From NCBI GenBank assembly GCA_021324655.1, contig JAJPIP010000037.1, positions 1 to 34,825 of the forward strand: a DNA stretch of 34,825 nucleotides, read 5' to 3'. The notes below the pieces were generated by a model that worked only from the letters and a program-made list of their open reading frames with translations, had not been told where the DNA came from and searched no databases. The position numbers were made by a program, and so were the translations under genes. This document shows positions 1 through 34,825 of the stretch, in pieces. How positions within the stretch are numbered: the first letter of the stretch is position 1; each line of letters opens with the position of its first letter. Origin of the DNA: Pseudomonadota bacterium (lineage in GTDB: Bacteria; Chloroflexota; UBA5177).

Positions 1-76
1 CGAGGCAGCAGAGCAACGACTGGTCAATCAGCTGCGCGCCCGCGGCTACACCGTCACCCCGCAGGAAGCAGCCTAA
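1..76 (+). CDS. C-terminal end of an unidentified protein (partial)
   Basis: An open frame with codons starting at base 2 runs to a TAA at 74-76 and gives about 24 residues ending in RGYTVTPQEAA. Codon use is G/C-rich at third positions like the neighbours, so it looks like the end of a real gene that begins left of the window. Nothing in this fragment identifies a family. The next gene (205-1002) converges on it. The 128 bases between the two contain only weak GC-rich inverted repeats near 155-172 and no clear terminator with a T-run. Confidence 0.45.
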   Translation, partial: EAAEQRLVNQLRARGYTVTPQEAA

Positions 77-204
77 CCTCGTCCCCCGATATTTTCATAC
101 CAGCCCTGGCCGCCACGTGTCGAAGCGGATGAGACGGGGTTTGTCCTGCGGGGGCCGGACGAAGGCGTCCCGTCCGCTCGCACCGTCGGAAGGGCGTGCG
201 ACCT

Positions 205-1002
205 TTAGAGGTTTGCCAAGAAATCCAACACAGCCTGGTTGAAGACGTCCGGCCGCTCCATGTGGAGATGGTGAGCCGCATCTGGGATGATGACACGGCG
301 CGCGTTCGGAAGCTCACGCAGGAGCGAATCCGCCGACCCCTGGACATCCGGGACGTCACGCTCGCCCACGATAACGAGCGTGGGCATTGTCAACCGGCCG
401 AGCCGATCCCGTGCGGGCGGCTCGAGGGGAATCTGCTCAACATCGGTTGCCGATTCCCAGACGGCCCGATTCATGGCAACTGACCGGCCTCGTACCTTGG
501 GGTCAACGTCCTCCGGGCGCCGGCCGACACCGTCGATCCAGAGACGCGTCTCGAGCTCCACCGCGCGATCCAGGTCGCCGGCCTCCGCGGCCTCGTCCGC
601 CTCCTGTATTCTCCGCCCGGTCTCCTCGGACATGCCTCCCATCACCGAGGAGGCCAGGATCAGTGATCTCACCATCTCCGGATGGGCCAGCGCGAAGTCA
701 GCGGCAACCCCGGCGCCGAAGGACAGCCCGAGGATATGGGCCTGAGCAATGCCGAGCGCGTGCAGTAATCCGGCGAGATCCTCGTGGTACGCGACTGCCT
801 CCGTGGGCACTGCCGACTCGCCAATGCCGGGCTGGTCGTAGCGGATGACGCGGTGGTGGGCGGCAAAGGCATCCCACTGGTCGTCCCACATGCGTCGGTC
901 GCCGAGCCCACCGTGGATAAGGACGAGAGAATCTCCCTCGCCCTTTGTCTCATACGCGATGTCGCTGCCTCCGGCCAGGGAAATGCGGCCGGACTCCATC
1001 AC
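205..1002 (-). CDS. alpha/beta-fold hydrolase
   Basis: A 265-residue protein of the alpha/beta hydrolase superfamily, of usual length for a single-domain cytoplasmic member. The oxyanion-hole HGG is at residues 30-32, the nucleophile elbow G-L-S-F-G has Ser94, the acid is Asp216 in GERD, and the base is His244 in the AAHHLHMERP stretch, so the Ser-Asp-His triad appears complete. No signal peptide or membrane segment is seen. Its start lies 4 bases after the gyrB stop on the same strand, so it is probably read as the second gene of a gyrB transcript. The substrate cannot be told from sequence; esterase, haloperoxidase-like and lactonase members all look like this. Two adjacent ATG codons open the frame, so the exact start is uncertain by one residue. 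Confidence 0.9.
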   Translation of the reverse strand: MMESGRISLAGGSDIAYETKGEGDSLVLIHGGLGDRRMWDDQWDAFAAHHRVIRYDQPGIGESAVPTEAVAYHEDLAGLLHALGIAQAHILGLSFGAGVAADFALAHPEMVRSLILASSVMGGMSEETGRRIQEADEAAEAGDLDRAVELETRLWIDGVGRRPEDVDPKVRGRSVAMNRAVWESATDVEQIPLEPPARDRLGRLTMPTLVIVGERDVPDVQGSADSLLRELPNARRVIIPDAAHHLHMERPDVFNQAVLDFLANL

Positions 1003-1006
1003 AGAC

Positions 1007-2911
<1,905 letters not shown>

Positions 2912-2970
2912 CTATTTCCTTCCAGTGGCCGGCGCACATCCCCGGCGTGATTTCATATCATCCAGAGCGG

Positions 2971-3024
2971 ATAAAAAGCGATGGGACGAGCGTGCATAAT
3001 TAACCTCGAACAAGCGTCCCATCG
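2971..3024 (-). terminator. inverted repeat with T-run in the gyrB leader (attenuator or terminator candidate)
   Basis: A perfect 10-base inverted repeat, CGATGGGACG at 2979-2988 and CGTCCCATCG at 3015-3024, encloses 26 bases. On the minus strand the second arm is followed by CTTTTTAT, as in an intrinsic terminator. The repeat begins a few bases after the predicted gyrB start site. It could be a leader attenuator, a terminator for tRNA-Pro transcription arriving from 3265, or a DNA operator shared by gyrB and the divergent small gene at 3096. The 26-base loop is long for a simple terminator. Confidence 0.5.
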
Positions 3025-3034
3025 GTAACGTCAG

Positions 3035-3064
3035 ATTGTACCAGATTTCCCGTCATTCCGCCAA
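3035..3064 (-). promoter_or_regulatory. candidate gyrB promoter
   Basis: Reading the minus strand, TTGGCG (3064-3059) and TACAAT (3040-3035) are separated by 18 bases, a good sigma70-type match. Predicted transcription would start near 3028, giving a leader of about 117 bases before the gyrB ATG at 2911. The same TACAAT -10 appears before tRNA-Pro, the DUF2298 genes and the sugar-phosphate transferase in this window. Confidence 0.6.
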
Positions 3065-3095
3065 TTTTCCGAGATCTGTCACGTCGGAGGAAGGC

Positions 3096-3263
3096 ATGAA
3101 AACGCTGCTCAAAATCCTCGCTCTGATCATCTTCGGCCCTCTGATCCTCGGGCTTATCTTCGTCGTCGGCATCGTCGCGATCGTCGCTCTACCGATCCTG
3201 TGGGAAGAGGCAGTCGCCCGGGTGGTCGGACCGCGGCAATATCAGGAGCCCCCGCAAGCGTAG
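3096..3263 (+). CDS. small hydrophobic membrane protein
   Basis: A 55-residue protein starting MKTLLKILAL, with one long or two short hydrophobic segments across residues 4-37 and a short polar tail ending in PPQA. The ATG at 3096 is chosen because a strong Shine-Dalgarno, GGAGGAAGG, lies just ahead at 3086-3094; an upstream TTG at 3036 in the same frame has no such site. The gene sits alone, divergent from gyrB, and its TAG stop at 3261-3263 is one base from the CCA end of the oppositely oriented tRNA-Pro gene. No family is recognised and no function is proposed. Confidence 0.65.
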   Translation: MKTLLKILALIIFGPLILGLIFVVGIVAIVALPILWEEAVARVVGPRQYQEPPQA

Positions 3264-3264
3264 G

Positions 3265-3341
3265 TGGTCGGGGTGCCCGGATTTGAACCGGGGACCTCCT
3301 GCTCCCAAAGCAGGCGCGCTACCAAACTGCGCCACACCCCG
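3265..3341 (-). tRNA. tRNA-Pro (anticodon UGG)
   Basis: The reverse complement folds as a full cloverleaf. The acceptor stem CGGGGTG (3341-3335) pairs with CACCCCG (3275-3269), the anticodon stem is CCTGC/GCAGG with loop TTTGGGA (3309-3303), and the anticodon TGG is at 3307-3305. The T-arm carries GGTTCAAATCC. The discriminator A and an encoded CCA occupy 3268-3265. It decodes proline CCN codons. A near-consensus promoter lies about 45 bases upstream. Confidence 0.97.
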
Positions 3342-3387
3342 ACGTCAGGTACAGCTTGTGCTGAAAAAGACTTGACGGCGGCCTCGC

Positions 3388-3417
3388 ATTGTAGGCCCCT
3401 ACTTGGCAGGAGGTCAA
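3388..3417 (-). promoter_or_regulatory. promoter of tRNA-Pro
   Basis: On the minus strand TTGACC (3417-3412) and TACAAT (3393-3388) are 18 bases apart. The predicted start near 3381 would give a roughly 40-base 5' leader before the mature tRNA end at 3341, to be removed by RNase P. Confidence 0.65.
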
Positions 3418-3460
3418 CGATCTGCCTAAAGTACCCTGTCAACTGAAAGGGAGACCTTCT

Positions 3461-5122
3461 TTGCTCGCATCTGCCTTTGTGCGCCGTTTCGGTGCCCTGC
3501 TGGCCGCCGCCGTCGGCCTGATGAATATCCTGTCGGCCCTCTATCCAGCCATCCCGAGCCGCATCGAATTGCTGCGTGATCTGCTGCCGATGCATCTCAT
3601 TCGCGCTAGTCAGACGGGTACGGTCCTGGTCGGCTTCTGCCTCATCCTGCTGGCCGACGGTCTGCGCCGGAGGCGGCGCCGTGCCATGCAGGCGACGGTC
3701 ATCCTGCTCGGTATTTCCGCCGTCCTCAACCTCACTAAAGGCCTCGACTTCGAGGAAGCATCCGCCGCGCTCATCCTCGGCGTCATCCTCATTGCCGGAC
3801 ACGCCGCCTTCGACATTCCCGGCCGGCTCCCGCAGCCGCGCGATCTCGTGCAGCGCGTCCTGACGTTCGGCTTGCTGTACTACTGTTACGTCCTGGCAGG
3901 ATTCTTCGTGCTGCGCGACTCCGTCTGGCCCACGCCCGGCGTCGTCAGTGCGACGCTGGAGCCGTTCCGCCTCCTCTTTGGTGACCCCTGGTTCACGTAC
4001 ATCAGTCCCCAGGCGGCCTGGTTCGAGCGCTCCATTGCCGTCCTGGGCAGCATCGGGATCCTGTATGCCGTGTCCGTGGTCCTGCGCCCCTTGATCCCGG
4101 CGCGCGTTGCGACCGGGGCCGATATCGGCCGTGCCCGTGACCTGGTGCGACGCTACGGGTCAGACACGTTGTCGTACTTCGCGCTGCAGGACGGCCGATC
4201 CTACTTCTTCGACGTCACCGGCGAGGCGTTCCTCTCGTATCGCGTCTGGGGAACGGTGGCTCTGGTGGGAGGCGACCCGGTTGGCCGCGCCGATCGCATC
4301 GCTCCCCTGATCGACTCTTTCCTTGCCTATGCCGCGTCCGGGGGGCTCGACGTGTGCTTCCTCGGAGTTGGGTGTGAGCGTGCGTCCCTGTACCGCCGGG
4401 CCGGCCTGCGCCTGTTGAAGGTCGGCGAGGAGGCCGTTATCGAGCTCCCTGCCTTCGACGCGGCTGCCCTCAAGCGGAAGGTGCGCCGCGCGGTACGACA
4501 CGTTGAGGAGAGCGGTATATCCCTCCGCTGCTACACGGCGGCGTCGGTCCCTCCCGCAGTCCGGCAACAGATGGAGGGAATCTCTCGTGCCTGGGTAGAG
4601 GAGAAGGGCGGCCAGCAAGGCTTTTCCATGACGCTGGGCCGTCTGCCGCGTCGCAGTGATGAGGACTGCGAGTTGATGGTGGCGCAGGAGGGCGAGTACG
4701 TCTGGGGTTACCTCAGTTTCGTGCCCGCCTATGCCGGCAACGGCTGGTCGCTCGACGCTATGCGTCGTCGCCCGGGGGCCCCGAACGGCCTCACTGAATT
4801 CCTTGTCATCCGGAGCGCGGAAAGTCTTCGTGACCGGGGATACAGAAGCCTCAGCTTGAACTTCGCGACGCTCGCCAACAGTGCCGGCGATATCGACTCC
4901 CGCGCTCTGGATGGCGCTCGCCGCTTCCTCTGGGAGCATCTCTCGTCGGTCTATCAACTCAAATCGCTGTACCAGTTCAACAGCAAGTTCGATCCCGTCT
5001 GGCGCAGCCGCTATCTGGCTTACACCGACCTCCTCAAGATCCCGAAGCTGGCGGTCGCCATCGCGCAAACCGAGGCACCGATCGAACTCTCGCCGGTCCA
5101 TCTGTTTCGGCGTCCCCAGTAA
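3461..5122 (+). CDS. MprF-type phosphatidylglycerol aminoacyltransferase-like protein (DUF2156)
   Basis: A 553-residue membrane protein. About six hydrophobic segments fill residues 8-210, followed by a cytoplasmic DUF2156 (LPG synthase C-terminal, tandem GNAT-like) domain at about 221-545, with landmarks LVRRYGSDTLSYFAL (228-242), LVGGDPVG and LKRKVRRAVRHVEE. In characterised family members this domain transfers lysine, alanine or another amino acid from aminoacyl-tRNA to phosphatidylglycerol on the inner leaflet. It lacks the large N-terminal flippase domain of full MprF (about 840 residues in Staphylococcus aureus); a separate flippase-like gene lies at 5692-6723. The start is TTG at 3461, with AAAGGGAG 7 bases upstream. 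The amino acid donor cannot be predicted. A weak promoter-like pair, TTGGCA/TAAAGT, lies at 3403-3432. Confidence 0.85.
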   Translation: MLASAFVRRFGALLAAAVGLMNILSALYPAIPSRIELLRDLLPMHLIRASQTGTVLVGFCLILLADGLRRRRRRAMQATVILLGISAVLNLTKGLDFEEASAALILGVILIAGHAAFDIPGRLPQPRDLVQRVLTFGLLYYCYVLAGFFVLRDSVWPTPGVVSATLEPFRLLFGDPWFTYISPQAAWFERSIAVLGSIGILYAVSVVLRPLIPARVATGADIGRARDLVRRYGSDTLSYFALQDGRSYFFDVTGEAFLSYRVWGTVALVGGDPVGRADRIAPLIDSFLAYAASGGLDVCFLGVGCERASLYRRAGLRLLKVGEEAVIELPAFDAAALKRKVRRAVRHVEESGISLRCYTAASVPPAVRQQMEGISRAWVEEKGGQQGFSMTLGRLPRRSDEDCELMVAQEGEYVWGYLSFVPAYAGNGWSLDAMRRRPGAPNGLTEFLVIRSAESLRDRGYRSLSLNFATLANSAGDIDSRALDGARRFLWEHLSSVYQLKSLYQFNSKFDPVWRSRYLAYTDLLKIPKLAVAIAQTEAPIELSPVHLFRRPQ

Positions 5123-5163
5123 CGTGGCACGGGTGATGCCGGTTGGACGCCCGGAGGGCCATC

Positions 5164-5457
5164 ATGCAGAACTTTGAATGGGCCGAGAATAATCTGAACG
5201 TGCAGACGCCGCACGAGCTGCAGGACCGCGGCGTTCAGGTCTACTTCGCGCCGAACGTGCCGCGCGGGGTGGAAATCGTCGAACTGGGTACCGGCTCGGT
5301 GACCCGTTTCAACGACAACGAGAAGCGGTCGCCGGTCGGCTATTACGCCAACTATGACTCGTTGCATCGCTATGCTCGCGAGCACAACCTGCCTTTCTCG
5401 GAGTCGAACGGCCAGATCTCCTTCGACCGCTACCCGACGGGCCGGACGAGTCGCTGA
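5164..5457 (+). CDS. small protein of unknown function
   Basis: A 97-residue soluble protein starting MQNFEWAENNLN, rich in Asn, Tyr and charged residues, with no membrane segment or known motif. ATG 5164 is preferred over TTG 5143 because GGAGGG at 5152-5157 is correctly spaced. It begins 41 bases after the DUF2156 synthase on the same strand and probably shares its transcript. The frame continues after the TGA at 5455-5457 into the next small gene without another stop. Confidence 0.6.
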   Translation: MQNFEWAENNLNVQTPHELQDRGVQVYFAPNVPRGVEIVELGTGSVTRFNDNEKRSPVGYYANYDSLHRYAREHNLPFSESNGQISFDRYPTGRTSR

Positions 5458-5472
5458 GGCGGAGGCGCAACC

Positions 5473-5667
5473 CTGAAACGGACGTACGCCGGCGGTCTGA
5501 TTCTCCTGATCGTGTTGGTGATCTGCGCCTTCGCCGTTCCGATCGCCGGGCCGCTGCGAGCGTCTCCCCATCACCTCCTGATCGCCGCGGGCGTCATCGC
5601 CGGCGGCATTGGTATCGGACTCTTGATCGCGGCCGGCGGGACGCGGCTCAGGACCGAATCTCCTTGA
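5473..5667 (+). CDS. small membrane protein with apparent CTG start
   Basis: A 64-residue reading frame beginning KRTYAGG after an apparent CTG start. It has two hydrophobic stretches (about residues 7-25 and 36-56) separated by a polar turn, i.e. a two-helix membrane hairpin. No ATG, GTG or TTG lies between the preceding in-frame TGA (5455) and the hydrophobic core. GGAGG at 5461-5465 stands 7 bases before CTG 5473, which therefore looks like the start. GTG 5512 would cut the first helix. It follows the 97-residue gene by 15 bases and ends 24 bases before the converging flippase-like gene. No family is recognised. Confidence 0.5.
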   Translation: MKRTYAGGLILLIVLVICAFAVPIAGPLRASPHHLLIAAGVIAGGIGIGLLIAAGGTRLRTESP

Positions 5668-5691
5668 CATAGTCTCCAGCAGGCCGGACGT

Positions 5692-6723
5692 TCAGCCGCC
5701 GGCAGCCGTCTCGAAGATCTGCGCAGCGGTCTGCGAGCCGGCGCGGGCAAGATAGACCATCCCGATCACGGTGACGGGGAGAAACACCACCGCGTGACAG
5801 GCGAGGGCGGCCGCGACGGCGGGCGTGCGAGCGACGCCGTACAGTCCGAGCATGAGGACCATGACGTAATCGAAGACGCCAATGTACGCCGGCGCGGCCG
5901 GGACAGCCATGCTGAGGAAGAGCACCGCGGTGAGGAGCACGACGCCGGCCGGCGGGAGCTGGATGTCGAAGGCTGCGAGGGCAAGCCACACCTGCACCAC
6001 CGTGGCCGCCCAGATGAGGCACGTCCAGACGACAAAGGAGGCGGCCGATGACCCGGAGTGTAGTGCCCTGACCCCCGCCGTGACTTGCTGGAGAACACCG
6101 CCGACGCGGGTCTCTCGATAACGTCCGAAGATCCACCAGGCTCGCCGGCCCGTCCGCATGAGGGCAGCGACGAGGATGAGGCCTCCCAGGATCAGGGCGC
6201 CCAGGACGCCGGCGACGACGGCCGTCATCAGGATGCGGGGCGGCAATGCGACGCTCGGGGCGAGGACAAACAGGATCACGCATAGCGTCAGGCCATCTGC
6301 CACGCGCTCGACAGCAATGGTGGATATTGTACGAACCAGGCTGATGGTCCCTTGCCGTGCCAGCCAGTACGCGCTCACCAGGTCGCCTATGCGGGCCGGG
6401 AGCAAGGTGTTGACGGCATAGCCGACGTTGAGGGCAGCGAATAGGACATTGCGGCCGGGGCTGTCCGCGCCGAGCAGTACCCGCCAGCGCTCCACCTTGA
6501 GAAACAGGATAGCGACTGACGGAGTCACGGCGGCAGCCAGCAGCCAGTAGTTGGCGCGCGACAGCGTGCGCACCAGGACATGGCCGTTGACGCCGCGGAG
6601 CAGCAGAACGATGAGCACGATCCCGAGGACCGTCCCGACGGTCAGCGAGATCAGGCGGGGCAGTGCGCGGCGAAGGCGTCCAGGGGACGAGCTACCGGCC
6701 AGGGGTGCCGGCGAAATAGACAT
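5692..6723 (-). CDS. MprF-flippase-like integral membrane protein (UPF0104 family)
   Basis: About 343 residues from ATG 6723, nearly all membrane-embedded with 7-8 helices. It matches the LPG_synthase_TM/UPF0104 family: LKVERWRVLLG after the second helix, then a characteristic LNVGYAVNTLLPARIGDLVSAYWL-type stretch and TISTIAVERVADG. In MprF this module flips aminoacylated phosphatidylglycerol; stand-alone relatives are thought to move lipids or lipid-linked sugars. A TTG at 6768 would add 15 residues, but it lies in a GC hairpin with no ribosome site, so ATG 6723 is preferred, although its own ribosome site is weak. It faces the DUF2156 synthase gene across two tiny genes, suggesting a split MprF system, but the large glycan neighbourhood to the right is an alternative partner. 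Confidence 0.8.
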   Translation of the reverse strand: MSISPAPLAGSSSPGRLRRALPRLISLTVGTVLGIVLIVLLLRGVNGHVLVRTLSRANYWLLAAAVTPSVAILFLKVERWRVLLGADSPGRNVLFAALNVGYAVNTLLPARIGDLVSAYWLARQGTISLVRTISTIAVERVADGLTLCVILFVLAPSVALPPRILMTAVVAGVLGALILGGLILVAALMRTGRRAWWIFGRYRETRVGGVLQQVTAGVRALHSGSSAASFVVWTCLIWAATVVQVWLALAAFDIQLPPAGVVLLTAVLFLSMAVPAAPAYIGVFDYVMVLMLGLYGVARTPAVAAALACHAVVFLPVTVIGMVYLARAGSQTAAQIFETAAGG

Positions 6724-6751
6724 CAATCCAGATAACGGCGAGACACGCTGA

Positions 6752-6782
6752 TATAATGCCGCGGCCAAGAGCCGGCCGCGGC
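6752..6782 (+). promoter_or_regulatory. TATAAT box followed by a GC hairpin, upstream of the methyltransferase
   Basis: A perfect TATAAT sits at 6752-6757 in the divergent region, followed directly by a 9-base perfect stem, GCCGCGGCC (6758-6766) and GGCCGCGGC (6774-6782), with a 7-base loop. No good -35 is seen at 16-19 bases. The hairpin has no T-run, so it is not an intrinsic terminator. If the box is used, the plus-strand transcript would start inside or just at this hairpin. Confidence 0.35.
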
Positions 6783-6810
6783 AGGCGCCGGCCCCGGGTC
6801 CAGGGCGATT

Positions 6811-7608
6811 GTGTCGACGGCGGCACGACCGCAGTATATGCGAGTAAGGGTCAAGATCGTGCCAGACGAGAACGTTGTCTCCCTTCCCGCTTCGTCATGG
6901 GATGAAGCGCAACGTCAGGCCGCTTTTTTTGACAGGCAGCGCAACCGTTACGCGGTCGACGCTATCCTGCGGCCGCCGTACCACACGCAGCTCGAGCTGG
7001 CACAGATTCTCCGTCGCATCGATGCCCTGAAGCTGGGTCCGGATGACACCATCGTGGATTTTGGGGCCGGGTCAGGGCGGGTCAGTATCCCCCTCCTCCA
7101 GCGTGGCCATCCGGTCGTCGCCGTCGACGTCAGCGAGCAATCGCTGGCAGAGCTTCGCGCGCTGGCGGAGTCCCTCGGACTGACCGGATTGACGACCAGC
7201 ACGACCCTGCCGACGGGGGACTTCGGCGCGATTGTCGGCGCGGATATTCTGCACCACGTGGACATGGAGGAGTACCTGCCCGGGATGCACGCCGCGCTCC
7301 AGCCGGGCGGGGCGATCGTGTTCTCGGAGCCAGGTGCCCTCAATCCAGCCTGGTACGTGTATCTGCCGCTGTTCTACGACTGGTCCGTGGAGCGCGGGGT
7401 CATGACCTGCACCTCGTGGAATCTCTCCCGCAGCCTTCGCCGACACGGTTTCACCGACATCACGCTCACCGGCCTGGGCCTCGCGCCACGCTCGCTCCTA
7501 TCCCACGTCCCTGCGGCGTGTCGGCTGAACGACGAACTTGGGGCCGTTCCGGGGCTCAACCAGTTCGCCTACCGCTACATTGTCGAGGCCCGGAAAGCCT
7601 CGCACTAG
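6811..7608 (+). CDS. class I SAM-dependent methyltransferase
   Basis: A 265-residue protein with the Rossmann methyltransferase signature: motif I VDFGAGSGR at residues 82-90, the acidic ribose-binding residue Asp106 in VVAVDVS, and a motif IV-like GADILHHV at 143-150. The acceptor is unknown; the C-terminal half has the loose sequence typical of small-molecule or sugar methyltransferases. GTG 6811 is taken as start with a modest AGGG upstream; ATG 6838 is possible. It heads the plus-strand run of glycosyltransferase genes and ends 15 bases before the next, so a role in modifying a glycan or lipid-linked sugar is a reasonable inference. Confidence 0.85.
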   Translation: MSTAARPQYMRVRVKIVPDENVVSLPASSWDEAQRQAAFFDRQRNRYAVDAILRPPYHTQLELAQILRRIDALKLGPDDTIVDFGAGSGRVSIPLLQRGHPVVAVDVSEQSLAELRALAESLGLTGLTTSTTLPTGDFGAIVGADILHHVDMEEYLPGMHAALQPGGAIVFSEPGALNPAWYVYLPLFYDWSVERGVMTCTSWNLSRSLRRHGFTDITLTGLGLAPRSLLSHVPAACRLNDELGAVPGLNQFAYRYIVEARKASH

Positions 7609-7623
7609 ACATCCCGCCCGCCC

Positions 7624-9420
7624 ATGCAATTGCCCTTCTCCCACGCGATTCGCGCCGAACGGCCGGCTGCCGAAGCCACCCGATTCGGCGCACTGGCGAC
7701 ACTCGCCGCGCGCGTTGATCCGCTATTCCTCTTCCTGCTCGGCGTGGGCGTGATTCTGCGCCTGCTCGACGTGAACTGGGACCAATCCACGCACATCCAC
7801 CCGGACGAGCGCTTCCTTACCATGCTGGGCACGGCCATCCAGATGCCGCACAGCCTCGTCCAATACTTCGATCCCACCACCTCGCCGATGGCGCCGTACA
7901 ACAACTCGGTTGGGAAATTCATGGTCTATGGCATGCTGCCGATCGACCTGAACAAGGTGATCGCGGTCGTCCTGGGAAACGACAACTACAACAACTTTGT
8001 GCTACAGGGCCGGGTTCTGGCCGCATTCGCCGACAGCGCGGTGTTAGTCCTGGTCTTCGCCTCCGCACGCCTGCTCGAGCGCAAGGGATTGCCGCCGCAG
8101 GTCAAGTATTGGGCGCTGGCACTCTACGCCGTCACGGTTTTTCCGATCCAGCTGGCGCACTTTTTCGCGACCGATGCCTTCCTCAATGCCTTCATGTTCG
8201 GGTCGTTCTACTTTTCCCTGCGCTACGCGCTGTGTCGGGGGGACGGGAACCTCATCGCGGCGGCGGTCATCTTTGGATTCGCCGTGGCGACGAAGGTCAA
8301 TGCGGTCTATATCCTCCCTCTCGACATCTATCTGATCCTGCTGCCGCTGGTCCCCGCCGCCGACCACGACCTGCTCCGAGTCGTGCGCACCGTCCGCGCT
8401 GAGAGCCGGCCGGACCTCGGCCGTCTCGCCCTCCGGGCCATTGGGGTCGTCCTGACCTTCGGCATAGTCTCGTATCTCGCGCTCCGCCTCGGCGACCCGT
8501 ACATGTTCCAGAGCGCCAACCCGATTGACCCCCGCCTCAACATCAACTTCTACTCGAGTCTCAAGCAGCTCGAGGGCATGTACGGCCCCAGCCCGTATTA
8601 CCCTCCGGCCATCCAGTGGATGAACAAACCGCCCCTGGTCTTTGCCCTGATCAATATGGCCGTGTTCGGCCTCGGGATACCGTACTTTCTGCTGGTCGTG
8701 GCCGGCGGGTACGTCCTGTGGCACCGGCGCCAGGGCGGTATCCTGGCCGTTTGCCTCCTCTGGACGGTCGCTTTCTTCCTGTACCAATCGACTTCCTGGG
8801 ACAAGACGATGCGCTATTTCATCTTCCTGTACCCGTTTCTCGCCGTCTTCGCCGGCATCGGCGCTTACGCTCTGCTGCGCTCGCTGCCCTACCTCGCTCG
8901 GGTCGCCATTGTCGCGACGCTCCTCGTGTGGCCTCTGGCTTTCCTGTCCATCTACCTGCATCCTCTCTCACGAGTGACGGCCTCAGAGTGGATGTACGCC
9001 AATCTCCCGAACAACAGCACCATCCTCTGCGAGGAATGGGATGACTGCCTTCCGCTCGGCGTGCCGAATCCGGCCGGCAAGACGTTCAACACGGTCACGA
9101 TCCACAGCTTCTACTATCCCGATGACGCCACCAAGTGGCAGGCTTTGAACGCTGCCCTCAACCAGGGGAACTACCTGGTGCTGTCGTCGAATCGTGGCTG
9201 GGGGAGCATGCCGACCGCGCCGCAAGATTTCCCACGCATGACGGCCTTTTATCACGACCTCTTTGCCGGAAAGACCAGCTACCGGCTGGTGGCCGAGTTC
9301 ACGTCGTACCCGTCGTTGCGTTGGCTGGGAATCCCCATCGACTTTCCCGACCAGTGGTCGGAGGAAGCGTTCACGGTGTACGACCATCCCGAGGTCATGA
9401 TCTTCGAGCACATCCGGTGA
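7624..9420 (+). CDS. GT-C membrane glycosyltransferase (PMT/GT39-like)
   Basis: A 598-residue polytopic membrane protein with about 10-12 hydrophobic segments and a soluble C-terminal part. The first outward loop contains HPDERF (Asp61-Glu62), the acidic pair expected in PMT/ArnT-type GT-C enzymes, followed by a long loop before the next helices; these enzymes use a polyprenyl-phosphate sugar on the outer membrane face. The region YYPPAIQWMNKPPLVFALINM and the C-terminal EWDDCLPLG are typical of the Chloroflexota/archaeal large members. Start ATG 7624 has no clear ribosome site and may be read by coupling from the methyltransferase 15 bases upstream. The next GT-C gene overlaps its stop in a GTGA. 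Confidence 0.85.
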   Translation: MQLPFSHAIRAERPAAEATRFGALATLAARVDPLFLFLLGVGVILRLLDVNWDQSTHIHPDERFLTMLGTAIQMPHSLVQYFDPTTSPMAPYNNSVGKFMVYGMLPIDLNKVIAVVLGNDNYNNFVLQGRVLAAFADSAVLVLVFASARLLERKGLPPQVKYWALALYAVTVFPIQLAHFFATDAFLNAFMFGSFYFSLRYALCRGDGNLIAAAVIFGFAVATKVNAVYILPLDIYLILLPLVPAADHDLLRVVRTVRAESRPDLGRLALRAIGVVLTFGIVSYLALRLGDPYMFQSANPIDPRLNINFYSSLKQLEGMYGPSPYYPPAIQWMNKPPLVFALINMAVFGLGIPYFLLVVAGGYVLWHRRQGGILAVCLLWTVAFFLYQSTSWDKTMRYFIFLYPFLAVFAGIGAYALLRSLPYLARVAIVATLLVWPLAFLSIYLHPLSRVTASEWMYANLPNNSTILCEEWDDCLPLGVPNPAGKTFNTVTIHSFYYPDDATKWQALNAALNQGNYLVLSSNRGWGSMPTAPQDFPRMTAFYHDLFAGKTSYRLVAEFTSYPSLRWLGIPIDFPDQWSEEAFTVYDHPEVMIFEHIR

Positions 9421-10952
9421 CGGTCATCGCCGAACCGGATCTCCGGCGGCACAGTGGCGCCGACCGGGAAACCTCGTACCGCAATGAGGCGTTGCTCGTG
9501 GCCGCTCTCACGCTGCTGGGTCTGGCCATCCGGCTCTACCGCCTCGATACCATCCCGGCCGAAATGTGGGGTGATGTCCTCTTCCACCACTACCTCGCGA
9601 GTCTGGTTCTCGGCCACCAGTTTTATCTGGACTACCGGTTCGGCGGTGACGGACCAATGCTCTCGTACATCATCGCCGGCCTCTCCGCCCTCTTCGGGCT
9701 CACCTTCTTCACCATCAAGCTCGCGACTGTCCTGGCCGGAACTCTGCTCGTCCCTCTGGACTACCTGCTCACCCGCCAACTTTTCGGGCGCCGCGTCGCT
9801 GCGATCGCCGCTCTCCTGACCGCGATCTCCTTCTGGGCAATCACCTTTTCTCGTCAGGGTAAGCCGTACATCCTGGCCGCGGTCTTCTTCGCCCTGGCGC
9901 TGTGGCTCGTCTTGAGCGGCCGGCAACTCCTGGGCGGTGTCGCCCTCGGCCTCGGCATGTACACACAGGCCGCTTTCTGGGGGGCACCGCTGGCGTTCGT
10001 CACTACGCCCTACGTTCTGCTCTGGGGGGCCATCGTGGCCCTGCCCGTGATCGTTAATTTCGCCCGCAATCCGAGCGCGCTGCTCGGTTCCAGCAGCTAC
10101 ATCGGCTCCAAGCTCCACCAGCAACACTCGGCCACCGGGATCGTCCTGCGGGTTCTCGATAACATCTGGCGGGACATCCTCTCCTACAACGTCCGCGGCG
10201 ATGCCACCTTCCGCCATAACATCCCCTACCACCCCAATCTCGATCGGCTCAGCGGCATCTTCTTCGTGCTCGGCGTGGCATTGATTCTGTGGCGCATCGG
10301 CCATCACAGGGACTGGAGACTCCTGAAGTGGGTGGTCATTCCCTTCGCCGTCATCCAGATCCCCTCGGTGCTGGATCAGACGGCGAGCAATATACCGGCG
10401 ATGGGTCGGATGGTCGGCGCCGTGCCGCTCACCATGGCGACGATCGCCTATGCCCTTGACCGCACGGCGATGGTGTCCCTGTTCTGGCTGCGTCGCCTCT
10501 CCCACCCCCGGCTTGTCGTGGGGAGCACGCTCGCCGCGGTCCTCATCGTCATTTTCGGCATCAACTTCTACAACTACTTCGTCGTCTATCCACGCACGCT
10601 TCCCAACGGCAACACACCTTTTGGCGCCACCATCGCCACCCGGATCGATCAGACGTCACCGCGGACGTATTCTTTCGTCATCGGTTGTTGTTGGGGCGAC
10701 TGGGGGCAGCCGGAGCCGGATGCCGTGTCGGAGGTCGTGACCGCGCACCGTTATGTAATCACGGTGCAGACGTTCCAGGATGCGGCATCGCAAATCTCCA
10801 CGCTACCCCGCGGCAGTCACGTCCTGCTCTTCATGGATCCCGCCACGCCGTCCGCGCTGTACGCGACCCTACCGGTCCGTGTCGCGTCATCCTGGGTCTT
10901 GCGCCGCAACGGCTGGGATGTCGCCCGGGTCCTCGGCGGCCGGTCGCTATAA
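9417..10952 (+). CDS. GT-C membrane glycosyltransferase (GT39-like)
   Basis: A 511-residue polytopic protein. The start is GTG 9417, whose GTGA overlaps the previous gene's TGA; the same frame is open back to 9135 but that would overlap the neighbour by 286 bases. After the first helix comes YRLDTIPAEMWGDVLFHH (residues 41-58), with Glu49 and Asp53 as likely GT-C acidic residues, then a series of about ten helices including FWAITFSRQGKPYILAAVFF. The C-terminal soluble part is short. It is probably an outward-facing transferase using a lipid-linked sugar, working with the preceding gene. Donor and acceptor cannot be assigned. Confidence 0.82.
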   Translation: MTVIAEPDLRRHSGADRETSYRNEALLVAALTLLGLAIRLYRLDTIPAEMWGDVLFHHYLASLVLGHQFYLDYRFGGDGPMLSYIIAGLSALFGLTFFTIKLATVLAGTLLVPLDYLLTRQLFGRRVAAIAALLTAISFWAITFSRQGKPYILAAVFFALALWLVLSGRQLLGGVALGLGMYTQAAFWGAPLAFVTTPYVLLWGAIVALPVIVNFARNPSALLGSSSYIGSKLHQQHSATGIVLRVLDNIWRDILSYNVRGDATFRHNIPYHPNLDRLSGIFFVLGVALILWRIGHHRDWRLLKWVVIPFAVIQIPSVLDQTASNIPAMGRMVGAVPLTMATIAYALDRTAMVSLFWLRRLSHPRLVVGSTLAAVLIVIFGINFYNYFVVYPRTLPNGNTPFGATIATRIDQTSPRTYSFVIGCCWGDWGQPEPDAVSEVVTAHRYVITVQTFQDAASQISTLPRGSHVLLFMDPATPSALYATLPVRVASSWVLRRNGWDVARVLGGRSL

Positions 10953-10978
10953 TCAGCCGCTCGAAGGAGGGGCGAGAC

Positions 10979-12004
10979 ATGGCGCGTATTCTGATCACGG
11001 GCGGAGCCGGCTTCGTGGGGAGCAATCTGGCGCACCACATGATCGAGGCCGGTCACGATGTCACCCTCTTCGACAATCTCTCGCGTCGCGGCTCTGCATT
11101 GAATCTGGCGTGGCTGGGAGAGCAGCACGGCGAGGGATTCCGTTTCATCAAGGGCGACGTCCGTGACGCCGGTGCGATTGTCGAGGCAGCTCATGGGCAG
11201 GAGGTCATCTATCACACCGCTGCCCAGACGGCGGTAACAACGTCGGTGCGCGATCCCCGTGAGGACTTCGAGATCAACGCGCAGGGCACCTTCAACACCC
11301 TGGAAGCGGCACGAAACAATGGCGTCGAGCGGCCCATTTTCATCATGACCTCGACCAACAAGGTGTATGGGGGAATGGAGGATGTCGCAGTCGAGGAGAC
11401 TGCCACCGGCTATCGCTTCCCCGATCTCCCGCAAGGCGTGGACGAGTCACGCCCCCTCGATTTCCACTCACCATATGGGTGCTCCAAGGGCGCGGCCGAT
11501 CAGTACGTCCGCGATTACTCCCGGATCTACGGCTTGCGCAGCGTGGTCTTCCGCATGAGCTGCATCTATGGGCCCCATCAGTGGGGGATGGAGGACCAGG
11601 CATGGGTTGCCTGGCTCACAATTCAGGCTCTGAAAGGGCGCCCCATCACGATCTATGGAGACGGCAAGCAAGTGCGGGACATCTTGTACGTCGACGATCT
11701 GGTTCACGCCTTCGAGGCGGCGACCAAGCGCATCGACGTCGCCGCCGGACAAATCTACAACCTTGGTGGAGGGCCGGAGAATGCGCTTTCCATCTGGCAG
11801 GATTTGCGGCCCGTGCTGTCGGCTGCCCTCGGCAGCCAGGTTCCGGAGGCCACCTACGCCGACTGGCGTCCGGGCGATCAGAAGATCTATGTCAGTAACA
11901 CGGCGAAAGCCGGCACTGAGCTTGGTTGGACGCCCGAGGTCGGGATCGAGGAAGGCGTCGCGCGGCTGGTGGCGTGGGCACGCTGCAACACGGACAGCTT
12001 TTAG
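10979..12004 (+). CDS. SDR-family nucleotide-sugar epimerase, CDP-paratose/tyvelose 2-epimerase-like
   Basis: A 341-residue extended SDR. The NAD-binding TGGAGFVG is at residues 7-14, the catalytic Ser/Thr is in TSTNKVYGG (124-132), and YxxxK is Y166-x3-K170 in SPYGCSK. The combination STNKVYG, LDFHSPYGCSKGAADQYVRD and GMEDQAWVAWL is the wording of the RfbE/Tyv CDP-paratose 2-epimerase subfamily, which inverts C2 of a 3,6-dideoxyhexose. No gene for making CDP-3,6-dideoxyhexoses is in the window, so a related CDP- or UDP-sugar is possible. ATG 10979 follows AAGGAGG at 10964-10970; an upstream in-frame start at 10685 overlaps the preceding gene and is not used. A TATAAT at 10948-10953 overlaps the upstream stop codon but lacks a -35. 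Confidence 0.85.
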   Translation: MARILITGGAGFVGSNLAHHMIEAGHDVTLFDNLSRRGSALNLAWLGEQHGEGFRFIKGDVRDAGAIVEAAHGQEVIYHTAAQTAVTTSVRDPREDFEINAQGTFNTLEAARNNGVERPIFIMTSTNKVYGGMEDVAVEETATGYRFPDLPQGVDESRPLDFHSPYGCSKGAADQYVRDYSRIYGLRSVVFRMSCIYGPHQWGMEDQAWVAWLTIQALKGRPITIYGDGKQVRDILYVDDLVHAFEAATKRIDVAAGQIYNLGGGPENALSIWQDLRPVLSAALGSQVPEATYADWRPGDQKIYVSNTAKAGTELGWTPEVGIEEGVARLVAWARCNTDSF

Positions 12005-12010
12005 ACGCGC

Positions 12011-13150
12011 ATGCGCATCCTGATCGTTCTGACGTACTACCGCCCTCACATCAGCGGCCTGACCCTCTACGCGCAGCGCCTGGCTGAGGGGCTCAGCCGC
12101 CGCGGCCATCACGTCACTGTCCTGGCGTCACAGCACGCGCCGGACTTGCCGGGAGAAGAGATGATCGCCGGCGTCCGCGTGGTGCGGGTGCCGGTCGCGT
12201 TTCGCGTCGGCAAAGGGCCGGTCATGCCGGCGTTTCCCTGGTATCTCGCCAGGCTGGCCCGCGAAAGCGACATCGTCAGTATCCACCTCCCACAGCTGGA
12301 AAGTGGGATCGCCGCCGGGGTGGCACGGGTCGCCGGGCGACCCGCCGTCCTCACCTATCACTGTGACCTGCAGCTTCCACCCGGCGCCGCCAACCGGGCC
12401 ATCGACACTGTCGTGTTCGGCATGAACTGGGCGGCCGGCCGGGCCGCCAACCGGATCGTCGCGTACACCCACGACTACGCTCGTCACTCACGGCTCCTCA
12501 GCCGTTTTCCGGACAAGATAGAGGTCATCCCTCCCCCCGTTATCCCTCCCGCGGAATCAGACACTTCGGGAGAGCTGCGGCGTTCTCTCGGGCTCGAGGA
12601 AAAACTCGTTGTCGGCTCCGCCTGCCGGGTTGCCACGGAGAAGGGGCTGGAGTACCTCCTGGATAGCCTCCCCCTCATAACGAGCGATCGGCCGGTTCAC
12701 CTCCTCCATGCCGGCGAATCCAGGAACGTCCCGGGAGAAGGTGACTACCTGCGCCGGCTCCAGCCGCTCATCGAGCGCTACGCCGACCGCGTTACGTTTC
12801 TTGGCCAGCTACCGCCGGAGGCCATGCATGATTTCTTTTCCAGCCTGGATGTACTCGTCGTCTCGAGCGTCAATCCGACTGAGTCGTTCGGTCTGGTTCA
12901 GGTGGAAGCGATGATGGCGGGGACCCCGGTGGTCGCCACCGACCTGCCCGGGGTTCGGGAGCCCGTCCGCATGACCGGCATGGGTGAAGTCGTGCCCGTC
13001 CGCGACGCCGTGGCCCTGGCTGCCGGAATCAGCCAGGTCGCGGCAAATCCGAACCGCTACATCCACCCGCGGGACGAGATCGTCTCTCAGTTCGACTTGA
13101 ACCGGACGCTCGACGCCTACGAGAGGCTCTTTCACGCCCAGGTGGCCTGA
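12011..13150 (+). CDS. GT4-family glycosyltransferase
   Basis: A 379-residue GT-B fold enzyme. The N-terminal MRILIVLTYYRPHISGLTLY resembles the acceptor-binding opening of GT4 proteins. The nucleotide-sugar-binding half has LLHAGE (231-236), VTFLGQLP (261-268) and the EX7E pair Glu291/Glu299 in ESFGLVQVEAMMAGTPVV. It is cytoplasmic and retaining by family, adding a sugar from an NDP donor to a lipid-linked or glycan acceptor. It starts 7 bases after the epimerase stop; no ribosome site is obvious, so coupling is likely. The epimerase product may be its donor, an inference from position only. Confidence 0.9.
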   Translation: MRILIVLTYYRPHISGLTLYAQRLAEGLSRRGHHVTVLASQHAPDLPGEEMIAGVRVVRVPVAFRVGKGPVMPAFPWYLARLARESDIVSIHLPQLESGIAAGVARVAGRPAVLTYHCDLQLPPGAANRAIDTVVFGMNWAAGRAANRIVAYTHDYARHSRLLSRFPDKIEVIPPPVIPPAESDTSGELRRSLGLEEKLVVGSACRVATEKGLEYLLDSLPLITSDRPVHLLHAGESRNVPGEGDYLRRLQPLIERYADRVTFLGQLPPEAMHDFFSSLDVLVVSSVNPTESFGLVQVEAMMAGTPVVATDLPGVREPVRMTGMGEVVPVRDAVALAAGISQVAANPNRYIHPRDEIVSQFDLNRTLDAYERLFHAQVA

Positions 13151-13171
13151 CACCAGCAACAGAGGAATATC

Positions 13172-13921
13172 ATGGACCTCACGATTCTCGGCTCCAGCCC
13201 CGCGACCGAAAATGCCGGCGGCGCCTGCTCCGGCTATCTGGTATCGACCGGACACACCCGGCTCCTCGTGGATTGCGGGCACGGGGTCGTGTCCGTGCTC
13301 CGCGAGGTCACCGAGCTGAAAGCGCTCTCGGCGATCCTTATATCCCACATGCACCCCGACCACTTCTTCGATCTGGTGCCACTGGCATACGGCTTTCTCT
13401 TCGGCAAGGTACCGTCCATCCCGTTGTTCTTGCCCCCGGACGGCGCGCAGACTCTCCACGACCTGGCGGCCGCCGTCCGACTACCGGAGGGCTTCTTCGA
13501 GCGGCTCTTTCAGATCAGCACATACGACCCGACGGCTTCTCTGCGCTGTGGTGAAGTCACGATCACGTTTGCTCACACGCGCCACGCCATCCCGGCGTAC
13601 GCCATGCGCTTCGTTCACGACGGCCGCGCCCTGTTTTACTCGTCCGACACAGCACCCGATCACCGGGTGGCTGCTCTCATGCAGGACGCTGACGTCGCTC
13701 TGGTCGAGGCAACCGCCCCGCTGTACAGCGAGGACAGTGACAGCGCCACCATCCATCTCGACGCCCCCTCGGCGGGGCGGATGGCCCGAGAGGCAGGCGT
13801 TCGCGCGCTGATTCTGACCCATACCTGGTATCCCGTGGCCGCCGAGACCCTCAGCTTGGGCGGCGAAGCTTTCGGCGGGCCAATTAGCCTGGCGCGTGAG
13901 CGGTCCGTTTATCGGGTCTAG
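13172..13921 (+). CDS. metallo-beta-lactamase-fold hydrolase (RNase Z-like)
   Basis: A 249-residue MBL-fold protein with a complete two-metal ligand set: HMHPDH (His59, His61, Asp63, His64), His138 in TRHAIP, Asp159 in SSDTAP and His217 in LTHTW. The layout resembles the RNase Z/cyclic phosphodiesterase branch but lacks the RNase Z exosite arm, so it is better called a general MBL hydrolase. ATG 13172 has AGAGGAAT just upstream. Its TAG stop is embedded in a CTAG shared with the stop of pyrE on the opposite strand. Confidence 0.88.
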   Translation: MDLTILGSSPATENAGGACSGYLVSTGHTRLLVDCGHGVVSVLREVTELKALSAILISHMHPDHFFDLVPLAYGFLFGKVPSIPLFLPPDGAQTLHDLAAAVRLPEGFFERLFQISTYDPTASLRCGEVTITFAHTRHAIPAYAMRFVHDGRALFYSSDTAPDHRVAALMQDADVALVEATAPLYSEDSDSATIHLDAPSAGRMAREAGVRALILTHTWYPVAAETLSLGGEAFGGPISLARERSVYRV

Positions 13922-14472
13922 GGTCGATACCCGTCGAGAAGTTCCGCGACCGTAAAGACCGACTGGTAGGGATAGCCGGCGGACTCAATCGCCGCCGCGC
14001 CTCCCTCGTGCCGATCGATCAGTCCCGCCACTCCCACGAGCACTCCGCCGTGTTCCGTTACCACCCGAGCGGCTCGCAGCGCGGATTCGCCTGTTGTCAC
14101 CGTATCTTCGAGAATCGCGACCGATAGCCCCTCGTGCCAGGGGCCCTCTATGAGCTTGCCCGCCCCGTGGCCCTTCGCCTCCTTGCGGACGATGAGTGCG
14201 TCCAGCGGATGCTCGGACAACGCCGAAACGACAGCAACGGCGGTCACTAGAGGATCAGCACCCAATGTCAAACCTGCCGTGGCGCGAGCCGGCCAGCGAC
14301 GGACCAAATCGAAAAGCAGGCGTCCACAGAGCACACTGCCCTCGGCCGACAGCGTCACGGCGCGGGCGTCGATGTAGTACGGGGCACGCCGGCCGGACGA
14401 TAGCACAAAGTCCCCGCGTAGTACCGCGTGATCGCGCAAGAGAGCGAGAAGGCGTGCCCGGTCCTCAGACAC
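13918..14472 (-). CDS. pyrE: orotate phosphoribosyltransferase
   Basis: A 184-residue type I phosphoribosyltransferase that converts orotate and PRPP to OMP in pyrimidine synthesis. The FVLSSGRRAPYYID segment (22-35) contacts orotate. RKEAKGHGAGKLIEG (96-110) is the flexible catalytic loop, and VAILEDTVTTGESAL (118-132) is the PRPP-binding motif. Length is normal for the shorter bacterial forms. The start is GTG 14472, overlapping the end of the small upstream gene by 8 bases, which suggests coupled translation. The 3' end overlaps the MBL gene stop by 4 bases. Confidence 0.95.
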   Translation of the reverse strand: MSEDRARLLALLRDHAVLRGDFVLSSGRRAPYYIDARAVTLSAEGSVLCGRLLFDLVRRWPARATAGLTLGADPLVTAVAVVSALSEHPLDALIVRKEAKGHGAGKLIEGPWHEGLSVAILEDTVTTGESALRAARVVTEHGGVLVGVAGLIDRHEGGAAAIESAGYPYQSVFTVAELLDGYRP

Positions 14473-14710
14473 CGCCGCTCCGCTCGCGCATCAGCCGTTC
14501 GGCCCGTCGCAAGTCTTCGGCGATGTCCTTCGATTGACGATCCAGTGACGACCACAAATCTTCCGGCTCGTCCGCCGCTTCGAGATGCTCCAGAATTTCT
14601 TCGGCACCGACGCGCAACCGCCGCCGGATGGCGTCCTGGGTGGGGGCAGCCTGGACCTCCTCCACGCAACGGCGGAGGGCGTGCACGGCGCGCGCTAGAC
14701 TCTCTTCCAT
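14465..14710 (-). CDS. small helical protein coupled to pyrE, unknown function
   Basis: An 81-residue, highly charged, probably all-helical protein (MEESLARAVHALRR start, DEPEDLWSSLDRQSKDIAEDLRR near the end) with no signal peptide or membrane segment. Its last 8 bases overlap the pyrE start. No family is recognised. A TACGAT at 14720-14725 (minus strand) sits only a few bases before the ATG and could make a leaderless transcript, but no -35 supports it. Confidence 0.6.
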   Translation of the reverse strand: MEESLARAVHALRRCVEEVQAAPTQDAIRRRLRVGAEEILEHLEAADEPEDLWSSLDRQSKDIAEDLRRAERLMRERSGGV

Positions 14711-14870
14711 GCGTCAATCGTACCTGGTTTCCGGTCAGCTTGACGGTCGGTGTACGTTAGGCCGTCGCAGGGGCGAGGTCAGGCGCCGCGGCCGGCCGTT
14801 TCGTGCCGGTACATGGCCGACTCCGAGACGATGACGGACGGTCGCGCGGCAGCCCTAGTGGGAGGAAGGA

Positions 14871-15638
14871 ATGGCACTGCTGGACGGAAACCACGCTGTG
14901 ATCTGGGGCGTGGCGAATCGGGCGAGTATCGGATGGGCGATAGCTCAGGCATTGCACCGGGAAGGGGCAACACTGGCGCTCACCTATGAGAGCGATCGTG
15001 TCGAATCACGCGTTCAAGAGCTGGTCGACCAGATCCCGGGTACGTTGATGCTCAAGGCTGACGTCCAGAAGGACGGCGAGATCGAGTCTGTCTACGATCG
15101 AATCAAGTCGGAGTGGGGTCATCTCGATACGGTGGTGCACAGCATCGCGTACGCCCCAAAGGAGGAGATGGTCGGGGCCTTCATTGACACCAGCCGCCAG
15201 GGATTCAACACCACGCTCGATATCAGCGCATACTCCCTCATCGGCATCACGCGCCCCGCCGTGTCTCTGATGCCCGAGGGAGGAAGCGTGATGGCGATGA
15301 CGTACATCGCCAGCCGCCGCGTCTTCCCCAGCTACAACGTGATGGGAATCGCCAAGTCCGCCCTCGAGTCGATCGTGCGCTACCTCGCCTCCGATCTCGG
15401 GCCGCAGAACATTCGCGTTAACGCCATATCGGCCGGGCCCATCTCGACGCTGGCCGCCAAGGGCGTGCCGGGATTCACGCGCTTCAAGCAGGCCTACACG
15501 GAGCGTGCTCCGCTCGGGCGGTCAACCGATCCTGCAGAAGTCGGTGATACCGCCGTCTATCTTGCCAGTCACCTGAGCAGGGGTGTCACCGGCGACGTGC
15601 TTTACGTGGATGAGGGGTACCACGTGGTAGGCTTCTGA
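14871..15638 (+). CDS. fabI: enoyl-[acyl-carrier-protein] reductase (NADH), FabI type
   Basis: A 255-residue short-chain dehydrogenase of the FabI class, reducing trans-2-enoyl-ACP in fatty acid elongation. The cofactor site has WGVANRASIGWAIA (12-25), the FabI variant of the glycine motif. The catalytic residues are Tyr145 and Tyr155 with Lys162, in the FabI spacing Y-x9-Y-x6-K (YNVMGIAKSALE). SIAYAP (91-96) and ISAGPISTLA are also family hallmarks. ATG 14871 follows GGAGGAAGG. The next gene begins one base after the stop. The 160-base divergent region upstream contains a TTGACG at 14739-14744 without a matching -10. Confidence 0.96.
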   Translation: MALLDGNHAVIWGVANRASIGWAIAQALHREGATLALTYESDRVESRVQELVDQIPGTLMLKADVQKDGEIESVYDRIKSEWGHLDTVVHSIAYAPKEEMVGAFIDTSRQGFNTTLDISAYSLIGITRPAVSLMPEGGSVMAMTYIASRRVFPSYNVMGIAKSALESIVRYLASDLGPQNIRVNAISAGPISTLAAKGVPGFTRFKQAYTERAPLGRSTDPAEVGDTAVYLASHLSRGVTGDVLYVDEGYHVVGF

Positions 15639-15639
15639 T

Positions 15640-16020
15640 ATGCAAGAGGCGGAGGGAACGGCCGCCCGGTTCGCGCAGAGGCTCCAGAATCTGGATGCCG
15701 ACATGACCTCTCTGCAATTGGAGCTGTCCCGCAAGGGACTGATACCGATGGCAATGAAGACGCGGCGGCTGATTCGCGCGACGCGGAACCTCCTGGACGC
15801 CAACATCGCGGTTCTATTCCCGGACGACACGGCGGAGGTGCGCGAAGATATGCACCAGCTGCTGGATTCCGCCGATCGCCAGGTCGAGCTCGCCCTGCGC
15901 GAGGACTACGAGTTCGAATCTATTCAGCAGCGGTTGTACATGGCGACAGCGCAGGGTGAGTACGTCGTCAAGACGATGGTTACCGCCCTCAATGAACTGC
16001 AAAGCACCCACCGTCTGTAA
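15640..16020 (+). CDS. small helical protein coupled to fabI, unknown function
   Basis: A 126-residue, mostly helical, charged protein (MQEAEGTAARFAQRLQN start) with no membrane segment or recognised motif. Its ATG comes one base after the fabI TGA and no separate ribosome site is visible, so translation is probably coupled. It is likely a cytoplasmic accessory or structural protein, but no function is proposed. Its TAA is followed immediately by the candidate promoter at 16021. Confidence 0.6.
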   Translation: MQEAEGTAARFAQRLQNLDADMTSLQLELSRKGLIPMAMKTRRLIRATRNLLDANIAVLFPDDTAEVREDMHQLLDSADRQVELALREDYEFESIQQRLYMATAQGEYVVKTMVTALNELQSTHRL

Positions 16021-16051
16021 TTGACGGTAAGACGCAGCCACCAATTACAAT
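16021..16051 (+). promoter_or_regulatory. candidate promoter of the DUF2298 operon
   Basis: TTGACG (16021-16026) begins directly after the preceding stop codon, with TACAAT at 16046-16051. The 19-base spacer is slightly long. Predicted transcription starts near 16058, upstream of the terminator-like hairpin at 16075-16099. Confidence 0.5.
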
Positions 16052-16074
16052 GACCTGCTCCGCCTCCCCCGTCG

Positions 16075-16099
16075 ACGTGCTGCGTTGCAGCACGTTTTT
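16075..16099 (+). terminator. intrinsic terminator between the fabI operon and the DUF2298 genes
   Basis: A perfect 9-base stem, ACGTGCTGC (16075-16083) and GCAGCACGT (16087-16095), has a 3-base loop and runs into TTTTT (16095-16099). It lies 55 bases past the fabI-operon stop and 28 bases before the preferred DUF2298 start at 16127. Because a promoter-like element lies before it, it may end the upstream transcript, act in the DUF2298 leader, or both. Confidence 0.75.
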
Positions 16100-16126
16100 C
16101 ACGTCCCGATTCGGAAGAGAGCGCGT

Positions 16127-18976
16127 TTGATCCCGCACCGCCGTCCGCTGGCGGCACCAGCCTCCGCCTCGGCCCCTGCTCTTCTACTCGCCGCATCTCT
16201 CGTCGTGGCCGCGGCGGCAGTGGTCGGCCTGCATGTCGCCCGCGCCGACGTCTCTCTCCTGCTGACTCCATCGCAATGGGCAGCCGACGCCGCGGGACCG
16301 ACTCTCGATCAAATGTTCCCCCCGAACGGGTTCGCGATGCAGCACCCAGTTCTGGTGTGGTGGGGCACACTGGAATTGCTCGGGTTCCTGGCCTTCCCCA
16401 TCGCCGCGCTGTGGCTGCGCCGGCTCTGTGACTGCGGCTTCGTCATCGCCAAGACCGTCGGCGTCGTCCTCCTCGCGTGGTTCGTCTGGTTTCCGGTCAG
16501 TGTGGGCGTGGGCTTCTACGACAATACCGCCATTTTCTTCGCGCTCGGCGTCCTGTTCCTGATCTCCGGAACCGTCACACTGCTGAAGCGCGCGACGCTG
16601 GTTCGGGCCGTGCGCGATAACTGGCGTCTCATGTTGACGGCAGAAGCGGTCTTCGCCGCCGGCCTGGTGCTGTTTATCTTGCTGCGGCTGTGGTATCCGG
16701 ATCTCGGGCACCAGTTTTCACCGGTGTCCGGAACCAATGCCGGATCGGGTCGAATGGGTGAGAAGCAGATGGAGCTTGCCTTCCTGACGGCCACCGTGCG
16801 CAGCCGCGTCTTCCCACCCTACGACCCGTTCTACGCCCACGGCATCATCAATTACTACTATTACGGCTACGTGTTGGTCGGTACACTGTGCAAGCTGACC
16901 CACATCGCTCCGGTGGTCGGCTTCAATCTCGCCGTCGCGTCCCTCTTCCGACTCCTGCTGGGCACCGTCTTCACGATCGGCGCGTCTCTCACCCGCCGCA
17001 TCCTCCCCGGGCTGGTGTCGGCGCTGTTTGTCGGACTGATCGGCAATCTCGCCGGAGGCATTGCGTTCTGGAACGAACTCATTGCCGCCGGCTCACTGCA
17101 CTCGAGCGTTCCCGTCCTTGGCGGACTTGTCGACGGCATTTCGGGCTTGATTGCCGTTCTCGCCGGATCCGCTCGTTTGCCTGCCTACGACTTCTGGGGG
17201 CCGACGCGCATCATTCCGCCGGCTGGAATCGACTTCGCGGAATTCCCGTACTTCACGTATCTCTTCGGCGACCTACACGCGCATCTCATCGCCTATCCTC
17301 TGGTCGCCGCTCTGGCAGCGCTTGCGGTTCAACTCGTCCTGGAACACGACCAGTCCACGGCGCGGCTCGCCCTGTCGTCTCTCCTCGCCGGGCTGGTGCT
17401 GGCGGCGCTTCTCGCGACGAACCCCTGGGACTTCCCCACGGCGCTCGTGATCATCGCCATCGGGTCCGGCGTCGGCGGTTATGCCGTTCGGCGGCGGCTC
17501 AGCGTCGCCTGGCTCACACGCTCCGCGTGCTGGCTGGTCACGCCGGCGGCGCTGGCCGTCGTCTTTGCCTTCCCCTTCGAGGCGCACTACCAGACCGTCT
17601 TCGCGAGTGGTATCGGCACCACCAGTGGCATCGCGGCCTCCAGTCTGCAGGGCCTGTGTAGTGGCAACCCCGCTCCTTGCAGTCAGGTCGTGCACGACAT
17701 CCTGGCCACGCCGCTCAGCGTCTACCTCCAGCAGTTTGGTCTCTTCGCCTTTATCCTCCTCTCATATCTGCTGGTTCTGCTGGGCATGGAGGCAGGCGGT
17801 CTCGACTGGATTCGGCGCTCCGCGCGCGCCGCGCAATTCGCACACTACTATCGTGACCGTCTCGCCCACGTCCGCCATGCGTTTCGGGTCGCCCGCCGGC
17901 TTTCGCCACGTCGTCCGGCCCCGGTCGATGGGGCGATTGCCGCGGGTGCGCTGATACTTATTGCCGGCCTCCTTGTATACGGGTACGTCCTGATGGCCTT
18001 CCTTGCTCTGTGGGGCGCTCTGGCCGTCTTGCTGTTGCTCCGGCTGGGACCGGCACTTGATCGCGCCGAACTCTTTATCCTGGCGCTCGTGCTGGTTCCA
18101 CTCGGAATCTCTTTCCTCACGCAGCCGTTCTATATCCGTGACTTCCTGGACGGCGGTGCCGCCTTCCGGATGAACACCATCTTCAAGTTCTACAACCAGG
18201 TCTGGCTGTTGCTCGCGGTGTTATCCGCAACCTCGCTCACGTTTCTCGCTCGGCGGGTTGTCGCAACCCGGACCAGGGTTCCAGAACCACGTCCGGAACC
18301 CGTTCTCGTGGGAGCGCCCGCTCTTCTCGCTCCCCCACCTCAAGCCGAAACAGAGAGTGGCCAGGAGCAACAGCATCCCCTCTGGACCTTCGTCCAGCGC
18401 TACCCCGTGTGGGGCGCGGCGTTCGCCGTCCTGCTTGCCGCCTCCGTGGTATACACCGGCGCGGGCACAGTCGCCCGTGAGACCTACCGCACAACCTGGC
18501 TACCGGAAAGTGCCGTTCCGCTCACACTTGACGGCATGGCCTTCATGCGAGTTGCCTATCCAGGCGACTTTCACGCTATTACCTGGCTGAACGGCCATGC
18601 GGCCGGCGCGCAGGTGATCGCGGAGGCGTACGACTGTAATTCCACGTACAACTGGTACTCGCGCGTCGCGACGTTCACCGGACTGCCGGATATCGTCAAC
18701 GGCTACCATGAGGACGAGCAGCGTCCCTTTGGCAGGTGCGTGGATCCGCGCACCGCCGACCTGAAGACCCTCTACAGTACCAGCTCGCCTTCCACTGCCT
18801 GGAGCATCATTCACCGTTACGGCGTCCGCTATATCTACGTCGGATTCCTGGAGCGGCATTGCCTGGATGTCTGCTACCCGAGGGCGGGCCTCGCTAAGTT
18901 TGATCGTATGGTCGGTCACGGGCTGCGCCTCGCCTATCACTGGCAGGACACCGACATCTACGAGGTGACCGCATGA
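16127..18976 (+). CDS. DUF2298 (Chlor_Arch_YYY) large polytopic membrane protein, first of a pair
   Basis: About 949 residues with some 18-20 hydrophobic segments. NYYYYGY is at residues 242-248. Further landmarks are EKQMELAFLTA and PPYDPFY before it, PTRIIPP and EFPYFTYLFGDLHAH ending near 386, NPWDFPT, and RMNTIFKFYNQVWLLLA, all hallmarks of the family. Family members resemble GT-C glycosyltransferases in topology, but no activity is established. A long extracytoplasmic C-terminal part follows the last helices. TTG 16127 is preferred because GGAAGAGAG lies 5 bases upstream; TTG 16085 sits in the loop of the terminator hairpin. Its stop overlaps the start of the second paralogue in ATGA. 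Confidence 0.88.
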   Translation: MIPHRRPLAAPASASAPALLLAASLVVAAAAVVGLHVARADVSLLLTPSQWAADAAGPTLDQMFPPNGFAMQHPVLVWWGTLELLGFLAFPIAALWLRRLCDCGFVIAKTVGVVLLAWFVWFPVSVGVGFYDNTAIFFALGVLFLISGTVTLLKRATLVRAVRDNWRLMLTAEAVFAAGLVLFILLRLWYPDLGHQFSPVSGTNAGSGRMGEKQMELAFLTATVRSRVFPPYDPFYAHGIINYYYYGYVLVGTLCKLTHIAPVVGFNLAVASLFRLLLGTVFTIGASLTRRILPGLVSALFVGLIGNLAGGIAFWNELIAAGSLHSSVPVLGGLVDGISGLIAVLAGSARLPAYDFWGPTRIIPPAGIDFAEFPYFTYLFGDLHAHLIAYPLVAALAALAVQLVLEHDQSTARLALSSLLAGLVLAALLATNPWDFPTALVIIAIGSGVGGYAVRRRLSVAWLTRSACWLVTPAALAVVFAFPFEAHYQTVFASGIGTTSGIAASSLQGLCSGNPAPCSQVVHDILATPLSVYLQQFGLFAFILLSYLLVLLGMEAGGLDWIRRSARAAQFAHYYRDRLAHVRHAFRVARRLSPRRPAPVDGAIAAGALILIAGLLVYGYVLMAFLALWGALAVLLLLRLGPALDRAELFILALVLVPLGISFLTQPFYIRDFLDGGAAFRMNTIFKFYNQVWLLLAVLSATSLTFLARRVVATRTRVPEPRPEPVLVGAPALLAPPPQAETESGQEQQHPLWTFVQRYPVWGAAFAVLLAASVVYTGAGTVARETYRTTWLPESAVPLTLDGMAFMRVAYPGDFHAITWLNGHAAGAQVIAEAYDCNSTYNWYSRVATFTGLPDIVNGYHEDEQRPFGRCVDPRTADLKTLYSTSSPSTAWSIIHRYGVRYIYVGFLERHCLDVCYPRAGLAKFDRMVGHGLRLAYHWQDTDIYEVTA

Positions 18977-21240
18977 ACGTCGTCACCTGGATCGTCGCGC
19001 TCGAGATCCTCTCACTCGCCTTTCTGCCCCTCACTTTCTGGGCAATGGGCGCTCTGCCGGACCGCGGCTACATCTTCGCGCGCATCCTTGGCCTGCTGCT
19101 CGTCACCTATGTGACCTGGCTGATCGGTCTCGTCATCCCGATCGGCTCCTCTCCCGTGCTTCCGGCTGCCGTTCTCCTTCTCTCAGCCGGCATAGGTTGG
19201 TGGCGCTGGGGAGGCGACGTAGTTTCCGGCGTGCGCCGGCTGCGGGGCGTGATCCTGGTCGAAGAAGGCATCTTCTTGGTGGCACTGGTCATCTGGAGTG
19301 TCTTGCGCGTGTACTCGCTCGGAAGCGCCATCAACCACACCGAGCAATTCATGGACATGGCGCTGTTGAATGCCTCGTATCACAGCGCATCCTATCCGCC
19401 GTATGACCCGTGGATGAGCGGCCTCTCCGTCCACTACTACTACCTGGGCTATATGCTCTTCGCCACCCTGGGCAAACTGGCGTTGACGCCGCCTGCGGTT
19501 GCCTTCAATCTCGCGAACTCGACCATCGTGGCGTGCGTGGCCGGGGCTGCTTACTCACTCGGGTACGCTCTGACGCGACGTCTCTCGTGGGCTGCCCTGG
19601 CGCCTCTCTTCGTGGGCTTCATCGGTAACTGGCATGCGGCGCTCTGGGAAGCAGCGCATGGCGCCTGTGCGACGACCGGAACCTTCTACGGTTGGTTCTG
19701 GCCCAGCACGCGCGTCCTGGGCAGCGGAGCGACGCTTGCCAACTGGGGTAGTCCCCCGGCACCGTGCACCGCCCCGTATACCGCGATCACCGAGTATCCG
19801 CTGTTCAGTTTCATCCTGGGCGACCTCCATCCCCACGTGATGGCGCTACCTTTCGTGCTTCTCGTTTTGGGGCTCGCGGCGTCGATTCTGTTGTCCGAGG
19901 GGGCATGGGATGCGCGCAAAGATGCTGGTCGGTTTGTCCTGCTCGCGGTCGCGGCGGGCGCCCTCTTCGGCATCAACAGCTGGGATTTCCCTACCTATCT
20001 CTCGGTGGTGGTAGCGGCCATCATCGCACACGCCTACCTGCATGACGACTCGCCACGCTGGTGGCAACGGCCCGTCGTGACATGCGTAGGATTGGCCATC
20101 CTGGCGGTCGTCCTGTATGCCCCTTTCTACGTCGAGTTACGCGGACTCAGTCACGGGATCGGTCGGGTGACGACGCCGACGGACTTCTTCGAATTCATCC
20201 AGGTCTTTGGCCTGTTCGCACTGGCAATCGCTCTGCTCCTCAGCAGCCTGGGGCTGCTCCTGCAACCGGCCGCCGAGGACGCGGAAGAAAGCACGGCAGT
20301 CCCCGAGTTGATCGGCGAGAGCGGTCAGGCATCGGACGGACTGATCCTCACGGTGTCGGCCGCGGCCATTCTCGTCGCCGGGATTCTGCTACACGCCATC
20401 GTGCTGGCCCTGCTCCTGCTGGCAGCCGCCGGGGCGCTCATCCTTCTCTACCGCGTCCTGAATGCCGAGCAGCCGAATCGTGGTGATGCGCTGGCTCTTA
20501 TTCTGGTCATCGTGGGCGTTGCCGCCGTCGCGCTGCCGGAGCTCGTCTATCTGCGCGATGCCTTTGACAACTCCGCACTGTATCGCATGAATACCGTGTT
20601 CAAGTTCTATTACCAGGGCTGGATCCTGCTTGGCGTCGCCGCCGCGTACGGCGCATACCGATCGTGGATCGTTCTGCCCCGCCTCGTCCCGGCCGCTGCA
20701 GCGCGGAGTACCCTCGTCGCGGTCGCGGCGGGAACGGCGGCCGCCGGCATCTATACGTTCTGGACGCCCACGACGAATGTCGCGGCCGGCCCCCAGTCGC
20801 TCGACGGCTCAGCCTGGGTCGCCCAGCAACACCCCGGCGACGCCGCCGGTATCCACTGGCTGGAGGCGCATGTGTCGGGCAGTCCGACCATTCTTGAGGC
20901 GGTGGGAGCTCCCGGCTCACCTGGTGGGGACTACACTCCTCCTGCTGCCGAGTACTCGACCTTTACCGGCCTGCCGACAGTCATGGGCTGGACTGGACAC
21001 GAGGAGCAGTGGGGGCGGTCCTCGGCCACCGTCGGCGGCCGGGAATCGGATGTCGTGACTATCTACAAGTCGCTCGACTGGCCCCACGCCGCCTCGCTGC
21101 TGCACGAGTACCGGATTCAATACGTGGTCGTGGGCTCGAATGAGCAGGCCCTGTATGGCAACTCCGGCGGCCTCAACAAGTTCGGGCAGCACATGCGTAC
21201 GGCGTTTTCGGCACCGGGGATTACCATCTATACGTGGTGA
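18973..21240 (+). CDS. DUF2298 (Chlor_Arch_YYY) membrane protein, second of a pair
   Basis: A 755-residue polytopic protein, paralogous to the preceding gene and sharing its motifs in the same order: EQFMDMALLNA and PPYDPW, HYYYLGY (154-160), PSTRVLG, EYPLFSFILGDLHPH (ending at 288), NSWDFPT, RMNTVFKFYYQGWILLG, and a C-terminal soluble region with FTGLPTVMGWTGHEEQW. It is shorter because the first 100-200 residues and internal loops are reduced. It starts in an ATGA overlap, indicating coupled synthesis and perhaps a complex of the two. A GT-C-like transferase role on the outer face is an inference from topology and neighbourhood. Confidence 0.9.
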   Translation: MNVVTWIVALEILSLAFLPLTFWAMGALPDRGYIFARILGLLLVTYVTWLIGLVIPIGSSPVLPAAVLLLSAGIGWWRWGGDVVSGVRRLRGVILVEEGIFLVALVIWSVLRVYSLGSAINHTEQFMDMALLNASYHSASYPPYDPWMSGLSVHYYYLGYMLFATLGKLALTPPAVAFNLANSTIVACVAGAAYSLGYALTRRLSWAALAPLFVGFIGNWHAALWEAAHGACATTGTFYGWFWPSTRVLGSGATLANWGSPPAPCTAPYTAITEYPLFSFILGDLHPHVMALPFVLLVLGLAASILLSEGAWDARKDAGRFVLLAVAAGALFGINSWDFPTYLSVVVAAIIAHAYLHDDSPRWWQRPVVTCVGLAILAVVLYAPFYVELRGLSHGIGRVTTPTDFFEFIQVFGLFALAIALLLSSLGLLLQPAAEDAEESTAVPELIGESGQASDGLILTVSAAAILVAGILLHAIVLALLLLAAAGALILLYRVLNAEQPNRGDALALILVIVGVAAVALPELVYLRDAFDNSALYRMNTVFKFYYQGWILLGVAAAYGAYRSWIVLPRLVPAAAARSTLVAVAAGTAAAGIYTFWTPTTNVAAGPQSLDGSAWVAQQHPGDAAGIHWLEAHVSGSPTILEAVGAPGSPGGDYTPPAAEYSTFTGLPTVMGWTGHEEQWGRSSATVGGRESDVVTIYKSLDWPHAASLLHEYRIQYVVVGSNEQALYGNSGGLNKFGQHMRTAFSAPGITIYTW

Positions 21241-21249
21241 TGAGCGCGG

Positions 21250-21255
21250 TATAAT
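21250..21255 (+). promoter_or_regulatory. TATAAT box upstream of hflX
   Basis: A perfect TATAAT lies 10 bases after the DUF2298 stop codon. No convincing -35 is present at 16-19 bases, so promoter use is uncertain. A start near 21262 would place the terminator hairpin at 21277-21300 inside the hflX leader. Confidence 0.3.
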
Positions 21256-21276
21256 GGATCGTCAAGAGTATGTGAC

Positions 21277-21300
21277 GGCAGCCAGAAGGCTGCCATTTTT
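21277..21300 (+). terminator. intrinsic terminator after the DUF2298 operon
   Basis: GGCAGCC (21277-21283), loop AGAA, GGCTGCC (21288-21294), then ATTTTTATT. The 7-base GC-rich stem and U-run are typical of rho-independent termination. It is 36 bases past the DUF2298 stop and 12 bases before the hflX ATG, so it may also affect hflX expression. Confidence 0.8.
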
Positions 21301-21312
21301 ATTCGGGAGACG

Positions 21313-22569
21313 ATGCAGACCGAGCTATCGCAAGAGGCGCCCCGTGCCGTCCTGCTGGGTGCGGATACCTCTGACGGCTGGAACATTGATGATTCACTCG
21401 CGGAGCTCGCCCGGCTTGCCGACACTGCCGGCGTGGACGTCGTGGGTGACGTGGCGCAGCGTGTCCGTGAACCCCAGCCGCGGTCGTACCTGGGAAAGGG
21501 AAAGATCACCGAGCTACGTCAGCAGAAGGGGACCCTGCACTTCGACACAGTCATTGCCGACGACGAGCTGACGCCCGCGCAGCAACGTTACCTCGAGAGC
21601 ACGCTGGACGTTCAGGTGCTGGACCGAACGGCCATCATTCTCCACATCTTTGCCCAGCATGCCCGGACCCGTGAGGGCCGACTGCAGGTCGAGCTGGCTC
21701 AGTATCGCTATCGTCTGCCGCGACTCACGGGACGCGGTGTTGAGCTCTCTCGCCTCGGAGCCGGTATCAATACCCGGGGACCCGGTGAAACCAAGCTGGA
21801 GAGCGACCGGCGACGAATTCGGCATCGCATCGCCGAACTGAATCGCGATATCGAGCAGGTCCGTTCGTTCCGCGCACTGCACCGCCGCCAGCGCCGCGCG
21901 TCTGGCATTCCGGTCGTCGCGCTCGTCGGCTACACCAACGCCGGCAAGTCCACGCTGATGAACGCGCTGACCGGTGCGGGTGTTCTGAGCAGTGACCGGC
22001 TCTTTGCCACCCTCGATCCGACCACCCGGCGGCTTGACCTCCCCAATCATCAAGAGATCTTGCTGACCGACACCGTGGGTTTCATTCAGAAATTGCCGAC
22101 CGATCTGGTGGCGGCCTTCCGCGCCACGCTCGAGGAAGTCGCTGAGGCGGACGTGATCCTGCACGTCATCGACGCCTCGCATCCGCAATTGGAGGAGCAG
22201 GCGGAAGCGGTGGAGGACGAGCTGGAATCTCTGGGGGCTGAGAACAAGCCACGCATCACCGTGCTGAACAAGGCCGATCTGGTGCCGCCGGAGCGTATTC
22301 CTTTCCTGCGGCGCCGATTTCCCTCGCCTGTCGTGGCATCGGCTGTCAGCGGGACAGGACTAGACGCCCTGCGAGCCGCTCTAGCGGACCGTGTTTCCGG
22401 TTCCTTCGTTCCGGTCAAAGTGACGATACCATACACCGCGGCGCGATATGTCTCGCTCTTCCGGGAGCGCGGCATGGTGGAACGGGAGGATCATCGCGCG
22501 GAGGGAACGGTCATCACCGGACGGCTGCCCGTCAACTTGCTGCCCAGTTTTCAGCCGTATCTCGCATAG
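21313..22569 (+). CDS. hflX: ribosome-associated GTPase HflX
   Basis: A 418-residue HflX-family GTPase, which in characterised bacteria binds 50S subunits or stalled 70S ribosomes and splits them after stress. The N-terminal domain ends in the signature GAGINTRGPGETKLESDRRR (149-168), followed by a coiled-coil linker. The G domain has G1 GYTNAGKS (206-213), a switch region with FATLDPTTR (231-239), G3 DTVGF (253-257) and G4 NKAD (319-322). It ends in a compact C-terminal domain of usual length. ATG 21313 has GGGAG close upstream. It is preceded by a terminator hairpin and may have its own promoter. Confidence 0.96.
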   Translation: MQTELSQEAPRAVLLGADTSDGWNIDDSLAELARLADTAGVDVVGDVAQRVREPQPRSYLGKGKITELRQQKGTLHFDTVIADDELTPAQQRYLESTLDVQVLDRTAIILHIFAQHARTREGRLQVELAQYRYRLPRLTGRGVELSRLGAGINTRGPGETKLESDRRRIRHRIAELNRDIEQVRSFRALHRRQRRASGIPVVALVGYTNAGKSTLMNALTGAGVLSSDRLFATLDPTTRRLDLPNHQEILLTDTVGFIQKLPTDLVAAFRATLEEVAEADVILHVIDASHPQLEEQAEAVEDELESLGAENKPRITVLNKADLVPPERIPFLRRRFPSPVVASAVSGTGLDALRAALADRVSGSFVPVKVTIPYTAARYVSLFRERGMVEREDHRAEGTVITGRLPVNLLPSFQPYLA

Positions 22570-22610
22570 TTCTACCCGGCCCGCAGAGGTCCCATCACCA
22601 TCAAGGTCGG

Positions 22611-23144
22611 TCACGAGGATTGTTCGGCTGATGGAACGCGGGGCGGGACAGCCGGCAGGCGTGTTGGGCCGTGATGCAACATGCGCCCAAGCAGTGTCGG
22701 GCGCCGGCGGGAACGAGCGATGGAGAGGATATCGGCCACGTCGTCCGGCGGGATGTCGACCTCGCGGCGCTCGGAACTGTCCCCCGCGATGAAAGAGACC
22801 ATGAGCACCAGATCGGAGCATAGCAGGATCACTCGACAAGCCCCCTCAAAGTCCAGCTCATAGCCGACAGCCCGCAGCACATCGGCGTAGCGTGCGACAT
22901 GGCCACCGGAGACCGGGGAGAGGCAGTCCCGGCTCTGTCGCCGCGATCGAGCCCGGATCATGGCGTCGACGCGTTCGTCCAGGGCGACGCGCGTGAAATG
23001 GGTCTCGGGCTGTCCTCGGCGCGTGACTTCGAATCCATCGGTCGTCTCGACAATCGTGAAGTGTCGCGCACCCTGCTCGTCCAACCACTGCCCGAGTCCG
23101 CGCAACGCCCGTTGATAGCGGTCGCCCTCTTCACCTCGCATCAC
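22611..23144 (-). CDS. protein of unknown function coupled to the sugar-phosphate transferase
   Basis: A 177-residue soluble protein. Its ATG overlaps the stop of the upstream MraY/WecA-like gene (ATGA, 23141-23144), so the two are co-translated. The N-terminal part (GDRYQRALRGLGQWLDEQG) is helical, the middle contains a hydrophobic strand-rich stretch (GACRVILLCSDLVLMVSFI), and the last 30 residues are proline/arginine-rich. No domain is recognised. Coupling hints at a partner or regulator role for lipid-linked sugar priming, but this is only positional. Confidence 0.65.
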   Translation of the reverse strand: MMRGEEGDRYQRALRGLGQWLDEQGARHFTIVETTDGFEVTRRGQPETHFTRVALDERVDAMIRARSRRQSRDCLSPVSGGHVARYADVLRAVGYELDFEGACRVILLCSDLVLMVSFIAGDSSERREVDIPPDDVADILSIARSRRRPTLLGRMLHHGPTRLPAVPPRVPSAEQSS

Positions 23145-24265
23145 TCTCCCTCGACCATCCTGTCCGCCTCCTCATGCGCCGGCCACAAAGCGCGCTGCAT
23201 CACTCCCGATACCTCGTCACCGATCCAGGATCGGCGCCGCGTGTACTCCTCCTCCGACCGGACCAGCGCCCACAAAGCGCCGCAGCAGGCGCAGACTACT
23301 GCCGCGACGGCCACGTGAACGCCCCGGTCCGTCGTCGCCCATGTACAGGCGAGGATCGCGCCGACGACCGGAAGCACTATGTAGAGGAGAGCCGCGCCGT
23401 CGTGGCGCCACCCGGCCGCGACAAGCCGATGAAAGAGAAATGTGCGGTGTCCGACAAAAATGCTCTCGCCCTCTCGGAGGCGTCGCAGTACGGTGAATCC
23501 GGCATCGAAGACTGCGGGCCACACGAGTAAGACACCGGCCAGAGCCAGTCGAGGATCGGCAGGTGCCGCCATCACCGGCAAGACGGCGAACGTATAGCCA
23601 AGGAACGTGCTGCCGACATCGCCCATGAAGATCCTGGCAGGGTGCCAGTTGAGCACCAGAAAGCCCGCGGTGCTACCCGCAATGATCACACCCATCGCGG
23701 AGAAGAGTGAGCTACCGGCCAGGAGACCGAGAGCCACCCAGCCCCAACCGGCGGCCGTGGCTTGCCCACCGAGTAGACCGTCCAGACCATCCATGAAGTT
23801 GTAGGCGTTGATCAGCCCGACGATCCAGAGGACGGTCACAGGTCCGCCGACCGCGCCGAGATGAATCACGCCTATCACCGGCATGACGATCGTGTTCCAA
23901 CAAACGTACGCGTTCACGAAGAAGATCGCCACGCCGACGTGCACCAGCATGCGGAGCGAAACGGCAAGGTGTCCGACGTCGTCAAGGAATCCGGTGACCG
24001 CGATTATGCCGGCCCCGAGCATAAAAGTCTCAGCATGCAGCCCGGTCAACTGGTGCCCGGACAGGCCGAGGAGCGCCCAGGCCGCCATGGCGACGACGAC
24101 GATTCCGACGCCACCGCCTACCGGCACGACGCCGCGGTGCGAACTCCTCTCGTTGGCTTCCGCGACCAGACCGAGCCGCATCGAGTAGCGAAGTACGAGC
24201 GAAACGCCGAGCCAGCTTAAGATCGCCACAGTCGCGAAGGCAAGCAGAAGGCGGATCGCTTCCAT
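23141..24265 (-). CDS. MraY/WecA-family polyprenyl-phosphate sugar-1-phosphate transferase
   Basis: A 374-residue membrane protein with about 10-11 helices. The conserved cytoplasmic loops are present: GFLDD (92-96, Asp95/Asp96), NAYNFMDGLDGL (153-164), RIFMGDVGSTFLGY (211-224) and the basic loop HRTFLFHRL (273-281), which corresponds to the HxxxxHR-type motif of WecA/WbpL/TagO enzymes. Such enzymes load a HexNAc-1-phosphate (often GlcNAc) from a UDP-sugar onto undecaprenyl phosphate, the priming step for surface glycans. The wording is closer to WecA/WbpL than to MraY. ATG 24265 has GGGGGGAAAG upstream and a near-consensus promoter further up. Confidence 0.9.
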   Translation of the reverse strand: MEAIRLLLAFATVAILSWLGVSLVLRYSMRLGLVAEANERSSHRGVVPVGGGVGIVVVAMAAWALLGLSGHQLTGLHAETFMLGAGIIAVTGFLDDVGHLAVSLRMLVHVGVAIFFVNAYVCWNTIVMPVIGVIHLGAVGGPVTVLWIVGLINAYNFMDGLDGLLGGQATAAGWGWVALGLLAGSSLFSAMGVIIAGSTAGFLVLNWHPARIFMGDVGSTFLGYTFAVLPVMAAPADPRLALAGVLLVWPAVFDAGFTVLRRLREGESIFVGHRTFLFHRLVAAGWRHDGAALLYIVLPVVGAILACTWATTDRGVHVAVAAVVCACCGALWALVRSEEEYTRRRSWIGDEVSGVMQRALWPAHEEADRMVEGE

Positions 24266-24324
24266 GTCCGCTTTCCCCCCGGTGTCCGCCCGAGAGCGGC
24301 GACCAAACCGTGTAGGCTGCGGCG

Positions 24325-24353
24325 ATTGTAGGGGGCAGGAGCGGGGCAGTCAA
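24325..24353 (-). promoter_or_regulatory. promoter of the sugar-phosphate transferase operon
   Basis: On the minus strand TTGACT (24353-24348), a 17-base spacer and TACAAT (24330-24325) form the best sigma70-type promoter in the window. The start site would be near 24318, giving a roughly 53-base leader to the ATG at 24265. Confidence 0.75.
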
Positions 24354-24440
24354 TTCCTCTTAGGACCACTTGACGCCACTGTGGTGTCGTTACACATGCG
24401 CCTGATGCGCCGGCATCTGCCGCATCGGCCCGCCATTACC

Positions 24441-24449
24441 TGGTACTAT
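24441..24449 (+). promoter_or_regulatory. extended -10 element of the amidase gene
   Basis: TGGTACTAT matches the extended -10 pattern TGnTAnnAT. Transcription would start near 24456, only about 3 bases before ATG 24459, implying a leaderless or near-leaderless mRNA; no Shine-Dalgarno is seen before that ATG. A TTGACG at 24370 is too far away to be its -35. Confidence 0.4.
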
Positions 24450-24458
24450 GCGGCGTCG

Positions 24459-26603
24459 ATGAGCGATCAGATCAGGCATCTCGTCGCCGGGACCTGCCTC
24501 TTCGTATTGCTGGTCCCGGCGGCGCGCCTCCATCAGACTCTCGCGGCGCCGTCCCCTCCGGCGCGCGGAGTTGCTCCGTTTATAAGCGCGGCCCGGCAAA
24601 GCGGAGTTCCGGTCTCCGTGCTGGTCGCCCTGGCCTGGGAGCAGAGCCGGGACACCAACTTCTCGGGACCAAGCATCGATGATGGGTACGGCCCTCTCGA
24701 TCTGTCGGCGAGGCCGGACCACGACACGCTCCGGATGGCTGCAGCGCTGCTGCACGTTCCGGCACGTCTGTTGCGGTCCAATGCGCGACTCAACATCCTG
24801 GGTGGAGCACTGCTCCTTGCCCGTGACGAGCGAACGCTTGTCGATGGCAGGTTGCCACGGGATCCAGGTGCTTGGACGGGGGCCCTCGTCACGTTCACGG
24901 GAATGCGCTCTTCTTTCGCCGCGCGTCTCCTGCTGGACGATTTGTTTACATCACTGCGGCAAGGCATTTATGTCCACAGCGGGTTGCTGGCGCGGGTCCC
25001 CAACGCTGAGCCACGGTGGCCGGAGCTCCGTCACACTCAGCTTTTGTCCGGGCCAGGGACGGAAACGGCCGGCCCTCCGGATTACCCCCAGGCACAGTGG
25101 GTGCCCGCGAATTACAACAATTTCACCGACGCCACTCGCCCGAAGAACCATCCTATCCGCTACATCGTGATCCACGACACCGAAGGGTCGTGCGCCGCGA
25201 CCGTCAATGAGTTTCAGGATCCGAGTGCACAGGCCAGCGCTCATTACCTGGTGTGCCTGGACGGGACCGTTATCCAGATGGTGCACGACCGCGACATCGC
25301 ATGGCACGCCGGCAATTGGCCCATCAACGTCGAGGCAATCGGCATCGAGCACGAGGGCTACTGGGGCAAAGCTGACTATACTCGAGCCCAATATCTCGCG
25401 TCGGCCGCCCTCGTTCACTATCTCACCGGCAAGTACCATCTCAGCCCGAATCGCAACGTAGTTTTCGGCCACGAGAACGTGCCGGCCGCCAACCACATTG
25501 ATCCGGGCCCCACCTGGAACTGGCCCTTCTACATGGATGAGGTGACGGGCTCGACGCAAGCAAAGACGGGCGTAACAGGAATCGCCGCCATCACCATGGA
25601 GACAGTTCTGCGCACGTGCCCTCATCTGACGTGCTCGGCCGTCGGCTCGGCCAACTGGGGGGAGGAGTTTGCCGTCGTGGGAGAGAGCCCCGGCTGGGAA
25701 GAGGTGGACTACAGCGGGAGCCCCGCCTGGGTGCCGGCGGGCCGCACCGCGGCCGGGTCAGGCATGATCGTCACGCTGGCCGTCAACGCGACACTGCGCG
25801 CAGGTCCGAAGGCGACCGATGCCGTGATGGTCTCTGTTCCGGCAGGGCAACGCTACGTCTCGCAGACCCTGGATCATGGGTATTATTATGTCTACTTTAA
25901 TCATCGGTACGGGTTTGTGGCTGTATCTGCCGCCAGGGTCGTGCACTGCCCTGCACCGCACCCTGCACACCCCGGACCTGCGCCCTGCGTGACCGTTCCA
26001 AACCAGAGAGCGTCCGTCGTGCCAAGCGGCGCACCGCCCGGGACGACCATCACGGTTGGTGGGGCGCATCTGGCCCCCTCCTCGCCGGTCACGATCTCGT
26101 TAGGAGGCACACCGGTTGGAACGGCCGAGACCAACCGCGGCGGTGACGTTGCCGGTTCTTTCCTGCTACCACCCGCGACGCCCTCGGGTGTCGCGGTCAT
26201 CACGCTCTCCGACAGCGCCGGGCACACCATCACCGGCCATCTGGCGGTGGAGGCACCGGTGGTCGCGCACCCGGTTGTTACCCTGCCGTCTACTCCGACC
26301 GCGCCCGGCACAACCCTCTCCGTCTCCGGGACCGGCTTCCTACCCCTGAGTGCGGCCGTCGTCTCCGTTACCATATCTCTACCCGGCAATCAATCAACGA
26401 CGGTGACGTCGTTGACGCCCACGCAGCCGGATGGGTCGCTCCAGCCGGCGCCACTCGCCCTGCCCTCCGGAACTCTACCCGGCCAATATCAGGTCACGGT
26501 CTCCGATGGCCTCGTGTCCGCTGGGACCCCGCTCACGGTCGGCCTCGAGCCGACGCCCGCTCCCGAGCCCACCAACTCTGCCAGCCCCACTCCGGTAGGG
26601 TAA
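24459..26603 (+). CDS. secreted multidomain N-acetylmuramoyl-L-alanine amidase
   Basis: About 714 residues. A signal-peptide-like N-terminus (to about residue 30) is followed by a helical region at 38-175 with ALAWEQSRDTNFSGPSIDDGYGPLDLS, resembling the lysozyme/transglycosylase-like front part of actinobacterial amidases. The Amidase_2/PGRP domain at about 228-360 has zinc ligands His239 (VIHDTEG), His338 (FGHENVP) and Asp348 (NHIDPGPTWNW), so it should cleave the MurNAc-L-Ala bond. Two SH3b-like modules (378-428, 435-495) and two IPT/Ig-like repeats (about 515-598, 604-695) follow, then a Pro/Thr-rich tail. The frame is open upstream to 24264, but ATG 24459 gives the best secretion signal and matches the extended -10. 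Confidence 0.87.
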   Translation: MSDQIRHLVAGTCLFVLLVPAARLHQTLAAPSPPARGVAPFISAARQSGVPVSVLVALAWEQSRDTNFSGPSIDDGYGPLDLSARPDHDTLRMAAALLHVPARLLRSNARLNILGGALLLARDERTLVDGRLPRDPGAWTGALVTFTGMRSSFAARLLLDDLFTSLRQGIYVHSGLLARVPNAEPRWPELRHTQLLSGPGTETAGPPDYPQAQWVPANYNNFTDATRPKNHPIRYIVIHDTEGSCAATVNEFQDPSAQASAHYLVCLDGTVIQMVHDRDIAWHAGNWPINVEAIGIEHEGYWGKADYTRAQYLASAALVHYLTGKYHLSPNRNVVFGHENVPAANHIDPGPTWNWPFYMDEVTGSTQAKTGVTGIAAITMETVLRTCPHLTCSAVGSANWGEEFAVVGESPGWEEVDYSGSPAWVPAGRTAAGSGMIVTLAVNATLRAGPKATDAVMVSVPAGQRYVSQTLDHGYYYVYFNHRYGFVAVSAARVVHCPAPHPAHPGPAPCVTVPNQRASVVPSGAPPGTTITVGGAHLAPSSPVTISLGGTPVGTAETNRGGDVAGSFLLPPATPSGVAVITLSDSAGHTITGHLAVEAPVVAHPVVTLPSTPTAPGTTLSVSGTGFLPLSAAVVSVTISLPGNQSTTVTSLTPTQPDGSLQPAPLALPSGTLPGQYQVTVSDGLVSAGTPLTVGLEPTPAPEPTNSASPTPVG

Positions 26604-26936
26604 GGGAGACACTGGGCATGTCCCGCATCCACTGGTTCTGCCCCGCCACCCGACTTCGTCAGCCAAAGGCAATCCTGACACGAAACAACATATTCATAGA
26701 CCATTACGTCCTCGGTAGCGAGTTTGTGGATACTTTGGGGACAATTTGTAAGAAGTCGTTGACGAATTGGGGTTTTTAACTATACGATGTGTCTGTAAGT
26801 TGACCTGACGTCATTGGTAGCACGGAGATATGGTCATGCTGTGGGTGACTGATTCATGCGGCGGGTGATCAAGGGGGACGGCATAGAGACCGCTGTCGCA
26901 TTGGGGCGTCTCGGCTAGCTGATACGGGGGGATACG
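26604..26936 (+). other. 333-base AT-richer intergenic region and leader of the glycan operon
   Basis: No gene is seen here. Base composition drops in GC from about 26680 to 26830. It holds the promoter at 26759-26786 and then a leader of about 144 bases to the GT2 start at 26937. Possible short pairings in the leader (GACGGC with GCTGTC, or GAGAC with GTCTC, between about 26878 and 26912) are mutually exclusive. They do not match any riboswitch class I recognise. No terminator is evident for the upstream amidase gene. Confidence 0.5.
26759..26786 (+). promoter_or_regulatory. promoter of the glycan biosynthesis operon
   Basis: TTGACG (26759-26764), a 16-base spacer and TATACG (26781-26786) lie in the AT-richest stretch of the region. 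The predicted start near 26793 leaves a leader of about 144 bases before the first GT2 gene. Confidence 0.55.
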
Positions 26937-27860
26937 ATGGTAATCATGGAGGGACGCCGCGCTAGTTCGGTCGTTGCAGCACGACAGAGGTTCCGTGACA
27001 GGGCCCCACGGGTCAGCGTGATCGTACCAGCGCTCAACGAAGAGCGGAACATTCCATATGTGCTGACGCGCCTGCCGTTCGATCTCCATGAGGTCATTTT
27101 GGTCGATGGGCACTCCACGGACGCGACGGTCAAGGTGGCTCAGGCAATTCGGCCGGATATCCGCGTCGTGCAACAAACGCGGCGCGGTAAGGGGAACGCT
27201 CTCGCCTCCGGCTTCGCGGCCTCGACAGGGGACATCATAGCCATGGTGGATGCCGACGGCTCGACCGATCCCGCGGAACTGCCCCGTTTTGTGGCCGCCC
27301 TACTCACCGGCGCCGACCTTGCCAAAGGAAGTCGCTTCGCTCCGGGCGGCGGTAGTGCGGATATTACACGCATTAGAGCACTCGGCAATCGCGGCCTCTG
27401 CACGCTCGTCAATGCCCTGTTTCGGGCGCGTTACAGCGACCTCTGCTATGGGTACGTGGCATTCTGGCGTGACTGCCTCCCCCACCTCAACGTCGACTGC
27501 GACGGGTTCGAGGTGGAAACACTCATATGTATTCGGGCGGCCAAGGCAGGCCTGACCATCCATGAGGTCCCAAGCCACGAGGGACAGCGTGTCCACGGCC
27601 TCAGCAATCTGAACGCCCCTCGGGACGGGATGCGCGTCCTCAGGACTATACTCTTTGAGGCTCTGGCGCGGCACCGGCTCGAAGCCGGCAGTGATCGCTT
27701 GCCCGGGTACGGATGGGATGGAGTCGAGCGCCGGCTCAGCGACCGCCGTGGATCAGCGTTGCGTCCTCATCCGCACCGCCGTGCGTCTGATCGTTCAGTG
27801 ATGCCGTCACTTGCTGCATTCGCCGACATCGCCGACTCTGAGAGAGTGACTGAAATCTAG
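26937..27860 (+). CDS. GT2-family glycosyltransferase (dolichol-phosphate-sugar synthase-like)
   Basis: A 307-residue GT-A fold enzyme. VSVIVPALNEERNI (26-39), VDGHSTD (56-62), GKGNALASGF and the DxD-type metal site VDADGS (104-109) are those of the DPM1/UDP-glucose:polyprenyl-phosphate branch of GT2. Such enzymes make polyprenyl-phosphate sugars used by GT-C transferases. No C-terminal membrane helices are present; the end is an Arg-rich linker (GVERRLSDRRG). ATG 26937 follows GGGGGGAT. As first gene of the operon it could supply the lipid-linked donor for the GT-C enzymes elsewhere in the window, an inference. Confidence 0.87.
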   Translation: MVIMEGRRASSVVAARQRFRDRAPRVSVIVPALNEERNIPYVLTRLPFDLHEVILVDGHSTDATVKVAQAIRPDIRVVQQTRRGKGNALASGFAASTGDIIAMVDADGSTDPAELPRFVAALLTGADLAKGSRFAPGGGSADITRIRALGNRGLCTLVNALFRARYSDLCYGYVAFWRDCLPHLNVDCDGFEVETLICIRAAKAGLTIHEVPSHEGQRVHGLSNLNAPRDGMRVLRTILFEALARHRLEAGSDRLPGYGWDGVERRLSDRRGSALRPHPHRRASDRSVMPSLAAFADIADSERVTEI

Positions 27861-27868
27861 GCTTGAGG

Positions 27869-28813
27869 ATGCTCCGGGTCTCTGTCGTCATCTGCGCGCA
27901 CACGGCGCGACGATGGGATGATCTCCTTCGCGCCGTGCACTCGGTGCAGAATCAGACGGCATCGCCGTCTGAGGTTGTGATCGTCGTCGATCACAACGAC
28001 CTGCTGCTCCGCCGGATACGTGATGAGATCAGCGGAGTGGTTGTGATTCCGAACACGGGCACACCCGGGCTGGGCGGGGCACGAAACAGCGGGATCGCCG
28101 CGGCTACCGGCGACATTGTGGCATTTCTCGACGACGATGCTCGGGCGTCGGCCGGGTGGCTCGAAGCCATGCTGCACGCCTACGAGAACTCGGATGTATC
28201 CGGCGTCGGCGGTAGCATCGAACCGGTCTTCGACGGATCTCGACCCCCCTGGTTCCCGTCCGAGTTCGATTGGGTCATTGGCTGTACTTACCGCGGATTG
28301 CCCACGGGGCCAACCCCCGTTCGCAATCTCTTCGGTGCCAATATGTCGTTTCGCCGCTCTGTCTTCGACGCTGTTGGTCAGTTCCGACTCGGCTACGGTT
28401 GCGATGAAACGGAGTTGTGCATAAGGCTGCGGCAGCGTATGCCCGGCTGGATCTTGCTGTTCGAGCCGGCCATGCGCGTTGGTCACCGTGTCCCGTCCAA
28501 TCGTGTGACCTGGCGTTACTTTCTGCGTCGCTGTTTCTTCGAAGGCGGATCGAAAGCCGTGGTGTCCCATCTGCGCGGAGCAAGCGACGGTTTGCAGAAT
28601 GAACGCGACTACACGAGGCGCGTCCTGCCGGCAGGAGTGAAACGAAACATGGGCGAAGCCCTGCGCGGCGATATCGGCGGTCTCGGGCGAGCACTCGCCA
28701 TCGTCGCCGGACTCGCTGCCACCACGGCCGGCTACGCAGCCGGCTTAGCGGCTCTTGACCGTGCCGCCGCGCGGCGCGGATGGACAGGTCAGTTGTCAGG
28801 CCAGGAGGCGTAA
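27869..28813 (+). CDS. GT2-family glycosyltransferase with C-terminal membrane segment
   Basis: About 314 residues. The N-terminal VSVVICAHTARR begins the GT-A fold. GGARNSG (69-75) and FLDDDA (87-92) give the nucleotide-sugar/metal site, GANMSFRR follows the acceptor loop, and CDETELCIR is the usual ED/catalytic-base region. A hydrophobic stretch near residues 272-290 could anchor it to the membrane. This arrangement resembles archaeal-type glucuronosyl/dolichyl-phosphate GT2 enzymes, but the sugar is unknown. TTG 27863 and ATG 27869 are both in frame; ATG is used. It follows the first GT2 gene by 8 bases. Confidence 0.85.
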   Translation: MLRVSVVICAHTARRWDDLLRAVHSVQNQTASPSEVVIVVDHNDLLLRRIRDEISGVVVIPNTGTPGLGGARNSGIAAATGDIVAFLDDDARASAGWLEAMLHAYENSDVSGVGGSIEPVFDGSRPPWFPSEFDWVIGCTYRGLPTGPTPVRNLFGANMSFRRSVFDAVGQFRLGYGCDETELCIRLRQRMPGWILLFEPAMRVGHRVPSNRVTWRYFLRRCFFEGGSKAVVSHLRGASDGLQNERDYTRRVLPAGVKRNMGEALRGDIGGLGRALAIVAGLAATTAGYAAGLAALDRAAARRGWTGQLSGQEA

Positions 28814-28817
28814 CGTT

Positions 28818-28872
28818 CGCCACTCCTGCGAGTACGTCGCCGTCGGTCCGTGGGGGCGGCAACGGAGTGGCG
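28818..28872 (+). repeat. inverted repeat between the second GT2 gene and galE
   Basis: CGCCACTCC (28818-28826) and GGAGTGGCG (28864-28872) are perfect 9-base complements enclosing 37 bases. Inside, GTCGCC and GGCGGC can pair with one wobble, giving a two-part hairpin. No T-run follows, so it is not a simple intrinsic terminator; it could be an mRNA-stabilising or processing structure inside the operon. A TATAAA at 28955-28960, without a good -35, lies between it and galE. Confidence 0.45.
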
Positions 28873-28981
28873 CGACACGATATGCTTGTCGGAGCCGAGT
28901 CCTGGCCGTCCCTGGCGCGGACCGCTTACGACCGCCGGGCGCCGCGGTCTTGACTATAAACACGGCAGTGAAAGGTTTGTT

Positions 28982-29962
28982 GTGCGCATACTAGTGACCG
29001 GAGCCGCCGGATACATCGGGAGCATTGTCACCGAACAGTTGGTGACGGGCGGCCACGACGTGATCGCCCTCGACGATCTGCGGCACGGCCATCGGCGCGC
29101 CGTGCACCCGGAAGCGAGTTTTGTCGAGGCAAGCATCGTCGATGGAGCGGCGATGCGGCGACTCATGTCGGATACGAAACCGGATGCAGTGGTACACCTC
29201 GCAGCGGAAGCGCTGATCGACGAGTCAATCCGTAACCCGGGACGCTTCTATGAGGTCAACGTGGTGGGCGGCCTCAGTCTGCTCGAGGCGATGGCGGCAT
29301 CCAGCGTCAACAAGCTTGTCTTTTCTTCGACAGCTGCCGTGTATGGCGAACCGGAAGCGGTTCCCATCACCGAAGACATGCCTCACGCTCCCGTCAATTC
29401 CTATGGTGAATCTAAGCTTGCCTTCGAGCGTATGCTGCCGTGGTACCAGCGTGCCTACGACCTGCAACACGTGACTCTCCGCTACTTCAACGCCGCCGGC
29501 GCGACTCGGGACTACGGCGAGAACCATCGGCCGGAGACACATTTGATTCCGGCGCTCTTTGAAGTTGCATTAGGGCAGCGTGAGGCCCTCCAGTTGTTCG
29601 GGACCGATTACGACACTCCGGACGGAACGTGCATTCGGGACTACATTCATGTATCCGACATCGCCCAGGCCCACGTGCTCGCGCTGACGGCACTCGATGA
29701 CGTGCGCGCGGCCGCTTATAACATGGGCAACGGGACGGGCTATTCGAACGCCCAGGTGATAGAGTGCGTCCGGCAGGTTACGGGGGAAGAGATTCCGGTC
29801 AAGGAAGCTCCGCGCCGCCCTGGCGACCCGGCTCGGCTCGTGGCAAGTAGCGAGAAGATCCGGCGAGAACTGGGCTGGGAACCAGCCTTCGGGGACATGG
29901 AGACCATCGTCCGCTCCGCCTGGGAGTGGCGCCGCCGCCACCCGCATGGGTACACGGCATGA
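28982..29962 (+). CDS. galE: UDP-glucose 4-epimerase-like NAD-dependent epimerase
   Basis: A 326-residue extended SDR, the normal GalE length. NAD-binding TGAAGYIG is at residues 6-13. The catalytic Ser is in FSSTAAVYGEP (114-124) and YxxxK is Tyr141/Lys145 in NSYGESK. RYFNAAGA, GTDYDTPDGTCIRDYIHV and YNMGNGTGYSN are the GalE wording. It interconverts UDP-Glc/UDP-Gal or the N-acetyl forms, supplying a donor for the adjacent glycosyltransferases. GTG 28982 is chosen because AAAGG stands 6 bases upstream and the Rossmann strand begins right there; a start at 28850 would add 44 unrelated residues. Its TGA overlaps the next start. Confidence 0.93.
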   Translation: MRILVTGAAGYIGSIVTEQLVTGGHDVIALDDLRHGHRRAVHPEASFVEASIVDGAAMRRLMSDTKPDAVVHLAAEALIDESIRNPGRFYEVNVVGGLSLLEAMAASSVNKLVFSSTAAVYGEPEAVPITEDMPHAPVNSYGESKLAFERMLPWYQRAYDLQHVTLRYFNAAGATRDYGENHRPETHLIPALFEVALGQREALQLFGTDYDTPDGTCIRDYIHVSDIAQAHVLALTALDDVRAAAYNMGNGTGYSNAQVIECVRQVTGEEIPVKEAPRRPGDPARLVASSEKIRRELGWEPAFGDMETIVRSAWEWRRRHPHGYTA

Positions 29963-30960
29963 TCATTTCCCGGACGCCCCTCCGGGTCAGCTTTGCCGGT
30001 GGAGGAAGCGACTTGCGGGCTTATTACGCGCATGAGCCCGGTGCCGTCGTCGCCACCGCGATCGACAAGTACATCTACATCACCGTCAACAACAAGTTCG
30101 ATCGTGAGATTCGGGCCAGCTACTCCATAACGGAGATGGTGCCGAGTGTCGCTGACTTGCGCCACGAGTTGATCCGGGAGTCACTGCGGGTGCTGGGAAT
30201 CGACGGCGGTATCGAGATCACATCGATCTCCGACATCCCCTCCCAGGGAACAGGACTGGGCTCATCCAGCTCATACACCGTCGGCCTGCTCAACGCGCTG
30301 CACGCGCACGCGCATAACTACGCGGGGGCGGAGCGGCTGGCTCGTGAGGCGTGTCACATCGAAATCGATCGTTGCGCGAAGCCCATCGGGAAGCAGGATC
30401 AGTACATTGCGGCGTTTGGCGGCTTGCAATTCATGCAATTCAACCCTGACGAGAGTGTCTTTGTCGATCCGATCATCTGCCGGCCCGAAACACGGGCCCA
30501 ACTCCAGAGCCGGCTGCTCATGCTCTACACCGGTATGACACGGTCGGCAGATGGCGTGCTGCTGGAGCAGAGCCGCAATCTGACCTCCGACGCGACCCGG
30601 CGGGATACGCAGCGAGCCATGACGCAACTCGCTGGGGACCTGCGGGATGCTCTATGCCGGGACGACCTCAGTGTCGTCGGCGAGATCTTGCACGAGGGCT
30701 GGATGCTCAAAAAACGACTGGCGTCCGGAATCAGCACCGACACGATCGACACCTGGTACGAGCGAGCGCGCGCACGTGGTGCGGAGGGGGGAAAAATCCT
30801 GGGTGCCGGCGGTGGAGGCTTCTTGCTCGTCTACGCGCCGGTTGAGCGACACCCCGCCATCATGGCCGCCTTGCCCGAGCTGCGTCCGATCCCCATTCGC
30901 TTCGAGCCCCAGGGGAGCAAGATCATTTACGTCGAAGAAGGGGGAGTGGCCCACGTATGA
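29959..30960 (+). CDS. GHMP-family sugar kinase, HddA-like
   Basis: A 333-residue GHMP kinase. MIISRTPLRVSFAGGGSDL (1-19) is the diagnostic start of the D-glycero-D-manno-heptose-7-phosphate kinase/fucose-kinase-like branch. The ATP loop PSQGTGLGSSSS is at 94-105, GKQDQYIAAFGG is the substrate region, and GGKILGAGGGGFLLVY is motif 3. HddA phosphorylates a sugar 7-phosphate at C1 before nucleotide activation. The partner genes (GmhA, HddC, GmhB) are not in the window, so another sugar is possible. The ATG overlaps the galE TGA (ATGA), and its own stop overlaps the flippase start likewise. Confidence 0.87.
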   Translation: MIISRTPLRVSFAGGGSDLRAYYAHEPGAVVATAIDKYIYITVNNKFDREIRASYSITEMVPSVADLRHELIRESLRVLGIDGGIEITSISDIPSQGTGLGSSSSYTVGLLNALHAHAHNYAGAERLAREACHIEIDRCAKPIGKQDQYIAAFGGLQFMQFNPDESVFVDPIICRPETRAQLQSRLLMLYTGMTRSADGVLLEQSRNLTSDATRRDTQRAMTQLAGDLRDALCRDDLSVVGEILHEGWMLKKRLASGISTDTIDTWYERARARGAEGGKILGAGGGGFLLVYAPVERHPAIMAALPELRPIPIRFEPQGSKIIYVEEGGVAHV

Positions 30961-32288
30961 ACCGGGTCGGAGCGCTACCCGTTTCGCCCGTCTTGCGAGC
31001 GACCACCGCGCTCTTGCGGCGTGCCCATTCGATGTCGCTGCTCCGCAACAGCGTCTACATCATGGCAACGACGGCGACAACCTCTTTCCTGGGCTTTTTT
31101 TATTGGATGGCGGCGGCGCGCGGATATCCGGCCCATGATGTCGGCCTGACCTCAGCTCTGATCACGGCGATGTCCCTCGCGTCGAGCATCGCCAATGTTG
31201 GGATTCCGACCGCTATCATCCAGGTCTTGCCGCGCCGAGAATCCCGTCATGCCTGGTCCCGCACCGTCAACGGCGCCCTTCTGACCGGGACGCTCAGCGC
31301 CCTTCTCGTCGGGCTGGCGGTGGCCGTCGGCCTTCCCGTCCTGGCCCACCAATTCGCAGTCTTGCAACGGAGCCAGATCTACTTCTGGTCGTTTGTCGTC
31401 TCGGTTCCCCTGATGAGCCTCGGGACGATTATTGACAATCTCTTTATCGCCGAGCGATCGGCCGGCAAGATGCTGGTCCGGAACACGTTCTTCGGGGTTC
31501 TGAAGCTCGGCCTGGTCATCGCCTTCGTCGTGTTGGGCGCTCCCTTCTTCGGCATCTTCCTCTCGTGGGTACTCGGACTTGCCGCCGGCGCTCTCCTCGC
31601 CTTCGCCGTCCTCATCCCGCAACTACATCGCGGTTACACCCTCTCAATAGAGGGCCTTGGTGAGATGAGGTCTATCGTGGGGCCGCTCGCCGGAAACTAT
31701 GTGATCAATCTCGGGTACATGATTCCTTTCTATCTGTTACCGGTGGCGGTCACCGTTCGGGTGTCTCCTACCGCAAATGCCTACTTCTACACGACGTACA
31801 TGCTGGCAGGGGCGGCGTTTCTCATCTCACCTTCGGTCTCGTCATCACTCCTGGCCGAAGGTTCCTATGCCGAGCAATCGCTCATGAGCCAGGTGCGCAC
31901 AAGTTTCCTCGTCATCGGCGCACTACTCATACCGGTCGGTCTTGTCTTGCTTCTGGCGGGCCGCCAGGTGTTGTCCTTCTTCGGCCCCTTGTACTCCAGT
32001 CACGGTTTTCCTCTGCTCGTGATCCTGGTGATTTCGACAATACCCGAGGCCGTTACGAACGTGTATATGAGCGTCTTGCGGGTTCGTCATCTTTTGCGCT
32101 ACGGGGCAGTCTATAACACCGTTCTGGCGACTCTGATCCTCGTGTTTGCATGGATTCTGCTACCCCACTTCGGCATCGTGGGAGTCGGCATGGGGTGGCT
32201 CATCGCACAGCTGCTGGGGACGGTGGTAGCGGCCATCCATGTCCTGTGGGATCTCAGCCGCCGAGCCAAGTTAAGGCCGGCGGCGTGA
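30957..32288 (+). CDS. Wzx/MATE-like polysaccharide flippase
   Basis: A 443-residue polytopic membrane protein with about 12-14 helices of the MOP superfamily. The early segment SLLRNSVYIMATTATTSFLGFFYWMAAAR-like, then DVGLTSALITAMSLASSIANVGIPTAIIQVLPR, is typical of polysaccharide/oligosaccharide flippases. It would move a lipid-linked glycan across the cytoplasmic membrane. It is coupled on both sides (ATGA at its start, GTGA at its end), placing it in the middle of the glycan operon. The substrate cannot be inferred. Confidence 0.88.
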   Translation: MNRVGALPVSPVLRATTALLRRAHSMSLLRNSVYIMATTATTSFLGFFYWMAAARGYPAHDVGLTSALITAMSLASSIANVGIPTAIIQVLPRRESRHAWSRTVNGALLTGTLSALLVGLAVAVGLPVLAHQFAVLQRSQIYFWSFVVSVPLMSLGTIIDNLFIAERSAGKMLVRNTFFGVLKLGLVIAFVVLGAPFFGIFLSWVLGLAAGALLAFAVLIPQLHRGYTLSIEGLGEMRSIVGPLAGNYVINLGYMIPFYLLPVAVTVRVSPTANAYFYTTYMLAGAAFLISPSVSSSLLAEGSYAEQSLMSQVRTSFLVIGALLIPVGLVLLLAGRQVLSFFGPLYSSHGFPLLVILVISTIPEAVTNVYMSVLRVRHLLRYGAVYNTVLATLILVFAWILLPHFGIVGVGMGWLIAQLLGTVVAAIHVLWDLSRRAKLRPAA

Positions 32289-33580
32289 GCAATGCGATTC
32301 ATCGAGGAGATGCGTTCGCGATTGCCGCTTCTGAGGATCGCCCGCGTATCTTGCTCCTGTGCGACTTCTACGCTCCCTTTATTGGGGGGATTGAGCGACA
32401 CGTACGGACCCTGGCGCAGGAACTGATTCGCCGAGGATACCACGTTGCGGTTGCCACTCTGCGTGTCGGTGACCTTCCAGCCTTTGAGATAGATGGGGGC
32501 ATCCGCGTCCATCGCATCCAGGGCTGGAATCGAGCGCTAAGTCGCTTGTATCAGGTTCCGGGAAGGGAGTGGCCGACGCCGCTCCCGGATCCTGGACTGG
32601 TCCAGGGACTGCGGTCGGTCATCGCCAGGGAGCAACCCGACATCGTCCATGCCCGCGGGTGGATCATGTACTCATTTCTGCCTCTCAAGCCGCTGGGACA
32701 CGCTCGCCTCATCGTGACCCTTCACGATTACAGCTTGGTGTGCGCCCGGAAGTCCTTCATGTTTCAGGGAGAGGAAGTGTGCACAGGCCCGAGCTACGGA
32801 AAGTGCGTGACCTGCGCTGCCGGCCAGTACGGGGGTATCGTGAAGTCCGCCGCTGTCACGACCGGGCTCTTCGCCAGTAGCCTCATGCACGGCGCCGTCG
32901 ATCGGTATCTGGCCGTCAGTAGGGCAGTGGCGGCAGCGAGCGCAGCCGGGACCAGAGGAAAGGAGATCGAGGTCGTCCCGACCTTTATCCCGGATAGCTC
33001 CCTGGATGAAGCGCGCGAATCTCCACGTCCGTCGTTCCTTCCCGAGGGCGACTATCTACTCTTCGTCGGGCTGCTACGCGCCCATAAAGGGCTCGATATC
33101 TTGCTTCGAGCCTACGCTGAACTAGACGGTGCTCCACCTCTCGTCCTTCTCGGCACGCGAGGCGAAGGCACTCCAGATGACTTTCCTGTCGGTGTGCACG
33201 TCATCTACGACGTTCCCCATCCTCAGGTCATGAGCGCCTGGGCCCACTGCCTCTTTGGGGTCGTGCCGTCGGTCTGGCCCGAACCTCTTGGACAGGTGGC
33301 CGTTGAGTGCATGGCAGTCGGCCGCCCGGTTATCGCCAGTAACATCGGCGGACTCCCGGACGTCGTCATCGACGGCGAGACCGGCGTTCTCGTGCCACCC
33401 GGCGACGTGAGCGCTCTTCGCGATGCCATGCAATCGCTCCTTGATGACCCAGACCTACGGGCCCGACTTGGGGCGCGGGGCGCCCCCCGGGCCAAGCTTT
33501 TCATGGTGTCTCACGTCGCGGACCGGCTAGAAGAGATCTATCGAGCGGAGTACGACTCGGCGAGAGCCCCATCGGTCTGA
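32285..33580 (+). CDS. GT4-family glycosyltransferase with a four-cysteine segment
   Basis: A 431-residue GT-B enzyme. The opening ILLLCDFYAPFIGGIERHV (22-40) and the donor-site EX7E pair Glu333/Glu341 in WPEPLGQVAVECMAVGRPV are GT4 marks. Between the two halves lies LVCARKSFMFQGEEVC...KCVTC, with Cys153, Cys166, Cys174 and Cys177, a pattern seen in some GT4 relatives that could hold a metal. GTG 32285 overlaps the flippase TGA and is preferred to the open frame back to 32150, which would lie over the flippase gene. It is the last gene of the operon; only 27 bases separate it from the converging CapK-like gene, with no clear terminator. Confidence 0.88.
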   Translation: MSNAIHRGDAFAIAASEDRPRILLLCDFYAPFIGGIERHVRTLAQELIRRGYHVAVATLRVGDLPAFEIDGGIRVHRIQGWNRALSRLYQVPGREWPTPLPDPGLVQGLRSVIAREQPDIVHARGWIMYSFLPLKPLGHARLIVTLHDYSLVCARKSFMFQGEEVCTGPSYGKCVTCAAGQYGGIVKSAAVTTGLFASSLMHGAVDRYLAVSRAVAAASAAGTRGKEIEVVPTFIPDSSLDEARESPRPSFLPEGDYLLFVGLLRAHKGLDILLRAYAELDGAPPLVLLGTRGEGTPDDFPVGVHVIYDVPHPQVMSAWAHCLFGVVPSVWPEPLGQVAVECMAVGRPVIASNIGGLPDVVIDGETGVLVPPGDVSALRDAMQSLLDDPDLRARLGARGAPRAKLFMVSHVADRLEEIYRAEYDSARAPSV

Positions 33581-33607
33581 TAGCGTTGTTCGCTCTGCAT
33601 CCGCCCG

Positions 33608-34825
33608 TCATTCTCCAGTCAGGTGAGCTGGAACCTTAGACACGATGTACCGGTGTTTCCCGGATGCACCGTGCTCGATGTTCTCGACCACCATGGCGTG
33701 CACGCGCAACTGCGGGTCAATATTCTCGTGGATGGCAGCTTCGACGCTCGGCAGCGCCGTAGGCTCGAACTCGGGGCCCGGCACGACCAAAATCGTGAGC
33801 TCGCCGGGAGTTTCTTGGATGGCTTGAAAGCGCCGCACCCCAGGAACCCCCGCCATCAGCCGGTTGAGTAGTAACCCATGAATGATCCGGCCCGAGGGCG
33901 TCGTGACCAAATCGGTTGCGCGGCCCTCGAGAGTAGACATGACCGGAAACGGCAGGCCACAGGAGCATCGCTTCTCGGAGAGGGTTCCGACATCGCCCAC
34001 CATATACCGCAGCAGCGGCATTGCATAGTTGTCCAGGTTCGTCACAGCGATATGCCCGGGCGAGCCCGAGACAGGCTTGCCGTCGTCGGTTAGGAACTCG
34101 ACGACATGGAGATCAGTAAACAGGTGATATCCGCGGTGAGCGATGCATTCATGCGCGGCGGTTGCCGCCTCCGTCGTCCCGTAGCGGTCGAAAACCGGGC
34201 AGTCAAAGAATTCCTCGAGCAGCGCGCGTTGGGTGGGGAAAAGGGTTTCCGCCGTCGTAACAATCGCATTCGGTTTGATCCCACCGATTCCCTCGTCGCG
34301 CATCAGATGAACGAGGGCGATGAGAGAAGCAGAGAAACCGACAAGGAGTCGTGGTTGGAAACTCCGTAACTCACGGGCGTACCGTGCCATGTCTTGACGA
34401 CTCATCCCGTACGAATCGAGGAAGAGTTGATTGATGCCGGCATCGACGAGCCGGTACTTCAAAGCCTTTTTTTTGCTCCGATCGAGCGGGCGGCCCCATA
34501 CAATGGCGGCGGGGTCGCCGGGCGTCCAGCCGGCCAGGTCATATCCACGTTCGATGCTGGCGATACTTATCGACCACGAACGGTCATCCTGGACGTACTG
34601 AAATGGATCTCCGGTCGAACCGCCGGTTGGAACGAGGCGGGTTGCTCCCTGCCCTTCGGGCATCGATCGCGCAATGAGATCTTCCCTGTTTTCCTGAATG
34701 TCGCGCTTCGCGAGCAGTGGGATCTTGGTGAGGTCGCCTGCCTCCTGAATAGCGGAGGGCTGGAGACCTAGCTCCTGGAAGAGGCGGCGGTAGTAGGGCG
34801 TGTGCTCGTAGGCATGGTGCACCAG
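33608..34825 (-). CDS. PaaK/CapK-like adenylate-forming enzyme (5' end outside the window)
   Basis: At least 405 residues of a phenylacetate-CoA ligase-like protein; the frame stays open to the right edge, and the start of the family (about 40-60 more residues) is missing. It opens with HHAYEHTPYYRRLF, carries the AMP-binding P-loop VPTGGSTGDPFQY, the acyl-site motif DRYGTTEA, and RYMVGDVGTL near the hinge, with a CSCG Cys pair and a C-terminal lid domain. CapK-type relatives sit in capsule and exopolysaccharide loci and are thought to activate an acyl group for glycan decoration. GTG 34822 is in frame but unlikely to be the true start. Confidence 0.88.
   Translation of the reverse strand: MVHHAYEHTPYYRRLFQELGLQPSAIQEAGDLTKIPLLAKRDIQENREDLIARSMPEGQGATRLVPTGGSTGDPFQYVQDDRSWSISIASIERGYDLAGWTPGDPAAIVWGRPLDRSKKKALKYRLVDAGINQLFLDSYGMSRQDMARYARELRSFQPRLLVGFSASLIALVHLMRDEGIGGIKPNAIVTTAETLFPTQRALLEEFFDCPVFDRYGTTEAATAAHECIAHRGYHLFTDLHVVEFLTDDGKPVSGSPGHIAVTNLDNYAMPLLRYMVGDVGTLSEKRCSCGLPFPVMSTLEGRATDLVTTPSGRIIHGLLLNRLMAGVPGVRRFQAIQETPGELTILVVPGPEFEPTALPSVEAAIHENIDPQLRVHAMVVENIEHGASGKHRYIVSKVPAHLTGE

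Follow-up and report, generated by a model that had tools for sequence, protein, structure and literature searches.

Two overlapping genes for DUF2298 proteins with a predicted GT-C fold, probable surface glycosyltransferases that co-occur with TIGR03663/Agl23

The window, by which we mean the whole 34,825-nucleotide stretch analysed, is an entire contig and carries two overlapping genes, copies A and B, which are the only DUF2298 copies in their genome. The genes and sites to which we refer are as follows.

5692..6768, - strand: LPG_synthase_TM gene (Pfam family match)
7624..9420, + strand: separate gene homologous to the PMT_2 GT-C domain X (HPDE), which relatives carry fused to A
9135..10952, + strand: second PMT_2 gene, with a weak TIGR03663/Agl23 likeness (29.6 bits, below cut-off)
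16127..18976, + strand: DUF2298 copy A, TTG start, 949 aa (963 aa from the TTG at 16085)
16250..16300, + strand: linker-like motif SLLLTPSQW..GPT of A (residues 42-58)
16760..16762, + strand: Glu212 of A, candidate catalytic base, invariant in 53 A-type rows
17270..17284, + strand: DLHAH of A (382-386), outer loop EL2, candidate metal motif
18167..18193, + strand: RMNTIFKFY of A (681-689), candidate donor-phosphate site
18973..18976, + strand: ATGA, stop/start overlap of A and B, as read from the sequence
18973..21240, + strand: DUF2298 copy B, 755 aa
19342..19344, + strand: Glu124 of B, candidate catalytic base, conserved in at least 90% of 70 B-type rows
19819..19836, + strand: GDLHPH of B (283-288), EL2, AglB-like D-x-H
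20584..20610, + strand: RMNTVFKFY of B (538-546), candidate donor-phosphate site
26937..28813, + strand: two GT2 genes (26937-27860 and 27863-28813)

Copy A could also begin at a second in-frame TTG at 16085, giving a 963 aa product; since the bases GGAAGAGAG directly 5' of 16127 resemble a ribosome site in our reading, we consider 16127 the better start. Both proteins match the full PF10060 model in a profile search (A, 2e-87; B, 1.9e-102) and almost the whole length of TIGR03662 (423.8 bits for A and 496.8 for B, against a cut-off of 300.25), which places them in PF10060 DUF2298/TIGR03662 Chlor_Arch_YYY above the curated cut-off, and a profile alignment joins A to B end to end (hhalign probability 100, 753 columns). 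The open reading frames and profile matches thus confirm the ATGA-overlapping Chlor_Arch_YYY pair of 949 and 755 aa described in an earlier note, and every motif named there occurs in both translations in identical order.

The same note called the window rich in lipid-linked sugar genes, which is broadly right by its annotated gene content: it includes two PMT_2, two GT2 and two GT4/GT1 genes and a PF00953 enzyme, together with epimerases, a GHMP kinase and a Polysacc_synt gene. The second PMT_2 gene probably starts nearer 9450. The two GT2 genes are possible makers of a polyprenyl-P-sugar donor, and the flippase-like LPG_synthase_TM family adjoins DUF2298 in archaeal clusters; in the window, the GT2, flippase-like and GT-C genes are spread and unlinked.

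Structures of A and B were modelled as alignment-based, single-chain predictions, with a pLDDT of 90.5 and a pTM of 0.93 for copy B, and 85.1 and 0.88 for copy A. All 13 Foldseek matches of B at E<=0.001 were GT-C proteins (AglB, DPY19, AftA, STT3), the first match beyond this set lying at 0.062, and so were all four matches of A at the same threshold. In structural alignments, the B model scored Z 18.1 against yeast STT3 (475 aligned, 7.5 Å), 16.0 against AglB, and 14.6 to 15.5 against DPY19, AftA, ArnT and Pmt4, with 15.5 for ArnT, 15.5 for Pmt4 (352 aligned, 4.4 Å) and 15.1 for AftA (residues 17-755 of B; 500 aligned, 5.5 Å), while its dome (614-755) matched AglB-S2 at Z 11.5 (2.6 Å over 115). 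The A model reached Z 18.0 against STT3, and its dome 12.5. Each model comprises three extra helices and, as in STT3/AglB, a 13-helix core and an outside dome. The overall rmsd to single GT-C structures is high (5 to 8 Å over 450-500 residues), so that A and B share only the architecture with these structures. In their predicted structures, then, both copies carry the GT-C glycosyltransferase fold, and the GT-C-like topology previously ascribed to them is borne out by models, Foldseek and structural alignments alike. A phmmer search with B found no match among solved GT-C enzymes, and a profile of the 70 B-type rows gave only chance matches in the same comparison (e.g., triosephosphate isomerase). 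When the B profile was compared with that of the fused PMT_2 domain, the probability was just 19.9%, so that we draw their kinship from the fold. GT-C folds can be non-catalytic.

Lysine and arginine mark the inner loops of both models. Of the polar positions kept in 90% or more of the rows, copy B has 31 outside, nine in helices and none inside, and copy A has 36, six and none, respectively. Those in the loops of the 13-helix core sit in outer loops 1, 2, 3 and 6, the very loops that hold the conserved residues of GT-C enzymes according to PMC6801728. The same paper describes an acid that closely follows the first core helix, in outer loop 1; both copies have one, Glu124 in B and Glu212 in A, at the tip of the first modelled outer-loop helix (125-137 and 213-225, respectively). 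The EL1 acid, the EL2 D-x-H, an EL3 asparagine and an EL6 arginine are kept in at least 90% of both A-type and B-type rows. The proposal that GDLHxH and the acidic segment are candidate catalytic or metal sites therefore holds up insofar as both fall in the loops that carry such residues in GT-C enzymes, with the active side outside; a GT-C core is present in both models and the motifs, placed by loop and membrane side, are not scattered. The correspondence with AglB residues was argued from loop position and motif. Aligned columns (>=90%) were preferred as the basis because regular expressions undercount the motifs (DLHxH, 118 of 172 copies; D[LMF]H, 148; strict E..M[DE], 134). A eukaryotic GT-C pattern described in PMC6801728, Arg/Lys followed 4 to 14 residues later by Pro in the last luminal loop, was sought in B, where Arg538 and Lys544 are conserved and no conserved Pro follows.

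Many loci of Chloroflexota encode copy A as the rear part of a fusion with a second GT-C domain (PMT_2, X), and TPR repeats lie behind the GT-C domains of these giants, the X-A-A'-TPR arrangement uniting several GT-C domains in one polypeptide of 2,300-2,700 aa. In the window, this fusion is hidden, since X is a separate gene; the SLLLTPSQW..GPT motif of A resembles the motif at the junction between the PMT_2 domain and A in relatives with the fusion. Window A shares 48-52% identity with the A-type copies of its family, and 7624-9420 shares 31-32% with the fused X domains in three genomes (G050, G003, G023); a fourth, G014, also with a free A, has a 49-69% orthologue of it. X is thus fused or free across five genomes, the window genome included, and a sixth (G032), in which a contig end truncates A, gave a weak match (5.7e-9). 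7624-9420 may be the domain that was once joined to copy A; fast divergence and replacement are both possible.

Of 301 genomes sampled from the window's phylum, 196 have DUF2298 (E<1e-20), as do 44 of 100 from an archaeal phylum (E<1e-40); relatives in viral contigs were not confirmed. With the same E<1e-20 threshold for both families, TIGR03663 occurs in 189 of the 196 DUF2298-positive genomes of the window's phylum versus four of the other 105, and in archaea, using the curated cut-off for TIGR03663, in 44 of 44 versus 0 of 56, related genomes being non-independent samples in both tables, which were tallied by hand. Haloferax volcanii is among the archaea with both families. Five archaeal genomes with weak DUF2298 matches (1e-10 to 1e-7, above the low curated cut-off) were scored negative. 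Among the four TIGR03663-only genomes, DUF2298 is cut by a contig end in G001 and G041, and not in G214 and G222. In the window genome, the TIGR03663 genes (290 and 299 bits) lie on another contig (G000:C93). TIGR03663 is the next downstream gene in 68 of 94 bacterial solo DUF2298 copies from the best 80 of 582 loci, chosen by similarity to a mostly B-type query, so that this and other neighbourhood fractions describe a biased set; duplicate loci (L105-L107), contig-cut reading frames and solo copies outside 650-1100 aa were dropped. In two archaeal clusters (L196, L197), a GT2 gene, a TIGR00374 flippase-like gene and DUF2298 stand side by side, the nearest named model of the GT2 being a dolichyl-phosphate hexose transferase, below cut-off. 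Co-occurrence in the two phyla thus reveals a near-obligate partner, TIGR03663/Agl23, and it is this family, not a second DUF2298 copy, that is the strongest partner of DUF2298. Agl23 of H. hispanica has been described as a putative flippase of Glc/Gal-P-dolichol that serves extracellular N- and O-glycans. Co-occurrence and neighbourhoods name neither donor nor acceptor.

A and B are probably glycosyltransferases of the Agl23 pathway that act at the cell surface and depend on polyprenyl-phosphate-sugar. For the activity, donor, acceptor, metal and single-residue roles, we infer a scheme in which (i) a cytoplasmic GT2 enzyme would make polyprenyl-phosphate-sugar; (ii) the sugar-charged lipid would be moved across the membrane; and (iii) DUF2298, on the outside of the membrane, would take the sugar from this donor and put it on a surface acceptor, probably the glycan of a glycoprotein or a surface polysaccharide. 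The base may be the conserved Glu that tips the first outer-loop helix; this Glu and the EL2 D-x-H may together hold the donor or a divalent metal, and the Arg/Lys conserved in RMNTxFK may bind the lipid phosphate. DUF2298 would share its pathway with TIGR03663/Agl23, which by sequence is a GT-C protein of PMT_2 type. Since A, an old duplicate, is tied in Chloroflexota to X, another GT-C, each of A, B and X of the window would be a different transferase within one pathway for surface glycans. More tentatively, DUF2298, X and Agl23 might form a surface-glycan assembly line, whose GT-C sites are held together, sometimes within one polypeptide, and each transfer one sugar from polyprenyl-P-sugar in fixed order, with Agl23 as a transferase and DUF2298 as its obligate partner across bacteria and archaea.

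The earlier suggestion that tandem A and B form one heteromeric enzyme, although compatible with the transferase reading, is doubtful and, as stated, unsupported. The ATGA overlap speaks for it, and so does the finding that, among the 90 bacterial solo copies with enough sequence (best 80 of 582 loci), 36 have an X-A reading frame at most 500 nt upstream. A recent tandem duplication was rejected, because a quick tree search (LG+G4, 93 rows) places A and B in two old clades (SH-aLRT 99 on either side), long-branched Binatia rows (L178) breaking the pattern; that the two were maintained apart as old clades also favours a joint role. However, B occurs in archaea, and at many loci of bacteria, with no copy A: all archaeal copies are of solo length, and none of the six full-length archaeal solo loci (best 80 of 582) has an X-A gene near B. 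Among 24 hand-picked genomes, 13 or 14 have a single, solo-length copy, the single-copy exceptions being G208 (80% complete), which has only an X-A frame, and G265, which is contig-cut. Moreover, A and B lie on different contigs in G188, G094, G198, G212, G072 and G148, and both keep full motif sets, so that each may be a complete enzyme.

It is less probable, and in our view unlikely, that DUF2298 is a non-catalytic GT-C-fold scaffold or acceptor-binding partner of TIGR03663/Agl23 or X, as PIG-U is in GPI transamidase. GPI transamidase chains (PIG-U type) do appear among the structural matches of B, at Z 10.8 and lower, and both the near-obligate pairing with another GT-C family and the fusion of A to X would suit such a subunit, but the retained EL1, EL2, EL3 and EL6 residues follow the pattern of active enzymes. 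Degenerate DUF2298 copies occur and look different, as seen in residues 696-1348 of L088, which match the profile weakly. We regard it as very improbable that DUF2298 translocates polyprenyl-P-sugar, as Agl23 is proposed to do. In favour of this reading, the partner family bears the name 'flippase activity-associated', and purified Agl23 is reported to translocate lipid-linked oligosaccharide, but the inner side, where cargo must also bind, has no conserved polar residues, and the archaeal clusters already contain the flippase-like TIGR00374 gene.

Full-text literature searches found no paper on DUF2298 function. In the original TIGRFAM notes, TIGR03662 is linked to TIGR03663 and the TPR class is described, and DUF2298 may already stand in Pfam's GT-C clan; should this hold, annotators know part of the fold assignment and of the TIGR03663 pairing. 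The GT-C assignment and the exact partner make DUF2298 a testable enzyme, offering a transferase for the pathway of Agl23, now described as a putative flippase, and the candidate residues can be mutated in laboratory-grown archaea with genetic tools.

Among known systems, STT3/AglB/PglB resemble A and B in the 13-helix core, the outside dome matching AglB-S2, the EL1 acid and the EL2 D-x-H, which recalls Asp161-His-His163 of AglB; however, they lack the three extra N-terminal helices and any credible sequence similarity, and EL1 of A and B has a Glu without their D-x-D. That DUF2298 moves whole glycans to protein like an oligosaccharyltransferase is the least probable reading despite STT3 being the top structural match, because oligosaccharyltransferase-specific features are missing: EL5 (TIXE/SVSE) is absent, TM9 and TM10 being three residues apart in the B model and two in A, and a WWDYG-like pattern in the globular domain occurs in just one of 172 copies. 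DPY19 C-mannosyltransferase, AftA, ArnT and Pmt4 share the fold and differ in motifs, DPY19 having a single Glu (Glu71) as presumed base. TIGR03663/Agl23 is a separate, shorter family, of PMT_2-type GT-C by Pfam in six of six tested, two with an NHL propeller. TMTC-type GT-C proteins with TPR repeats resemble the Chloroflexota giants in layout only. Finally, the three- or multi-component transmembrane glycosylation scheme outlined in PMC8035078 combines GT2, flippase and GT-C; although the systems described there use other GT-C proteins (e.g., YfhO) and often GtrA flippases, the archaeal DUF2298 clusters likewise hold a GT2 and a flippase-like gene.

We determined that the tandem DUF2298 giants of the window, copies A and B, each match PF10060 and TIGR03662 (Chlor_Arch_YYY) in full in profile searches, and that they are the only DUF2298 copies found by a genome-wide profile search of the window genome.

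16127-18976, + strand: copy A, 949 aa, from TTG at 16127
18973-21240, + strand: copy B, 755 aa

The ATGA overlap of the two genes, claimed in the earlier note, is present at 18973-18976. A literature search under the family names found nothing on DUF2298 function; an appendix neighbour table places DUF2298 beside a PMT2/PA14 protein (PMC8756737). Elsewhere in the window, a 404-aa ORF (33608-34822, - strand) has no Pfam match at 0.01, and to the eye its product looks like an adenylate-forming enzyme of the PaaK/CapK type encoded in polysaccharide clusters.

Alignments of 70 B-type (A2) and 53 A-type (A3) sequences were followed by structure prediction of both window proteins, yielding models with pLDDT 90.5 and pTM 0.93 for B, and pLDDT 85.1 and pTM 0.88 for A, the latter poor at residues 1-69. 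With Foldseek, all 13 matches of B at E<=0.001 are GT-C enzymes, the next (0.062) being a transporter, and all four matches of A at this cutoff are GT-C. The top VIA row for both models is yeast STT3 (Z 18.1 for B, 18.0 for A), with AglB, ALG12, ArnT, Pmt4, AftA (500 residues aligned with each copy), DPY19 and PglB in the rows after it; the first clearly unrelated row scores Z 7.6 (B) or 6.6 (A). Furthermore, the dome formed by the last 140 residues matches the AglB-S2 globular domain in both B (Z 11.5, 2.6 Å over 115 residues) and A (Z 12.5, 2.8 Å over 122 residues). Since the Foldseek, VIA and dome matches are to GT-C enzymes, the GT-C fold holds for both predicted structures, bearing out the GT-C-like topology proposed from the sequence; a whole-length rmsd of 5 to 8 Å says that the modelled architecture is held in common, not that kinship is close.

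In 49 ORFs of the fetched loci (three duplicate loci excluded), copy A and, N-terminal to it, a PMT_2-type GT-C domain with an invariant HPDE, here called X, share a single polypeptide of roughly 1,400-2,700 aa. The giants of L063, L075 and L092 have the order X, A, a second repeat (A') and TPR. In L088:5992-12990, a weakly recognisable first DUF2298 repeat (residues 696-1348) between X and the intact copy is possibly a dead GT-C unit within a giant, and on a Binatia contig (L178:13324-18156) X, DUF2298 and an NHL propeller form a single protein. The odd count of extra helices would place the N-terminus of A outside, the side on which the C-terminal part of X, as a GT-C, is expected to finish; the fusion would thus fit the topology. 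Window copy A carries a motif like the linker joining X to A, and its N-terminus has a hydrophobic stretch that could be a membrane anchor. In the window, X is represented by a separate gene:

7624-9420, + strand: free X homologue, by homology to fused X

Among five close genomes, X is fused in G003, G023 and G050 and free in G014 and the window genome, and none has both states together.

The 93-row tree separates A from B as two old clades (SH-aLRT 99 each), archaeal copies grouping with B, which rules out a recent duplication as the source of the tandem. Of 90 unfused (solo) bacterial copies with at least 1.5 kb of upstream sequence, 36 have an X-A gene within 500 nt upstream of B and 42 within 4.5 kb. 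That A and B form one heteromer, an idea that would be compatible with a surface glycosyltransferase, seems unlikely to us; in some other genomes the two lie on separate contigs. One archaeon has two tandem DUF2298 genes of 717 and 737 aa (L197:5778-10146), and another archaeal DUF2298 is spread over two consecutive ORFs of 396 and 307 aa (L175:676-2817), either a split gene or an assembly error.

Downstream sequence of 800 nt or more is available for 94 bacterial solo copies: in 68 of them a TIGR03663-type gene, called with its own profile, directly follows B (gap <=400 nt), and 77 have one no more than 9 kb away. Across 301 genomes of the phylum (E<1e-20 for both families), TIGR03663 is present in 189/196 with DUF2298 versus 4/105 without (Fisher 9e-66), and in 100 genomes of one archaeal phylum both families occur in exactly the same 44 (Fisher 2e-29); these p-values are too small owing to the relatedness of the genomes, yet the pattern holds in both domains. 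TIGR03663 was also found in all ten genomes chosen via DUF2298 loci (six archaeal). The window genome has two such genes, both on contig C93, outside the window. None of six full-length archaeal solo loci has an adjoining TIGR03663 gene; in several archaeal genomes of the surveys the two families are 7-9 kb apart. The gene order in L197 is TIGR03663, FAD amine oxidase, GT2, DUF2298, DUF2298, TIGR00374 flippase-like and GT2, and in L196 a flippase-like gene, GT2, amine oxidase and DUF2298 are contiguous. The FAD amine-oxidase-like gene, whose product might act on the sugar or on the lipid that carries it, occurs in 19 of 116 loci and repeatedly neighbours DUF2298 and TIGR03663, in bacteria as well as archaea; examples are:

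L197:3799-5067: FAD amine-oxidase-like gene (NF005560/PRK07233, 538 bits)
L196:5478-6704: FAD amine-oxidase-like gene (NF005560/PRK07233, 450 bits)
L111:15201-16490: FAD amine-oxidase-like gene, recurring beside DUF2298/TIGR03663

At NCBI, TIGR03663 carries the name 'flippase activity-associated protein Agl23'. H. hispanica Agl23 is described as the putative flippase for Glc- or Gal-P-dolichol, a sugar source of N- and O-glycans outside the cell, with translocation reported for the purified protein (PMC11182771). As all six TIGR03663-type proteins tested are PMT_2-type GT-C by Pfam, and an acid near the first loop is kept in 75 of 79 rows, two GT-C families, DUF2298 and TIGR03663, may act together, and Agl23 may itself be a flippase, a transferase or both. 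An NHL beta-propeller is fused behind TIGR03663 proteins in L065:9575-12580 and L201:2336-5056.

Beside the observed fold, sidedness, conservation, fusion and co-occurrence, we infer donor, acceptor, metal and base: DUF2298 is probably a surface glycosyltransferase that would draw on polyprenyl-phosphate-sugar in the Agl23 pathway, A and X being further transferases in Chloroflexota. DUF2298 and TIGR03663 are already catalogued as families, and annotators may have recorded the GT-C clan placement and the TIGR03662/TIGR03663 pairing before. As far as our literature search shows, this is the first time that the co-occurrence has been measured in bacteria as well as archaea, that the N-terminal region of the fusions has been recognised as another GT-C, and that the two old DUF2298 subfamilies and the AglB-like loop motifs have been described.

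From N to C, the models comprise three extra helices, 13 core helices and the dome. Loops that fall inside in this layout are richer in K and R (B means 0.13-0.26 versus 0.00-0.10 in outer parts). Polar residues kept in at least 90% of rows number 31 outside, nine within helices and none inside in B (36, six and none in A), and those of the core loops occur in outer loops 1, 2, 3 and 6, the same four in which conserved residues of GT-C enzymes are reported (PMC6801728). Outer loop 3 of both copies bears N, and STT3 and DPY19 are described as having N or Q there instead of the usual R or K (PMC6801728). Outer loop 6 keeps the Arg, but no conserved Pro comes after it as in eukaryotic GT-C enzymes. 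GDLHxH and the acidic segment, suggested earlier as candidate sites, lie by model in the GT-C-typical outer loops 2 and 1, respectively. Because copy A too retains E, D-x-H, N and R, neither copy looks dead. Unlike oligosaccharyltransferases, A and B lack EL5 (models) and WWDYG (motif scan of copies). Glu124 (B) and Glu212 (A) open the first outer-loop helix of the models (125-137 and 213-225), where PimE has its base, reported at the apex of JM1 (PMC12041525); DPY19 uses Glu71 (PMC10154233). Finally, the D-L-H of GDLHxH lies in the second outer loop, immediately ahead of TM4; the metal-binding second DXD motif of AglB, Asp161-His-His163, is likewise on the second outer loop of that enzyme (PMC8342417).
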